A stretch of 64,000 nucleotides of DNA, taken from NCBI RefSeq assembly GCF_041261445.1, contig NZ_JBGCCU010000021.1, forward strand, positions 62,001 through 126,000. The letters are read 5' to 3'. Below the pieces are notes generated by a model. It saw only the letters and a list, made by a program, of their open reading frames with translations, was not told where the DNA came from and did no database searches. This document shows positions 1 to 64,000 of this stretch, piece by piece (the first letter of the stretch is position 1; every line of letters starts with the position of its first letter). The stretch comes from Catenulispora sp. EB89. Lineage in GTDB: Bacteria > Actinomycetota > Actinomycetes > Streptomycetales > Catenulisporaceae. The position numbers were made by a program, and so were the translations under genes.

Positions 1-570
1 GCGCCGTCCAAGCTCGGTTCGCTGATCGAGTCGCTCGGCGGCTTCGTGCAGCGCGGCCTGGTGGCCACCGGGTTCCTGGGCGGCGCGCAGATCGACGCCC
101 GCGCCAACATCAACTCGACCTGGATCGAGCGCGGGTCGGGGCGGGTGCGGCTGCCGGGCAGCGGCGGCGCCAACGACATCGCCTCGCACTGCGCGACCAT
201 CGTGGTGCTCACCAGCCACGAGAAGCGCCGCTTCCCGGAGCGCTGCGACTACATCACCTCACCGGGCTTCCTCGACGGCCCCGGCGCGCGCCGCCGTGCC
301 GGGCTGAACCCGGTGCGGGTGAAGGTGGTCACCGACCTGTGCGTGATGGAGGGCGACGACACCGAGGGCGAGCTCACGGTCAGTGCCCTGATGCCCGGTG
401 TCTCGATCGAGGACGTGCTGGCGAACACCGGCTTCACGCCGCGCGTCGCCGACCACCTCGACGTGGTTGCCGCCCCCTCCGCCGAGCACCTGGCGCTGCT
501 GCGCGACGTGCTCGACCCCGAGTCCCGTTATTTTCCGGAACGACTGAAGAACGGAGTCACCCATGACTGA
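1..570 (+). CDS. CoA-transferase subunit B (GctB/IpdB-like), 5'-truncated
   Basis: Reading frame 1 is open from the first base, so the start lies upstream of the window; 189 residues remain. The visible part contains a GSGGAND stretch, a KRRFPERCDYITSPGF block and a closing PGVSIEDVLANTGF block. These are typical of the beta subunit of class I CoA-transferases (glutaconate/3-oxoacid type). Such subunits work with an alpha subunit, presumably encoded just upstream, to move CoA between acids in the cytoplasm. The stop overlaps the next start by 8 bases, so the two genes are translationally coupled. Actinobacterial relatives include IpdB of steroid-ring degradation, which would fit the sterol genes elsewhere here. 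The substrate cannot be read from this fragment. Confidence 0.82.
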   Translation, partial: APSKLGSLIESLGGFVQRGLVATGFLGGAQIDARANINSTWIERGSGRVRLPGSGGANDIASHCATIVVLTSHEKRRFPERCDYITSPGFLDGPGARRRAGLNPVRVKVVTDLCVMEGDDTEGELTVSALMPGVSIEDVLANTGFTPRVADHLDVVAAPSAEHLALLRDVLDPESRYFPERLKNGVTHD

Positions 571-1396
571 GAAGACCCCCTTCCACTGGAAGTCCAATAT
601 CGCGTGGAAGAACCGCGACCGCATCGTGGTCCGCGGCTACGACGTCAATGAGCTGACCGGCAACCTGGACTTCGGCCAGATGCTGTTCCTGGTGCTCAAG
701 GGCGAGCTGCCGACCGAGGCGCAGGCGAAGATCACCAACGCGATGATGGTCTCCCTCGCCGAGCACGCGATGTCGCCCTCCTCGGCCACCGTCCGCTTCG
801 CCACCTCCGGCGGCGCCGAGCTGAACGGCGCGGTCTCGGCCGGCGTCGCGGCGATCGGCCGCCTGCACGGCACCGCCGACCGCCCGGCGAACATGTTCAT
901 CGGCGTGGAGAAGCGCGCCGAGGACGAGGGCATCCCGATGGAAGAGGCCGCCGCGCTGACCGTCCAGGAGATGCGCGCCCGCCGCGAGAACATGCCCGGC
1001 TACCACCACGCGCAGCACATCCGCGACCCGCGCACGGTGCGGCTGCTGGAGCTGAGCGACAAGTGGGGCATCAGCGGCACCTACGTCGCCATCGCGCGTG
1101 CCATGGAGGACGCCACCGAGGGCGTCTTCGGCCGCCGCCTGTGGATCAACGGCCCCGGCGCGATGGGCTGCATCGGCCTCGACGCCGGTTACTCCCCGCT
1201 GGAGATGAAGGCGATGTTCATCACCGCGCGGACGCTTTCGCTGTGCGCCCACTCGATCGAGGAGTCGACGCGGGAGAAGGGCTGGCGCGCGTCGGAGAAC
1301 TCCGACATGGTGCAGCCGCTGTCGCTGCAGATGCAGGGGCCGGACTGGTACGACGGTCCGGGGGACCGGGAGCTGCCGGCGGCGTTCGCTGAGTAG
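563..1396 (+). CDS. Citrate synthase-fold protein, citryl-CoA lyase-like
   Basis: The product has 277 residues, shorter than true citrate synthases (about 370-430), and corresponds mainly to their catalytic core. Visible landmarks are the GYDVNELTGNLDF start, the HAMSPSSATVRF block with its conserved histidine, the GxxLHGTADRP region, and a C-terminal LCAHSIEE segment. Short stand-alone proteins of this kind are usually annotated as citryl-CoA lyase or citrate/2-methylcitrate synthase-like; they make or break a C-C bond next to an acyl-CoA. It overlaps the CoA-transferase gene by 8 bases. A pathway joining CoA transfer and C-C cleavage is likely, but the real substrate is inferred only. Confidence 0.75.
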   Translation: MTEKTPFHWKSNIAWKNRDRIVVRGYDVNELTGNLDFGQMLFLVLKGELPTEAQAKITNAMMVSLAEHAMSPSSATVRFATSGGAELNGAVSAGVAAIGRLHGTADRPANMFIGVEKRAEDEGIPMEEAAALTVQEMRARRENMPGYHHAQHIRDPRTVRLLELSDKWGISGTYVAIARAMEDATEGVFGRRLWINGPGAMGCIGLDAGYSPLEMKAMFITARTLSLCAHSIEESTREKGWRASENSDMVQPLSLQMQGPDWYDGPGDRELPAAFAE

Positions 1397-1644
1397 CTGA
1401 GTGGTTGTCGGGTCTGCTGGGGCTCTGCGGAGCTTTTGCGGGGCTCGACCGGACCGGCGGTGATCGCCGATCTATCGCTTGCTTGGCGCGGGCGGCTTCG
1501 ATGCCGTCCGCGCTCGCGTTTTCTTGCGCTTTTCGTACGGCTCCCACGGCTCTCACGGCCCGCACAGCCCTCCAGGGCCCCGGACCGACGTTCTTGGAAA
1601 CTCGTACCCGCCGTGGTCCCCCACATGGCCCCCAGAGGCCGAGA

Positions 1645-1673
1645 AACCCCCGCGACAGGTTGTCGCGGGGGTT
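1645..1673 (-). terminator. Hairpin terminator of the cold-shock gene
   Basis: Perfect 13-bp inverted repeat with a 3-nt loop lying 19 bases beyond the cold-shock stop codon. There is no clear T run, as is common in high-G+C actinomycetes. Confidence 0.7.
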
Positions 1674-1692
1674 CTGTGAGTGTTGGGTCGGG

Positions 1693-1902
1693 TTACTGGG
1701 CGAGAGCCCGCACCTTCTCCGCCTGCGGGCCCTTCGGGCCCTGGGTGATCTCGAACTCGACCGGCTGGTTCTCCTCGAGGTTCCGGTAACCGGAGCCCTC
1801 GATGGCCGAGAAGTGGACGAAGACGTCCGGGCCGCCGCCGTCCTGAGCGATGAAGCCGTAGCCCTTCTCGCCGTTGAACCACTTGACCGTGCCAGTTGCC
1901 AT
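1693..1902 (-). CDS. Cold-shock protein (CspA family)
   Basis: This 69-residue single cold-shock domain protein has both RNA-binding motifs: [15 protein letters not shown] (RNP1, with KGYGFI) and DVFVHFSAI (RNP2). Family members bind single-stranded nucleic acid and act as RNA chaperones in the cytoplasm. The ATG at 1902 was chosen because the family begins MATGTVKWF and a GAGG ribosome site sits about 10 bases upstream; the frame stays open for 37 more codons but that part has no family similarity. A small hairpin lies in the leader (1927-1943) and a strong terminator follows, so the gene is monocistronic. Confidence 0.95.
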
Positions 1903-2245
1903 GCTGCGTTCTACCTCGGAAATCACTCCCGCTGTGAGCGGGACCGGTGGTGGGTACCAGCGCCTGTCGCGCCGATACCGGTCGAGCTTGGAGTGAGTCC
2001 GGATGTGCTTCATGAACCGACTGCCCAGTGCGACCGTGCGTCACGGTAGCACTACCAGCTCGGCGGCGATAGGTGAAACGGCAAGGTGGGCGCCGTGTCG
2101 TCACCCTATCGTCACTCTCGTGGCGGACAGATCCACCCACTTGTGCGCGTCTCGCGCGCCTTTCGGGGCCGTTCCGGGCGTGGTGGCCGGAGGTGTCGGG
2201 GGCTTGCGGCAGGCGTGTGGCAGGCGTGTGCGGAGCCGCCCCGGT
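1903..2245. other. Intergenic region upstream of the cold-shock gene
   Basis: No gene is seen. The region holds the cold-shock leader, a second inverted repeat at 2028-2052 (11-bp arms, one mismatch, 3-nt loop) that could be an operator or structured RNA, and two exact 11-bp tandem repeats at 2209-2230 just after the Nudix stop codon. The cold-shock promoter must lie here, but no convincing -35/-10 pair could be chosen by eye. Confidence 0.5.
1927..1943 (-). promoter_or_regulatory. Leader hairpin of the cold-shock mRNA
   Basis: Perfect 7-bp stem with a 3-nt loop, ending 24 bases before the start codon. It leaves the ribosome site free. Cold-shock leaders are often structured and regulatory; that role is inferred here. 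Confidence 0.4.
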
Positions 2246-2773
2246 TCAGCCGAGCCCGGCGAAGAACCGATCGCTCATGTCGGTGTGCAGCGGGAAAGCC
2301 AGGGGCTGCGCGTGGTCGATCACGACCAGCTCCTGCGTCTCGCCGGCGGACAGCTCGCGCACGCGCTCGGGCGTCAGACCGGCCAGATCCTCGATCGGCC
2401 GCGGCTTGACCCGGCCGAAGATCAGGATCACGTAGCGGGGAGCGCTCAGCACGTCGGCGAGCTCCACCTCGTCCACCTCGGCGCGCAGCCCGGTCTCCTC
2501 CCACAGCTCGCGCACCGCGGCCTCCTGCCAGCTCTCGCCCTGCTCGATGAAACCGCCGGGCAGGGCGATCTCGCCGAGCTGCGGCTCGATGCCGCGGCGC
2601 ACCATCAGCAGGCCGGTCCCGCCGTCCTTCCCGATGATCGGCATCATCACCAGCGCGACCGGCGTCGGGTTCACCCAGGTGGTCTCGCCGCAGTTCGCGC
2701 ACGTGCGCGGCCACGGGGAGCCCTCGGCGTAGGCGGTACCGCAGTAGGAGCAGTGCGAATTGTGAACCGGCAT
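2246..2773 (-). CDS. Nudix hydrolase with N-terminal zinc ribbon
   Basis: The 175-residue protein starts with a four-cysteine zinc ribbon (C8, C11, C25, C28). A complete Nudix box GX5EX7REXXEEXG follows at about residues 74-95, with R88, E89, E92 and E93 for metal binding. Nudix enzymes hydrolyse nucleoside diphosphates linked to another group; the zinc-ribbon type resembles NudC-like and house-cleaning enzymes. The substrate is unknown. The gene has the same orientation as the flanking cold-shock and metallo-hydrolase genes but is separated from both by non-coding DNA. Confidence 0.88.
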   Translation of the reverse strand: MPVHNSHCSYCGTAYAEGSPWPRTCANCGETTWVNPTPVALVMMPIIGKDGGTGLLMVRRGIEPQLGEIALPGGFIEQGESWQEAAVRELWEETGLRAEVDEVELADVLSAPRYVILIFGRVKPRPIEDLAGLTPERVRELSAGETQELVVIDHAQPLAFPLHTDMSDRFFAGLG

Positions 2774-2859
2774 GGTTCATCAGCGTACGCCGACGCTTCA
2801 CGGAGTGAACCGTCGGCTCCCCTGAACGAGTCTCCGCAGGCGCCCCCTCAGACGCTTCT

Positions 2860-3912
2860 TCAGGCGAGCGAGAACTCGATCGGCTCCGTCGACGCCAGCC
2901 GCACGCGTCCTGTCAGCACCAGGTGCCGCAGATGCGAACCGGCCTCCCCGAGCGCCAGGTGCCGCGCGAAGGTGTCCAGCCGCTCCCAGCCCTTGTTCCA
3001 CTCCATGTGCTCGGTGATGCTCCACAACGTCTTCGGCCCGGCGGCCAGCTGCCCCTCGATCTGCTCCAGGCGCCGGGCGTGGTGCTCGGCGATCTCCGCG
3101 GCCCGGCCGGGGACGTCGTCGAAGGGCGCGCGGTGCGCTGGCAGGGCCCGCGTGGTCTTCAGCCGTGCGACCTTCTCCAGCGAGGCGAGGAAGTCGCCCA
3201 GCGGGTCGGAGGTGCCGACCACGTGGTCGTCGTAGACCGTGACCGCCGGCGTGATGCCGGGCAGGACGTGGTCGCCGGTCAGCAGCGCGCCGGTGTCCTC
3301 CAGGTGGAAGCAGGTGTGGCCGGGGGAGTGGCCCGGCGTCCAGACGGCGCGCACCGCGCGGCCCGGGACGTCCATCAGCGCGCCGTCCCCGATCAGGATG
3401 TCCGGCACCGCGGGCTTCGCGCCGGACGGGATCGCGGCCGCGGCGCCGGCGACCGCCTCGGCCGGTGCGCCGCACAGCTCCAGCAGCCTCTTGTAGCGCT
3501 TGGTCCAGGGCTCGCGCTCGGCGGTGCGGACCATGTCGACGACCTTCGCGTCCTCCCCGTGCAGCGCCACCCAGCAGCCGCTCAGTTCCCTGATGCGCCC
3601 GGCCAGGCCGTGGTGGTCGGGGTGGTGGTGGGTGACCAGGACGCCGCGGACGTCGGACACCGACGTGCCGACGGCCTCCAGGCCGCGCTCCAGGGCCGCC
3701 AGCGAGACCGGGTCGTCCCAGCCCGCGTCGACGAGCACGGGGCCGCCGTCCTTCGTCTCCAGGGCGTACACGAGGGTGTAGCCGAGGGGGTTGTCCGGGA
3801 AGGGCACGCGGATCGACCAGACGCCGGGTGCCTCCGCGACCGGGGCGTTCGCGTCGGGCTGCTCGGCACTGTCCTTGGCGGGACTGTCCTCGGCGGGCGG
3901 GGCGTCCGTCAT
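2860..3912 (-). CDS. MBL-fold metallo-hydrolase
   Basis: This 350-residue protein carries the metallo-beta-lactamase motif H95-x-H97-x-D99-H100, a later TPGHSPGHT histidine, the TGDH aspartate and a PAHR histidine. All ligands for a binuclear metal site are therefore present. The first 30 residues are acidic, proline/alanine rich and probably disordered. The family hydrolyses thioesters, lactones or phosphoesters; the long C-terminal helical part resembles LACTB2/hydroxyacyl-hydrolase-like enzymes. It is divergent from the aldehyde dehydrogenase gene, and the shared 198-bp spacer has a KstR-like palindrome, so a role in the same regulon (for example a CoA-thioester or lactone hydrolase) is possible but unproven. 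Confidence 0.85.
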   Translation of the reverse strand: MTDAPPAEDSPAKDSAEQPDANAPVAEAPGVWSIRVPFPDNPLGYTLVYALETKDGGPVLVDAGWDDPVSLAALERGLEAVGTSVSDVRGVLVTHHHPDHHGLAGRIRELSGCWVALHGEDAKVVDMVRTAEREPWTKRYKRLLELCGAPAEAVAGAAAAIPSGAKPAVPDILIGDGALMDVPGRAVRAVWTPGHSPGHTCFHLEDTGALLTGDHVLPGITPAVTVYDDHVVGTSDPLGDFLASLEKVARLKTTRALPAHRAPFDDVPGRAAEIAEHHARRLEQIEGQLAAGPKTLWSITEHMEWNKGWERLDTFARHLALGEAGSHLRHLVLTGRVRLASTEPIEFSLA

Positions 3913-3960
3913 GGTGGTGCTCCTTCGATCACGGCGCCGAGCGGCGCGGTCGGCGGTGGT

Positions 3961-3974
3961 GAGAACACGTTCTC
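3961..3974. promoter_or_regulatory. KstR-like TetR operator
   Basis: GAGAACACGTTCTC: 6-bp inverted arms around a 2-bp centre. The core AGAACACGTTCT fits the KstR consensus TNNAACNNGTTNNA except for the two outermost bases. It lies between the divergent metallo-hydrolase and aldehyde dehydrogenase genes. A second, weaker inverted repeat (GGAAC...GTTCT around GATATC) sits at 4045-4062, closer to the dehydrogenase start. Confidence 0.6.
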
Positions 3975-4110
3975 ATGCTTAGTTAGCGAGGCGAAAGGTT
4001 TGCTGGCGCCCCGCGCAGTCAGACGCTCATTGAGGTCGTCCGGTGGAACTGATATCTGTTCTAACGGACCGCCTTCTGACGGGCCGTCAGTATCACGGAG
4101 AGGTGAACGC

Positions 4111-5577
4111 ATGGGCACCGTGACCGAGCACCGGAAGCTGTTCATCGGCGGCACCTACGTCGATCCGGCCACGACCGCCACGCTGGAGATGATCTCGCCG
4201 GTCACCGAGGAGGTGTTCGGCCGCACGCCCGAGGCGGCGCCGGCGGACATGGACCGCGCCGTGACGGCCGCACGGCAGGCCTTCGACGCCGGGCCGTGGC
4301 CGCGGATGAGCGTGGCCGAGCGCGTGGAGATCCTGCGCGGGCTCCGGAACCGGTACGAGGCCCGGGCGGACGAGCTCGCGCGGCTGATCAGCGCCGAGAC
4401 CGGGTCGCCGTATTCGTGGTCGATCCTGGGGCAGGTCTGGGCGCCGATCGTGATCTGGGACTACTTCCTGGGGATGGCGGCCGACTATCCGTGGGAGGAG
4501 CTGCGGCAGGGGATGCTCGGGCCGACGGTGGTGCGGAGCGAGCCGGTGGGGGTGGCGGCGGGGATCGTGGCGTGGAACGTGCCGCAGTTCATCACGGTGA
4601 GCAAGATCGCGCCGGCGCTGGTCGCGGGGTGCGCGGTGGTGGTGAAGCCGTCGCCGGAGACGGCTTTGGACGCGTATCTGTTGGCTGATATGGCGATCGA
4701 GGCGGGGCTGCCGCAGGGAGTGCTGAACATCGTGCCGGCGGGGCGCGAGAACAGTGCCTATCTGGCGGCGCATCCGGGACTGGACAAGATCGCCTTCACC
4801 GGCTCGACGGCCGGCGGTAAAGCGGTTCTGGCCGCCGCCGGTCAGAACCTGACGCGCGTGACGCTGGAACTCGGCGGGAAGTCGGCGGCGATCATCCTGC
4901 CGGACGCGGATCTGGGTACTGCGATTCCCGGGCTGCTGCCGAACGCGTATATGAACAACGGGCAGGCGTGCGTCGCACAGACGCGGGTGCTGGTGCAGCG
5001 GGACCGGTACGCCGAGACGGTCGAGGCGATGGCAGAGGCTGTCAGGGGACTGAAGGTCGGGGATCCGCTCGATCCGGAGACGCAGGTCGGGCCGCTGGTC
5101 GCGGAGCGGCAGCGGGATCGGGTGGAGTCGTACATCGCCAAGGGTGTCGGCGAGGGCGCGCGGGTGGTGGTCGGCGGTGGGCGTCCGGCAGATCTGCCGA
5201 AGGGGTGGTTCGTCGAGCCGACGTTGTTCGCCGACGTGGACAACCGGATGGTGATCGCGCAGGAGGAGATCTTCGGGCCGGTCGTGGCGATGATTCCTTA
5301 TACGGACGAGGAGGATGCGGTCCGCATCGCCAACGACTCCGACTACGGGCTGTCGGGGTCGGTGTGGTCGTCGGACGTCGAGCACGGGTTGGACGTGGCG
5401 CGGCGGGTGCGGACCGGGAACTACGGGATCAACACGTTCGGGATGGAGTTCAACTCTCCGTTCGGCGGCTTCAAGCAGTCGGGGCTCGGGCGGGAGTTCG
5501 GGCCCGAGGGGTTGCGGGCATATCTGGAGACGAAGACCATGCACCTGCCGAGCGGGTACACCCCTGAAGGGTTTTGA
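4111..5577 (+). CDS. Aldehyde dehydrogenase (NAD(P)+-dependent)
   Basis: The 488-residue protein has full family length. It shows the AWNVPQF cofactor region at about 155-160, FTGSTAGG at about 229-236, the general base E253 in LELGGKSA, and the catalytic cysteine C287 in NNGQACVAQTR. It oxidises an aldehyde to the acid in the cytoplasm. ATG 4111 is used because it has a GGAGAGG ribosome site and begins the conserved region; the frame extends upstream without similarity. A ferredoxin gene follows 3 bases later, and KstR-like repeats lie in the promoter region. An aldehyde produced during sterol or terpenoid side-chain oxidation would fit, as inference. Confidence 0.93.
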   Translation: MGTVTEHRKLFIGGTYVDPATTATLEMISPVTEEVFGRTPEAAPADMDRAVTAARQAFDAGPWPRMSVAERVEILRGLRNRYEARADELARLISAETGSPYSWSILGQVWAPIVIWDYFLGMAADYPWEELRQGMLGPTVVRSEPVGVAAGIVAWNVPQFITVSKIAPALVAGCAVVVKPSPETALDAYLLADMAIEAGLPQGVLNIVPAGRENSAYLAAHPGLDKIAFTGSTAGGKAVLAAAGQNLTRVTLELGGKSAAIILPDADLGTAIPGLLPNAYMNNGQACVAQTRVLVQRDRYAETVEAMAEAVRGLKVGDPLDPETQVGPLVAERQRDRVESYIAKGVGEGARVVVGGGRPADLPKGWFVEPTLFADVDNRMVIAQEEIFGPVVAMIPYTDEEDAVRIANDSDYGLSGSVWSSDVEHGLDVARRVRTGNYGINTFGMEFNSPFGGFKQSGLGREFGPEGLRAYLETKTMHLPSGYTPEGF

Positions 5578-5580
5578 GCG

Positions 5581-5817
5581 GTGTCGGAGACCAAGTGGCG
5601 TGTGACTGTCGATACGGGCTTGTGCATCGGGTCCGGGGGGTGCGTCTTGCGCGCGCCGGAGGGGTTCGAGTTGGACGCGGCGCGGCAGTCGTGTCCTCGG
5701 CACGAGGCGATGGGGGTTTCGGACGCGGTGTTGGACGCGGCGGAGAACTGCCCGGTGGAGGCGATCACGATCGTGGAGGAGGGGAGTGGGGCGGCAGTTT
5801 TTCCGCCGGCTGACTAG
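5581..5817 (+). CDS. Ferredoxin, 3Fe-4S type
   Basis: The 78-residue protein has C15-x5-C21 in CIGSGGCVLRAPEGF and a later C57-P. This is the layout of actinobacterial 3Fe-4S ferredoxins that feed electrons to cytochromes P450. A further cysteine (C38, in SCPRHE) is unusual and could be a spare ligand. The start is GTG 5581, only 3 bases after the aldehyde dehydrogenase stop, so the two are co-transcribed. No P450 gene is adjacent; the partner must be elsewhere. Confidence 0.88.
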   Translation: MSETKWRVTVDTGLCIGSGGCVLRAPEGFELDAARQSCPRHEAMGVSDAVLDAAENCPVEAITIVEEGSGAAVFPPAD

Positions 5818-5857
5818 GGGGCCTTCCTCACTGCGCGCGGGATTTCTTCGCGCTCCG

Positions 5858-5894
5858 CATTACTTGACTGAGTCATTGACTCAGTCAAGTAATG
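5858..5894. promoter_or_regulatory. 37-bp perfect palindrome, probable MarR operator
   Basis: Two exact 18-bp inverted arms around one T, made of repeated TTGACT/AGTCAA units, end 18 bases before the start of the MarR-GNAT gene. MarR proteins bind such palindromes as dimers, so autoregulation is the simplest reading. The palindrome includes the candidate -35 element. Confidence 0.7.
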
Positions 5895-5905
5895 CTGCCT
5901 AGCAT
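5876..5905 (+). promoter_or_regulatory. Candidate leaderless promoter of the MarR-GNAT gene
   Basis: TTGACT (5876-5881) and TAGCAT (5900-5905) are 18 bases apart, placing the expected transcript start at or next to the ATG at 5912. No ribosome site is visible, so a leaderless transcript is likely. An overlapping second TTGACT lies at 5864. Confidence 0.5.
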
Positions 5906-5911
5906 GGCCGC

Positions 5912-6883
5912 ATGGTGGATCTCGCGCCCGCGGTGGCGGCCGTCCGTTCGTTCAACCGGAGCTACACGAAGGTCATCGGCGTCCTGGACGAGGGGCTGTT
6001 GAAGAGCCCTTACACCCTGACCGAAGTCAGAGTCCTGTTCGAGATCGCGCACGCCGGCCCCGACGGCGCGAGCGTCGCCCGGATACGGGAGGACCTGGGC
6101 CTCGACGCCGGCTACCTGAGCCGCATCCTGGCCCGCTTCGACGGCGAGGGCCTGGCGGTGAAGGGGCGCGCGCCGAGCGACGCACGGCGCGGGACCGTCG
6201 CCCTGACGGAGCGCGGACGCGCGGTCTTCTCAGGGCTCGACGAGCGGTCGAGCGAGCAGGTCGCGGCCTGGCTGTCGCGACTCGGGGCGGGGGACCGCGG
6301 GCGGCTGGTCGAGGCGATGGGGCAGATCGGCGGGCTGCTGGACTTCGAGGCGGGGGTCGGCGGTGCGGGCGCGGGCACGTCATCAAAGAACGCCGTGACT
6401 CTGCGACCCCCGCGCGCCGGCGACTACGGCTGGGTGGTGGAACGCCACGGGACCCTCTACGCGACCGAGCGCGCCTTCGACGAGACCTTCGAAGCGGACG
6501 TGGCCCGCATCGTCGCGGACTACGCAAGCTCCCACGACCCGGAGCGCGAAGCCTTCTGGATCGCCGAGGCGCTCGGCCGCCGCGTCGGCTGCGTGGCATG
6601 CGTGCGCCGCCCGACAGAGGACGGCGTGGACACCGCGCAACTCAGGATCCTGCTGGTGGAGCCGACGGCCCGCGGCCTCGGCGTCGGCCGGCGGCTGGTC
6701 GAGGAGTGCGTGGAGTTCGCCCGCAAGGCCGGCTACCGGCGCATGATGCTGTACACCGTCGACGGCCTGACGGCAGCTCACAAGATCTACCACACCCTCG
6801 GCTTCGAGATCACGCACCAGGCGGCGGTCGAGATGTGGGGGCACCACCTGGTCGAGCAGGAGTGGCGGCTGGAGCTGGGGTAG
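5912..6883 (+). CDS. MarR-type regulator fused to GNAT acetyltransferase
   Basis: The first ~145 of 323 residues form a winged-helix MarR domain (LTEVRVLFEIA, then SVARIREDLGLDAGYLSRIL as recognition region and an SDARRGTVALTERG wing). Residues ~165-323 form a GNAT domain with the acetyl-CoA loop RGLGVGRRLVEEC. Such fusions are a known architecture in bacteria; the regulator probably senses, and the acetyltransferase modifies, a small molecule. The upstream 37-bp palindrome suggests autoregulation. Target and substrate are unknown. Confidence 0.88.
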   Translation: MVDLAPAVAAVRSFNRSYTKVIGVLDEGLLKSPYTLTEVRVLFEIAHAGPDGASVARIREDLGLDAGYLSRILARFDGEGLAVKGRAPSDARRGTVALTERGRAVFSGLDERSSEQVAAWLSRLGAGDRGRLVEAMGQIGGLLDFEAGVGGAGAGTSSKNAVTLRPPRAGDYGWVVERHGTLYATERAFDETFEADVARIVADYASSHDPEREAFWIAEALGRRVGCVACVRRPTEDGVDTAQLRILLVEPTARGLGVGRRLVEECVEFARKAGYRRMMLYTVDGLTAAHKIYHTLGFEITHQAAVEMWGHHLVEQEWRLELG

Positions 6884-6957
6884 ACGCCAAGCCTCCCGCG
6901 CGCCACCGGCCCGCCCTCCGCGAGGCACCCTCCGCCGGATGGCAGGATGGTGCCGCC

Positions 6958-7992
6958 ATGGACCTCCCCACCGACCTTGCCGCCGCGCTCGACGCCGCCA
7001 CCGCCGACATCCCTTTGCGTGAGTTGGAGGCGTCGGTCGACCGGCTGATCGCCCGCTATCGGGCGCCGGGCCGCGCTGACCGTCCGATCCTCGCCGGGCG
7101 CGTCGATGCCGCGGCGTATGCCGCGTACCGGATGCCGGCGACGTGGGGTGCGGTGCGGGGTGCGCTTGCGGCGGCGGGGGCTCGGGTGCAGGGGTTGGCG
7201 CCGGTGAGTCTGGTGGATGTCGGGGGTGGGTCCGGGGCGGCGGCTTGGGCTGCTGCCGGGGTGTTCGGCGGGTCGCTCCGCGACGTCACCGTGCTCGATC
7301 AGGTGCCGGACGCGCTGGAATTGGGCCGGCGGTTGGCGCGCGATGCCTTCGCGGGTGCTTTGCGGCACGCGGAGTGGCGGCAGGTGCGGTTCCCGGCCGA
7401 GGTGCCGGCGGCGGATCTCGTGACCGTCTCGTACGTCCTCAGCGAGCTGGCGCCGGACGCGCAGCAGGCGCTGGTTCGCGCCTCGGCCGCCGGGGCCGAG
7501 ACCATCGCGGTGGTCGAGCCCGGGACGCCCGACGGCTACCAGCGCATCATGGCCGCGCGCGATGTGCTGGTCGGCATGGGATTGCGGGTCGCCGCGCCGT
7601 GTCCGCACTCCGACACCTGCCCCCTGCTCGGCACCCGGGACTGGTGCCACTTCGCCTCACGCATCCACCGCAGCCCGCTCCACCGCCGCCTCAAGGGCGC
7701 GGACCTCGGGCACGAGGACGAGAAGTACGCCTACGTCGTGGCGACCCGCCTGCCGGTCCCGGACCCGGCGGCATCCCGGGCCCGCATCCTCCGCCACCCG
7801 CAGATCCGCAAGGGCCTGGTCATGATGCAGCTCTGCCAGCCGGACGGCTCGGTCGCCCAGACGCTCGTCTCCAAGCGCCAGGGCGACACGTACCGCGCGG
7901 CGCGTGATGCGGACTGGGGCGATGAGTGGGGCGGCGCGCAGAACTACGAGGGGCCGGCCGCGTCGGAAGGCCCGCAAACGTCGGCGGACTGA
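6958..7992 (+). CDS. Rsm22-like SAM methyltransferase (small ribosomal subunit)
   Basis: The product has 344 residues. It has a SAM-binding LVDVGGGSGAAAWA motif near residues 84-95 and, in the C-terminal half, the cysteine cluster CPHSDTCPLLGTRDWCHF followed by HRSPLHRRLKG. That arrangement is typical of the Rsm22/mtSSU-associated methyltransferase family, whose cysteines bind an Fe-S cluster. ATG 6958 was chosen because the family begins here; the frame runs further upstream inside the preceding gene. It converges with the next gene with no spacer. Confidence 0.85.
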   Translation: MDLPTDLAAALDAATADIPLRELEASVDRLIARYRAPGRADRPILAGRVDAAAYAAYRMPATWGAVRGALAAAGARVQGLAPVSLVDVGGGSGAAAWAAAGVFGGSLRDVTVLDQVPDALELGRRLARDAFAGALRHAEWRQVRFPAEVPAADLVTVSYVLSELAPDAQQALVRASAAGAETIAVVEPGTPDGYQRIMAARDVLVGMGLRVAAPCPHSDTCPLLGTRDWCHFASRIHRSPLHRRLKGADLGHEDEKYAYVVATRLPVPDPAASRARILRHPQIRKGLVMMQLCQPDGSVAQTLVSKRQGDTYRAARDADWGDEWGGAQNYEGPAASEGPQTSAD

Positions 7993-8460
7993 TCAGTCCC
8001 GCACGTACCGCACCCGCTCGCGCTCCCGAGCCGCCGCCACCGCACGCTCCGTCACCGCCTCGGCGTCCGGCCGCGACGTGTCCAGCTCCCGCTGCCGCCG
8101 CAGCACGTACGTCCCGGGCCCGATGCCCGAGTACGCGTGCTCCGGATGCGCCAGGTACGCGACCGAGCCTTCCGAAACCGTCAGCGTCCCGAGGTCCAGG
8201 CCCTCGCCGTCCTCGCTCGCCGCATCGAACGCCGCGGCGCCCTCCGCGAGCAGCGTGTGCGTGTGCCCGCCGAACTCGCCGCGCACCACCGGCAGCCCGG
8301 CGCGCGGGATCGCCGCCGTCGCCGGTCCCAGCGCCGGACGCGGCACGACCATCACGTCGCCCTGCGCCTGCAGCCCGGTCAGCACCGGGATCGTCATCTG
8401 CCGATCGAGATGCTCGTCCACGTCGATGCCGTGGACCTCGATCGCCTCGCCGAGAGTCTT
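7993..8460 (-). CDS. Hypothetical protein paired with the upstream repeat-like protein gene
   Basis: I cannot assign a function. The 155-residue protein has no membrane segment and contains VPVLTGLQAQGDVMVVP-like and GGHTHTLLAEG stretches, with a HPEHAYSGIGPGTYVLRRQRE block typical of small actinobacterial proteins encoded beside DUF6745-like genes. ATG 8460 has a GGGGAG ribosome site. An alternative GTG at 8520 overlaps the upstream stop (GTGA) and would add 20 residues, so coupling is also possible. The two genes form one operon. Confidence 0.6.
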   Translation of the reverse strand, partial: KTLGEAIEVHGIDVDEHLDRQMTIPVLTGLQAQGDVMVVPRPALGPATAAIPRAGLPVVRGEFGGHTHTLLAEGAAAFDAASEDGEGLDLGTLTVSEGSVAYLAHPEHAYSGIGPGTYVLRRQRELDTSRPDAEAVTERAVAAARERERVRYVRD

Positions 8461-8516
8461 CATTCTCCGTGATCTCCCCATCGTTTCCGTATCGCCCGAA
8501 GCCTCAAGCACGCGGC

Positions 8517-9641
8517 TCACGCACGCCGCTCAAGCCCCGCATACTCCTCCGCCGTCAGCCCGTAACCCCAGGCCGCGGCCCCCAGCGCGGCCCGCACCGT
8601 CGCCGGCACCAGCAGCCCGAACGTGTGCCGCCCGCCGCCCAGATCCTCCGTGCCGTTCGTGCACACCAGCACGTTCGCCGCCGTCCCCCACAGCTTTCCG
8701 GGCACCGAGTACAGAGCCAGCTGCTGCCCGCCGTTGCCGGGATCGGCGCACTCGTCGACCAGCTTCAGCCCGGCCTCCGCGGTGAACCGCGACCAGCCCA
8801 GCGCCTCGATCGCGCAACGCCGCACCTCGACGTTCTGCTCCGCCGCGATGCGCGCGACCGTCGGCTCCAGCACCGCCCACCGCGGCACGATCCGTCCGTG
8901 CCAGAAGTACGCGCTGAACCCGCCCGGATACGCCAGCGCCGGGCCGTCCTCGGCGTGCGGGCGCCCCTCCCGGTCGACCTCGCGCAGCGCCGGACGGTCG
9001 CAGACCACTGCCACGTCCCGGAACGGCCACCACCACCCGGCCGAGCGGGCCACGCGCACCAGCCCTTCGACACCGGCCACCGAACCTTGCGCGTGCATCC
9101 GGGCCAGCGCGTCGAGCAACGCCAGCTCCTGCAGCCCCTCGCGCTGGTTCCGGGCCCAGGCCAGGGTCGCCCGCACCTTGCCGTAGGACGGCGTATGGCG
9201 GCGGCGCGCGTCTTCGTACTCCTGCGCCGCCGACGCGCCGAGCGCGTCCAAAGCCATCCGCACGCCGAGCCGGCGCTGTCCCAGAGCCCCGTGGCTCCAG
9301 AACGCGTGCTGCCCCCACACCTCCATCGACGCCTTGGCGCGGGCCCCCTCGATCCGCCGCTCGGCCGGCGTCAGGCCGTCGGCCTCGGGCGTCCTGGCGT
9401 TCCGGGTGGTGAACGCCAGCCCCAGCGCCGCCGAGCGGATGGCGGCGTCCACGCGCTCGCGCTCCGGGAATCGCGTCCCGGCCTCGGCCAGCTGCCAGTG
9501 GCGGTTCTTGTGAGTGTGTCCGGTCGCCCGCCGCGCGCGTTGCCGCGCCTCGGTCCACACCGGGGACGAAGCCCGCGGCGTGAAGCCGGAGACCACCGTG
9601 GCGATCACCGCGCCCAGCGCCGGATCCGGCGCCCACACCAC
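8517..9641 (-). CDS. DUF6745-like protein, start uncertain
   Basis: The frame from GTG 9641 encodes 374 residues rich in Trp, Ala and Arg, with no recognised catalytic motif. It resembles the large DUF6745-type proteins of actinomycetes. The frame stays open upstream to about 9864. Within that part DWLRGLPAVRQEWLDV and KPADRYEAEFGIALAYE look like the conserved N-terminus of the family, yet no ATG, GTG or TTG occurs there in frame. Either a rare start codon is used, the sequence has a frameshift, or the annotated protein is shortened. A 10-bp inverted repeat (9816-9853) lies where the start should be. Confidence 0.55.
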   Translation of the reverse strand: MVWAPDPALGAVIATVVSGFTPRASSPVWTEARQRARRATGHTHKNRHWQLAEAGTRFPERERVDAAIRSAALGLAFTTRNARTPEADGLTPAERRIEGARAKASMEVWGQHAFWSHGALGQRRLGVRMALDALGASAAQEYEDARRRHTPSYGKVRATLAWARNQREGLQELALLDALARMHAQGSVAGVEGLVRVARSAGWWWPFRDVAVVCDRPALREVDREGRPHAEDGPALAYPGGFSAYFWHGRIVPRWAVLEPTVARIAAEQNVEVRRCAIEALGWSRFTAEAGLKLVDECADPGNGGQQLALYSVPGKLWGTAANVLVCTNGTEDLGGGRHTFGLLVPATVRAALGAAAWGYGLTAEEYAGLERRA

Positions 9642-9815
9642 GGTGCGCGGCGGCTCCAGCCCGGCGGTCTCGTACGCCAGGGCGATCCCGAACTCCGCCT
9701 CGTACCGGTCGGCCGGCTTCGTGCACGCCTGGACGTCCAGCCACTCCTGCCGGACCGCCGGCAGGCCGCGCAGCCAGTCCCCGAGCTCGGAACTCTGGAT
9801 CCCGATGTCGTCACC

Positions 9816-9853
9816 CCCTTCGCGACCCGATGGTGACAGGGGATCGCGAAGGG
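9816..9853. repeat. Inverted repeat near the DUF6745-like gene start
   Basis: Exact 10-bp arms CCCTTCGCGA / TCGCGAAGGG with an 18-nt loop. It could be an operator for the operon or a terminator for the TetR gene that ends at 9896 on the same strand. Confidence 0.4.
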
Positions 9854-9895
9854 TGACGATCGCTTTTCAGCGCAAGGGTTTTTCGCCCCGCGCCG

Positions 9896-10579
9896 TCACT
9901 CCGCGGCGGCGGCCGAAGCCGCGCCGGCGGCCCCGGCGGCCTCACTCGTCGCAGTAGCCTGCGAAACCAGCGTGCACGCCGTGTCGATGTCCGCCTTCAC
10001 CTGCGAGATCGAAGCCCGCCCGGACAGCCAGGTGATCAGCGTCGAGTGCCAGGTGTGCGTCACCACGCGCACCGCCGCGAACTCGGCGCGGGTCAGCGGC
10101 CGGCCGGAGTGGATGGCGTCGGCGATGACGTCGGTGATCAGCCGGTTCACCGAGTCCACCTCGGCGGACACCGAGCGGTCGGCGAACGTCAGCGCGCGCA
10201 TCATCGCCTCGGCCAGGTGCGGCTCGCGCTGCAACGCCTTGAAGGTGCGCATCAGGGTCTCGGCCACGCGCTCGCCGGGGTCGGCGCTCACCGGGGGCTT
10301 GCGGCGCAGCTGGTCGTGCAGCTGCTCCAGCTGGTCCTGCATGGTGGCCACGAGCAGGTGGATCTTGGACGGGAAGTAGCGGTAGAGGGTGCCCAGGGCC
10401 ACCTCCGACAGCTCGGCGACCTCGCGCATCTGCACCGCGTCGAAGCCGCCGCGGGCCGCCAGCTGCTGGGTGGCGCGCAGGATGCGCTGGCGGCGGGCTT
10501 CCTGACGCTCCGTCAGGGCCGGGACCGGCGACGGCGCCGAAGCGGGGGGGCCGGCGGGGGCCGACGCGTCAACCGACAT
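9896..10579 (-). CDS. kstR: TetR-family regulator, KstR-like
   Basis: The 227-residue protein has a TetR helix-turn-helix at about residues 30-75, with GGFDAVQMREVAELSEVALGTLYRYFPSKIHLLV. That segment closely matches mycobacterial KstR from memory (GGYEAVQMRAVADRADVAVGTLYRYFPSK). Similarity continues through LQREPHLAEAMMRALTFADRSVSAEVDSV and TWLSGRASISQV. KstR represses sterol-catabolism genes and is released by a sterol-derived CoA thioester. Three KstR-like boxes occur in this window, one 150 bases upstream of this gene, supporting autoregulation. The N-terminal ~20 residues and Ala-rich tail are extra. The symbol is given by family; orthology needs a tree. Confidence 0.78.
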   Translation of the reverse strand: MSVDASAPAGPPASAPSPVPALTERQEARRQRILRATQQLAARGGFDAVQMREVAELSEVALGTLYRYFPSKIHLLVATMQDQLEQLHDQLRRKPPVSADPGERVAETLMRTFKALQREPHLAEAMMRALTFADRSVSAEVDSVNRLITDVIADAIHSGRPLTRAEFAAVRVVTHTWHSTLITWLSGRASISQVKADIDTACTLVSQATATSEAAGAAGAASAAAAE

Positions 10580-10728
10580 GGGCTTTCCTCAACCTCGATA
10601 GACTCTGCGAACGCGGTTCCGATCCTGGCCACAGCGGTTCACGGACGGTGTTCGCCGTGGTAGCCGGATGTGAACCGTCTGTGAACTGTGTCACGTCCCA
10701 ACTCTGCCACCTGCGGCGCGGGCGAAGT

Positions 10729-10742
10729 AGGAACTTGTTCTA
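10729..10742. promoter_or_regulatory. KstR-like box upstream of the TetR gene
   Basis: AGGAACTTGTTCTA matches TNNAACNNGTTNNA at all but the first base. It lies between the TetR gene and the divergent glycosyltransferase operon, so it may control either or both. Confidence 0.6.
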
Positions 10743-10836
10743 GATTAGCGCCACGGATTATGCTCCGTTGACCCGCTCGTGACGCCGTCTAAGCCGTGAA
10801 GGCGGGACACGGACTTACGGAGCGAGGTGATAGAGC

Positions 10837-12156
10837 ATGGCAAACACGCCACTGCGCATAGCCTTGCTCGCGTACAAAGGGAACCCCTTCTGCGGAGGTC
10901 AGGGCGTCTACGTCCGGCACCTTTCCCGAGAGCTCGCCCGCCTGGGCCACACCGTCGAAGTGCTGGCCGGCCAGCCGTATCCGGTGCTGGACCCCGAACC
11001 CGGCGTGAAGCTGACCGAGATATCCAGCCTCGACCTGTACCGCCAGCCCGACCCCTTCCGCACCCCCAAGCGTGACGAGTACCGCGACTGGGTGGACATG
11101 CTGGAGGTCGGGACCATGTGGACCGCCGGTTTCCCCGAGCCCTTGACCTTCTCGCTGCGCGCGCTGCGCCACCTGTCCGGGCGCAAGGGCGAGTTCGACG
11201 TGGTCCACGACAACCAGTGCCTCGGCTACGGCCTGCTCGGCATGCCGCGCCTGGGCTTCCCGACGCTGGCGACCATCCACCACCCGATCCAGGTGGACCG
11301 CGAGTTGGAGCTGGCCGCGGCGCCGACCAGGGGCAAGCGCGCCTCGGTGCGCCGCTGGTACGCCTTCACCAAGATGCAGACCCGCGTCGCGCGGCGGCTG
11401 CCGGAGATCATCACCGTCTCGTCGTCCTCCGCCGCGGAGATCGGGCAGTACCTCGGCGTCCCGCAGCGGCGGATCAGCACGATCCCGATCGGCGCCGACA
11501 CCGACACCTTCTCCCCGGATCCCTCGGTGGCCAAGGTCTCGGGGCGTATCGTCACCACCGCCAGCGCCGATGTGCCGCTCAAGGGCCTGCTGCCGCTGGT
11601 CGAAGCGCTGGCCAAGGTGCGGGTCGAGGTCGAGCACGCGCATCTGGTCGTGGTCGGCAAGGCCCGGGAGGACGGCGTCGTCGCCAAGGCGATCGAGCGC
11701 CTGGGCCTGGGCGGCGCGGTGCGCTTCGTGCACGGCATATCAGACGCCGAACTCGTCGACCTGATCCGCTCGGCCGAGGTGGCCTGTGTGCCCTCGCTGT
11801 ACGAGGGCTTCTCGCTGCCCGCGGTCGAGGCCATGTCCTGCGGCACCGCGCTGGTGTCCACCACCGGCGGGGCGATCCCCGAGGTGGCCGGCCGGGACGG
11901 CGAGACCACGCTGGCGGTGCCGCCGGGTGATCCGTCGGCGCTTGCCGCCGCGTTGACCCGGGTACTGGGGGACGCGGAACTGCGGGCCCGGTTGGGCGCC
12001 GCGGCACGGGAACGTGTTCTGGAGAAGTTCACGTGGCGGGCCGCCGCGATCGCCACCGCCGAGCGCTACCGGGCGCTCATCGAGGCCGGCCGGGATCCGG
12101 TCGACTGGGACCGCATGGCCGCCGACAGGCTCCGTGGAAGAAAGGCAGGGGTCTGA
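10837..12156 (+). CDS. Glycosyltransferase family 4
   Basis: The 439-residue protein is a two-domain GT-B enzyme. The N-terminal fold has the GGQGVYVRHLSRELARLGH glycine loop at about residues 27-45. The C-terminal half shows the retaining-GT4 EX7E motif in EGFSLPAVEAMSCG. It transfers a sugar from a nucleotide donor to an unknown acceptor, probably at the cytoplasmic membrane face. A GAGGTGA ribosome site precedes ATG 10837. It is first in a three-gene operon with a methyltransferase (1-nt spacing) and a toroid-type protein (4-base overlap), suggesting stepwise building of one glycolipid or glycosylated metabolite. Confidence 0.9.
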   Translation: MANTPLRIALLAYKGNPFCGGQGVYVRHLSRELARLGHTVEVLAGQPYPVLDPEPGVKLTEISSLDLYRQPDPFRTPKRDEYRDWVDMLEVGTMWTAGFPEPLTFSLRALRHLSGRKGEFDVVHDNQCLGYGLLGMPRLGFPTLATIHHPIQVDRELELAAAPTRGKRASVRRWYAFTKMQTRVARRLPEIITVSSSSAAEIGQYLGVPQRRISTIPIGADTDTFSPDPSVAKVSGRIVTTASADVPLKGLLPLVEALAKVRVEVEHAHLVVVGKAREDGVVAKAIERLGLGGAVRFVHGISDAELVDLIRSAEVACVPSLYEGFSLPAVEAMSCGTALVSTTGGAIPEVAGRDGETTLAVPPGDPSALAAALTRVLGDAELRARLGAAARERVLEKFTWRAAAIATAERYRALIEAGRDPVDWDRMAADRLRGRKAGV

Positions 12157-12157
12157 C

Positions 12158-12886
12158 GTGCTCACCGTGGACTTCGAGAAGTTCCCGATCGCCAAGGGCG
12201 AGAAGGTGCTGGACATGGGCTGCGGCTTCGGCCGGCACGCCTTCGCGCTGCTGCGTCAGGGGGCTGACGTGGTCGCCCTGGACTACAGCCAGGACGAGGT
12301 CGCCGAGGTGACCAAGTGGTTCGGCGCGATGCAGCTGGCCGGCGAGGTGCCGGCCGGGGCCGGCGCGATCGCGGTCCGCGGCACCGCCTACGGCCTGCCG
12401 TTCGCCGACGCCACCTTCGACGCGATCGTCGCCGCCGAGGTGCTGGAGCACCTGCCCGACGACCGGCTGGCGATGTCCGAGCTGGTCCGGGTCCTCAAGC
12501 CCGGCGGCCGGCTGGCGGTGACGGTGCCGCGCTGGTTCCCGGAGAAGGTCTGCTGGGCGCTGTCCGACGCCTACCACGAGGTCGAGGGCGGCCACATCCG
12601 GATCTACAAGCGGCGCGAGATGGTCGAGAAGCTGCGCGAGGCCGGCGTGGTGCCCAGCGAGCTGCACCACGCGCACGCCCTGCACGCGCCGTACTGGTGG
12701 CTCAAGTGCGCGGTCGGCGTGGACACCGAGAACGCGCCGGTGAAGGCGTACAAGAAGCTGCTGGAGTGGGACATCATCAAGGCCCCGGCGATCACCCGCG
12801 TCAGCGAGACGCTGCTGAACCCGGTGCTGGGCAAGAGCCTGGTCGTCTACGCCACCAAGCCCGCCGCCACCTCCCCCGCCGCATGA
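12158..12886 (+). CDS. Class I SAM-dependent methyltransferase
   Basis: The 242-residue protein has motif I VLDMGCGFGRHAFALL (about residues 16-31), an acidic VVALDYS strand end, and FDAIVAAEVLEHLPD as motif post-I/II, as in UbiE/MenG-like small-molecule methyltransferases. GTG 12158 follows the glycosyltransferase stop by one base and has an AGGGG site; the frame is open upstream but without similarity. The product probably methylates the glycosyltransferase product or its precursor; the substrate is unknown. Confidence 0.88.
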   Translation: MLTVDFEKFPIAKGEKVLDMGCGFGRHAFALLRQGADVVALDYSQDEVAEVTKWFGAMQLAGEVPAGAGAIAVRGTAYGLPFADATFDAIVAAEVLEHLPDDRLAMSELVRVLKPGGRLAVTVPRWFPEKVCWALSDAYHEVEGGHIRIYKRREMVEKLREAGVVPSELHHAHALHAPYWWLKCAVGVDTENAPVKAYKKLLEWDIIKAPAITRVSETLLNPVLGKSLVVYATKPAATSPAA

Positions 12887-14025
12887 CGGTGGGGTCCGCA
12901 CCGGCGGCCGAAGGGCTCACCGCCGCGGTCGAACTGCTGGCCGGCGAAGGCGTGCTGAGCGCCGGCCAGGTCCGCGCCACCGCCGAGGGCATCGCCGCGC
13001 TCCAGCGGCCCGACGGCGCGATCCCCTGGTTCCACGGCGGCCACCTGGACCCCTGGGACCACATCGAGGCGGCGATGGCGCTGGACGTCGCCGGGCTGCC
13101 GGAGCGGGCGCTGGCCGCCTACCGCTGGCTGGCGGCGTCGCAGAACGCTGACGGTTCCTGGTACGCGGCCTACGCCGACGCCCCCGAGGGCGTCACCGAA
13201 GCGACCAACCGGCTGCGCGAGACCAACTTCACCGCCTACATCGCGGTCGGCGTCTGGCACCACTTCCTGGTCACCGGCGACGAGGAGTTCCTGGCCGAGA
13301 TGTGGCCGCCGGTGCGCCGGGCGACGGACTTCGTGCTGCGGTTGCAGACCCCGGGCGGCGAGATCGTGTGGTGCGAGGACGAGCAGGAGCGCGAGGCCGA
13401 CGAGGCGCTGCTGACCGGCTGCTCGTCGATGTACCAGGCGCTGCGCTGCGCGCTGGCGGTCGCCGAGCAGGTCGGGCACGGACGGCCGGACTGGGAGCTG
13501 GCCTGCGGGCGGCTGGGCCACGCGCTGGCCGGCCATCCGGAGCGGTTCGCGGACAAGGGCACGTATTCGATGGACTGGTACTACCCGGTGCTCGGGACGG
13601 CGCTGCGCGGCGCGGCGGCGGAGCGGCGGATCGCAGAGGGCTGGGAAACCTTCGTGGTGCCGGGGTACGGGGTGCGGTGCGTGACGCCGAACGATTGGGT
13701 CACCGGCGGCGAGACCTGCGAGTTGGCGCTGGCGCTGTGGGCGATCGGCGATGTGGAGCGTGCGCGGACGTTGCTGCGTGACATCCAGCACCTGCGCGAC
13801 GAGGCCGACGGGATGTACTGGACCGGCCGCGTCTTCGAGCCGGACAAGGATGGGAATCCGCCGGCGATCTGGCCACAGGAGAAGACCGCCTGGACCGCCG
13901 GTGCGCTGCTGTTGGCGCTCGCGGTGCTCGCCGAGGACAAGGCGACGGTCGCGGTGTTCGGCGGGGACGGGCTGCCCGAGGGGCTGCCGGTCGCGTGCTC
14001 CGTCGCGGAGTGCGTGGCGGCCTGA
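12883..14025 (+). CDS. Alpha/alpha-toroid protein annotated in relatives as prenyltransferase
   Basis: The 380-residue protein has repeated helical units, including QRPDGAIPWF and SQNADGSWYAAY, which look like the QW-type repeats of squalene/terpene cyclase and prenyltransferase toroids, and like six-hairpin glycosidases. I see no DxDD cyclase motif or isoprenoid-binding DDxxD, so catalysis is uncertain. The start overlaps the methyltransferase stop (ATGA), so it is certainly co-translated. A glycosidase/toroid role in processing the operon's glycoconjugate is as likely as prenyl transfer. Confidence 0.65.
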   Translation: MTVGSAPAAEGLTAAVELLAGEGVLSAGQVRATAEGIAALQRPDGAIPWFHGGHLDPWDHIEAAMALDVAGLPERALAAYRWLAASQNADGSWYAAYADAPEGVTEATNRLRETNFTAYIAVGVWHHFLVTGDEEFLAEMWPPVRRATDFVLRLQTPGGEIVWCEDEQEREADEALLTGCSSMYQALRCALAVAEQVGHGRPDWELACGRLGHALAGHPERFADKGTYSMDWYYPVLGTALRGAAAERRIAEGWETFVVPGYGVRCVTPNDWVTGGETCELALALWAIGDVERARTLLRDIQHLRDEADGMYWTGRVFEPDKDGNPPAIWPQEKTAWTAGALLLALAVLAEDKATVAVFGGDGLPEGLPVACSVAECVAA

Positions 14026-14047
14026 GGGCGGCGCGGTTGAGTAGCCG

Positions 14048-14075
14048 GTCGCAGCTCGAACGAGCGAGCTGCGAC
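14048..14075. terminator. Bidirectional hairpin terminator
   Basis: Exact 11-bp arms with a 6-nt loop between the convergent ends at 14025 and 14133. Confidence 0.65.
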
Positions 14076-14132
14076 GTGCCCTGATACTCCCTGTGCTCCC
14101 GGCACTCCCTGATAAGCCCTAATACCGCCGGC

Positions 14133-15761
14133 TCAGCTGTTGCAGGCCGTGTTCACCGCGGCGATGTCCTTGGTCGTCTGCGGGATCGTCTGGCTCATCC
14201 CGCTGGTGTCGTTGTTGGCGTAGTCGTCCGCGAACGTGTTCCAGCTCGACGCCTCGTTCTGGATCGCGGTCTTCACCGCCGGGTCGGTGGCCAGCGCGGC
14301 GTCCGCGTCCAGCTTGTCGGCCAGGTCGTGGTCGGCCTTGATCTGGTAGGTCTTGTCGCCGGTGCCGGCCGGGTTGGAGGCGTTGAAGGCGTTCAGGTCG
14401 CTGTTGGCCTCCGCGCAGCCGGCCTTGACGCCGCCGGGGCTCGGCGGGCCGCTGGACGTCGTCGTGTCCTGCGTCGGGTCCGACGGGGCGGCGGAGTCGG
14501 TCGTCGGCGCCGACGTGGACGGCGAGCCGGTCGGGTTGCCGGTGCTGGAGGTCGTGGACGTCGTGGAGTTCGTCGAGCTCGTGGTGTTCGTCGGTCCGGC
14601 CGTCGGTGAACTGTGGTGCATCAGCTGCGTGGCGCCGAGCGTCGCCAGCACCGCGACCACGGCGACCGCCGCGACCACGGCGGCGATCTTCGCCCCGCTG
14701 CCCTTGCGCGGCGGCGGCGGGTTCAGCGCCTGGCTGGCCAGATACGGCGTCGGCTGCGGTCCCAGTGCCGGGTAGGGCGTGGGGTTCGACGCGCTCGTCG
14801 GGCCGGACGGGTTCATCGGGTTCGCCGACGGGATCCCCGGCATCGGCACCGGCGGGGTCGGCGTCGCCAGCGCCGTCGGCGTGGTGGCGCCGGCGGCGGC
14901 GAAGCCGGAACCGAAGCCGGCGGCGCTCGTGCCACCGGTGGTGCGGTCGTTCAGCATCGCCAGCGCGGCCTGGACCGTCGGGCGCTGATTCGGGTCCTTG
15001 GCCAGCAACGCGCCGAGCAGGGCGGTCAGCCGCCCGGCGTTCTTCGGCGGCGCCGGCTGCTCGAACAGCACGGCGGTCATCGTGGCGGTCGGCGAGTCGC
15101 GGCGGAACGGCGAGACGCCCTCGACCGCCTGGTACAGCGTCACGCCGAGGGAGAACAGGTCCGAGGCCGGACCCGCATCCTCGGCGCGGGCCCGCTCGGG
15201 GGCCAGGTACTCCGCGGAGCCGATGACCGCGCCGGTCATCGTCAGGGAGCTGTCGCCCTCGGCCTGGGCGATGCCGAAGTCGGTGAGCAGGACCCGGCCG
15301 TCCTTGGCCAGCAGCACGTTCGCCGGCTTCACGTCGCGGTGCACGATGCCCGCGGCGTGCGCGGCGGCCAGCGCGCGCAGCATGGTGTCGGCCACCTTCG
15401 CCGCGTTCTCCACGCTCAGCGGCCCGTGCTCGGTCAGGTGCTCGTCCAGCGAGCTGCCGGTCACCAGCTGCATCACGATCCACGGCGCGTCGTCGTCGAT
15501 GACGACGTCGTGCACGGTCACGATGCCCGGCTGGTCGCGCAGCCGGACGGTGTTGCGGGCCTCGCGCTCGGCCCGGCTCAGGCGCTCGGCGAGCTGCTTC
15601 TCGGAGAGCATGAAGGGCAGCGAGACCTCTTTGATGGCCACGTCGATGCCCAACGTCTGGTCGTGGGCGCGCCACACGCGGCCCATGCCTCCCGAGCCGA
15701 GCCGGTCGACCAGCCGATACCGGCCGCCGACCAGGCGGCCGGGCTGTGAGTTCTCAGCCAT
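14133..15761 (-). CDS. Membrane Ser/Thr protein kinase (PknB-type)
   Basis: The N-terminal ~265 of 542 residues form a Hanks-type kinase: GSGGMGRVW glycine loop, AIKEV lysine, VHRDVKPANVLL catalytic loop, TDFG, and a YLAPE P+1 region. A Pro/Ala/Thr-rich juxtamembrane linker leads to one membrane helix (IAAVVAAVAVVAVLATLG, about residues 350-368). A Thr/Ser-rich extracellular part follows, ending in a ~100-residue helical domain with two cysteines. There are no PASTA repeats, so it does not sense muropeptides as PknB does; the external ligand is unknown. Confidence 0.92.
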   Translation of the reverse strand: MAENSQPGRLVGGRYRLVDRLGSGGMGRVWRAHDQTLGIDVAIKEVSLPFMLSEKQLAERLSRAEREARNTVRLRDQPGIVTVHDVVIDDDAPWIVMQLVTGSSLDEHLTEHGPLSVENAAKVADTMLRALAAAHAAGIVHRDVKPANVLLAKDGRVLLTDFGIAQAEGDSSLTMTGAVIGSAEYLAPERARAEDAGPASDLFSLGVTLYQAVEGVSPFRRDSPTATMTAVLFEQPAPPKNAGRLTALLGALLAKDPNQRPTVQAALAMLNDRTTGGTSAAGFGSGFAAAGATTPTALATPTPPVPMPGIPSANPMNPSGPTSASNPTPYPALGPQPTPYLASQALNPPPPRKGSGAKIAAVVAAVAVVAVLATLGATQLMHHSSPTAGPTNTTSSTNSTTSTTSSTGNPTGSPSTSAPTTDSAAPSDPTQDTTTSSGPPSPGGVKAGCAEANSDLNAFNASNPAGTGDKTYQIKADHDLADKLDADAALATDPAVKTAIQNEASSWNTFADDYANNDTSGMSQTIPQTTKDIAAVNTACNS

Positions 15762-15913
15762 GATCCGTACCCATCACAAGAACATCTGTATCGCTCACAC
15801 GAACGACGTCCCCCACAAGATCCCCCCGGGTCTACTGTGTTTCCGACATCGGACAGACTACGGAAGCGGCGTGTTGATCACATCCGCCGAAGTACTCAGG
15901 AAGGGATGCGTAA

Positions 15914-16393
15914 ATGTCCTACCCGGACCCGCGCTACTTCGCCGACACCGGCGAGGTCAGCGCCACGTTCCGACCGGCCGATGCCGAGCCGGAGATCGCC
16001 TTCGCCTCCGGCGGCACCTGCAGCCTACTGTCGACCTCCGACGGCACCGACGGCCTGTACGGGCTCTACCGCTGGGACTTCGCCGCGGCGCCCAGCGGCC
16101 CCGGCACGCACTTCCACAAGACGATGAGCGAGGCCTTCTTCATCCTGAAGGGCGCCGTGCGCCTGTTCAACGGCGAGAAGTGGGTGGAGGCCACGCCCGG
16201 CGACTACCTGTTCGTGCCGCCCGGCGGCCTGCACGCGTTCCGCAACGAGTCCGGCGAGCCCGCCTCGATGCTGTTGATGTTCGCCCCCGGCGCGCCGCGC
16301 GAGAACTACTTCCGCGGGCTGGTGGAGGGGTTGCAGAACACGGCGGGGCAGGCGTTCTTCCTGGAGCACGACCAGTACAACGTCAAGGACTGA
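15914..16393 (+). CDS. Cupin-domain protein
   Basis: The 159-residue protein has both cupin motifs: GTHFHKTMSEAFFILKG (motif 1; His, His, Glu ligands) and PGDYLFVPPGGLHAFRN (motif 2 His). A single-domain cupin of this kind binds a metal and may be a dioxygenase, isomerase or binding protein. A GGAAGG ribosome site precedes ATG 15914. The S51-like gene follows after 11 bases, so the two are probably an operon. The substrate is unknown. Confidence 0.87.
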   Translation: MSYPDPRYFADTGEVSATFRPADAEPEIAFASGGTCSLLSTSDGTDGLYGLYRWDFAAAPSGPGTHFHKTMSEAFFILKGAVRLFNGEKWVEATPGDYLFVPPGGLHAFRNESGEPASMLLMFAPGAPRENYFRGLVEGLQNTAGQAFFLEHDQYNVKD

Positions 16394-16404
16394 CAGACGG
16401 TCCC

Positions 16405-17070
16405 ATGAAGCTTCTCCTCACCTCCGGCGGTGTCAGCAACCAGAGCATCCGCGCTGCTCTGGTCGACATGCTGGGCAAGCCCATCGCCGAGTCCACGGCC
16501 CTGTGCATCCCCACCGCGATGTACGGCATGCCCGGGACCGCCGTCATGACGTGGCGGCAGATTGCCGGGCAGACCAGTACCCCGTTGGTCGAGCTCGGGT
16601 GGAAGTCCGTGGGGATGCTGGAGTTGACCGCGCTGCCCAGCATCGACGCGGAGAACTGGGTTCCGCTGGTCCGGGAGACCGATGCCCTGCTGGTGTGCGG
16701 CGGCGACGTCCTGTACCTGCACCACTGGATGCGCGCCTCCGGTCTGGCGGATCTGTTCCCGTCGCTGAGTGAGACGGTCTACGTGGGACTGACCGTCGGC
16801 AGCATGGTGATGGCCCCGCACGTCGGACAGGAGTTCGTCGGCTGGAAGCCGGCCGCGGGCGGCGACAGCGCGTTCGGCATGGTCGGGTTCTCGATCTTCC
16901 CGCACCTGGACAACGTGATGTGCCCGGAGAACACCATGGCCGACGCCGAGAAGTGGGCCGCACGCGTGCCGGTTCCGGGGTACGCCGTCGATGACGAGAC
17001 GGCCATCAAGGTGGTGGACGGCGTCGTCGAGGTCGTCTCCGAGGGGCACTGGAAGCTCTTCGACCGCTGA
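16405..17070 (+). CDS. Peptidase S51 / type 1 glutamine amidotransferase-like protein
   Basis: The 221-residue protein starts MKLLLTSGGVSN and contains LVCGGDVLYLHHWM and GLTVGSMVMAP, corresponding to the GGNT and nucleophile-serine regions of dipeptidase E-like S51 enzymes. The usual GxSAG elbow is altered to VGSMV: the serine is kept, the alanine-glycine is not. An IFPHLDN segment carries the expected histidine/aspartate. It probably hydrolyses small acidic peptides or amides, but the altered elbow makes this tentative. Confidence 0.75.
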   Translation: MKLLLTSGGVSNQSIRAALVDMLGKPIAESTALCIPTAMYGMPGTAVMTWRQIAGQTSTPLVELGWKSVGMLELTALPSIDAENWVPLVRETDALLVCGGDVLYLHHWMRASGLADLFPSLSETVYVGLTVGSMVMAPHVGQEFVGWKPAAGGDSAFGMVGFSIFPHLDNVMCPENTMADAEKWAARVPVPGYAVDDETAIKVVDGVVEVVSEGHWKLFDR

Positions 17071-17087
17071 CCACGAGGACGGATCAC

Positions 17088-17129
17088 GCGGATCATGCCG
17101 GCCTCAGGAAGCGCGCCGGCATGATCCGC
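17088..17129. terminator. Bidirectional hairpin terminator
   Basis: Exact 15-bp arms with a 12-nt loop between the convergent S51-like gene and the DUF899 gene. Confidence 0.8.
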
Positions 17130-17139
17130 CGCGTCATCG

Positions 17140-17859
17140 TCAGAACGGTTCCCGCTTTCCAGCGGTGAGCTGCACCCACTGCGCCGTCGGCCGGCCCTCG
17201 ACGCGGAACTGGTCGCCGGTGACGCCGAACTCCTTCGGCCAGCCCTCCGGCGAGTCCTCCCACGTCTCCTGGCGGCCGTAGACGGTCTCGTCCAGGATCG
17301 CGTAGCTCGGCGCCGCGCGCTCCACGCCGCGGCCGGTGGTCCAGTAGGTCTCGAACACGCGGTCGTCCTGGCGCAGGTAGCTCACGCGCATGCCGAACCA
17401 GCGGTCGGCCAGCAGTTGCTCGGCCGAGTCGCGGGCCGAGTACCAGGGGACGTCCCAGTCCAGGAAGTCGTGGTAGGCGCGGCTCTGCTCGTAGGGGCCC
17501 TGGGAGAAGATCGCGTAGGTCACGTCGCGGGAGTGCAGGTAGGACAGCTCTCGGACCTCGGCGGTGAAGAAGGTGCAGCCCTCGCACTGGTCCTTGGGGG
17601 AGCGGCCGTCGTGCCACATCGCGTAGTAGACGGTCAGCATGCGCCGGCCCTCGAACACGTCGAGGAGCGGGACGGCGCCCTTCTCGCCGACGACCGGGGT
17701 GGTCGGGTCCACCTCGACCATCGGGAGCCGGCGGCGGGCCGCCGCGAGCTTGTCACCCTCCCGGGTGTGCGCCTTCTCGCGGATCGCCAGCTCGTCGATC
17801 TGGGCCTGCCAGCTCTGGCGGTCGGTGACCTGCGGCAGCGGGGGAGTGTGGTCGGTCAT
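17140..17859 (-). CDS. DUF899 family thioredoxin-fold protein
   Basis: The 239-residue protein has the family features YYAMWHDGRSPKDQCEGCTFF (CxxC, about residues 81-101) and DVPWYSARDS. DUF899 proteins have a thioredoxin-like fold and are thought to be redox proteins. ATG 17859 was chosen for its GGAGG ribosome site; an upstream ATG at 17925 would add 22 unconserved residues. It is divergent from the DGPF/ECF42 operon. Confidence 0.85.
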   Translation of the reverse strand: MTDHTPPLPQVTDRQSWQAQIDELAIREKAHTREGDKLAAARRRLPMVEVDPTTPVVGEKGAVPLLDVFEGRRMLTVYYAMWHDGRSPKDQCEGCTFFTAEVRELSYLHSRDVTYAIFSQGPYEQSRAYHDFLDWDVPWYSARDSAEQLLADRWFGMRVSYLRQDDRVFETYWTTGRGVERAAPSYAILDETVYGRQETWEDSPEGWPKEFGVTGDQFRVEGRPTAQWVQLTAGKREPF

Positions 17860-17952
17860 GCGTGCCTCCGGATCGGTTTGGGGATCGGTGCCTCGATTCA
17901 GACGATCCGCGCGGTGCGAACTCATCGGGGTGAGCTTAAAGTGTGGACCTCG

Positions 17953-17980
17953 TGTCGATCCGGGCCCAGCGCCGTTCGAC
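17953..17980 (+). promoter_or_regulatory. Candidate ECF42-type promoter
   Basis: TGTCGA at 17953-17958 and CGAC at 17977-17980 are separated by 18 bases, upstream of the DGPF gene. This matches the published ECF42 promoter pattern as I recall it (TGTCGA, then CGA/TC), suggesting autoregulation by the neighbouring sigma factor. Confidence 0.55.
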
Positions 17981-18030
17981 CTAAGGGTGCGGGACCGAAC
18001 CGGGCCCGCACGAACCGAAGGAGAGCGACC

Positions 18031-18450
18031 ATGAAGTACATGCTGATCTTCCGTGCCGACGACAAGGCCCTGGAGTCCATGGCGACCACCGACTTCGCCG
18101 AGATGATGGACAAGGTCGGCCGGATGAACGACGAGCTGATCCGGGCCGGTGTGCTGCTCGCTGCCGAGGGGCTGGCCGGGCCCGAGGAGGGCGTCGTCGT
18201 CGACTACTCCACCGAGCCGCCGGTCGTCACCGACGGTCCGTACGGGGAGACGAAGGAGCTGTTCAACGGCTTCTACATCCTCAACGTCGCCTCGCTGGAG
18301 GAGGCCGTGGAGTGGGCCAAGCGCTCGCCGATCACCGGTCCCGGGTTCCGGACCGAGATCCGGCGGGTGACCTCGATCGACGAGATGCCGCAGGACAACG
18401 AGTGGGTCAAGAAGGAGCGTGCGTGGCGCGAGGCCACCGGGCAGCTGTGA
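18031..18450 (+). CDS. YciI/DGPF-domain protein, partner of ECF42 sigma factor
   Basis: The 139-residue protein starts MKYMLIF and has VTDGPYGETKEL, the DGPF signature, in the ferredoxin-like YciI fold. Proteins of this class are encoded beside ECF42 sigma factors throughout actinobacteria and belong to their regulon, without a proven enzymatic role. A GGAG ribosome site precedes ATG 18031, and the sigma gene follows 35 bases later. Confidence 0.9.
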   Translation: MKYMLIFRADDKALESMATTDFAEMMDKVGRMNDELIRAGVLLAAEGLAGPEEGVVVDYSTEPPVVTDGPYGETKELFNGFYILNVASLEEAVEWAKRSPITGPGFRTEIRRVTSIDEMPQDNEWVKKERAWREATGQL

Positions 18451-18485
18451 GCACGTCAGCCTGTGCGCACGTGAGCCTGTGAACC

Positions 18486-20415
<1,930 letters not shown>

Positions 20416-20431
20416 CTATCTTCCGGATAAC

Positions 20432-20445
20432 TGGAACGTGTTCTA
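20432..20445. promoter_or_regulatory. KstR box between methyltransferase and acyl-CoA dehydrogenase genes
   Basis: TGGAACGTGTTCTA matches TNNAACNNGTTNNA at every defined position. It is nested inside an outer palindrome CCGGATA...TATCCGG (20423-20453). TACTAT at 20444-20449 is a good -10, placing the transcript start on the GTG at 20457. Confidence 0.8.
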
Positions 20446-20456
20446 CTATCCGGCAC

Positions 20457-22664
20457 GTGGCATCAGTGACCGCCGGAATCGGCTCCATAGGGATCACCAG
20501 TGAGCACCGCGAGCTTGCCGAGGCGGTCAGGGGGTGGTTGGCACGCGCCGTGCCACCGGCCGCCGTGCGCGCCGCGCTCGACGCCGACCAGGAGGAACGC
20601 CCGGAGGGCTGGGGTGATCTGGCGAAACAGGGCCTGCTCGGCGACCACCTGCCGGAGGCGGCCGGCGGCGCCGGTGCGGGACTGCTGACGCTGGCCGTCG
20701 TGGTGGAGGAGATGGGACGCGCGGCGACGCCGGGACCCTTCCTGCCGACCGCGATCGCCGGGGTGTTCCTGGCCGAGAGCGGCGGGAAGGGCTGCGCCGA
20801 CGTGGTGCGGGGGATCGCGGAGGGCAGCGTGATCGCGGCCGCGGCGATCGGCGCCGGGGCGATGGTCGCCGAACCCGTCGAGGGCGGCTATCGGCTCAGC
20901 GGGTCGGTAGAACCGGTTATCGGCGCGGCGCTCGCCGACTGGCTGGTGCTGACGGCGCGGCGGTCCGACGGTTCCGAGATCCAGGCGCTCGTCCCGGCGG
21001 GGGTTCTGGATATCAGCACGCTGGTTTCGCTGGATCGGACGCGGCGGGTGGCCAAGGTCTCGGTCGACGGTGTGGTGGTCGCGCGCGAAAGGGTGATCGT
21101 CGGCGGCACCGCGGCGCTCGACCGCATCGCGGCGCTTCTGGCGTCTGCCGAGGCGGTCGGCATCGCGGACTGGTGCACGCGTACGGCCGCCGAGTACGCG
21201 AAGGTCCGAGTCCAGTTCGGCAAGCCGATCGGCCAGTTCCAGGGGGTCAAGCATGGCTGTGCCGCCATGGTCGCGCGCATGGAGCAGGCGCGCAGCGCGG
21301 TCTGGGACGCCGCCTTCGTCGCCGGTGCCGCCGAGGGCGCCGAGGACGTCAAGGTCCCGATCGCCATCGCCGCCGCACTCGCCCTGGACGCCGCCGTCGA
21401 ATGCGCCAAGGACTGCATCCAGGTCCTCGGCGGGATCGGCTTCACCTGGGAGCACGACGCCCACGTCTACCTCCGCAGGGCCCTTACTCTCCGTCAGGTC
21501 CACGGCCCCACCAGCCGCTGGCGTGCCCGCGTCGCCGAACTCACCGCCGCCGGCCGCCGCCGCGAGCTCAAGGTCGAGCTCCCCGCCGAGGCCGATGCCT
21601 ACCGGGAGGCGGCGCGCGAGGCCTTCGCGGGAGTCAGGGACCTGACCCCGGCCGAGCAGCGCAAGGCGCTCGCCGTGACCGGCTACGCCGCTCCCTACCT
21701 CACCAAGCCCTACGGCCTGTCGGCCGGACCGGTCCAGCAGATCGTCATCGCGCAGGAGATGGCGGCGGCGAAGGTGCGGCTGCCCGACCTCGTCATCGGC
21801 AACTGGGTGGTCCCGACGCTGGTCAAATACGGCACCGACGCGCAGCGCGAGCGCTTCGTGCTGCCGACGCTGCGCGGCGAGATCATCTGGTGCCAGCTGT
21901 TCAGCGAGCCCGGCGCCGGGTCCGACCTCGCCGCGCTGACCACCCGCGCGACGCGCGTCGAGGGCGGCTGGCGGCTGGACGGGCAGAAGGTGTGGACGTC
22001 GGTCGCGAACTTCGCGCAGTGGGCCATCTGCATCGCGCGTACGAGCCCTGACAAGCCGAAGCACGAGGGCATCACGTACTTCCTGGTCGACATGAAGTCG
22101 TCGGGGGTGGACGTGCGGCCGCTGAAGGAGATCACCGGCGCCTCGATGTTCAACGAGGTGTTCCTCGACGGCGTCTTCGTGCCCGACGAGCTGGTGGTCG
22201 GCGAGGTGGACGGCGGGTGGCCGCTGGCGCGGAACACGCTGGGGAACGAGCGGGTCTCGCTCGCTTCCGGGCCGGTCCTCGGCGGTTCGCTGGAGGGGCT
22301 GCTGAGCTCGGTGGCGGCGGGCGACGAACTCGACGCGGTGGTCGCGCAGAAGCTCGGCGAGCTGATCTGCCAGGGGCAGTCCGCCGCGCTGCTCGGGCTG
22401 CGGACGACCCTGCGCCAGTTGTCCGGGATGGAGCAGGGTCCTGAGGCGAGCATCAGGAAGCTGATCTCGATGAAGCTGGCGCAGGACGTCGCCGAGCTCG
22501 GCCTGGAGCTGTTGGGCGCCGCCGGTGCCACCGAGCAGGCGGGGGCCGCGGCCGGTTGGACGCAGGCCTTCCTGTCCAGCCGCTGCCTGACCATCGCCGG
22601 CGGCACCACCGAGGTCCAGCTGAACGTGATCGGGGAGCGGATCCTCGGTCTTCCCCGTGACTGA
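20457..22664 (+). CDS. Fused double-domain acyl-CoA dehydrogenase, FadE34/ChsE3-like
   Basis: The 735-residue protein is two acyl-CoA dehydrogenase domains in one chain (about residues 10-370 and 375-735). The first has an RVQFGKPIGQFQGVKHGCA block and ends with QVLGGIGFTWEHDAHVYLRRAL. The second carries CQLFSEPGAGSDLAAL and WTSVANFAQWAIC (FAD/substrate region) and a TIAGGTTEVQLNVIGERILGLP end. This layout and length match mycobacterial FadE34 (ChsE3), which dehydrogenates a cholesterol side-chain CoA ester and is KstR controlled. GTG 20457 lies 7 bases after a -10 sequence, so the transcript is probably leaderless. Confidence 0.88.
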   Translation: MASVTAGIGSIGITSEHRELAEAVRGWLARAVPPAAVRAALDADQEERPEGWGDLAKQGLLGDHLPEAAGGAGAGLLTLAVVVEEMGRAATPGPFLPTAIAGVFLAESGGKGCADVVRGIAEGSVIAAAAIGAGAMVAEPVEGGYRLSGSVEPVIGAALADWLVLTARRSDGSEIQALVPAGVLDISTLVSLDRTRRVAKVSVDGVVVARERVIVGGTAALDRIAALLASAEAVGIADWCTRTAAEYAKVRVQFGKPIGQFQGVKHGCAAMVARMEQARSAVWDAAFVAGAAEGAEDVKVPIAIAAALALDAAVECAKDCIQVLGGIGFTWEHDAHVYLRRALTLRQVHGPTSRWRARVAELTAAGRRRELKVELPAEADAYREAAREAFAGVRDLTPAEQRKALAVTGYAAPYLTKPYGLSAGPVQQIVIAQEMAAAKVRLPDLVIGNWVVPTLVKYGTDAQRERFVLPTLRGEIIWCQLFSEPGAGSDLAALTTRATRVEGGWRLDGQKVWTSVANFAQWAICIARTSPDKPKHEGITYFLVDMKSSGVDVRPLKEITGASMFNEVFLDGVFVPDELVVGEVDGGWPLARNTLGNERVSLASGPVLGGSLEGLLSSVAAGDELDAVVAQKLGELICQGQSAALLGLRTTLRQLSGMEQGPEASIRKLISMKLAQDVAELGLELLGAAGATEQAGAAAGWTQAFLSSRCLTIAGGTTEVQLNVIGERILGLPRD

Positions 22665-22706
22665 AACCGAACTCTGACTCTGAACTCTGATAAAAGGGGC
22701 GTAACG

Positions 22707-23900
22707 GTGAACAAGGTCTACGTCGTCGGCGTCGGCATGACGAAGTTCGAGAAGCCCGAGACCCGGCAGTGGCGCTACTTCGACATGGCGCGGGAGGCCG
22801 GCTCCGCGGCGCTGGCCGACGCGGGCGTCGGGTACGACCAGGTGGAGCAGGTGGCCGCCGGCTACGTCTTCGGCCCCTCGACGTGCGGCCAGCGCGCGGC
22901 GTACGAGCTCGGGCTGACCGGCGTTCCGGTGTACAACGTCAACAACAACTGCGCGACCGGCTCGACCGCGCTGCTGATGGCCGCGCAGTGGGTCGGCGGC
23001 GGGCTCAACGAGTGCGTGCTGGCGCTGGGCTTCGAGCAGATGAAGAAGGGGGCGCTCGGCGGCGGCATGAACAACGACGACTTCGCCGCCTCGCCGCTGG
23101 CCCGGCACTACACGCTGATGGCCGAGCTGCACGAGTTCGAGGCCACGCCGCCGACCGCGCAGATCTTCGGCAACGCCGCGCGCGAGCACATGGAGCGGTA
23201 CGGCACCACCGCCGAGCAGCTGGCGATGGTCGCCGCGAAGAACCACCGGCACTCGGTGCACAACCCGAACGCGCAGTTCCAGGACGAGTACTCGGTCCAG
23301 GAGATCCTGGACGCCCGGGAGATCCACCGGCCGCTGACCAAGCTCCAGTGCTCGCCGACCTCCGACGGCGCGGGCGCCGCGGTGGTGGTGAGCGAGCGGT
23401 TCGTGGAGGAGCACGAGCTGGGGGAACAGGCGGTGGAGATCGTCGCGCAGGCGATGACGACGGACACGACCGAGGCCTTCGACACGCGGACCTGCATCGA
23501 CGTGGTCGGGCGGCCGATGAGCCGGGACGCGGCGCGCAAGGTCTACGACGCCTCGGGGCTGGGGCCGGACGACCTCGACGTGATCGAGCTGCACGACTGC
23601 TTCTCCATCAATGAGCTGATTACCTACGAAGCGCTCGGGCTGTGCGGGGAAGGCGAGGGCGGCAAGCTCGTGGCCGACGGCGCCACGACCTACGGCGGCC
23701 GCTGGGTCGTGAACCCCTCCGGCGGGCTGATCTCCAAGGGCCATCCGCTCGGGGCGACCGGACTGGCACAGTGTGCTGAGATCTCCTGGCACTTGCGCGG
23801 GCTGGCCGGGGAGCGGCAGGTCGAAGGTGCGCGGGTCGGGCTGGCGCACAACATCGGGCTCGGCGGCGCGGCGGTCGTGACGCTCTTCCGGAAGGCGTGA
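22707..23900 (+). CDS. SCP-x-type thiolase (lipid-transfer protein family)
   Basis: The 397-residue protein has the nucleophile C82 in NNNCATGST, HDCFSINELI as the second motif and SKGHPLGATGLAQCAEI with the catalytic histidine. The C-terminal GLGGAAVVTLF also fits. This is the thiolase/aldolase type used in sterol side-chain removal in actinobacteria. GTG 22707 has an AAAAGGGG ribosome site and lies 42 bases after the double dehydrogenase gene, so they form one operon under the KstR box. Whether it is a thiolase or a retro-aldolase cannot be decided from sequence alone; the Cys and His favour thiolysis. Confidence 0.9.
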   Translation: MNKVYVVGVGMTKFEKPETRQWRYFDMAREAGSAALADAGVGYDQVEQVAAGYVFGPSTCGQRAAYELGLTGVPVYNVNNNCATGSTALLMAAQWVGGGLNECVLALGFEQMKKGALGGGMNNDDFAASPLARHYTLMAELHEFEATPPTAQIFGNAAREHMERYGTTAEQLAMVAAKNHRHSVHNPNAQFQDEYSVQEILDAREIHRPLTKLQCSPTSDGAGAAVVVSERFVEEHELGEQAVEIVAQAMTTDTTEAFDTRTCIDVVGRPMSRDAARKVYDASGLGPDDLDVIELHDCFSINELITYEALGLCGEGEGGKLVADGATTYGGRWVVNPSGGLISKGHPLGATGLAQCAEISWHLRGLAGERQVEGARVGLAHNIGLGGAAVVTLFRKA

Positions 23901-23908
23901 GAGACAGA

Positions 23909-23937
23909 CCCGGCGGCGTTTCCCGCGAGCCGCCGGG
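23909..23937. terminator. Hairpin terminator between thiolase and ROK genes
   Basis: Exact 9-bp G+C arms with an 11-nt loop, 9 bases after the thiolase stop. Confidence 0.6.
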
Positions 23938-23995
23938 CCGATGCCGCACCAGAGCGGCGGCCGAGGGTGTGTCCTGACGCTTTGCGGCGAGAAGC

Positions 23996-25183
23996 CTAGG
24001 ACCCCATAGCCGCCAACAGTTTCTCGTCCGTCTCACCCAGCACCATCGCCACCGCCCCGAGCGCGCACGCCTGCGGGCCCAGCGAACCGACCTGGATCGT
24101 CATCGCGTCGCCGGCCAGCGGCAGCGACGCCGTCGCCGCGGCCTCGCGCAGTGGCCCCATCAGCAGCTCGCCTGCCGCGGACAGGGCGCCGCCGATGATG
24201 ACGCTCTGCGGGTTCAGGATGTTGCCGAGCATGCCGACCGCGCGGCCGGCCATCGTGCCGGCGTCCGACAGGGCCCTGATGCAGCCGCGGTCGCCCTGCC
24301 AGGCCATGGTGATCACGTTGCGCAGGGTCAGGCGGTCGCCGTAGGCCGGTTCCAGTGCGCGCATGACGACCGGCAGCCCCACGAAGGTCTCCAGGCAGCC
24401 GCGGTTGCCGCAGCGGCACAGCGGCCCGGTGGCGTCCACGACCAGGTGGCCGATCTCGCCCGCGCCGCCGTTGACGCCGCGGGTCAGCTGTCCGTTGGAG
24501 ACGAACGCGCCGCCGACGCCGCCGTGCAGCTTCATGTACACGAACTCGTCGCAGCCGCGGGCCGCGCCCCAGCGGCGTTCGGCCAGGGCGCCGAGTTTGG
24601 TGTCGCCGTCGGCCAGGACCGGGAGGTTCAGGCGGGCGCCGAGTTCGGCCGCGACCGGGATGCCGGCCCAGCGCGAGGGCATGCCCGAGCTGGGGACGCC
24701 GCGGGCGGTGTCGAAGGGCCCTGGCACGCTCACCCCCACGCCCAGGATGCGGCTGGGGTCCGTGCCCGCCTCGTCGATCGCGGTGCGGACCAGGTCGGCG
24801 GCGACGTCGAAGCCCTGGCCCGGGTCGTAGCCGACGGGCAGGCGGACCGACTTGGCGATGCGGACCGCGTGCGCCACGTTGGCGATGATCACGTGGACGT
24901 GGCGGTAGCCGAAGTCGACGCCGATCGCCTCGCCGCTGGCCGGGTTGAGCATCACGGCGGCGCCCGGGCGGCCGGCGCCGCCGCCCGCCGGGGTGAGCTT
25001 GGCGTCCAGTTCGACCACCAGGTCGTCGGCGACCAGGGCGGCGATGATGCCGGAGACCGTCGAGCGGGACAGGCCGACCGCGCGGGCTATGTCGGCGCGG
25101 CTCATCGTGCCGCGCTCGCGCAGCAGCCGGACCACGGCCAGCCGGCTGCGCTCGGCGCGGGACTCCGTCGGGGGCGTCCTCAT
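23996..25183 (-). CDS. ROK-family transcriptional regulator
   Basis: The 395-residue protein has an N-terminal winged helix (about 10-75; GTMSRADIARAVGLSRSTVSGIIAAL) and a ROK sugar-kinase-like domain. The domain includes the zinc motif CRCGNRGCLE, a GVSVPGPFD loop and NPQSVIIGGALS. Proteins of this type repress sugar-uptake operons and release DNA on binding a sugar. The kinase active-site region reads ADGDTKLGALAE rather than the usual END-type motif, so phosphorylation is doubtful. It is divergent from the sugar ABC transporter, which it most likely controls through the repeat at 25228-25273. Confidence 0.9.
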   Translation of the reverse strand: MRTPPTESRAERSRLAVVRLLRERGTMSRADIARAVGLSRSTVSGIIAALVADDLVVELDAKLTPAGGGAGRPGAAVMLNPASGEAIGVDFGYRHVHVIIANVAHAVRIAKSVRLPVGYDPGQGFDVAADLVRTAIDEAGTDPSRILGVGVSVPGPFDTARGVPSSGMPSRWAGIPVAAELGARLNLPVLADGDTKLGALAERRWGAARGCDEFVYMKLHGGVGGAFVSNGQLTRGVNGGAGEIGHLVVDATGPLCRCGNRGCLETFVGLPVVMRALEPAYGDRLTLRNVITMAWQGDRGCIRALSDAGTMAGRAVGMLGNILNPQSVIIGGALSAAGELLMGPLREAAATASLPLAGDAMTIQVGSLGPQACALGAVAMVLGETDEKLLAAMGS

Positions 25184-25227
25184 GGTTCTGAAGGATGCTG
25201 CGATCGGGCGTCATTAGTCAAGGATCA

Positions 25228-25273
25228 AACAAATTCAGGGGTTGAAGCCCCCGTTAGTTCGGTGGAATTTGTT
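25228..25273. promoter_or_regulatory. Inverted repeat, candidate ROK operator
   Basis: AACAAATTC at 25228-25236 and its exact reverse complement GAATTTGTT at 25265-25273, 28 bases apart, in an A/T-rich patch between the ROK gene and the ABC transporter operon. Confidence 0.5.
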
Positions 25274-25395
25274 CGTCCATCACGGAATCGCAACATGCTT
25301 GACGCCTCCATTTCGTCGCCTTTACGTTTCCCGCAACGCCGCCCCACTTCAAAAACGACAGGTCCCTCACTCGAGTCGATGAAAGAAGGCTGATC

Positions 25396-26808
25396 ATGGG
25401 TGCACGCTCCCACCGGTCCGTCACGGTTGTCCTGGCCGTGGGACTGGCCTCCGGCCTGGCACTGGCCGGTTGCTCCTCCAGCTCCTCCAAGCCCTCGGCG
25501 GGCACCTCGGGGTCGGCGGGTTCCACGTCCGCCTCCGGGGCCGGCTCGTCGTCGAGTTCGTCCTCGGCCGGCGGCTCGGCGGCCCCGGGACCGGCGCTGC
25601 CGGACCTGTCCGGCAAGTCGATCCAGGTGCTGGCCGAGTGGTCGGGGACCGAGCAGCAGGACTTCCAGAAGGTGATCGACGCCTTCACCGCCAAGACCCA
25701 CGCCAAGGTCAGCTACCAGGGCGCCGGCGACCAGACGCCGACCGTGCTGCGCAGCAAGCTGGCCGGCGGCGGCGCCCCGGACGTGGCGCTGCTGGCGCAG
25801 CCCGGCGCCATCGCGCAGTTCGCCAAGGCCGGGCAGATCAAGCCGCTGGGCGCGAACGTGATCGCCGAGATCGACGCGAACTACGACCCGAGCTGGAAGA
25901 AGCTCGGCACGGTCAACGGCCAGGTCTACTCGATCATGTTCAAGGCCGCGAACAAGTCGACGTTCTGGTACAACACCGCGCAGTTCCAGCAGGCCGGCGT
26001 CACGCCGCCGAAGACCTGGGCGGACTTCCTGAAGGACTGCCAGACGCTCTCCGACGCCGGCATCACCCCGGTCTCGGTCGGCGGCGCGGACGGCTGGACG
26101 CTCACCGACTGGTTCGAGAACGTCTACCTGTCCCAGGCCGGCCCGGACAACTACGACAAGCTCACGCACCACCAGATCCCGTGGACCGACCCGACGGTGA
26201 TCCAGGCGCTGACCACGCTGAAGCAGCTGTTCGGCAACGACCAGTTCATGGCCGGCGGCAAGTCCGGGGCGCTGCAGACCTCGTTCAACGACTCGGTCAC
26301 CCAGACCTTCAAGAGCCCGCCGAAGGCGGCCATGGTCTACGAGGGCGACTTCTCCGGCTCGGTGATCACCTCGACCACCTCGGCCAAGCTGGGCGCCGAC
26401 GCGAAGTTCTTCCCGTTCCCGGCGGCCGGCTCGCTGACCAACTTCGTGGACGGCGGCGGCGACGCCGCGCTGGCCACCAACGACAACCCGGCGACGATGG
26501 CGTTCATCCAGTTCCTGGCCTCGCCGGACGCCGCCGAGGCGTGGGCTTCGGCCGGCGGCTTCGTCTCGCCGAACAAGAACGTGCCGATGTCCTCCTACCC
26601 GGACGACACCACGCGCGCCGAGGCGCAGATGCTGGTCGGCGCCGGCGACGGCTTCCGCTTCGACATGTCCGACCAGGCTCCGGTCGGGTTCGGCGGCACC
26701 AAGGGCGCCGGGGAATGGAAGGACCTGCAGGACTTCCTGAGCAGCGGCGACGTCAACGGCACCGCCGCGCAGCTGGAGAAGGACGCGGCGAAGGAGACCT
26801 GGCAGTAG
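25396..26808 (+). CDS. Sugar ABC transporter substrate-binding lipoprotein
   Basis: The 470-residue protein has a signal peptide with lipobox LALAGC (lipidated C26), then a ~45-residue Ser/Gly linker and a type 1 extracellular solute-binding domain (KVSYQGAGDQTPTVLRSKLAGG, PDVALLAQPG, FWYNTAQFQQAGVTPPKTWADFL). It is anchored to the outside of the membrane and delivers a sugar to the permeases encoded next. Length and overall pattern recall the AglE alpha-glucoside binding proteins; the substrate is not proven. It is first in a four-gene operon. Confidence 0.9.
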   Translation: MGARSHRSVTVVLAVGLASGLALAGCSSSSSKPSAGTSGSAGSTSASGAGSSSSSSSAGGSAAPGPALPDLSGKSIQVLAEWSGTEQQDFQKVIDAFTAKTHAKVSYQGAGDQTPTVLRSKLAGGGAPDVALLAQPGAIAQFAKAGQIKPLGANVIAEIDANYDPSWKKLGTVNGQVYSIMFKAANKSTFWYNTAQFQQAGVTPPKTWADFLKDCQTLSDAGITPVSVGGADGWTLTDWFENVYLSQAGPDNYDKLTHHQIPWTDPTVIQALTTLKQLFGNDQFMAGGKSGALQTSFNDSVTQTFKSPPKAAMVYEGDFSGSVITSTTSAKLGADAKFFPFPAAGSLTNFVDGGGDAALATNDNPATMAFIQFLASPDAAEAWASAGGFVSPNKNVPMSSYPDDTTRAEAQMLVGAGDGFRFDMSDQAPVGFGGTKGAGEWKDLQDFLSSGDVNGTAAQLEKDAAKETWQ

Positions 26809-26810
26809 CC

Positions 26811-28238
26811 ATGGACGAGAGCCTGTCCGCGTCGCCCGCCGCCGGGTCCGTCCCGGCGGCGCGGCCGCCTTCCGAGAACCCCTCCCACCCGGGGCCGCGC
26901 GCGCCGCACCCCCTGGCCGACCACGGTCGCAGCCCTCTGCGAATCCCGGTCCGAGTCCGTTTCGGCTTCCTGATCCCGGCCGCGATCGTGCTGGCCGCGA
27001 TCATCATCTGGCCGGCCGTCGACTCGGTCTGGCTGAGCCTGCACAACGCCGACGGCTCCAAGTGGGTCGGGCTGCACAACTACCACACCCTGTTCACCGA
27101 CTCCGCGACGCTCACCGCGCTGAAGAACAACATCATCTGGGTGGTCTGCGCGCCGACCGTGGCCTGCGCGCTGGGCCTGATGTTCGCCCTGATGGCCGAG
27201 AAGATCCGCTGGTCGACCGCGTTCAAGGCGGTCATCTTCATGCCGATGGCGATCTCGTTCCTGGCCGCCGGCGTGATCTTCGAGCTGGTCTACCAGCAGG
27301 ACCCGAACCAGGGCGTGGCCAACGCCGTGGCGGTCGGCGTCCACGACACCTTCGCGCCGTCCTCGAAGTACCCCGGCGCGCACCCGCGGCCGGCCACCGG
27401 CAAGGCGGGCACGGCCGGGTCGTTCACCTCGGTGCAGACCTTCCAGGCCGGCACGGTCGCCCCGCTGCCGCTGGTCGGGATCCAGGCCGCGGGCCTGCCG
27501 GGCAAGGCGGCGCAGGCCGCGGCACCCACCGCGGAGCCGACTCCGGACGAGATCGAGGGCACCGTCTGGCTGGACATCATCTACGGCGGCGGCGGCACGC
27601 CGAACCACATCGACGCCGGGAAGAAGGGCATGCCGGGGGTCTCGGTCAAGGCGATCGACGTCGCGACCGGGAAGAGCGCCGGATCGGCCTCGGCGCACAA
27701 CGACGGCACGTTCGCCATCAAGGGCCTGAAACCCGGGGGCACCTATCGGTTGGAGCTGCCGGGCAGCAACTTCGCGCAGCCGTACCGGGGCATCCAGTGG
27801 CTGGGGCCGTCTCTGGTGACGCCGGCGATCATCGCCTCGTATCTGTGGATCTGGGCTGGTTTCGCGATGGTGTTGATCGCCGCCGGGCTCGCCTCGATAC
27901 CCCGGGAGTTGCTTGAGGCGGCGCGGGTCGACGGAGCCAACGACAGACAGGTGTTCTGGCGTATCACCGTGCCGTTGCTGGCTCCGGTGCTGCTGGTGGT
28001 GATGGTCACCCAGATCATCAATGTCCTGAAGGTCTTCGACCTGGTCTACGTCATCGCTCCGGGCTCCACGCTGCCCAACGCGAACGTGCTCGCCGTGCAG
28101 ATGTGGAACGTCTCCTTCGGCGGCGGTGCGGACCAGGGTCTGGGCAGCGCGATCGGGGTGTTCCTGTACGTGCTGGTGCTGCCGGCCATGTACTTCAACA
28201 TCCGCCGCCTGCGTAACGAGAGGAAGGAGGGGCGATGA
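26811..28238 (+). CDS. Sugar ABC transporter permease with large exported insertion
   Basis: The 475-residue protein is about 170 residues longer than normal. The first ~45 residues are Pro/Ala-rich. Membrane helices begin at about 51, and the EAA-loop for ATPase contact is IPRELLEAARVDGANDRQVFWRITVPLLAP (363-392). Between about 165 and 335 a non-membrane insertion contains a beta-sandwich-like module, GVSVKAIDVATGKSAGSA...DGTFAIKGLKPGGTYRLELPG, resembling SdrD-B/carboxypeptidase-regulatory domains. By topology the insertion faces outward. ATG 26811 is 2 bases after the binding-protein stop. Confidence 0.88.
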   Translation: MDESLSASPAAGSVPAARPPSENPSHPGPRAPHPLADHGRSPLRIPVRVRFGFLIPAAIVLAAIIIWPAVDSVWLSLHNADGSKWVGLHNYHTLFTDSATLTALKNNIIWVVCAPTVACALGLMFALMAEKIRWSTAFKAVIFMPMAISFLAAGVIFELVYQQDPNQGVANAVAVGVHDTFAPSSKYPGAHPRPATGKAGTAGSFTSVQTFQAGTVAPLPLVGIQAAGLPGKAAQAAAPTAEPTPDEIEGTVWLDIIYGGGGTPNHIDAGKKGMPGVSVKAIDVATGKSAGSASAHNDGTFAIKGLKPGGTYRLELPGSNFAQPYRGIQWLGPSLVTPAIIASYLWIWAGFAMVLIAAGLASIPRELLEAARVDGANDRQVFWRITVPLLAPVLLVVMVTQIINVLKVFDLVYVIAPGSTLPNANVLAVQMWNVSFGGGADQGLGSAIGVFLYVLVLPAMYFNIRRLRNERKEGR

Positions 28239-29122
28239 GCGTCACGCGTCCCGTCGCAGTGCCGGGCCAGGTCCCGGTCGGCACCCGCATCGCCAAGCGC
28301 CTCAGCGGCGGTGCGGTGTACCTCATCGTGCTGGCGGTCGGCGTCGTCTGGCTGATCCCGACGCTGGGGCTGTTCATCAGCTCCCTGCGCAAGGCCTCCG
28401 ATATCAGCAGCAGCGGCTGGTGGACGGTCTTCACGCACCCGGCGCAGATCACCTTCAAGGACTACACGAACCTATTCGCCAACAAGGGCATCATCCAGTC
28501 GCTGTGGAACACGGTGATGATCACCGTGCCGGCCACGGTGCTGGTGGTGTTCCTCGGCGCGCTGGCCGCGTACGCCTTCGCCTGGATCGACTTCCGCGGC
28601 CGGGACTGGCTGTTCGTGGTGGTGGTCGGGCTGATGGTGGTGCCGATCCAGGTGGCGCTGCTGCCGGTGGCCGCGCTGTACCGCAACCTGCACCTGTTCG
28701 GCACGATCCTCGGCGTGGTGATGTTCCACGTCGGGTTCGGCCTGCCGTTCGCGATCTACCTCCTGCGCAACTTCTTCGCGGCGATCCCGCGCGAGCTGCT
28801 GGAGGCCACCCGGATGGAGGGCGGCAGCGAGTGGACGATCTTCCGCAAGGTGATCGTGCCGCTGGGGCTGCCGGCCATCGCCTCGCTGGCCATCTTCCAG
28901 TTTCTGTGGGTGTGGAACGACCTGCTGGTGGCGTTGGTGTTCTCGAACGCGAAGACGCAGCCGCTGACCGTGGCGCTGCAGTCCAACATGCGCCAGTTCG
29001 GCAGCAACATCGACATCCTGGCGCCCGGGGCGTTCCTGTCGCTGTCGGTACCGCTCGTCGTGTTCTTCGCTTTCCAGCGATACTTCGTCCAAGGACTCAT
29101 GGCCGGCTCGGTCAAGGGTTAG
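28235..29122 (+). CDS. Sugar ABC transporter permease (MalG-like)
   Basis: The 295-residue protein has six predicted membrane helices and the EAA motif IPRELLEATRMEGGSEWTIFRKVIVPLGLP near residues 187-216. The start overlaps the upstream stop (ATGA), so the two permeases are made together and form the membrane channel. It is of normal length for the family. Confidence 0.93.
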   Translation: MSVTRPVAVPGQVPVGTRIAKRLSGGAVYLIVLAVGVVWLIPTLGLFISSLRKASDISSSGWWTVFTHPAQITFKDYTNLFANKGIIQSLWNTVMITVPATVLVVFLGALAAYAFAWIDFRGRDWLFVVVVGLMVVPIQVALLPVAALYRNLHLFGTILGVVMFHVGFGLPFAIYLLRNFFAAIPRELLEATRMEGGSEWTIFRKVIVPLGLPAIASLAIFQFLWVWNDLLVALVFSNAKTQPLTVALQSNMRQFGSNIDILAPGAFLSLSVPLVVFFAFQRYFVQGLMAGSVKG

Positions 29123-29162
29123 CAGCACCAGGCGACGAAAGAAAATAGGAGAGCGCGCGACC

Positions 29163-30248
29163 GTGGCGGACGTCCGTTTCCTCGACGCCACGAGGGTGTT
29201 CCACGGGGCGTGGCGGCCCGCCGTCGACGGCGTCAGCATGGACGTCCGCGACGGCGAGCTCCTCGTCCTCACCGGCCCCTCCGGCAGCGGCAAGAGCACT
29301 CTGCTGCGCATGCTCGCGGGGCTGGAGCCGATGGACCGCGGCAGCGTGCTGATCGGCGGCAGGGACATCGGGCGCACCGCGCCGGACAAGCGCGGCGTCT
29401 CGATGATCTTCCAGGGCTTCGCCCTGTTCCCGAACCAGACCATCCGCGAGAACATCGCGCTGCCCCTGACGATGCGCAAGAACTCGGCGAAGTCGGCGGC
29501 GGCGCGCGTCCAGCAGGTCGCGGAGCTCTGCGGCGTCGCGGACCACCTGAACAGCAAACCGGACTCGGTGGGCTACGACGTCCGCCAGCGCACGACCATG
29601 GCCCGCGCGATCGTCCGCAGGCCGGACGTGGTCTGCCTGGACGAACCGCTGGCCGGCTCGGGCGTCCCGCTGATGATGCGCGGCCGCTCGCCGATCGCGG
29701 CGCTCCAGCGCGAACTGGGCATCACGACCCTGTACGCGACCTGCAGCTCGGTGGACGCCTGGTCGATCGCGGACCGCATCGCGGTCCTGGACAGCGGCCG
29801 GATCCAACAGGTCGGCACCCCGACGGAGGTCTTCAGCAAACCGGCGACCATCGCAGTGGCCCAGTTCCTCGGCGAACCGGGCATGAACCTGGTGACGGCG
29901 ATCGCCGCCGACGGCGTGGCCCGCCTCGGCGGCCTGGCGGTCGGGCTGAGCTCAACGCAATCCTCAGCGCTGACCGGGAGTCGCGTGGTGATCGGGATCC
30001 GGCCGGAGGACCTGTCGATCGGCGCAGAGGCCGACGGTGTCCGCGCGACCGCGGTGCTGGTCCGCGACACCGGCCGCGACTACCTGGTGACGGCCCGGAC
30101 GGTGGTCGACGGGGAGGAGAGCGATCTGGTGATCCGCCACAGCGGAGGACCGGTGCCGGCGAAGGGCGAGAGCGTGGTGCTCGGGGTGCGGGCCGGGGCG
30201 GCGCTGCATTTGTTCGATGCCGGGAGCGGGGCCCGGCTGCCGGATTGA
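29163..30248 (+). CDS. Sugar-type ABC ATPase with degenerate signature, D-loop and switch region
   Basis: The 361-residue protein has the MalK layout: nucleotide-binding domain plus a C-terminal regulatory OB/TOBE region (VVIGIRPEDLSIG). Walker A GPSGSGKST (38-46), Q84 and Walker B VVCLDE (156-161) are intact. The ABC signature is replaced (VGYDV at 136-140 instead of LSGGQ), the D-loop reads AGSG, and the switch histidine is C194 (YATCSS instead of YVTHDQ). ATP may be bound, but hydrolysis by the usual mechanism is unlikely. GTG 29163 has an AGGAGAG site and lies 40 bases after the permease. It may be a regulatory subunit or rely on a separate ATPase such as MsiK. Confidence 0.85.
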   Translation: MADVRFLDATRVFHGAWRPAVDGVSMDVRDGELLVLTGPSGSGKSTLLRMLAGLEPMDRGSVLIGGRDIGRTAPDKRGVSMIFQGFALFPNQTIRENIALPLTMRKNSAKSAAARVQQVAELCGVADHLNSKPDSVGYDVRQRTTMARAIVRRPDVVCLDEPLAGSGVPLMMRGRSPIAALQRELGITTLYATCSSVDAWSIADRIAVLDSGRIQQVGTPTEVFSKPATIAVAQFLGEPGMNLVTAIAADGVARLGGLAVGLSSTQSSALTGSRVVIGIRPEDLSIGAEADGVRATAVLVRDTGRDYLVTARTVVDGEESDLVIRHSGGPVPAKGESVVLGVRAGAALHLFDAGSGARLPD

Positions 30249-30340
30249 GGTGCGGGCGGTGCACCATGTGAGCCCTCTGTCTTGATCACCGTTCGGTAAC
30301 ACCCGCAACGCCCGGCCGACCGCAGCCCGTCCTTACCCGC

Positions 30341-33300
30341 ATGACCGCACCCCGCCTCCTGCTCCGTCGGGCCGTCTACCAGCGCGGCATGCTCGGTGCC
30401 GCGGTGGCGGTGTTGATGCCGGCGCTCGTGCTGGTCACGCTGATCGGGTTGCATGCTTCGGCGGTGCGGGCGGCTTCGGTGCGGAGTGCGCTGGGGGCGA
30501 TGGCGCCGGATGCGCGGACGGTGCGTGTCGTCTACGGGTCCGGGACACAGTGGGCGGCGACGCCGGATCAGCGGGTGGCGTTCTTCGCGCAGCTGCACGG
30601 TCGGGTCGGTGCGGCGTTCGCGGGGGTCGGGGCGCAGGTCGACACCACGGTCGTGTCGGGGCCCTATGTGCTGCTCGGCTCCGGCGCCTCCAGTACCGAC
30701 GCCGTCGCGTTCTGGTCCAGCGACTCGCTCAAGGACAAGGCGCGGCTGGTTGAGGGCGCGTGGCCGAGTGGGACGGGAGCCGCAGGCGCCGATCCGAGCG
30801 CAGCCTTCCCGGGCGTCGTCTCCCAACAGACCCTCGCCAGCCACCACTGGCGCGTCGGCGACACCATCGCCACGCGCTCCGGCTGGCAGTCCAGCAGTGC
30901 CCTGACGTTCCGCGTGGTCGGCGTCTACCAGCCGGTCGATCCCGCCGACCGGTTCTGGCGCCACGACGGCGACCAGGCTCCCGTCCTCGTCGACGCCTCC
31001 GTCACCGCGCGGCCCGACATCCTGCTCACGCAGGCCGCGGTCACCGCGGCGCCGGATCCGGCGGGCTTCCCGGCCGATCGGCTGCCGCAGTTCACCGCGC
31101 AGCTCGCCGCGTTCGACGCGTGGGTGCCGACCACCTCCTCGCCGGACGGCGACTTCACCGCCGCGCTCGACGACCAGCTCGAACCGCGCATGAGCGTCCT
31201 GGTCGGCGTCACCGCGGTCAGCGTGCGCCTGGAGTGGCTGGTCGCCGCCGAGCTCGGGGTCCTGTCGCTGGCGGCGCTGGCGCAGATCGCGCGGGCGCTG
31301 GCCGACCGCCGCCACGCCATGGACGGCCTGCTGCGCGCCCGGGGCTCCTCCGTCGGCGCGCTGGGCCGCGTCCAGGTGGTCGAAGGGCTCGCGCTCGCCG
31401 TGCCCTGCGCGCTGCTGGCGCCGTGGGCCGCGCGGTGGCTGGAGCAGCGGATCGGGGCGTCGTGGGCGCGGCACGACTCGGGCATCGCAGGGGTCGTGGA
31501 CGGCACCGACCGCCTCCAGACCGCGCAGTGGGTGGTCGCGCTGATCGGCGCGGTGCTGGCCGCGGTCCTGCTCGGCACGGTCGGCACCCGCTCCGCGCTC
31601 AGCTACAGCACCGTCGCCCGCGTCCGCCGGCGCTCGACGCTGCGCACCGCCCTGCAACGCGCGACCATCGACCTGGCCGTGCTCGCCTTCGCCCTCGCCG
31701 CGCTCTGGGAGCTGTTCCAGGCCGGCGACGACTCCGCGCGCACCGGCGCGCTGCCCTGGCCGCAGGTGGTCGCGCCCGCGGTGCTGCTGTCCGCCGGGGC
31801 GCTCATCGTTCTCAGGCTCCTGCCGTTCGTCGCGGCCCCGGCCGGCCGGTTCGCCGCGCACGGCAAGGGCGTGCTCGCGGCCCTCGTCGGCTGGCGCCTC
31901 GGCCGCGCGGCCCGCACCCAGGCGCTGCCGATGGCGCTGCTCGTCCTCGCGGTGGCGATCGGCGTGCAAGCCAGTGTCCTGCTGTCCTCGGCCGATCGCT
32001 CGGACGCGGACCAGGCCGGCTTCGCCGTCGGCGCCGATATGCACGTCGCAGGGCTCGTGTCCACCGGCCCCGAGACCGTCCGCGCGCTCGCGGCGACGCC
32101 CGGAACCGGCCCCGCCTTCGTCGCCCTGCGCGCCCCCTACCGCATGATCCGCGCCGACCAGGCCGCGACCACCCACGGCACGGACCAGACCACGCCGACC
32201 GCCGCCGTCCTCGGCCTGGACCCGCAACGCTCCGACGGCGTCCTGGTGCTGCGCGATGATCTGGCCGGCGGCAGGAGCTGGCCGCAAATCAGCGCCCTGC
32301 TGACCGCTGACGGCTGGGACCGGCACGGCTCGGTCGGCGTCCCGCTGCCCGGCACGCCGACCCGGCTGTCCGCCGACCTCACCTACCGCCCGAGCCCGAA
32401 CAACAGCTGCAACCCGGGCCGGCTCCAGCTGACCGCGCAGTTCACCGACGCCTACGGCTTCCCCGGTTCGGCACCCCTCGGCGCCATCGACGCACCCGAC
32501 GGCGCCGACCACACCCTGACCGGAACCCTGGTCGGTGCCGGAAAGAACATCTCCTACCCCATCAGTATCAGCGCCCTGTCGGAGACCTCGACCGCCGCGT
32601 CCTGCCCGATCGGCACCCTCGAAGTCGCCGCCCTGCGCGCCGACGACCAGCCGGTGACCATCCCCGCCGGCATGGCCTTCACCGCACCGCCGGTCCCGAC
32701 CGACGCCGATCTCGCCGCGACGAACGCCAGCGTGACGCAGAGCCTCACCGCCTCGCAGCCGGTCCAGATCCTGGAGCTCACCAAGAGCGGCGACGGCAGC
32801 ACTCTGACAGTCCCCGCGATCGCCACCGAACATCTCCTGGCCGCCCTGGACAAGCACGTCGGCGACACCTTCGCCACGGGGGCCTTCTCCCAGCCGGTGA
32901 CTCTGCGCTTCGTCGCCGCGATCAAAGCGGCTCCCGGCTCCGGCTCCGGCTCCGGCGGCGCCGCCGCCGACAGCCAGGACGCCCTCATCGTCCCGATCGG
33001 CCTCCTGGACCGCGAAGCACAGCGCGCCGCGGCCGGCGGCGGCGCGACCGGGCAGCAGATCGCCCCGCTCGCCGGCGAATGGTGGGCCGACGCCGGCGGC
33101 GGAACGTCCGGGTCCGGCCTCGCCGGCCGCTATCGCAGCACCCTGACCGCGGCGCACCTCGCGCAGCCCGCGACCGTCGAGGACCGCGCCACCGCCGAGC
33201 AGGCGCTGCGCGACTACCCCTTCGCCGCCGGCTTCAGCCTCACCCTCAAGCTCGGCACCCTGGCCGCGCTCGCCTTCGTCCTGCTCGGCCTGGCCCTGCA

Positions 33301-33643
33301 CACCGTGTCCACGCTGCGCGAGCGGGCCCGGGAGTTGGCGGTGCTGGCCGCGCTCGGCCTGACCCGGCGCCGCGCCGCCGTCCTGCTGCTGGCCGAACAG
33401 GCCGGCGTCGCGCTGCTCGGCGCCCTGGCCGGGCTCGGTCTGGGCGCCCTGGCCCTGCGATCGGAGTTCAAGCTGATGGTGTTCACACCCTCCGGCGCCC
33501 CGCCGACGCCGCCGCCGGTCCGGGTCTACGACTGGCCGGTGCTCGGTCTGGCCGGGGCTGCCGCGGCGGTGTTCGGGGCGCTGGCGGTTCTGCTCAGCTA
33601 CGCCCTCAGCGAGCGCGCCTCGTTCCGAGCGGAGGTCAGCTGA
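30341..33643 (+). CDS. Very large FtsX-like permease
   Basis: The 1100-residue membrane protein has a helix near residues 15-40, a large extracytoplasmic region, a middle membrane block (about 290-500, with VRRRSTLRTAL in between) and a second external region (about 550-950). The C-terminal FtsX domain reads LKLGTLAALAFVLLGLALHTVSTLRERARELAVLAALGLTRRR. This is the long actinobacterial FtsX/MacB type. It ends by overlapping the next gene by one base, so the two form a heterodimer or pair. No ATPase of the LolD/MacB type is encoded nearby. Confidence 0.85.
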   Translation: MTAPRLLLRRAVYQRGMLGAAVAVLMPALVLVTLIGLHASAVRAASVRSALGAMAPDARTVRVVYGSGTQWAATPDQRVAFFAQLHGRVGAAFAGVGAQVDTTVVSGPYVLLGSGASSTDAVAFWSSDSLKDKARLVEGAWPSGTGAAGADPSAAFPGVVSQQTLASHHWRVGDTIATRSGWQSSSALTFRVVGVYQPVDPADRFWRHDGDQAPVLVDASVTARPDILLTQAAVTAAPDPAGFPADRLPQFTAQLAAFDAWVPTTSSPDGDFTAALDDQLEPRMSVLVGVTAVSVRLEWLVAAELGVLSLAALAQIARALADRRHAMDGLLRARGSSVGALGRVQVVEGLALAVPCALLAPWAARWLEQRIGASWARHDSGIAGVVDGTDRLQTAQWVVALIGAVLAAVLLGTVGTRSALSYSTVARVRRRSTLRTALQRATIDLAVLAFALAALWELFQAGDDSARTGALPWPQVVAPAVLLSAGALIVLRLLPFVAAPAGRFAAHGKGVLAALVGWRLGRAARTQALPMALLVLAVAIGVQASVLLSSADRSDADQAGFAVGADMHVAGLVSTGPETVRALAATPGTGPAFVALRAPYRMIRADQAATTHGTDQTTPTAAVLGLDPQRSDGVLVLRDDLAGGRSWPQISALLTADGWDRHGSVGVPLPGTPTRLSADLTYRPSPNNSCNPGRLQLTAQFTDAYGFPGSAPLGAIDAPDGADHTLTGTLVGAGKNISYPISISALSETSTAASCPIGTLEVAALRADDQPVTIPAGMAFTAPPVPTDADLAATNASVTQSLTASQPVQILELTKSGDGSTLTVPAIATEHLLAALDKHVGDTFATGAFSQPVTLRFVAAIKAAPGSGSGSGGAAADSQDALIVPIGLLDREAQRAAAGGGATGQQIAPLAGEWWADAGGGTSGSGLAGRYRSTLTAAHLAQPATVEDRATAEQALRDYPFAAGFSLTLKLGTLAALAFVLLGLALHTVSTLRERARELAVLAALGLTRRRAAVLLLAEQAGVALLGALAGLGLGALALRSEFKLMVFTPSGAPPTPPPVRVYDWPVLGLAGAAAAVFGALAVLLSYALSERASFRAEVS

Positions 33644-36453
33644 TGCGGCGCCCGCGGTGGTGGAGCCAGACCGAGCGGGTGCGCGGCGTGCTGGTCCTGC
33701 TCGCAGTGTTCGCGGCGGCCACGGCGGCCTTCGCGGCCGCGGTGCCGTACCAGATGAACCGGTCCGACCGGGCCATCGTCGAGGACGCGGTGGGCGGCGC
33801 GAGCACCCAGGACCGGGACGTCTCCCTGGTCGCCCCGAGCATCGACCAGTACAGCGACGCCTTCATGGAATCCGTCGCGGCCACCTCGAAGGCGGCGATG
33901 CCGGCCCAGCTGTCGGGGCTGATCACCGACACCGACATCAGCGTCCTGAGTTCCGGCGAGTTCCCGATCACGGGCTTCAAGGGGCCGAAGGGCATGTTCG
34001 TGCACCTGCGCGGTGCCGCCCTGCCCGGCTCGGCCGAGCACGTCCGCTTCGTCGCCGGCGCCGCGCCGACCACCCCGACCCGCATCCACGACGTCGAAGC
34101 CGCCGGCCAGCCGCGGCACGTCACCATCACGGAATCGGCGGCGATCAGCCAGGCCGCCGCCGACGCCCTCGGACTGCACGTCGGCTCGGTGCTGCACACG
34201 ACCGCCGGGAACACCAGCGGACGCGAGGACATCACCTACACCATCTCAGGCCTTTACATCCCCGATGATCCGCAGGACTCCTCCAGCGCGGTCTTTTGGC
34301 GCTACGCCGACAACGCCCGCGGTCTCGGCCTCGGCAGCATCTGCGGCGCCGACGACCCCGTTCTGGGGTACGTGGGCGACCCGAGGTGCGGGCAGCCGCA
34401 GGCGGTCTGGCGCATGGACCTCCTGCTGCCCTCGGTCACCGACGTGGACGCGATGGACATGGTCCCCGCGATCGGCCAAAGCAGCACGGCGATCGAGTTC
34501 GTCGTCGACCCCGCGCGGGTCCGGGTCTCGGATCTGGCGGTCCTCCAGGACGCGGTGCACCGCCTGGTGGTCGGGGGACAAGGCCTGTCGTTGCAGGACC
34601 CCGACGGCCGTCCGTTCCCGTTGGCCGCGAGCACCCGGCTCGACATCCTCGCCGGCCACGCGCTCACCGTGGAGCGGCAGGCGCGCCTGCTGGACTACGT
34701 CGTCCTCGGCGGGGCGCTGGCCTCGGCGCTCGCGGCGTTCTTCCTGATGCTGCGCACCGTCGTCACCCGGCGCTCGGCCGAGATCGTGCTGTGCAAGGCG
34801 CGCGGTGCGGCGCCGGGCCGGCTGGCGCTGCGGTTCGCGACGCAATCAGGGCTCGTGGTCGCGGTCGGTGCGGTGGCCGGAGTGGTGATCGCGACGGCGG
34901 CCGGCGTGGCTGCGGGCGGGACTGTCCGGGCCTGGCCGGGTGCCGCACTGGTGACGCTCGCCGGGTTCGTCTCCGTTCTCGGCCGGGTCGCGGCCCACAG
35001 CGACCGGCCCGGCTCGGCCCGCCGCGAGCCGACCGAGACCGACGCCGACGCCCGGATCCCCCGGCTGGTGCGCGACATCGCGGTCCCGCTCGGCGCCGCC
35101 GCGGCCGTCGCCGTGATGCGGACCCGGGGCGCGCAGAGCGGATCAGGGTCCGTCGACTGGCTGGCGGTCGCGGCGCCCGCCCTGCTGGCCTTCGCCGCGG
35201 CGCTGGCGGTGGTGCGAGCCGTCCCGCTGTTGTGGTCGGTGCCGTTCATACTCGCCCGGCGGCGGCGCGCGACGGTGTCGTTCGTCGCCGCCGCGCTGGC
35301 CGGGCGCCGGGTCCGGGTGCTGGCCGCGCCGCTGGCCGGTCTGGTGGTGGCGATCGCGGCCGCGACGTTCGCCGCCCGGCTGGATTCCTCGGTGACGCAA
35401 GGGGTCCGGGACGACGCGCTGTACGCGGTCGGCGCCGGGGCGCGCGTCGAGGCGATCGCCGATCCCTCGACGATCGTGCTCGATCACGGCGCCGCGGTGT
35501 CGCTGCCGGCCGGGTTCGCCGCCGAGGCCGCGGCCGTGCCGGGCGCCGGACAGGTCATGAGCGCGTACGTGGGGCCGGCGGGCATCTCCGGCCTCGCCTC
35601 GGCCCCGGCGAACGTCGCGGTGCTCGCCGCGGACTCCGGTCAGCTGCGGATGCTGACGCAACGTGCCGCGAGCGAGTCCGGTGGCCGCTCGGGGCGGGTG
35701 CCGAACGACTGGCCGGAGCAACCGAGCCGTCCCGGTACGGTGACCGCCTTGGTTTCTCCGGGACTCGGGGGACTGGTCGGGACACACGCCACCCTCGCCC
35801 TGCCTACTGAACTGATCGAGGTGGACTTCGTCGCGACCGCCGATCTGCCCACCGCGTCGGTGATCGCCGGTGAATACGGACCCGGATACGTCGTGCTGCC
35901 CGCCGACCAGATGGGTGCCAAGGCGTTGCCGCCGGACGCGGTGTGGATCACCGGGCACCCCGATGTCAAAGCCCTGCGAGCGTTGCCCGGCGTCCAGCCG
36001 TACTTCCCGTTCGTCTCCTCCGCGCAGGTCTCCGCCGCCGGATACGCCGACGGCCGCACCTCCGCCGCGCACGCCGTGCTGCGCATGGCCGAGCTGCTGA
36101 CGATCGGATTCGGCGTGCTGTGCCTCGTGCAGACGATGGCCGGGAGCCGCCGGGCCGCCCATGACAGTGCTCTGCTGCTTCGAGTCCTAGGTCTTTCTGA
36201 AACAGGGGGCCGACTGCTCGGTCCTGCCGTTACGCTGCCGCTGTCGATCCTGGCGGCGGCCGGGGGTCTGGCGATGGGGGCGGCGCTCGCGCCGCTGCTC
36301 GGCGACCAGGTTCCGGGCGCGCCGAGCGACGGGTGGCTGGTACCCGTCATCGGCGTGGCCGCCCTGTGCGTCGTCGGCGGGGTCGCGCTGGAGGCCGCCT
36401 TGCGGCCCCGGCAGCAAGTCTCGGTGCGCCTGCGGGCCGCCGAGTTCGAATGA
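33643..36453 (+). CDS. Second large FtsX-like permease
   Basis: The 936-residue protein has an N-terminal helix (VRGVLVLLAVFAAATAAFAAAV) and a long external region. A membrane block around 345-430 contains LRTVVTRRSAEIVLCKARGAAPGRLALRFATQSG, typical of FtsX helices and coupling loop. More helices lie around 490-590 and at the C-terminus (VLCLVQTMAGSRRAAHDSALLLRVLGLSETGGRL). The start codon shares a base with the previous stop (TGATG). Its partner ATPase is not in the window. Transport of a lipid, lipoprotein or peptide is likely but unspecified. Confidence 0.83.
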   Translation: MRRPRWWSQTERVRGVLVLLAVFAAATAAFAAAVPYQMNRSDRAIVEDAVGGASTQDRDVSLVAPSIDQYSDAFMESVAATSKAAMPAQLSGLITDTDISVLSSGEFPITGFKGPKGMFVHLRGAALPGSAEHVRFVAGAAPTTPTRIHDVEAAGQPRHVTITESAAISQAAADALGLHVGSVLHTTAGNTSGREDITYTISGLYIPDDPQDSSSAVFWRYADNARGLGLGSICGADDPVLGYVGDPRCGQPQAVWRMDLLLPSVTDVDAMDMVPAIGQSSTAIEFVVDPARVRVSDLAVLQDAVHRLVVGGQGLSLQDPDGRPFPLAASTRLDILAGHALTVERQARLLDYVVLGGALASALAAFFLMLRTVVTRRSAEIVLCKARGAAPGRLALRFATQSGLVVAVGAVAGVVIATAAGVAAGGTVRAWPGAALVTLAGFVSVLGRVAAHSDRPGSARREPTETDADARIPRLVRDIAVPLGAAAAVAVMRTRGAQSGSGSVDWLAVAAPALLAFAAALAVVRAVPLLWSVPFILARRRRATVSFVAAALAGRRVRVLAAPLAGLVVAIAAATFAARLDSSVTQGVRDDALYAVGAGARVEAIADPSTIVLDHGAAVSLPAGFAAEAAAVPGAGQVMSAYVGPAGISGLASAPANVAVLAADSGQLRMLTQRAASESGGRSGRVPNDWPEQPSRPGTVTALVSPGLGGLVGTHATLALPTELIEVDFVATADLPTASVIAGEYGPGYVVLPADQMGAKALPPDAVWITGHPDVKALRALPGVQPYFPFVSSAQVSAAGYADGRTSAAHAVLRMAELLTIGFGVLCLVQTMAGSRRAAHDSALLLRVLGLSETGGRLLGPAVTLPLSILAAAGGLAMGAALAPLLGDQVPGAPSDGWLVPVIGVAALCVVGGVALEAALRPRQQVSVRLRAAEFE

Positions 36454-36527
36454 CGGATCTTCCGGGGGGAAGGAGCGGCTATGGTGCGGCTGTGAGACAG
36501 AGTCTTGCGATGATTCCTCGATGACGG

Positions 36528-36575
36528 CCGGGCCCCGGCGCCGCGATCCATGCCGATCGCGGCGCCGGGGCCCGG
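36528..36575. terminator. Bidirectional terminator with 21-bp perfect stem
   Basis: Two exact 21-bp G+C-rich arms around a 6-nt loop between the convergent FtsX and HAD genes; it ends 2 bases before the HAD stop codon. It is the strongest hairpin noticed in the window. Confidence 0.85.
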
Positions 36576-36577
36576 GG

Positions 36578-37285
36578 TCAGACTTCGTCGGCGAGCATCC
36601 CCGGCAGTTGGTCCAGGCCGGTGAGATAGAAGTCCGTCTTGGCCACCAGATCGGGGTCGTCCCCGTGGACCGTGCCCCAGGGGCCGCGACGGATGAAGGC
36701 GGTGCGCAGTCCCGCGCCCCAGGCCGGGCGCAGGTCGTTGTCGAGGCGGTCGCCGACGTACAGGACGCTTCCGGCGCCGCGCAGCGGGCCGCGTCCCTCG
36801 GCGCGCGAGACGGTGTCGCAGACTTCGACGACCTTGGCGAAGAAAGCGGGGTCGGGCTTCTCCAGGTCGCCCCACATGCCGGAGGTGGTGACCAGGTGCA
36901 CCGGCAGGTCGAGCGATTCCAGGATGCGGTGGGACGCCGTGGTCTGGTTCGCGGCTATCAGGACCAGATAGCCGGCCTCCTTCAGGGCGGCCAGGGTGCG
37001 GCGCGCGTCCGGGTACAGATCGCGCTCGCCGTAGCCCTCGGGGCGGCCCGCGAGGGTCCGCGCCCGGCGCTCGGCGGCGAGGTCGAAACCCGGCCGGAAG
37101 TACTCGAAGGCCTCCAGGTGCGGTCGGCCCGCGGCGATGACGGCGCCGAAGACGGCCGAGAAGGTGTGGCGTGGGACGCCCAGCCAGTCGGCCCAGTTGT
37201 GGTACTCGATGCTCTCGTCCACGAGCGTCTCCCCGACGTCGAAGACGACCGCGTCGATGGTGCGTGACTTGCCCGGGATCTGCAT
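36578..37285 (-). CDS. HAD-superfamily hydrolase
   Basis: The 235-residue protein has motif I VVFDVGETLVDE (nucleophile Asp; the acid Asp two residues on is replaced by Gly: DxGET instead of DxDGT), motif II LIAANQTT, a lysine in LEKPDPAFF (motif III) and YVGDRLDNDLRPA (motif IV). The G at the D+2 position is seen in haloacid dehalogenase-like and phosphonatase-like subgroups and questions simple phosphatase activity. ATG 37285 begins the conserved part; an upstream start at 37414 would add 43 unconserved residues. The substrate is unknown. Confidence 0.82.
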   Translation of the reverse strand: MQIPGKSRTIDAVVFDVGETLVDESIEYHNWADWLGVPRHTFSAVFGAVIAAGRPHLEAFEYFRPGFDLAAERRARTLAGRPEGYGERDLYPDARRTLAALKEAGYLVLIAANQTTASHRILESLDLPVHLVTTSGMWGDLEKPDPAFFAKVVEVCDTVSRAEGRGPLRGAGSVLYVGDRLDNDLRPAWGAGLRTAFIRRGPWGTVHGDDPDLVAKTDFYLTGLDQLPGMLADEV

Positions 37286-37498
37286 GCCCAGAGTTCCTCT
37301 CACGGGACGCTGCGTCAGCGTCAGACAGCTCCCCATTCCAAGCAGTGCCCGAGGGACGGCGATGGCAGTGACGATCGCGATTGTAGAGAAAGTCTTTGAG
37401 TTAGGTGGTTCCACTATCGGAAAGTCATGCCAACGGGTTACGGCGTAGGGGTGGCGTGAACGCGTTTCCCGGGACCCGATGCCCGCGCGCCGCCGACC

Positions 37499-39385
37499 CT
37501 AACGCGCCGCGACGGGATCGCCGGCGAAACCGGCACGATCGGCCGCCGCGCGATCGGCGGCGGCGTCCAGAGCGGCGTCCAGAGCCAGCGCCACCCAGAT
37601 CACCCCGAGGTGCGTGAAGGCCTGCGGGTAGTTCCCCAGCTGCTGCCCGTCCGGCGTCAGCTCCTCGGCGAACAGGCCGGTCGGCCCGGCGTGGTCGAGG
37701 AAGCCCTGGAACAGCTTCTGCGCCTGCTCCACGGCGCCGCTGCCGGCCAGCGCCGCGTAGTAGAGCATGGTGCACAGGTCGAAGCTCGCCTCGTCGCCCT
37801 CCATGCCGTCGCTGAACTCGCCGAGGTGGTAGCGGTGGCACAGGCCGTCGTGGACCAGGCCGCGCTCGAGCGCGGACAGGGTGGTGCGCCAGCGCTCGTC
37901 GTCGGCGGAGGTGAAGCCCACGACCGGCATGAACAGGACCGAGGCGTCCAGCGCGCCGTCGCCGTAGCTCTGGACGTAGGCCTGCTGCGTCTCGTCCCAG
38001 CCCCGGGTGCGGATCTCGCCGGCGATCGAGTGCGCCATCACGGCCCACATGCCGGCGTTCTCGTGCGTCGGCGCGATGCGCAGGCCGTACTCGAAGGCGG
38101 CCCAGCACATCAGCCGGCTGTAGGTGAAGTCGCGCCGGCCGCCGCGGGTCTCCCAGATGCCCTCGTCCGGCCGGGCCCAGTGCTCGACCAGCCAGTCCAG
38201 CAGCTTGCCGACCGCGGCCTGGCCCTCGGCACTGTGCAGGTGCTCGGTGTCGGCCAGCGAGTACAGGAACTCGCCGTAGATGTCGAGCTGGAGCTGCTCG
38301 ACCGCGCCGTTGCCGATGCGGACCGGCGAGGAGCCGCGGTAGCCCTCCCAGTGCGGCAGCTCCTCCTCGACCAGATCCGTGGTGCCGTCCACGCGGTACA
38401 TGATGTCCAGCGGCTCGCCCAGCGGGTTCGGGCCCTCGGCCAGGCGGTCGGTGACCCAGCGCGCGAACGCCTCGGCCTCCTCGTGGAAGCCGAGGTCGGA
38501 CAGCGCGCGGGCGGAGAAGGAGCCGTCGCGGACCCAGGTGTAGCGGTAGTCCCAGTTGCGGGCGCCGCCGATCTCCTCGGGCAGCGCGGTGGTGGCCGCG
38601 GCGAGGAAGGCGCCGGTCGGCGCGTACGTCAGCAGCTTGAGGGTGATCGCCGAGCGGTGCACGGTGTCGGCCCAGCGCCCGCGGTAGGTGCTCCGCGCGA
38701 GCCAGCTGTGCCAGAAGATGAGCGCTTCCTCCAGGGCGCGCTCCACGTCGGCCGCGACGTCAGGCTGCCACTCGTCCGGCTCGTCCAGATCGGTGGCCAG
38801 CACGAACGCGGCGGCCTCGCCGGCGCCGAGCAGGACCTCGGCGACCGCGGCGCCGGAGTCGTCGGCCAGGGCCAGCGGCGCGGAGGACAGCAGGCTCACC
38901 GTGCGGTCCAGGCTGGAGAAGACCACGGCCTGCGTGGCGCCGCGCTGCACCAGCCGCACCCGGTCGCCGACCGAGCGGGCGTAGTCGAAGCGGGGCAGGC
39001 AGTTCACGGAGAACTGGACGTCGCCGGCCACCGCGCGCACGATCCGGTACAGGACGCTCTCGGCCGGACTCTGCGTGGCGCGCGCCTCGTCCGGGACCAT
39101 GAAGTCGACGACCTCGCCGACGCCGCCGTCGGCGGTCTCGAACCGGGTCACCAGCACCGCGCTGCGCGGTACGTAGGACTGGCTCGACGTCGCGCCCTCG
39201 ACCCAGATCCGGAACGCCCCGCCCCGTTCGCGGTCCAGCACCGCGCCGAACACGCTCGGCGCGTCGAACCGTCCCGGACAGAACCAGTCCACGGTGCCGT
39301 CGCCGGCCACCAGCGCGCAAGTCCGCAGGTCACCGATCAGACCGTGGTCGTCGATCGCGGGGTAGGGGAACGTGGTCGAGGTCAT
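37499..39385 (-). CDS. Glycoside hydrolase family 15 protein (glucoamylase/trehalase-like)
   Basis: The 628-residue cytoplasmic protein has an N-terminal beta-sandwich (about 1-250; begins YPAIDDHGLIGDLRTCALVAGDGTVDWFCPGRFDAPSVF). A catalytic six-hairpin toroid (about 260-600) follows, with NWDYRYTWVRDGSFSARAL, a signature of bacterial GH15 enzymes, and an HLGEFSDGMEGDEASFDLC segment near the catalytic glutamate. In actinobacteria such proteins have been shown to be trehalases or glucan hydrolases. There is no signal peptide. It may act in storage-carbohydrate turnover. Confidence 0.92.
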   Translation of the reverse strand: MTSTTFPYPAIDDHGLIGDLRTCALVAGDGTVDWFCPGRFDAPSVFGAVLDRERGGAFRIWVEGATSSQSYVPRSAVLVTRFETADGGVGEVVDFMVPDEARATQSPAESVLYRIVRAVAGDVQFSVNCLPRFDYARSVGDRVRLVQRGATQAVVFSSLDRTVSLLSSAPLALADDSGAAVAEVLLGAGEAAAFVLATDLDEPDEWQPDVAADVERALEEALIFWHSWLARSTYRGRWADTVHRSAITLKLLTYAPTGAFLAAATTALPEEIGGARNWDYRYTWVRDGSFSARALSDLGFHEEAEAFARWVTDRLAEGPNPLGEPLDIMYRVDGTTDLVEEELPHWEGYRGSSPVRIGNGAVEQLQLDIYGEFLYSLADTEHLHSAEGQAAVGKLLDWLVEHWARPDEGIWETRGGRRDFTYSRLMCWAAFEYGLRIAPTHENAGMWAVMAHSIAGEIRTRGWDETQQAYVQSYGDGALDASVLFMPVVGFTSADDERWRTTLSALERGLVHDGLCHRYHLGEFSDGMEGDEASFDLCTMLYYAALAGSGAVEQAQKLFQGFLDHAGPTGLFAEELTPDGQQLGNYPQAFTHLGVIWVALALDAALDAAADRAAADRAGFAGDPVAAR

Positions 39386-39473
39386 GCGCAGACCCTACAT
39401 TCCCGCGCGCCCCGCCTCGGACAGGTTCCGCGGCGGGGCTCGGAACGGTGGTTTTCCCCGCCGGCGGGGCCCC

Positions 39474-40727
39474 TCAGTGCGGCAGCGCGCTCCCGGCGAT
39501 CCACTGGCTCCAGCTCAGGTTCCAGTCGCCGAAGCCGTTGTCGGCACGCACCGTGTCCTTGGAGTTCACGACCGTCACCGGGTCGCCGGGGATCACCTGG
39601 TTGAAGAACCACTGCGCGTCCGAGGTCGACATGCCGATGCAGCCGTGGCTGCCGTTGACGTTGCCGAACTTGCCGGCGTTCCACGGCGCGGCGTGCACGA
39701 ACGTCCCGGAGGGCGTCAGCCGCACGTCCCAGTACACGTCCGGGATGTCGTACGCGTTCACCCCGAAGATGCCGACGGTCGAGGAGTTCATGCTGATGTC
39801 CTGGTCCTTCTCCAGGACCACCATCGTGCCGTTCCAGGTCTCGAAGCCGGGCTTGCCGGAGCTGGTGAGCAGCGTCGTGGTCTTGCCGCCGGTGGTCACC
39901 GTCATCCGGTGCGTGTTCGCGTCCATCGTGGCGGTCAGGGCCCGGCCGACGGTGAAGGTGACGTCCCGGTTCTGCTTGCCGTACAGGTCGCCGCTCTTCA
40001 CGCCGTCCAGGCGCATGTGCAGCGTCACCTTGGTCCCCGGCGCCCAGTACCACGGCGGGCGGTAGTCCACGCGCTGCGAGCCGAACCAGTGCCAGGAGCC
40101 TGCGACCGGCGGGCTGGTGGTCACCGTCAGCTGCTTCTCCACCGCGGCCCGGTCCGTGATCGGCTTGTCGAACGTTATGGACACCGGCTGCGCGATGCCG
40201 TAAGTCGTGTTGGGGTCCGGTGTGTAAGTACCCGCATAGGTGTTGCCCGGGGTGCCGGTGCTGAACTGCGAGGTCGTCGTCTGCTGCTTGCCGTCGTCGC
40301 CGACCGCGACCGCGGTGACCTTGTAGGTGTGGCCGATCCCGACCGGGTCGGCCGACGTCCAGGAGGCTCCGGAGGAGTCCAGCGTGCCGTCCACGGTGCT
40401 GCCGCCGGACTGCTGCGCCGTGACCGACGTCAGCTTCCCGTTGGCAACACTCACCGAGATCTGCGACGAGGGGTCCACGTCCGAGGAGTTCGCGGCGGGT
40501 TTGATCACCACCAGTGCCGGGGAGGTGTTGGCCGGGGCCGAGCTCGACGGGGCGCTCGTGCCAGAGCTCTGTGTCGAGCCGCCGCCCGAAGCCGCTGATG
40601 ACGAGGGCGAAGAACCGTTCGCCACCGGGGCCACCGTCGCCGATTTCGCCGAGTTACCGCCCCCGCCACAAGCGGCGGTCAGCCCTGCGACGGCCACCGC
40701 GACGGCGAGCTTGTGCAGTCTGCGCAT
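39474..40727 (-). CDS. L,D-transpeptidase lipoprotein (Ldt, YkuD domain)
   Basis: The 417-residue protein begins with a signal peptide and lipobox (LTAACG, Cys20). A Ser/Ala-rich linker, two Ig-like domains (about 75-270) and a YkuD catalytic domain with H361 and C363 in NGSHGCIGMS follow. The layout is that of mycobacterial LdtMt2. It makes 3-3 crosslinks in peptidoglycan or anchors proteins on the outer face of the membrane. It is divergent from the GlnX operon across 168 bp. Confidence 0.93.
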   Translation of the reverse strand: MRRLHKLAVAVAVAGLTAACGGGGNSAKSATVAPVANGSSPSSSAASGGGSTQSSGTSAPSSSAPANTSPALVVIKPAANSSDVDPSSQISVSVANGKLTSVTAQQSGGSTVDGTLDSSGASWTSADPVGIGHTYKVTAVAVGDDGKQQTTTSQFSTGTPGNTYAGTYTPDPNTTYGIAQPVSITFDKPITDRAAVEKQLTVTTSPPVAGSWHWFGSQRVDYRPPWYWAPGTKVTLHMRLDGVKSGDLYGKQNRDVTFTVGRALTATMDANTHRMTVTTGGKTTTLLTSSGKPGFETWNGTMVVLEKDQDISMNSSTVGIFGVNAYDIPDVYWDVRLTPSGTFVHAAPWNAGKFGNVNGSHGCIGMSTSDAQWFFNQVIPGDPVTVVNSKDTVRADNGFGDWNLSWSQWIAGSALPH

Positions 40728-40895
40728 AATCGCCTCCCGTGCTCGATCCTATAACTGGCTGGTACCAATGGCACCGCAGCCTGCTGGTGAACCGTTAGGT
40801 TTTCCTTAACCGGAGCAGAGGCACAGGAGAAGGCAAGGCAGGAGCCCATCGGGGCGGGCTCGAGACACGCTACAGATCCAAAGGGGGGCTCCTGG

Positions 40896-42311
40896 ATGAC
40901 GATCGCCACACCAAACGCGCCGACCCAGGTCCTGACGACACAGGCGGGCAGGGCACCCGCGGTGCCGACCGGACCGGCCAGACCGGCGGGGCAGCGCACG
41001 GACCGCAGACTGGGGCGGATCCGGGCCGCGCTGGCCGCCGGGGCGCTGGTGTTCGGTGCGGTCGGGATCGTCGGGGTCCAGGTGCGCGCCGACGGAGCCG
41101 ACGACGCCAAGGCGCACAGCGGCGTCATGATCCAGCAGGCCGAGGTGCTCTACCACAGCCTCTCGGACGCCGACGCCACCTCGACGACGATGTACCTGCA
41201 CGTCGGCGAGGCGCCGATCGACTTGCTGAACACCTACAACACGGACCTGCAGAAGGCGCAGGCGGCGCTGCTGACGGCGACCGCCGAGGCCGGCGGCGAC
41301 ACCGCGGCCATGAAGGCGCTGAACCAGGTCGCCGCCCAGCTGCCGCAGTACGTCAAGCTCAACGCCACCGCGGCCGCGAACAACCTGCTCGGCTACCCGG
41401 TCGGGTTCCGCTACCTGCTTCAGGCCTCGAACCTGATGCAGGGGACCCCCGGCACGGCGAGCAGTCCGCCGACCGGGATCCTGCCGTGGGCCCAGGCGCT
41501 CACCGACACCGAGGCGAAGAACCTCGCCTCGGCGGAGAGTACGGCCACGCAGTTCCCGGTGCTGATGACCGCGGCCGGCGTCCTGCTGCTGGCGGCTCTC
41601 GTACTGGTGCAGGTGCGCGAGTCGCGGCGGACGAACCGGATGTTCAACGTCGGCCTGCTCGGCGCCACGGTCGCGCTGGTGGTGTCCTTTGCCTGGGCCG
41701 GGGTCGACATGACGGTGCAGAACAGCCATGAGAACGACGCCAGGACGCGGGGTTCGGATCAGGTCAGCGCGCTGGCCACGGCCCGCATCCTGTCCTTGCA
41801 GGCCCGCACCGACGAGATGCTGACCCTGGTCGGCCGCGGCACCGCGGACGACAAGGAGGCCGACTACGCCGGCGTGACCGCGGCGGACGGCTCGCACGTC
41901 CCGGGCACCGAGGAGGCGCTGGCCACCGAGCTGCAGAACGCCTCCCAGCTCGCGACCGACGACGCCGGCCGGAAGCTCGCGAACCAGGCCGCGGCCGACG
42001 CCGGCGCCTGGCACACCCAGCACCTGGCGCTGCGGGCCTCGGATGCGCAGAACCAGTACCAGAAGGCGGTGGACTCGGCGCTGGGCCAGCACGACTTCGC
42101 CGCGCCGAAGCCCAGCGCCGCGACGTCGTTCACCGCGCTCCAGGGCGACCTGGACCAGGCCATCAAGTACGCCGAGGCCTCCTTCCAGGCCGAGGCCGCG
42201 AGCGGCGCGAGCGCGCTGGCCGGACTGGAGATCGGGCTCGGGGTACTGGCTCTGGCGATGGCGGCGGCGGTGGTCCGGGGGCTGGGCCGCCGGATCGCGG
42301 AATACCAATGA
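40896..42311 (+). CDS. glnX: GlnX-like membrane sensor protein
   Basis: The 471-residue protein has four predicted membrane helices, near residues 43-65, 222-243, 250-272 and 445-465. Two external helical segments lie between them (KAHSGVMIQQAEVLYHSL..., and about 275-440), as in chemoreceptor-type sensors. In mycobacteria GlnX passes an external Asp/Glu signal from GlnH to PknG; the same gene order here supports the name, although sequence conservation in this family is low. The start of glnH overlaps the stop. Ala and charged residues suggest coiled coils. Confidence 0.75.
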   Translation: MTIATPNAPTQVLTTQAGRAPAVPTGPARPAGQRTDRRLGRIRAALAAGALVFGAVGIVGVQVRADGADDAKAHSGVMIQQAEVLYHSLSDADATSTTMYLHVGEAPIDLLNTYNTDLQKAQAALLTATAEAGGDTAAMKALNQVAAQLPQYVKLNATAAANNLLGYPVGFRYLLQASNLMQGTPGTASSPPTGILPWAQALTDTEAKNLASAESTATQFPVLMTAAGVLLLAALVLVQVRESRRTNRMFNVGLLGATVALVVSFAWAGVDMTVQNSHENDARTRGSDQVSALATARILSLQARTDEMLTLVGRGTADDKEADYAGVTAADGSHVPGTEEALATELQNASQLATDDAGRKLANQAAADAGAWHTQHLALRASDAQNQYQKAVDSALGQHDFAAPKPSAATSFTALQGDLDQAIKYAEASFQAEAASGASALAGLEIGLGVLALAMAAAVVRGLGRRIAEYQ

Positions 42312-43411
42312 GGGGGGCGGGGATGACCGGGATGGACGGAAAACAGCACATCAGGGTCCGGACATGGGCGGCCGCGGCCGTCGTGGCGGCGGTCGGGCTC
42401 ACGGCCGCCTGCGGCGCGGAGAACAAGAGCTCCGCGGGCGGCGTCATGGTGCCGCGGGCCGGCCAGGGCATCGGCCCGGGCGGCGTCCCCAGCGGCGCGC
42501 CGTTCACGCCGAAGCAGTGCGGTCCGGAGGCGACCGCCGCGACCGCGAACCCGCTGCCGGGCCCGAAGGACCCGGTGACGCCCGGGGGCACCCTGGACAA
42601 GATCCGCAAGCGCGGCTTCCTGATCGCCGGCATCGACCTGAACACGGAGCTGTTCGGCTACGACCCGCAGCACGACAACAACCCCCAGGGCTTCGACGTC
42701 GACATCGCCCGGGCCATGGCCCGCGCCATCTTCGGCTCCGACGGCCACATCCAGTTCCGCGTGGTCACCCTCGGGGACCCCAAGACCGGTGAATACGCGC
42801 AGCTGCACGCGGGCAACGTGGACCTGGTCGTACAGACCACGACCATCACCTGCGCGCGGATGCAGAGCCCGACACCGCTGAACTTCTCCAACCCCTACTA
42901 CACCGCCGAACTGAAGCTCCTGATGCCGCTCGGCGACGACGGCAAGCCCCAGTCCGCGTCCCTGGCGAGTCTGAAGGGCGTCAAGACCGCCGACGGCTCC
43001 CAGGTGAAGGTCTGCGCGACGCTCAACTCCACGTCGGCCGCCGAGATCCTGCAGGTGCTGGGCAAGGCGGGCACCTTCACCGCCGCGAACGCCCTGGACT
43101 GCCTCGCAGACTTGCAACAAGGTCTGGTCGGCGCGGTCTACACCGACGACGCCCTCCTGCGGGGCATGGAGAGCCAGGACCCGCACGTCAAGATGACCAC
43201 CGCTCCGCCCGAGGAAGAACAGCCATACGGCATCGTCACGAACCATCCCGCCAGCGGTACGAACGATCTGACCCCGTTCGTGAACGCCGCCCTGGCGAAC
43301 CTGATCCAGGACACCGGTCCGACCGGCTGGCGCTCACTGTTTGCAAATGATTTGGGTTCCCCGCCCACATCGCTGCCACAGATCCCCCAGCACTATCCTC
43401 TGGGTAGCTGA
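42308..43411 (+). CDS. glnH: GlnH-like amino-acid-binding lipoprotein
   Basis: The 367-residue protein has a signal peptide with lipobox LTAACG and a family 3 solute-binding domain. LDKIRKRGFLIAGIDLNTELFGY and GFDVDIARAMARAIFG are the usual ligand-site start, and VDLVVQTTTITCARM contains a binding-site Thr. It sits outside the membrane and probably binds glutamate or aspartate. No transporter permease or ATPase gene is linked; instead it overlaps glnX (ATGA), which fits a sensor role rather than transport. Confidence 0.88.
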   Translation: MRGAGMTGMDGKQHIRVRTWAAAAVVAAVGLTAACGAENKSSAGGVMVPRAGQGIGPGGVPSGAPFTPKQCGPEATAATANPLPGPKDPVTPGGTLDKIRKRGFLIAGIDLNTELFGYDPQHDNNPQGFDVDIARAMARAIFGSDGHIQFRVVTLGDPKTGEYAQLHAGNVDLVVQTTTITCARMQSPTPLNFSNPYYTAELKLLMPLGDDGKPQSASLASLKGVKTADGSQVKVCATLNSTSAAEILQVLGKAGTFTAANALDCLADLQQGLVGAVYTDDALLRGMESQDPHVKMTTAPPEEEQPYGIVTNHPASGTNDLTPFVNAALANLIQDTGPTGWRSLFANDLGSPPTSLPQIPQHYPLGS

Positions 43412-43468
43412 GCTGATGGAACGGGCGACAGCCAGTCAGACGGGCATGGGGGGAGCAAGAGCACGACC

Positions 43469-44704
43469 GTGACGACCATGTGGACCCGGCAGGCGATCGA
43501 CGCCGCGATCGACCGCCGCGCCCAGGAGCGCTCGGGGGTGGCGGCGGGCCTGCTGGAACTGGACGACCATCCGGGCCGGCGGCTGCTGGACGGCGCGCAG
43601 CTGACCGGCAGCACGGCGCAGGCCTGGGCGCAGGCCTCGGCCGAGCTGGCCGGGCTGTGGACCGTGTTCGAGGCGTACCAGCAGGTGTTGGACCGGGTCG
43701 CGGCGATGCGCGGCGGCCCCAAGACCCGGCTGGGCGACCGCGAGCTGGCGGCCCTGGCCGATCTGCTCACCGGCCGCTCGGTGGCGCTGCCCCGGCAGGC
43801 CGTGCCGTTCGAGCGGCGCGGGCTGCTGGATCCGGCCAGCACCCAGGACCTGCTCACCCTGGACGAGGCCGTGGAGTCCATGACCCGGACCTACGACCTG
43901 GTAAAGAAGGTCGCGGTCGACGCCGAGAACGCGTGGAACCGGCTGCTGGAGCCGCTGGACGAGCTCCAGGCCAAGGCCCGGGCCGCGCGCGGCACCGCGG
44001 ACCGGGTGGGGGTCGGTGCCGATCCGGTCTTCGACCGGCTGGCCGGCATCGAGGCCCAGACCTCGGACCTGCGGCGCCGGGCGCTGTCCGATCCGCTCGG
44101 CACCGCGGCCGGCGGCGGGGCCGCCACCCCGGCCCGGGTGGCGCACCTGCTGGCGGACCTGGCCGGCGTGCAGACCGAGCTGGACCAGGCGCTGACCGCC
44201 CGCGAGGAGTTCGACCAGCGGCTGGCCGAGGTGCAGGACGTCATCGTGCTGATCGCCCGGGCCGAGGCCGAGGCCGAACGGATCCGCGGCGAGGTGCGGG
44301 AGAAGATCTCCCGGGCGAAGCTGCCGCCGGCCTCGGCGGCCGCCGAGCACCTGCGCACCAAGGTCGCCGACCTCCAGCGGGAACGTTCCGGACAGTCCTG
44401 GACGTTGCTCGGCCGGAACCTGTCGGCACTGGAGAAGAACAGCCGCGTGATCCTGGAGAACGCGCAGAAGCGGGTCGGGCAGATCCGGGCCCCGCTGGAC
44501 CGCCGGGACGAACTGCGGGGGCTGCTGGAGGCCTACCGGGCGCGCGCCGCCCGGCACGGGGTCGCCGAGACCCCGGCGCTGGCCGCCGCGCACGGGCTGG
44601 CGCGGGACCTGCTGTGGTCCGCGCCGTGCGACCTGGCCGGTGCCGAGGCCGCCGTCCGCCACTACCAGGCAGCGGTCGGCGCCGCGCTGCCGAGCATGTC
44701 ATAG
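43469..44704 (+). CDS. Coiled-coil protein of the PknG operon
   Basis: Function not recognised. The 411-residue soluble protein is nearly all helical, with strong heptads at about 150-360 (AENAWNRLLEPLDELQAKARAARG, REEFDQRLAEVQDVIVLIARAEAEAERIRGEVREKISRAK). It begins MTTMWTRQAIDAAIDRRAQERSG from GTG 43469, or from ATG 43478. It lies 57 bases after glnH and 103 before PknG. A scaffold linking the membrane sensor to PknG is a possibility, without sequence proof. Confidence 0.75.
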   Translation: MTTMWTRQAIDAAIDRRAQERSGVAAGLLELDDHPGRRLLDGAQLTGSTAQAWAQASAELAGLWTVFEAYQQVLDRVAAMRGGPKTRLGDRELAALADLLTGRSVALPRQAVPFERRGLLDPASTQDLLTLDEAVESMTRTYDLVKKVAVDAENAWNRLLEPLDELQAKARAARGTADRVGVGADPVFDRLAGIEAQTSDLRRRALSDPLGTAAGGGAATPARVAHLLADLAGVQTELDQALTAREEFDQRLAEVQDVIVLIARAEAEAERIRGEVREKISRAKLPPASAAAEHLRTKVADLQRERSGQSWTLLGRNLSALEKNSRVILENAQKRVGQIRAPLDRRDELRGLLEAYRARAARHGVAETPALAAAHGLARDLLWSAPCDLAGAEAAVRHYQAAVGAALPSMS

Positions 44705-44723
44705 GTCTGGTGTCCACTGATGA

Positions 44724-48330
<3,607 letters not shown>

Positions 48331-48334
<4 letters not shown>

Positions 48335-49653
48335 GCCAGTACCCAGACTTCGCTTTCGAGATCAACCAGAACGAGTACCTGGCCGCCGGCCAGCGCGAGG
48401 TGCACGCGGTGGTCACGCTGACCGCGACGGCCGCGGTCGGCGGCGCGCCGGCTCCGTCGGGCGGCGGCGTCCCGGCTTCGGGCAAGGACAACGTCGAGGT
48501 CATCATCATCGACTGCTCGGGGTCCATGGACTACCCGCGCACCAAGATGATGGCGGCCAAGGAGGCCACCAAGGTCGCCATCGACACGCTGTCCGACGGC
48601 GCCTACTTCGCGGTGGTCGCCGGCACCGAGGGCGCGCGCGTGGTCTACCCGACCGGCGGGCAGCTGCTGCGCGCCGACTACCAGAGCCGCGCGGCGGCCA
48701 AGGAGGCGGTCGGCCGCCTGCACGCCAACGGCGGCACCGCGATGGGCCGCTGGCTGGCCCAGGCCGGCCGGATCTTCGACACCCACCCGCACGCGATCAA
48801 GCACGCGATCCTGCTCACCGACGGCAAGGACGAGTCGGAGACCCCGGCCGACCTGGCCCGCGCGATCCAGGCCAGCATCGGCAACTTCACCGCCGACTGC
48901 CGCGGCATCGGCGAGGACTGGGAGCCCAAGGAGCTGCGCAAGATCTCCGAGGCGCTGCTGGGCACCGTGGGCATCGTCCGCGACCCGGCCCGGCTGGCCG
49001 AGGACTTCCGCGAGATGACCGTGAACTCCATGGGCAAGGAGATCGCCGACGTCGCGCTGCGGCTGTGGGCGCCCAAGGGCGCCACGATCCGCTACGTCAA
49101 GCAGGTCAGCCCGAACCTGGCCGACCTGTCCGGCATGCGCGTGCCCGGCGACAACCCGCTCACCGGCGACTACCCGACCGGCGCCTGGGGCGCGGAGAAC
49201 CGCGAGTACCACATCTGCGTCGAGGTCGAGCCGGGCAACATCGGCCAGGAGAAGCTGGCCGGCCGGGTGCAGCTGGTGGCCAAGGACGCCGGCGGCGCCA
49301 CGCTGCTCGGCGAGGGCAAGATCCGCGCGGTGTGGACCGAGGACACCGACCTGTCCACGCGCATCAACGGCCGGGTCGCGCACTACACCGGCCAGGCCGA
49401 GATGGCCGCGGCCATCCAGGAGGGCCTGGACGCCCAGGCCTCCGGCGACCTGGACACCGCCACCGCCCGCCTGGGCCGGGCCATGGACCTGGCGGTGGAG
49501 TCCGGGCACGAGGACACCGTCAAGATGCTGCGCAAGGTCACCGAGGTCGACCCGGCCACCTCCAAGGTGCGGGCCAAGGCCAAGGTGGACAAGGGCGACG
49601 CGATGGAGCTCGACATGGTCTCCACCAAGACCGTGCGGGCCAAGCGGAACTGA
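48331..49653 (+). CDS. VWA-domain protein of the PknG operon
   Basis: The 440-residue soluble protein has a von Willebrand A domain (about 54-235) with a complete MIDAS: D61-C-S63-G-S65, GGTAMG and LLTDGKDE. It also has a TerY-like N-terminal strand (FEINQNEYLAAGQREVHAVVTL), a middle beta domain and a C-terminal helical segment (ALDAQASGDLDTATARLGRAMDLA). VWA proteins bind partners via metal. It is co-translated with the phosphatase and may be a phosphoprotein scaffold, as inferred from context. Confidence 0.92.
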
Positions 49654-49737
49654 CACCTGCGGGGGGTAGGCAATGAGCATGGCGAGGGTGCGGAATCCGC
49701 GGCGGGCTGCCGCGGCCGGCGTTGAGGCGGGTGGACG

Positions 49738-50754
49738 ATGATGGCCACATGTCCGGACGGACACCAGTCGGTCGCGACCGACTACTGCGACGAGTGCGGC
49801 CTGTCGATGGGCGCGCCGCTGGCGGCGCCGGGGAACTCGGCCCCGGCCGGCGGGCCGGCGGCGCACGGCTCGCCGTCCTTCGGCGCGGCCGGCGAGCCGT
49901 GTCCGAAGTGCCTGATGCCCCGGCAGGACGGCGACACGTTCTGCGAGGGCTGCGGCTTCCCGTTCGACGAGGAACAGAGCAGCGACACGCTCGACGAGCC
50001 CGAGCTGGACATCGAGGCCGAGCTGCGCAAGGCCGAGAAGGCCCAGCGGGCGGCCGAGGAGGCGGCGCGCGAGGCGGCGGCGCGGGGCGGCGGCGGTCAG
50101 GGTGTTCAGGGCGGCCAGGGCGGCCAGACCGGCCCGGTCGCGCGCGGTGTAGCCACCGGGGCGAATCAGGGCTCGCAGACCGATCCGGGCAGCGGGCGGA
50201 CCGGTTCGACCGGGCAGAACGGCCAGGTTCAGGGCGGCCAGGGCTTCCAGGGCGGCCAGGGCGGCCCGGCGAATCAGGGCTCGCAGGTCGTCGCGGACCC
50301 CGACCCGCTGGCCCGGACCGTCACCTCCGACCCGGGCGGCGCCTCGACCGCGGTCCAGTGGATCGCCATCGCCAGCGCCGACCGCGCGTACTACGACGCG
50401 GTGGTCGCCGAGGGCGAGATCGACCCCAACGCCTACCCGTTCCCGCCGTACTGCCCGGAACGCCAGTTCGAGCTCAAGGGCGACACGGTGCGCATCGGCC
50501 GCTCGGGCAAGCGCGGGACCGTCGACATCGACCTGACCGGCCCGCCGAGCGACCCCGGCGTCTCGCACCTGCACGCGGTGCTCCAGCACCGCCCCGACGG
50601 CGGCTGGCAGGTGGTGGACCTGGAGTCGATGAACGGCACCGTGCTCAACGACGACACCGCCCCGATCCCGGCGAACCAGGCCTTCCCGGTCGAGGCCGGG
50701 TATCGCATCCATGTCGGGGTGTGGACGACACTCACGCTGATCCAGCTCACCTGA
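49738..50754 (+). CDS. FHA-domain protein with N-terminal zinc ribbons
   Basis: The 338-residue protein has two ribbons (C5...C16/C19 with a histidine nearby, and C60/C63/C73/C76) and a charged coiled coil (about 95-115). A Gln/Gly-rich low-complexity linker (about 116-183) with repeats leads to an FHA domain (about 220-335), with RIGRSGKRG, the SDPGVSHLHAVL phosphothreonine-binding block and a MNGTVLND asparagine. It is a candidate reader of PknG-phosphorylated proteins. It lacks the ETTS-type phosphorylation site of mycobacterial GarA, so it is not a simple GarA equivalent. Confidence 0.9.
   Translation: MMATCPDGHQSVATDYCDECGLSMGAPLAAPGNSAPAGGPAAHGSPSFGAAGEPCPKCLMPRQDGDTFCEGCGFPFDEEQSSDTLDEPELDIEAELRKAEKAQRAAEEAAREAAARGGGGQGVQGGQGGQTGPVARGVATGANQGSQTDPGSGRTGSTGQNGQVQGGQGFQGGQGGPANQGSQVVADPDPLARTVTSDPGGASTAVQWIAIASADRAYYDAVVAEGEIDPNAYPFPPYCPERQFELKGDTVRIGRSGKRGTVDIDLTGPPSDPGVSHLHAVLQHRPDGGWQVVDLESMNGTVLNDDTAPIPANQAFPVEAGYRIHVGVWTTLTLIQLT
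50161..50286 (+). repeat. Direct repeat in the FHA-protein linker
   Basis: An exact 18-bp sequence starts at 50161 and at 50269 (108 bases = 36 codons apart), within a run of CAGGGCGGC-type units coding Gly/Gln. The linker length is probably variable between strains. Confidence 0.6.
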
Positions 50755-50823
50755 CAGCAGCGCCCGCGACGAGCGGGAGGGAACCCGGCCGAACCACGAC
50801 GGCCCCCGATACGTGCCACCAGT

Positions 50824-50840
50824 GGAGGACAAAGTCCTCC
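50824..50840 (+). promoter_or_regulatory. Inverted repeat upstream of the repeat-lipoprotein gene
   Basis: GGAGGAC AAA GTCCTCC: perfect 7-bp arms, 23 bases before the ATG at 50864. It could be a leader hairpin or an operator. Confidence 0.4.
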
Positions 50841-50863
50841 GCGGAGCCGAAAGGGGCACGAAA

Positions 50864-51469
50864 ATGTCGAAGCCGGGATTCCCTCCCACCGCCCGCGTGG
50901 CCGGGGCCGTGTCGGCGGTGGCGCTGCTCGCCCTGGCGGCGGCCTGTTCCTCCTCCTCGGGAAAGAGCAGCAGTCCGTCGTCGAGCGCCCCGTCGAGCTC
51001 GTCGGGTTCGTCCAGCTCGCCAAGCATGTCCAGCACCTCGGGCACCACCGTGAACAGCGGTTCGGCGAGTGTCAACGGGACGCAGACCATGGTGCTCACC
51101 GCACCGGACGGCCACACGCTCTACTACTTCACCCCGGACACCGCCGGCGGCAAGCCGACGTGTACCGGCAGCTGTGCCGCGACCTGGCCGGCGCTGACGG
51201 CGGCCAGTCCCACCGAGGCCACCGCAGCCAAGGGCACGCTGACGGTGGTGAGCGGCCAGGTGGTCTATAACGGTCACCCGCTGTACGAGTTCACCGGTGA
51301 CAGCGCCGCCGGACAGGCGAACGGCGAGGGCAGCGGCGGCACGTGGTACGTCGCCACCCCGACCCTGGCGACCGGGGCCGGCCCGGGCACCACGACGCCG
51401 TCCAACCCGTCCAGTCCTTCTGCCCCCTCCACTTCGGGTGGGAGCGGCGGCGGCGGTTACGGCTACTGA
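50864..51469 (+). CDS. Lipoprotein with secreted-repeat (COG4315-like) domains
   Basis: The 201-residue protein has a signal peptide and lipobox (LAAAC, Cys28), then a Ser-rich stalk. Residues about 68-155 carry two copies of the short secreted repeat of unknown function: TLYYFTPDTAGGKPTCTGSCAATWPAL and PLYEFTGDSAAGQANGEGSGGTWYV. The tail is Ser/Pro/Gly. It sits outside the membrane; related proteins are suspected in electron transfer or cell-wall association without proof. ATG 50864 is chosen since the signal peptide starts there; an upstream in-frame ATG at 50813 adds 17 residues. Confidence 0.85.
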   Translation: MSKPGFPPTARVAGAVSAVALLALAAACSSSSGKSSSPSSSAPSSSSGSSSSPSMSSTSGTTVNSGSASVNGTQTMVLTAPDGHTLYYFTPDTAGGKPTCTGSCAATWPALTAASPTEATAAKGTLTVVSGQVVYNGHPLYEFTGDSAAGQANGEGSGGTWYVATPTLATGAGPGTTTPSNPSSPSAPSTSGGSGGGGYGY

Positions 51470-51502
51470 GCCGTCAGTGCTGTCGGTGCTGTCAGTGTGC
51501 TG

Positions 51503-51598
51503 TCACTTGTCGCGCTTGCGGACGGTGTCCACCCACAGTACGGCCCCTCCGGCCGCCGCGAGCACGATCAGGATGATGCCGAAGACGGTCCCGTTCAT
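51503..51598 (-). CDS. Possible 31-residue single-helix membrane peptide
   Basis: Starting at ATG 51598 the peptide is MNGTVFGIILIVLAAAGG... followed by VLWVDTVRKRDK: one hydrophobic helix and a positive cytoplasmic tail. AGGGGAG, a good ribosome site, is 13 bases upstream, but it lies in the 3' arm of the hairpin at 51610-51649, so translation may depend on that structure. No homologue is recognised. It could be a chance reading frame; the clean helix and positive-tail topology argue for a real gene. Confidence 0.45.
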   Translation of the reverse strand: MNGTVFGIILIVLAAAGGAVLWVDTVRKRDK

Positions 51599-51609
51599 GA
51601 AAAACAGCG

Positions 51610-51649
51610 CTCCCCTCTCGCTACCCGAACCACGGTAGCGACAGGGGAG
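51610..51649 (-). terminator. Intrinsic terminator with T run after the glycosidase-like gene
   Basis: Two 16-base arms (one mismatch, 8-nt loop), followed on the minus strand by a TTTTT run. It lies 23 bases beyond the stop of the gene at 51673-53559 and contains the ribosome site of the small frame downstream. Confidence 0.75.
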
Positions 51650-51672
51650 TCGGAGAGCGAGCGAGCTTTCGG

Positions 51673-53559
51673 TTAACGGCTGTACACGGCTACGAAGTCG
51701 CGTTCCTCGGTGGAGAAGTACCGCTGCCCGGTCCGGGCGAAGTCCAGCAGTTTCGTCGAGGTCGGATCCCCGGTGCCGTTGGGGTTCGCGGCGTAGGTCA
51801 TGTAGGACACCCACTCCTGGTTGATGTCCAGCTCCATGCCGCGCACCGCGCCGGCCCGCTGCAACAGCTCGGCCAGCGTGCGCACCGACAGGGCCGGGCC
51901 GATCGCGTAGACCACGTTGCCGTCGGCGGTGACGCCGATCCCGGAGCGCCACACGAAGTAGGCGTTCTTGACCGTGACGCCCCACAGCTTCTTGTCGTCG
52001 CTGTCCACGCTCGGGTTGACCTGGCCGTTGTCCACCAGCAGCTGCAGGTTCTGCCGGACGCCGACCACGTTCGGGTCCATCTGCAGGCCGGGGCCGGAGT
52101 TCCAGGACCCGACGTTCATCGTGCCGTCCTTGTAGAACACCTCCGAGGCCTGGCCGGGCACCAGCGTGCCGTAGGTCTTGCCGTTGAGGTAGAAACCGCC
52201 GTGCGCGTCGTTCGGGTTCAGCAGGAACGCGCCGTTCCAGGTCGCGATCAGGTTCTTGAGCTGGTCCCCGGCCAGGTGGTCGGTCTGGTTGTAGCCGGCC
52301 GTGCCGGGCTGCTGGGAGCCGGGGTGCAGGACGAAGCTGGCGTGCTTCTGGTCCATCCACGACACCGCCGACAGGTACTCCAGGTGCTGCGGGTCCGAGC
52401 GCAGCTTCGCGGTCTGGATCACCGGCACGCCGTTCACCACGACCGCGGGGGACCAGTCGCCCTCGCCGGGCGCCGGGTTCGGCACGAACGGCTTCATCGG
52501 CGGCAGCACGTGCTCGTTCTTGGCCAGCGTCGGCGTCGCCGAGGGCGGGGCCAGGTCGGCCAGCTGCTGCGGGGACAGGTTGCCGCCGGTCTTGGGCTTG
52601 TTGTTCTGGTACTGCTGGTTCTCCATCCAGGTCACGGCCCAGCCCATGCCGTGCCCGCGGGCCCATTCGGCCACCCGCGCCTGGTTGCTCATGTTGCCCG
52701 GGGCGCTCAGCGCGCCGTAGAGCGAGTAGCTGGTCATGAAGACGAACACGGCCAGGACCGCGGCGACGCTGCGGAAGATCGTCTTGCGGCGGCGGCGCTG
52801 GGCCGGGGAGAGCCGGTCCTTGCGGCGGCTGCCCGCGCGCCGGCGGCCGCGGCCGCCGCGCTCGCCGTCCAGGGCGTCCGGGTCGTCGGTCTCGGGGCCG
52901 TCGTCCCCGTCGTACCCGGCGTAGCCCTCCTGGAAGCTGGAGGAGAACTCGTCCTGGTCCGGGCCCTGGGAGTAGCCGTTGGGCTGGGGCCGCGGGCCGG
53001 GGACCCCGGCCGGACGCAGATCCTCAGGGTTTTGAGGGACCCGGCGCCGGGTCCCGCGCGGGACGTGGGTCTCCTCGGCGGTCCGCATCTCCTGCGTCGC
53101 GCGGTCCACGCGCTGGAAGCTCGGGCTCTGCTGGTAGCTCGGCGGCTGCTGCGCGTAGCCGGCCTGCGGACGCCCCGCCTGCGGCGGATAGCCGGGCTGC
53201 GGGTATCCGCCCTGCTGGAGGTCCGGGCGTGGCTGCTGGCTCGGATCGCGCGGGTCCCGGGGCGCGCGCGGCCGGCCGGGGTCGCGCGGATCGCGCGGAT
53301 CGCGCTGCTGTCCGCCGCGCGGATCGCGGGCCTGCGGGCGCTGCGGGTACTGGGGAGCTTGAGCGGCCTGAGGGGCCTGAGGGTTGGAGTAGTCGTCCCA
53401 CGGCGTCGGCTCCGCCGGGGGCCCCTGGCGGGGGTCCTGCGGGGGCCGGGGCCGCGGTACATCACGGCTGCGGGGCGGTCCCTGCGGCCGGTCCGGCCGC
53501 GGAGGAACCCCGCGTCCCGGATAGCCGTCGCCGGTCCTTCCCGTCGGTGCCGGTGTCAT
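51673..53559 (-). CDS. Membrane-anchored phosphodiester glycosidase-like protein (DUF2233)
   Basis: The 628-residue protein has a ~265-residue cytoplasmic region rich in Pro, Gln, Arg and Asp (DPRDPRDP and similar), with a basic end RRKDRLSPAQRRRRK. One membrane helix follows (SVAAVLAVFVFMTSYSLYG, about 268-288). The external domain has AWNGAFLLNPNDAHGGFYLNGKTYG-type blocks (here ATWNGAFLL...), GIGVTADGNVVYAIGPALS and ELDINQEWVSYMTY, as in NAGPA/DUF2233 phosphodiester glycosidases. The catalytic role in this subfamily is unproved. The gene is transcribed toward a strong terminator. Confidence 0.82.
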   Translation of the reverse strand: MTPAPTGRTGDGYPGRGVPPRPDRPQGPPRSRDVPRPRPPQDPRQGPPAEPTPWDDYSNPQAPQAAQAPQYPQRPQARDPRGGQQRDPRDPRDPGRPRAPRDPRDPSQQPRPDLQQGGYPQPGYPPQAGRPQAGYAQQPPSYQQSPSFQRVDRATQEMRTAEETHVPRGTRRRVPQNPEDLRPAGVPGPRPQPNGYSQGPDQDEFSSSFQEGYAGYDGDDGPETDDPDALDGERGGRGRRRAGSRRKDRLSPAQRRRRKTIFRSVAAVLAVFVFMTSYSLYGALSAPGNMSNQARVAEWARGHGMGWAVTWMENQQYQNNKPKTGGNLSPQQLADLAPPSATPTLAKNEHVLPPMKPFVPNPAPGEGDWSPAVVVNGVPVIQTAKLRSDPQHLEYLSAVSWMDQKHASFVLHPGSQQPGTAGYNQTDHLAGDQLKNLIATWNGAFLLNPNDAHGGFYLNGKTYGTLVPGQASEVFYKDGTMNVGSWNSGPGLQMDPNVVGVRQNLQLLVDNGQVNPSVDSDDKKLWGVTVKNAYFVWRSGIGVTADGNVVYAIGPALSVRTLAELLQRAGAVRGMELDINQEWVSYMTYAANPNGTGDPTSTKLLDFARTGQRYFSTEERDFVAVYSR

Positions 53560-53709
53560 CCACGATCCTCTCAGTCCGGTCCCCGATCCAGCCTCAGAGT
53601 ATGGCCATTCATTGATGGGTACCGCCAGCTTGCCAACAATTCCCTGCGCTTCTCAGACGCGTGGCAACCCCGGGGCGGTTGCGGAGCAAGAGGGCGAAAG
53701 CGACGTGTC

Positions 53710-54615
53710 CTACATCACGCGCGAACGGAGCCGGCGGAGCATCCGGGCATCGGCGAAACCGACCGCGCGGGCCGCCGCTTCCACCGTCTCCCCATGTCCG
53801 ATCAGGTGTTCGGCCCGTTCCACGCGCAGCGTCTGCTGGTAGCGCAGCGGAGTCATCCCGGTGCTCTCCACGAACTGCCGGGTCAGCGTGCGCTCGCTGA
53901 CGCCGCCGGCGCGGGCCAGATCGGCCAGGCGCAAAGGTTCGGCAAAATCCGTGTCGATCCGGTCCTGCGCGCGGTGCACGGCGTCGCGCAGGTGCCAGCG
54001 GTGCCGCAGCATCGCACTGTCCTGGGACTCCTCGCCGGAGCGGCGCGCGTAGACCACCATGTCCCGGGCGACCCGCGCCGCCGCGGCCGGGCCGTGGCGC
54101 TCGGCGACCAGGTGCAGCGCGAGGTCGATGCCGCTGGCGATGCCGGCGGAGGTCACCACCCGGCTGTCGGCGACGTAGACCACGTCGCGCTCGACGCGGG
54201 CCCGGGGGTAGCGCGCGGCGAGCTCGTCCTGCAGGTCGTGGTGCGTGGTGCAGCGCCGGTCGGTCAGCAGCCCGGCCTGGCCCAGCACGTCGGCGCCGGA
54301 GCACACGCTGGCCACGGTGCCGCCGGCGCGGTGGTGCTCGACCAGCCGGGCCAGCAGCTCGCGGCCCGGGCGCGGGCTGCCCTTGAGCGTGGGCGAGCGC
54401 CAGCCCGGGACCAGCACGAGGTCCTCCGGGCCGGCGCCGGGCCAGTCGGTCTCGGCGCGCAGCCGGACGCCCTGCGCGGTCTCGATGTCTTCCTGCTCGG
54501 CGTAGTACCGCAGCTCGTACGGGAACCCGAGATCATCGGCGGTGGAGAACACCTGGGCCGGACCGGACAGGTCCAGCAGGTGCAGGCGCGGGATGAGCAG
54601 GAAGACGACCTTCAC
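53710..54615 (-). CDS. GlxA-family transcriptional regulator (DJ-1/PfpI + AraC)
   Basis: The 301-residue protein has an N-terminal class I amidotransferase-like domain (about 1-185; VASVCSGADVLGQAGLL has the conserved nucleophile-elbow Cys). A C-terminal AraC DNA-binding domain (about 205-300) reads LRLADLARAGGVSERTLTRQFVESTGMTPLRYQQTLRVERAEHLI. Such regulators sense small metabolites (amines, aldehydes, nitriles). GTG 54615 lies 7 bases after the hydrolase stop, so both genes form one operon; the hydrolase may act on the effector. Confidence 0.9.
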   Translation of the reverse strand: MKVVFLLIPRLHLLDLSGPAQVFSTADDLGFPYELRYYAEQEDIETAQGVRLRAETDWPGAGPEDLVLVPGWRSPTLKGSPRPGRELLARLVEHHRAGGTVASVCSGADVLGQAGLLTDRRCTTHHDLQDELAARYPRARVERDVVYVADSRVVTSAGIASGIDLALHLVAERHGPAAAARVARDMVVYARRSGEESQDSAMLRHRWHLRDAVHRAQDRIDTDFAEPLRLADLARAGGVSERTLTRQFVESTGMTPLRYQQTLRVERAEHLIGHGETVEAAARAVGFADARMLRRLRSRVM

Positions 54616-54622
54616 AATCCGG

Positions 54623-55240
54623 TCAGCCTACCCGGCTGTCCGCCAGGGCGCCCGCGCCGACCACCTCGTCCACCGTCGCGACGGTCGCGAAGCGCTTGGC
54701 GAGCGCGAAGACGGTGCGCTCCACGACCGCCGCGGCCGGTAGCGTGCGCGGGTCGGCCAGCAGCTGCTCGGGGGTCAGGTCCTCCGGCGCGTCCGGGTGC
54801 GGGATCGGGTTGGTCGCGGTCGCGTCGACCACGAACGTCACCTGGTAGCCCAGGTCGGAGCCCAGGCGCGCGGTGGTCTCGCAGCACTGCTCGGTGCGGA
54901 TGCCGCAGATCGCCAGCTCGCCGACGCCCTGCTCGGTGAGCAGCTGCTGCAGGTTGGTGGTGGTGAACGCGTTGTGGGAGGTCTTGCGGATCTGGGGCTC
55001 GCCGGCGGCCGGCTCGCGCAGGCCGTCCAGGTAGCGGACGTGGCCGGACTCCGGGTCGAAGGCGCCGCCGCTGCCGGGCTCCTGGTGCAGGACCCAGACC
55101 ACCAGGTCGCCCTGCTCGCGGGCGTGGTCGACCAGGCGGTTGACGTCGTCCGCGATGTCGGGGTTGTCGATGAGGGCCCACAGGGGGCGGGAACGGAAGG
55201 ACTCCTGGACATCGATCACGATGAGGGCTCGCTGTGTCAT
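54623..55240 (-). CDS. Isochorismatase-like cysteine hydrolase
   Basis: The 205-residue protein starts ALIVIDVQESF (catalytic Asp9 region). It has a KTSHNAFTTTNL lysine segment and the nucleophile cysteine in ICGIRTEQCCETTARLGSDLGY, with VVDATAT following. The Asp-Lys-Cys triad is thus present. Family members hydrolyse amides such as nicotinamide or N-carbamoyl compounds. It is co-transcribed with a GlxA-type regulator. Confidence 0.9.
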   Translation of the reverse strand: MTQRALIVIDVQESFRSRPLWALIDNPDIADDVNRLVDHAREQGDLVVWVLHQEPGSGGAFDPESGHVRYLDGLREPAAGEPQIRKTSHNAFTTTNLQQLLTEQGVGELAICGIRTEQCCETTARLGSDLGYQVTFVVDATATNPIPHPDAPEDLTPEQLLADPRTLPAAAVVERTVFALAKRFATVATVDEVVGAGALADSRVG

Positions 55241-55445
55241 GCCCTCTACGATCGCGGTCCGGCCGGGCGCGCGGCAGACCCGTTCCGGCCCAGCTGCGGA
55301 ACGATCCGGTCAGGATGCCCGGGGTGCCCGCGATCCCGATCAACATCTGCGGCTCAACAGTGGTTCATCGTGAAGTCGCTTTCAAGGCCTTGATTACGCC
55401 CGATTTGATCCCGTTTTGTGGGCATTCCGAGGTGACGGTTCGATA

Positions 55446-55461
55446 ACTGGTCTATACCTGA
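55446..55461. promoter_or_regulatory. DasR-like (GntR) operator, copy 1
   Basis: ACTGGTCTATACCTGA resembles the DasR site consensus ACTGGTCTAGACCACT as I recall it; the left half-site TGGTCTA is perfect. Confidence 0.6.
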
Positions 55462-55467
55462 GGACCG

Positions 55468-55483
55468 TCTGGTCTATACCGCC
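55468..55483. promoter_or_regulatory. DasR-like (GntR) operator, copy 2
   Basis: TCTGGTCTATACCGCC repeats CTGGTCTATACC of the first site exactly, with centres 22 bp (two helical turns) apart, suggesting side-by-side dimer binding upstream of the transporter operon. Confidence 0.6.
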
Positions 55484-55563
55484 GGGCCAAACGTGATTAG
55501 CGTGTCCCAGCGTCACGACCTGTAGTCCCCAACCCTCACCCTTCCTACAAAGGTGGATCCCAG

Positions 55564-56850
55564 GTGAAGCGTCTCGCCACTATCGCTGCGACCGGTCTGG
55601 CCGCGGCTCTCGCCCTGTCGGCCTGCTCGTCCAGCAAGTCCTCGTCGTCCGGCTCGAACAGCGGCAGCTCCTCCAAGCCGGTCACCATCACGCTGCTCGC
55701 CCCGAACTACGGCAGCACTCCGACCGACGACACCAAGCTCTACTGGCAGGGCATCATCAACGCCTTCCAGGCCAAGTACCCGAACGTCAAGGTCGACCTG
55801 CAGATGGCGACCTGGGACAACCTGGCCACCAAGCTGACCACGGCGGTCCAGAACAACGACGCCCCGGACCTGTTCGAGGGCGGCGGCTACGCCGACGTCG
55901 CGGCGCAGGGCCTGCTGTACAAGGCCTCGGACATCGTCTCGCCGCAGACCGTGAGCAACCTGATCCCGCACGTGGCCCAGCTCGGCCAGACCAAGGGCCA
56001 GGACGGCACCCAGGCCCAGTACGGCATCCCGTTCACCACCTCGACCCGCGCGCTGTTCTACAACACCGCGCTGTTCCAGCAGGCCGGCATCACCGCGGCG
56101 CCGCAGACCTGGGCCGACGTGGCCGCCGACGCCGCCAAGATCAAGGGGATCGGCAAGACCGGCTTCGGCCTCCCGCTGGGCTCCGAGGAGGCGCAGGCCG
56201 AGACCTACCTGTGGTTCCTGGGCAACGGCGGCGGCTACAAGGACGCCTCGGGCGCGTGGGCGATCAACTCCCCGCAGAACGTCCAGACCTTCCAGTGGCT
56301 GACCGACAACCTGGTCAAGCCCGGTTTGACCGAGTCCGACCCGGCCACCAAGTCCCGCACCGACCTGTGGAAGGACTTCGCGGCCGGCAACACGGGCATG
56401 ATCAACGGCTCCCCGTCGCTGCTCCCGATCCTCAAGGAGGGGACCATCGGCAGCAACTGGAAGGCCACCGCGATCCCCGGCAAGTCCGGCCCGGTCACCT
56501 CGCCGCTCGGCGTCGCCGACTTCATCGAGGCCTTCAACACCCACCCGGACCACAAGACCGCGATCGGCGAGTTCCTGGACTTCGCGCTGCAGAAGCAGTA
56601 CCAGGAGCAGTTCGACAACGAGTACGACCTGCTGCCGGCCACCCAGGACGCGGCGACCGACCTGTCGACGCAGAACCCGGCCCTGAAGCCGTTCATCGAC
56701 GCGCTGCCCTCGGCCGCCTGGTACCCGAGCTCGGACCCGAACTGGGACCCGGCCTCGCAGAAGGTCAAGGACATCGTCGGCAAGGCCGTGACTTCCGACC
56801 CGAAGGGCGTCCTGGACCAGATCCAGGCCGTCGCGACGGCGAAGAACTAA
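55564..56850 (+). CDS. Sugar ABC transporter substrate-binding lipoprotein
   Basis: The 428-residue protein has a lipobox LALSAC (Cys21), a Ser/Gly linker and a type 1 solute-binding domain. That domain contains VDLQMATWDNLATKLTTAVQNNDAPDLFEGGGYADV and RALFYNTALFQQAGITAAPQTWADV, plus aromatic residues expected in sugar binding. DasR-like sites upstream suggest an amino-sugar (GlcNAc/chitobiose) or related substrate. Comparison with recalled DasA shows only family-level similarity. GTG 55564 has an AAAGGTGG site. Confidence 0.9.
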   Translation: MKRLATIAATGLAAALALSACSSSKSSSSGSNSGSSSKPVTITLLAPNYGSTPTDDTKLYWQGIINAFQAKYPNVKVDLQMATWDNLATKLTTAVQNNDAPDLFEGGGYADVAAQGLLYKASDIVSPQTVSNLIPHVAQLGQTKGQDGTQAQYGIPFTTSTRALFYNTALFQQAGITAAPQTWADVAADAAKIKGIGKTGFGLPLGSEEAQAETYLWFLGNGGGYKDASGAWAINSPQNVQTFQWLTDNLVKPGLTESDPATKSRTDLWKDFAAGNTGMINGSPSLLPILKEGTIGSNWKATAIPGKSGPVTSPLGVADFIEAFNTHPDHKTAIGEFLDFALQKQYQEQFDNEYDLLPATQDAATDLSTQNPALKPFIDALPSAAWYPSSDPNWDPASQKVKDIVGKAVTSDPKGVLDQIQAVATAKN

Positions 56851-56872
56851 GGCAGTACGGGACGTCCCAGCG

Positions 56873-57811
56873 ATGACGACGCACACAGAGCGGGGCCGGC
56901 CAGCCCGGTCCCGCCCCTCCTCCGCCAGGTCGGTACTGTCCGGCCTGGCCCCGCTGGCCTGGATCGGCCCGGCGATCGCGCTGATCGCCTTCGCCGTGCT
57001 GTGGCCGGTGGTGAAGATGGTCCAGTCCTCGACCACGCACTGGTCGCGCTACGGCGTGAACCTGGGCTCCAACGGGACGGACAACTACAACAAGCTGTTC
57101 AAGGAACAGGACCTGAACGGTGTGCTGGAGCGCACCGGGATCTGGGTGGTGGTGGTCGTCACCGCCACGATGGTGATCTCGCTGGGCGTCGCGCAGCTGT
57201 TCAACAAGAAGTTCCCGGGACGCACCGTCGCGCGCTGGGCGCTCATCGCCCCGTGGGCGGCCTCGGTGATGATGACCTCGATCATCTTCAAGTGGATGCT
57301 CTACCCGGGCTACGGATTCATCAACCTGATCCTGAGCGACCTGGGCCTGGTGGACCGCAACAGCGCCACCGCGGACTGGCTGGGGCACTCCACCTCCGGG
57401 TTCATCTGGGAGATGGGCGTCGCGGTCTTCGTGTCGATCCCGTTCGCCAGCTACACCGTGATCGCCGGCCTGCAGACCGTCCCGGCCGAGGTCTACGAGG
57501 CGGCCAAGGTCGACGGCGCGTCCAAGGTGCGCACCTACTTCTCGGTCACGCTGCCGCTGCTGCGGCCGGCGCTGCTGGTGGCCACCGTCATCAACGTGAT
57601 GAACGTGTTCAACAGCTTCCCGATCATCTGGGAGATGACGCACGGCGGACCGGGCTACGACACCGCGACCACCACGGTCTTCATGTGGATCCTCAAGCGC
57701 CAGAACATCGGCGAGTCCGCGGCCCTGTCGGTGGTGAACTTCGCGCTGGTGATCGTGATCGTCTTCGCCTTCCTGAAGGTGAGTAAGTGGAACAGTGAGG
57801 TCGACGCATGA
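56873..57811 (+). CDS. Sugar ABC transporter permease (MalF-like)
   Basis: The 312-residue protein has six predicted helices, the first at about 30-50. The EAA motif VPAEVYEAAKVDGASKVRTYFSVTLPLLRP sits near residues 203-232. It starts 22 bases after the binding-protein stop and overlaps the second permease (ATGA). Confidence 0.92.
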   Translation: MTTHTERGRPARSRPSSARSVLSGLAPLAWIGPAIALIAFAVLWPVVKMVQSSTTHWSRYGVNLGSNGTDNYNKLFKEQDLNGVLERTGIWVVVVVTATMVISLGVAQLFNKKFPGRTVARWALIAPWAASVMMTSIIFKWMLYPGYGFINLILSDLGLVDRNSATADWLGHSTSGFIWEMGVAVFVSIPFASYTVIAGLQTVPAEVYEAAKVDGASKVRTYFSVTLPLLRPALLVATVINVMNVFNSFPIIWEMTHGGPGYDTATTTVFMWILKRQNIGESAALSVVNFALVIVIVFAFLKVSKWNSEVDA

Positions 57812-58701
57812 CCGCAGTCACGACCTCGTCGCCGACCGCGCGCCAGGACCGCGTGCCGGGCGCGCCGAAGCCGCCGCGCGGCCTGCCGGGCGTGCGCAAG
57901 ATCGCGCTGATCGGCGGCGCGTACCTGATCGCGCTGATCTTCATCACCCCCTACATCGAGATGTTCCTGACCGCGCTGCGGCCGGTGAACGAGACCTCCG
58001 ACCCGACGATCATCCCGAAGCACCTGCAGTGGTCGAACTTCACCACGGTGTTCTCCGGCGACTCCAGCTTCGGCACCAACATGCGCATCACGCTGGAGGT
58101 CGCCGGCGGCGCGACCCTGCTGGTGCTGCTGGTGGCGCTGCCGGCGGCGTACTACACGGCCCGCAAGAAGTTCCGCGGCCGTAAGACGTTCCTGCTGCTG
58201 GTGCTGGTCACGCAGATGTTCCAGCCCACCGCGATGGTGGTCGGCATCTACGGCGAGATGCGCGACCTGGGCGGCATCAACTCGGTCTGGGCCCTGATCG
58301 TCGTGGACGCGGGCTTCAACCTGGCGTTCGCGGTGTGGATCCTGTCGGCGTACTTCGCGGCCATCCCGGTCGAACTGGAGCAGGCCGCGATGATCGACGG
58401 GGCCACGCGCCTCGGCGCGTTCCGCCGGGTGACGATCCCGCTGGCGATGCCGGGGATCGTGACCGCGCTGATCTTCACGTTCATCGCGGCGTGGAACGAG
58501 TTCATCGTGGCCCTGACGCTGACGACGAGTCCGGACAAGGCTCCGTTCTCGGTGGCGGTGGACAACTACATCGGGCAGTACACCGTCGACTACGGGCACC
58601 TGTTCGCGAGCACGCTGATCGCGACGATCCCGGTGATCGTGCTGTTCGGGCTGATCGAGCGCAGGGTGGTCGACGGGCTGACCGCGGGGTCGATCAAGTA
58701 G
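57808..58701 (+). CDS. Sugar ABC transporter permease (MalG-like)
   Basis: The 297-residue protein has six predicted helices and the EAA motif IPVELEQAAMIDGATRLGAFRRVTIPLAMP near 187-216. It is last in the operon and followed by a strong terminator. No ATPase gene is present, so the importer probably uses a shared ATPase such as MsiK encoded elsewhere. Confidence 0.92.
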   Translation: MTAVTTSSPTARQDRVPGAPKPPRGLPGVRKIALIGGAYLIALIFITPYIEMFLTALRPVNETSDPTIIPKHLQWSNFTTVFSGDSSFGTNMRITLEVAGGATLLVLLVALPAAYYTARKKFRGRKTFLLLVLVTQMFQPTAMVVGIYGEMRDLGGINSVWALIVVDAGFNLAFAVWILSAYFAAIPVELEQAAMIDGATRLGAFRRVTIPLAMPGIVTALIFTFIAAWNEFIVALTLTTSPDKAPFSVAVDNYIGQYTVDYGHLFASTLIATIPVIVLFGLIERRVVDGLTAGSIK

Positions 58702-58719
58702 TTCTCGCCTGCTCGTGGG

Positions 58720-58755
58720 AGCCCGCCGACGCATCCTGAGCTGCGTCGGCGGGCT
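58720..58755 (+). terminator. Intrinsic terminator of the sugar transporter operon
   Basis: Exact 14-bp arms, 8-nt loop, then TTCTG, 18 bases after the permease stop. Confidence 0.85.
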
Positions 58756-58820
58756 TTCTGCTGCGCGGTGGGAATCGCGGGCGGTCGGCGGGGCCTTCTT
58801 AGTGGGGAGGAGGCTCTTTG

Positions 58821-59456
58821 ATGTCTGGTGCGCCGGCCACGTCCGTCACAGTTGCCGCGTCTGCTGCGTCTGCCGCGTTCGAGCAGTTCGCCGCCTTCGC
58901 CCGGCGGTGGGCTCCGGGGATGACCGACGCCGAGCTGGAGCCGGCGCGGCGTTTCCGGGTGGCCGAAGCCGCCAAAGGCGAGTACCTGGCGCGGATCGGG
59001 GACTCGGACTCGCGGTCGAGCTTCATCCTGCGGGGGCTGGTGCGGCAGGTGTTCGTCGGCCCGGACGGGCGCGAGCGCGTCAACACGTTTGCCTCCGACG
59101 ACGCGCTGGTGTGCACGTACCGCGCGCTGCTGACGGTCGAGATCTCCGACCTGGCCATCCAGGCCCTGGAACCGACGCGGTACCTGGCGATGCCCCCGGG
59201 CGCGATCCCGGACCTCATCGAACGCCACGCGGGCTGGCGCGAACTCACCGCGCGCCTGACGGAGCACAAGTTCATCACCGCGGAACTCCGCAACCGCACG
59301 CTGCTCCTCGACGACGCCGCCGAGCGCTACCGCACCTTCCTCGACGACTTCGCGGCGATCGCACCCCGCGTCCCCCTGTCCCAGGTCGCGGCCTACATCG
59401 GCGTGACACCCGAGGCGCTGAGCCGCATCCGCCGCAGGCATCCGGTCACCGCTTGA
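58821..59456 (+). CDS. Crp/Fnr-family transcriptional regulator
   Basis: The 211-residue protein has a cNMP-binding-like beta-roll (about 15-120; KGEYLARIGDSDSRSSFILRGLVRQVF) and a C-terminal helix-turn-helix (PLSQVAAYIGVTPEALSRIRRR). It lacks the usual RXXL cAMP-binding pattern, so the effector is unknown. ATG 58821 has a GGGAGGAGG ribosome site. The oxidoreductase gene follows 45 bases later in the same direction. Confidence 0.88.
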   Translation: MSGAPATSVTVAASAASAAFEQFAAFARRWAPGMTDAELEPARRFRVAEAAKGEYLARIGDSDSRSSFILRGLVRQVFVGPDGRERVNTFASDDALVCTYRALLTVEISDLAIQALEPTRYLAMPPGAIPDLIERHAGWRELTARLTEHKFITAELRNRTLLLDDAAERYRTFLDDFAAIAPRVPLSQVAAYIGVTPEALSRIRRRHPVTA

Positions 59457-59501
59457 TCCAGGTCAAGGCGCGCCCCGCGCACCGACCGTACCGTCACTGC
59501 C

Positions 59502-60371
59502 ATGACGACGATGAACGCCATGGCAGTCCACGAATTCGGGCCCGCCGAGAACCTGATCCCAACGAAGCTCGACCTCCGCGACCCCGCCCCCGGCGAAGTC
59601 CTGATCCGCATCCGCGCCGCCGCCGTGAACCCCGCCGACATCGGCATGCGCGAAGGACGCTACGCCTGGCCCGACCCGGTGCGAATGCCCCTGGTACCCG
59701 GCTACGACCTGGCCGGCGTCGTGGAGGCCGGCACCGACGCCTTCCCACCGGGAACGGCCGTGATCGGCTACACGGCCCACTCCCAGACCCAGATCGGCGC
59801 CTACGCGGAGTACACAACTCTCCCGGAACGCCTCGTCGCAACGGCCCCCACGAAGCTGGACTGGGCCGAGGCCGCAGCACTGCCCCTGGCAGGACTGACG
59901 GCCCAGACCGCCTTGCACCACCTCGCACTGGCCCCGGGGGAGACCCTGCTGGTGAACCGCCCCGGCAGCGCAGTCGGCGGCTTCGTAGTGGAACTGGCGC
60001 GCTCGCGCGGCATCGAGGTGCTGACCGACGTCGGCGACGCCTCCGGCGCGGCGGTCGACGCAGCACTGGACGTGACCGGAGGCGCGACGGCACTCGCGGC
60101 TTTCGCCCGAGTCCGCGACGGCGGCCGCTACGCGACGGTCGTCCCCGAGTTCTGGATCCCCGGCGGCCAGTTCACCCCGGCGCGCGGAATCGACCCGGTG
60201 ACAGTATTCGTGAACGAGGCAGTCGGCGACCTGGCAGAGCTCTCCCGCCTCGCGGAGGCTGGCACGCTCACGCCACGCATCGCGGAGACGCTGCCCCTGG
60301 CCTCGGCCGCAGAGGCACACCGACGGATGCAGCGGGGAGGGGCGCTGGGGAAGCTGGTGCTGCTGCCCTGA
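59502..60371 (+). CDS. NADP-dependent quinone-oxidoreductase-like protein (MDR family)
   Basis: The 289-residue protein has the GroES-like N-terminal domain (about 1-130; AAAVNPADIGMREG, PLVPGYDLAGVVEAG) and the start of the nucleotide-binding domain with NRPGSAVGGFVVELARSRG. The stretch normally running from the second beta strand to the VIDY motif is missing: about 30 residues appear to be deleted between EVLTDVGDA and AALDVTGG. That removes much of the adenine-ribose/2'-phosphate site, so cofactor binding may be impaired. It is probably co-transcribed with the Crp/Fnr gene. Confidence 0.8.
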   Translation: MTTMNAMAVHEFGPAENLIPTKLDLRDPAPGEVLIRIRAAAVNPADIGMREGRYAWPDPVRMPLVPGYDLAGVVEAGTDAFPPGTAVIGYTAHSQTQIGAYAEYTTLPERLVATAPTKLDWAEAAALPLAGLTAQTALHHLALAPGETLLVNRPGSAVGGFVVELARSRGIEVLTDVGDASGAAVDAALDVTGGATALAAFARVRDGGRYATVVPEFWIPGGQFTPARGIDPVTVFVNEAVGDLAELSRLAEAGTLTPRIAETLPLASAAEAHRRMQRGGALGKLVLLP

Positions 60372-60960
60372 GGGGCTGATGCGGCGCGAGGTTGCTCTGG
60401 CAGCGGCTGCGGGTCCTGATGCGGGCATGTCGCCACCGCCTGCCCTGGCTTCGCCGCGCCCCAAGTAACGCCGTGATGATCTGCGGGTGCTGATTCCGCA
60501 GATCATCACGGTCGAAACCGGTCCCCGACAGGCCGGGGGGCAACCGGCCGGCGACCTTCTACCAGGAGGCGGGTCCGGCGGCGGCGCGCTCGCGGAGGGC
60601 AGGAACGCGGGCTACGCCGGGGCCGGGCCGCTTACTAGATGTATCGGCAGATCGCCCGGAGGACTTTAGGGTTCTGTTTCACTTTTTTTCGCGCACGGCA
60701 CCGCGCGCCTCTTACATCAAGAAGCTGATTCGCTTCGGGCGCGTGGGGCGCTCCCCGGCAGCATCGGGCCGTACCGGCAGCACGTGCGGGCCGCGCCCCC
60801 GGCTGACCGAGCCCTGCCACCGACCGAGCCCCGCTAGACAGCGACAGCGCGCCAGCGTCCTACTTCTCGCGTCGCGCCGCCCCGGCCGTACCTGCAGCGC
60901 GTGCGCGCCACCCCGGCCGACCGAGCCCCGCTCGACAGCGACAGCGCAGCAGCAGCCGCC
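60372..60960. other. 589-base intergenic region before the desaturase 3' end
   Basis: No supported gene. It holds a strong hairpin terminator (60471-60511), a patch with unusually many A/T bases for this genome including a T7 run at 60683-60689, and a partial duplication of the desaturase 3' end (60767-60881). Several frames are open but none shows family features. Confidence 0.6.
60471..60511 (+). terminator. Hairpin terminator
   Basis: Exact 16-bp arms with a 9-nt loop, 99 bases after the oxidoreductase stop; it can act in both directions. Confidence 0.75.
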
Positions 60961-60982
60961 CTACTTCTCGCGCCGCGCCGCC
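60767..60982. repeat. Imperfect tandem duplication of the desaturase 3' end
   Basis: The unit at about 60885-60982, including the desaturase stop and last codons (AARREK), is repeated at about 60767-60881 with roughly 85% identity over the best 60 bases. The copy still encodes AARREK followed by a stop on the minus strand. The unit spacing is about 97-118 bases. Confidence 0.65.
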
Positions 60983-61941
60983 TGCTTCGCCAGCAGCGCC
61001 TCGCGCCGCTCGCAGAACCGCGCCGCGGCGGTGTCCAGGCCCTCCATGAACTCCGCCAGCTCGGTGCGGGCGATCTCGCCCTCCGCGCCGAGGTCGTCGC
61101 GCTCCAGGGCGCGGGTCTGGCGCAGGATCGGCATCAGCACCTCGTCGTGGTGGATGCGCAGGTCGTAGATGCCGGCCTTGGCGATCATGACTGACTTGCG
61201 GTTGAAGTCCTGCAGGCCTGAGCCCGGCATCTGGAACTGCTGGACCACGTTCGTCACCGCGCGCATGGTCTGGTCCGGGTCGAGTTCGAAGGCCGCGCTG
61301 AGCAGGTTGCGGTAGAAGAGCATGTGCAGGTTCTCGTCCTGGGCGACGCGGGCCAGCAGGCGCTCGCAGTCCGGGTCGCCGGACACCTTGCCGGTGTTGC
61401 GGTGCGCGATGCGGGTCGCCAGCTCCTGGAAGCTCACGTACGCCACCGAGTGCACGGCGTCGTAGCTGTCCGGCTGGCTGTAGCCGTTCGACATGTGCGT
61501 CATGCGCTCGCGCTCCAGCGCCACCGGGTCGACGGCGCGGGTGGTCAGCAGGTAGTCGCGGATCGCGATGCCGTGCCGGCCCTCCTCGGCGGTCCAGCGG
61601 TGCACCCAGGTGCCCCAGGCGCCGTCCTGGCCGAACTGCACCGCGATCGCGCGGTGGTAGCTGGGCAGGTTGTCCTCGGTCATCAGGTTCAGGACCAGGC
61701 TGGTGCGGGCGATGTCCGGGATCCGGGACTGGTCCGGGCTCCAGGGCTTGCCCTGCATGACGCCGTCGAAGTTCTCGCCCTCGCTCCACGGGACGTACTC
61801 GTGCGGGAACCACTCCTTGGCGGTGGACAGGTGGCGGTTCAGGTTCTCCTCCACCACCTGCTCCAGCTCGCTGAGCAGGGCCGCCTCTGACATGGCGTTC
61901 GTCGGGCGGGCGCTCTGCCGGGGCAGGTCGGTGACGGTCAT
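60961..61941 (-). CDS. Acyl-ACP desaturase (DesA-like)
   Basis: The 326-residue protein has the di-iron ligands of soluble stearoyl-ACP-type desaturases: EENLNRHL, ..TEDNLPSYH, EEGRHGIAIRDYL and DENLHMLFYRNL, in two ExxH-type pairs. It introduces a double bond in acyl-ACP, needing ferredoxin. ATG 61941 is used because of the AGGAG ribosome site and MTVTDLP start; an ATG at 62052 would add 37 residues that coincide with the repeat-rich control region. The gene is probably regulated by the repeats at 61993-62048. Confidence 0.9.
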   Translation of the reverse strand: MTVTDLPRQSARPTNAMSEAALLSELEQVVEENLNRHLSTAKEWFPHEYVPWSEGENFDGVMQGKPWSPDQSRIPDIARTSLVLNLMTEDNLPSYHRAIAVQFGQDGAWGTWVHRWTAEEGRHGIAIRDYLLTTRAVDPVALERERMTHMSNGYSQPDSYDAVHSVAYVSFQELATRIAHRNTGKVSGDPDCERLLARVAQDENLHMLFYRNLLSAAFELDPDQTMRAVTNVVQQFQMPGSGLQDFNRKSVMIAKAGIYDLRIHHDEVLMPILRQTRALERDDLGAEGEIARTELAEFMEGLDTAAARFCERREALLAKQAARREK

Positions 61942-61992
61942 GGGACGGGCTCCTACACGCTCAGGCCTGGGGAAGCGGGCCTTGGGGGACGG

Positions 61993-62048
61993 ACCTACGG
62001 ACCCGAAACTTACGGGTTCGTAGGTTACGTTAGCGTAAGTAGCGTAAG
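61993..62048. promoter_or_regulatory. Repeat-rich control region of the desaturase gene
   Basis: A 13-bp inverted repeat (61993-62005 / 62013-62025, one mismatch, 7-nt spacer) is followed by two tandem copies of TAGCGTAAG (62031-62048). All lie 52-107 bases before the start codon, in DNA less G+C rich than its surroundings. This is a likely binding site for a TetR-type lipid regulator; the protein is unknown. Confidence 0.55.
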
Positions 62049-62134
62049 ACACCGGGTCGGCAAAGGTCCAGTGGTGGCCGCCGACAGACTGTCAACTGAT
62101 TTCCGGCGCAAGAGCTTTTCGTGTGACCCGCGTC

Positions 62135-63757
62135 TCACTTTTCGCCGCGGGCCGCTTCGGTGACCAGCTCTTTCGCCCAAGGGTAGTCGGGTTTGCCGCT
62201 CGGGGAACGGCGGATTTGCGACACCCGCACCAGCAGGCGCGGCACCTTGTAACCGGAAAGTCTGCCACGGCAGAACTCCTCCAGCTCGCCGTCCGTCGGG
62301 GCGTCGTCGCCGTCCGAACGCGGCTGGATGACGGCGGCCACCCGGTTCCCGAACCGCTCGTCCGGTGCCCCGGCGACGATCGCGTCGAAGACCCCCGGAT
62401 GCGCCTTCAGCACCGCCTCGACCTCCTCGGGGAACACCTTCTCCCCGCCGGTGTTGATGCACTGCGACCCGCGTCCGAGCACCGAGACGGAACCGTCCGC
62501 CTCCAGCGTCCCCATGTCCCCGAGCAGCACCCACCGGCGGCCGTCGTGCTCGAAGAACGTCTCGGCGGTCTTCGCCGGGTCGTTGTAGTACCCCAGCGGC
62601 ACGTTCCCGTGCTGCGCCACCCGCCCGACCCGGCCGTCGCCCGGCGTGGCCGGCCGGTGCTCCTCGTCCAGGAACACCGTGGTGCGCTCGTTGACGGTGA
62701 AACGCATCCCGCCGGCCGGACCGCTGCCCGGCGCGGCGTCGCCGTTGAAGCCGCTCTCCGTGGAGCCGAAGTTGTCGCGGATCAGCACGTTCGGCAGCTG
62801 CGCCTGGAGCTGTTCGCGCACTGCCTCGGACAGGATCGCGCCGGCCGAGCTGAGCACGAACAGGCTGCTGACGTCGGTCCCGGCCAGCGGCCCGGCCAGC
62901 GCCTCGGCGAGGGGACGGCCCATGGCGTCGCCGACCATGGAGATGACGTTCGCCTTCTCCTGCTCGACGGTGCGCAGCACCTCGTGCGCGTCGAACTTCC
63001 GGTTCAGGACCACCTTCTGGCCCATGTTGAAGCTGATGAAGGTGGCGAGCTGCGCGGCGCCGTGCATGAGCGGCGCTATAGGGAACGTCGCCATCTGCCC
63101 CGCCGCAGGGTCGATACTGTCGGCGATTTCGGCCGGATCCTTCATGGGTTCGCCGTAAGGGCGTCCCCCTGCCATCCCCGCATAGAAGATGTCCTCATGG
63201 CGCCACATGACGCCCTTGGGCATCCCTGTGGTCCCGCCGGTATAGATGATGTAGAGGTCGTCTGCAGAGCGTTCTCCATGGGGGAGTAGTCCGTCCCGCT
63301 CCTCGGACTGCTCACGTACAGCGTTCTCATAAGTGACAGAGGGCAGATCCTCTATAGCGCCGCCGACGGAGACGATCGTCTTGAGCTTCGGGGAGTCGCC
63401 GGCGACCTCGCGCACCCGATCGCCGAACTCCGCATCCACTACTACGGCGACCAGATCGGCGTCCCTGTAGAGGTAACGGAGTTCGTCGGCCACATAGCGG
63501 TAGTTGATGTTGATCGGCACGGCGCGGACCTTCAGGCACCCCAGGACCGCCACCACGTACTCCGACCCGTTGTACATGTGCATCCCGACGTGGTCGCCCA
63601 CGCCTACCCCCCGCGCCAGCAGGAAGTGCGCCACCCGGTTCGCCTCGCGGTCCAACTCCCGGTACGTCCATCGCCGCACGCCGGGGACGACCAGGGCTTC
63701 CTTCTTAGGGATCTTGTCGACGACGCTCTCGAACAGGTCCGCGAGGTTGAACTGCAT
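62135..63757 (-). CDS. Acyl-CoA synthetase, FadD19-like
   Basis: The 540-residue AMP-forming ligase has YTGGTTGMPKG (172-182), followed by VMWRHEDIF. It also has GSTESGF, YYNDPAKTAETF, LLGDMGTLEADG and the C-terminal lysine K522 in SPSGKPDYPW. The VMWRHEDI block and the overall order match recalled FadD19 of M. tuberculosis, which activates the C27 sterol side-chain acid. The acyl-CoA dehydrogenase gene ends 10 bases upstream, so they are one operon running in from outside the window. Confidence 0.88.
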   Translation of the reverse strand: MQFNLADLFESVVDKIPKKEALVVPGVRRWTYRELDREANRVAHFLLARGVGVGDHVGMHMYNGSEYVVAVLGCLKVRAVPININYRYVADELRYLYRDADLVAVVVDAEFGDRVREVAGDSPKLKTIVSVGGAIEDLPSVTYENAVREQSEERDGLLPHGERSADDLYIIYTGGTTGMPKGVMWRHEDIFYAGMAGGRPYGEPMKDPAEIADSIDPAAGQMATFPIAPLMHGAAQLATFISFNMGQKVVLNRKFDAHEVLRTVEQEKANVISMVGDAMGRPLAEALAGPLAGTDVSSLFVLSSAGAILSEAVREQLQAQLPNVLIRDNFGSTESGFNGDAAPGSGPAGGMRFTVNERTTVFLDEEHRPATPGDGRVGRVAQHGNVPLGYYNDPAKTAETFFEHDGRRWVLLGDMGTLEADGSVSVLGRGSQCINTGGEKVFPEEVEAVLKAHPGVFDAIVAGAPDERFGNRVAAVIQPRSDGDDAPTDGELEEFCRGRLSGYKVPRLLVRVSQIRRSPSGKPDYPWAKELVTEAARGEK

Positions 63758-63767
63758 GGAGGAGTCC

Positions 63768-64000
63768 TTACTCTGCCAGGTGTGCGCCGATGCGGAGGAG
63801 CTGCCGGGTGGCGGTGCCGAGGGTCTGCTCGATCTGCTGGCCCCGGACGAAGTAGCGGTGCAGCGGGTAGTCCGTGTCCACGCCGATGCCGCCGTGCAAG
63901 TGCTGCGCGGCGTGCAGGACGCGGGAGCCTGCGTCCCCTGCGTGGAACTTCGCTATAGCGACGTCTGCAGAGGCCTCTGCAGGAGTGGAGGAGTGGCCTC
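63768..64000 (-). CDS. Acyl-CoA dehydrogenase, 3' end only
   Basis: The last 76 codons are present; the start lies beyond the window. The segment VLHAAQHLHGGIGVDTDYPLHRYF...QQIEQTLGTATRQLLRIGAHLAE is the C-terminal helix region of the acyl-CoA dehydrogenase family (H-GGIG-YPL block). The stop at 63768-63770 is 10 bases before the FadD19-like start. Such FadE-FadD neighbours occur in actinobacterial sterol clusters. Confidence 0.82.
   Translation of the reverse strand, partial: GHSSTPAEASADVAIAKFHAGDAGSRVLHAAQHLHGGIGVDTDYPLHRYFVRGQQIEQTLGTATRQLLRIGAHLAE

Follow-up and report, generated by a model that had tools for sequence, protein, structure and literature searches.

The psK locus

The DNA analysed here, a stretch of 64,000 nucleotides from the 11.9 Mb genome of Catenulispora sp. 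EB89 (contig NZ_JBGCCU010000021.1, positions 62,001 to 126,000; hereafter the window), carries a putative pseudo-ATPase gene of the MalK/UgpC type, called psK throughout, behind genes for a sugar-type substrate-binding protein (SBP) and for permeases of the MalF and MalG types, from which the gene of a ROK-family regulator is divergent (Table 1). The order ROK, SBP, MalF, MalG, psK was found in seven genomes, that of the window included; in three others (G003, G004 and G006) the contig starts too near psK to show the whole order, and MalF and ROK are also found in these genomes, partly on other contigs. psK follows MalG at all nine loci of the genus that have adjoining DNA. In G004 (L095:3586-4443) matches behind psK are limited to pieces of one of the two FtsX-like genes lying downstream of it in the window.

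Table 1. Genes, motifs and other features of the psK locus, with the psK paralogue of the same genome (positions refer to the window unless a contig is named)
Feature	Position	Strand	Remarks
ROK-family (NagC/Mlc-like) regulator, 395 aa, divergent	23996..25183	-	Pfam ROK, 163 bits
ROK-SBP intergenic region, candidate operator/promoter	25184..25395	.	Conserved blocks in 7-genome alignment
Sugar-type substrate-binding protein, 470 aa	25396..26808	+	Pfam SBP_bac_1
MalF-type permease, 475 aa, with inserted segment	26811..28238	+	Start inferred
MalG-type permease, 295 aa	28235..29122	+	Pfam BPD_transp_1; 40 bp upstream of psK
psK, MalK/UgpC-type putative pseudo-ATPase gene	29163..30248	+	361 aa, GTG start
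Walker A GPSGSGKST, residues 38-46	29274..29300	+	Kept
Q-loop Gln84	29412..29414	+	Kept; 13/13 psK family sequences; invariant in 49-row alignment
VGYDV (136-140) in place of LSGGQ	29568..29582	+	RQR next; drifting across family
Walker B strand and catalytic Glu, VVCLDE (156-161)	29628..29645	+	Kept; Cys158 family-invariant
AGSG (164-167) in place of xxLD D-loop	29652..29663	+	
Thr193-Cys194 in place of TH	29739..29744	+	Switch His replaced by Cys in 13/13
C-terminal regulatory OB/TOBE domain, residues 237-361	29871..30245	+	OB_MalK 36.0 bits (cut-off 27); TOBE_2 23.5 bits (cut-off 21)
psK paralogue, 364 aa	L086:775-1869	-	9 bp downstream of secreted ricin-type lectin gene

The reading frame of psK is unbroken, with zero internal stops, and its product scores above the Pfam thresholds of ABC_tran, OB_MalK, CysA_C_terminal and TOBE_2; against the UgpC model (NCBIfam NF008653) it scores 277.5 bits, below the curated cut-off of 432. 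Using phmmer, 546 distinct PDB sequences were found to match at E<=0.001, and an archaeal MalK (1g29) was aligned to residues 2-288 (E 8.9e-67), which, together with the motif alignment described below, bears out a preliminary description of psK as a MalK-type protein with GPSGSGKST and LDEP motifs. Both Pfam and the predicted structure place a MalK fold and an OB/TOBE regulatory domain in psK. Built from a 49-row alignment, the AlphaFold model was good, with low confidence at the D-loop (64 and 68 for two blocks of 10 residues); from the 13-row alignment of the psK family it was poor (pLDDT 56). Six Catenulispora/Catenulisporales records match the protein at 85-98% identity, and the nearest named relative found is C. 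rubra (98%).

Two further features of the locus were observed. The segment inserted in the MalF-type permease resembles CarboxypepD_reg below the threshold (24.5 bits, cut-off 32.3); this similarity covers residues 270-325, counted over the stretch 26805-28238, and lies ahead of the principal permease match. The conserved blocks of the ROK-SBP intergenic region include a possible ROK operator whose arms, AACAAAT and ATTTGTT, are separated by 32 bases; a search for promoter-like sites found none, and terminator-like sites numbered one vs 2.1 expected.

ATPase motifs kept and replaced in psK

An alignment that sets psK against 14 further ABC ATPases, 11 from its own genome, needs zero indels at the motifs, and places VGYDV, AGSG and TC opposite the LSGGQ signature, the D-loop and the TH of the H-loop, as had been described. 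That these are replacements and not the trace of a frameshift also holds. Sequencing error as the source of the odd motifs was rejected, VGYDV, AGSG and TC being unchanged in 10/10 genus genomes. Across the 13 sequences of the psK family all three elements are replaced in every case: the signature reads VGYDV in ten, LDFDL in two and LSFDI in one, the D-loop AGSG in ten, AGTG in two and AGPG in one, and the H-loop TC in all. The Walker A Lys, the Q-loop Gln and the Walker B Asp-Glu pair are invariant (13/13), as is Trp17, a candidate A-loop aromatic residue. Cysteines stand at positions 123, 158 and 194 in 13/13 sequences, with no further Cys in 12 of them. The triple replacement was seen in none of 29 comparison loci, made up of the 11 next-best ABC ATPases in the same genome and the 18 best non-family ones from the order; all 29 keep xLD and TH, and their signatures are canonical except for one LSGGE and one MSGGQ.

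What psK keeps, then, are the nucleotide-pocket residues supplied in cis (Walker A, Walker B, catalytic Glu and Q-loop) and the MalK-type regulatory domain, and what it has replaced (signature, D-loop, switch His) are the residues that sandwich and hydrolyse ATP between subunits. Probably, to judge from the residues kept, psK still holds ATP. The intact Walker A, Walker B and catalytic Glu, with their invariance in the family, would also suit an ATPase that is active through an unorthodox site, but the joint replacement of signature, D-loop and switch His, together with a C-loop from which constraint has gone, makes this reading very unlikely.

Distribution and selection

Orthologues of psK were found in each of the ten genus genomes searched, with VGYDV, AGSG and TC unchanged, and in two of three genomes of a second genus, with LDFDL, AGTG and TC; at E<=1e-90 there was no match in the remaining second-genus genome or in the sole genome searched of a third genus. 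The genome of the window carries in addition a paralogue, 73-74% identical, with LSFDI, AGPG and TC, which lies between the lectin gene of Table 1 and a metallo-beta-lactamase-fold gene. VGYDV and the Cys switch both recur in the ten orthologues of the genus; over the whole family TC stands (13/13) and VGYDV does not, being LSFDI in the paralogue and LDFDL in the second genus. In a 30-row tree the 13 sequences form a single clade (100/100) whose long stem measures 1.61 changes per column, and the closest sequences outside the family are the host's two MsiK-type genes (41-42% identity) and relatives from the order (about 40-43%). With a family profile at E<=1e-105, only the genome of psK itself was matched among 394 genomes of the class; this even sample seems to be without other members of the family. 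Across 293 genomes of the order, non-family matches at E<=1e-75 reached at most 287 bits and the best 18 were canonical; as the best five or six candidates per genome were scored in the class and order searches, independent degenerate cases may escape them. Among the papers listed in searches of an open-access library, none describes this protein family in its title or the opening of its abstract. The best reading of this pattern is that psK represents a lineage-restricted, putative importer-type pseudo-ATPase.

Synonymous and non-synonymous rates were compared by the Nei-Gojobori method with Jukes-Cantor correction (own script). For the window copy of psK against seven of the nine other genus members (G003 and G006 were left out) dN/dS is 0.08-0.17, near the values for the MalG-type permease (0.11-0.15 in six of seven comparisons, 0 in the seventh) and for MsiK-type genes (0.06-0.17 in six comparisons, paired by each genome's matching search result, which possibly mixes the two copies); ROK gave 0.06-0.12 (six comparisons). 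The substrate-binding protein (25396-26808) evolves faster than MalG, psK and ROK, at 0.24-0.52 (six comparisons). For psK the ratio is 0.32 to the paralogue and 0.45 to the second-genus copy in G013, values that are less reliable at such distance.

Over the 13 family sequences, at identities down to about 60%, 165 of 361 columns are invariant. By region, with boundaries set by the analyst, these amount to 17/23 around Walker A (residues 34-56), 21/34 along the Q-loop and groove, 8/22 in the helical subdomain, 1/7 in the C-loop, 9/14 in the replaced D-loop, 10/12 in the H-strand with the H-loop, and 37/125 in the regulatory domain. VGYDV is constant inside the genus and differs among genus, paralogue and second genus; over the longer span, the signature seems to have been freed from selection, with the ATP pocket and the residues now standing in the D- and H-loops still held, which suggests changed function and not decay. 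The long stem ahead of the clade, the drifting C-loop and the rise of the ratios with distance could be taken as marks of decay in a gene that MsiK has rendered superfluous, as had been offered as one of two explanations; with psK present in all ten genus genomes, the frame intact at 13/13 loci, low ratios within the genus and the Walker A and H-loop segments held, we consider this extremely improbable. Pseudogene status was ruled out, the intact frames and dN/dS giving no sign of relaxed selection. The gene is kept under strong selection, and it is more likely that psK regulates sugar uptake than that it powers it.

Association with the ROK regulator

The ROK orthologue of the second genus (70-71% identity) is divergent from psK across a gap of about 0.2-0.3 kb, in which SBP, MalF and MalG are absent; the contig of G012 stops within the ROK gene. 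On the ROK side in G013 there are a gene of the trehalose synthase type (TIGR02456, 910 bits against a cut-off of 678) and, about 3.5-7 kb away, a non-orthologous maltose-type SBP-MalF-MalG set, so that the absence of a permease there means the absence of an adjacent or orthologous one. Presence and absence of ROK and psK agree in 14/14 genomes of the taxonomic family (both in 12, neither in two, E<=1e-90), and a MalF orthologue was found in ten of the 14 (E<=1e-40); since only two genera inform it, few independent events lie behind the ROK-psK link. A second copy of ROK in G003 (L131:6472-7635, 71% identical) has no psK, SBP, MalF or MalG match in the surrounding 12 kb. Within ROK, the window protein (23996-25183) reads DGDTKLGAL where that of the second genus (L087:7343-8572) reads DNDANLGAL, a stretch that we take to be the ligand site and that may have changed between the genera. 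An operator common to the ROK of both genera was sought between the ROK-SBP gap and the second-genus ROK-psK gap and is not supported, the best 24-base match (16/24) being not significant and reached in 156 of 500 shuffles.

The agreement over 14 genomes, ten of which have the MalF orthologue, and the divergent adjacency in the second genus would fit a psK that is a soluble, ATP-sensing partner of ROK making no contact with any permease. Set against this are the constraint on the Q-loop/TMD-groove segment in all psK copies, the position of psK behind permease genes throughout the genus, the lack of ROK beside the paralogue, the unaccompanied second ROK of G003 and the two genera on which the pattern depends, and we hold it to be quite unlikely.

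MsiK-type ATPases and the supply of power

MsiK serves several sugar permeases in Streptomyces. The host genome has two canonical MsiK-type genes, which share 91% identity; to a relative in the order, presumably a Streptomyces from its place there, their identities are 76% and 73%. Among 47 MalG-like matches in the genome (E<=1e-8), four have an ABC ATPase within 2.5 kb and nine within 8 kb, counted over 150 ATPase places that are the best of 290 candidates, among which MalK-type ATPases rank top and distant ABC ATPases may be missing. The other three close ATPases (C4, C31 and C7) have canonical motifs and stand beside weaker MalG matches (25, 27 and 29% identity; E 5e-21, 8e-12 and 2e-10); among the ATPase places listed, psK is thus one of few ATPase-like genes adjoining a MalG-like permease, and it is the degenerate one. 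The small number of MalG-like matches with a nearby ATPase fits MsiK doing the work, and we infer that the canonical MsiK-type ATPases supply the power for transport.

psK resembles MsiK and MsmX in fold, length and regulatory C-terminal domain and has its closest non-family sequence among them, but lacks all three of the LSGGQ, NLD and TH that MsiK types carry. In MsmX the charged residues D77, R104, E110 and K154, linked to multitasking, were tested, and a complementing homologue was reported with two of the four (PMC7658222). Of those four positions psK keeps one (Arg, R105), and the host MsiK-type proteins keep two and one; because these keep so few, the charges do not separate psK from MsiK types. 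The proposal that psK lacks multitask docking charges and hence does not compete with MsiK was rejected on the same ground. psK may also serve as a plug of sugar permeases, in competition with MsiK.

One catalytic site, as set out in PMC7756269, draws its Walker A, Walker B, Q-loop and H-loop from one subunit and its signature from the other. With no His for its own site and no signature for that of its partner, psK would leave no fully canonical site in either a psK-psK or a psK-MsiK pair, judging by motif location. The place of psK behind MalG, the constrained Q-loop/groove segment and the MsiK-type genes in the genome would agree with a psK-MsiK pair on MalF-MalG, that is, an asymmetric importer with one impaired nucleotide-binding domain (NBD) like the heterodimeric degenerate-site exporters. 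The degenerate-site pairs described in PMC7756269, however, keep one canonical composite site, whereas the lost His and the lost signature of psK fall in different composite sites, so that both would be impaired, and the second genus retains psK without an orthologous adjacent permease; such a pair appears unlikely.

Proposed function of psK

E. coli MalK acts on the regulator MalT. We favour for psK the role of a selectively maintained, ATP-binding, non-hydrolysing regulator of MalK fold at a ROK-controlled sugar-uptake locus where MsiK-type ATPases power transport, a reading about equally likely to be right or wrong. In outline, psK would bind ATP, or sense ATP/ADP, and hydrolyse little or none of it; it would serve as a MalK-like regulatory subunit that docks on the permease, acts on ROK as MalK does on MalT, or possibly does both, while MsiK-type ATPases provide the power. 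The absence of a canonical site is what points to ATP binding without normal hydrolysis and to a regulatory role at this locus. Of the two explanations in the preliminary description, the putative non-hydrolysing regulatory subunit fits the evidence and decay does not. Against a regulator, the C-terminal domain is one of the less conserved regions of psK (37/125 invariant), no operator common to both genera is demonstrable, and the paralogue has no ROK or permease of the psK-locus type (ROK, SBP, MalF, MalG) in the 15 kb seen around it, its contig ending 0.8 kb off. A bolder version, which we judge rather improbable, is that psK is a switch and not a pump: an ATP-bound subunit, never sandwiched, that would read the ATP level and set the ROK-controlled sugar-uptake programme, with its three invariant cysteines (123, 158 and 194) possibly adding a redox input and the permease optional.

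Relation to known systems

E. coli MalK, a transporter subunit and regulator of MalT, hydrolyses ATP, and it is a ROK regulator that psK adjoins instead. In the heterodimeric exporters ABCB2/B3, TM287/288 and Pdr5, natural replacements of signature and H-loop are conserved, as in psK. Degenerate sites are best known from ABC exporters, where they stand alongside an intact site; these exporters keep one composite site canonical (PMC7756269), whereas psK has lost, together, an element of the site it forms itself and one of the site of its partner. Unlike them, psK has its catalytic Glu and is an NBD of the importer type that stands alone. It can be regarded as a natural separation-of-function mutant, an importer-type NBD with its pocket residues kept and its signature, D-loop and switch His lost together. 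If the favoured reading is true, a MalK module can persist solely for binding and signalling, and psK would offer a test case for ATP binding without hydrolysis at a type I importer.
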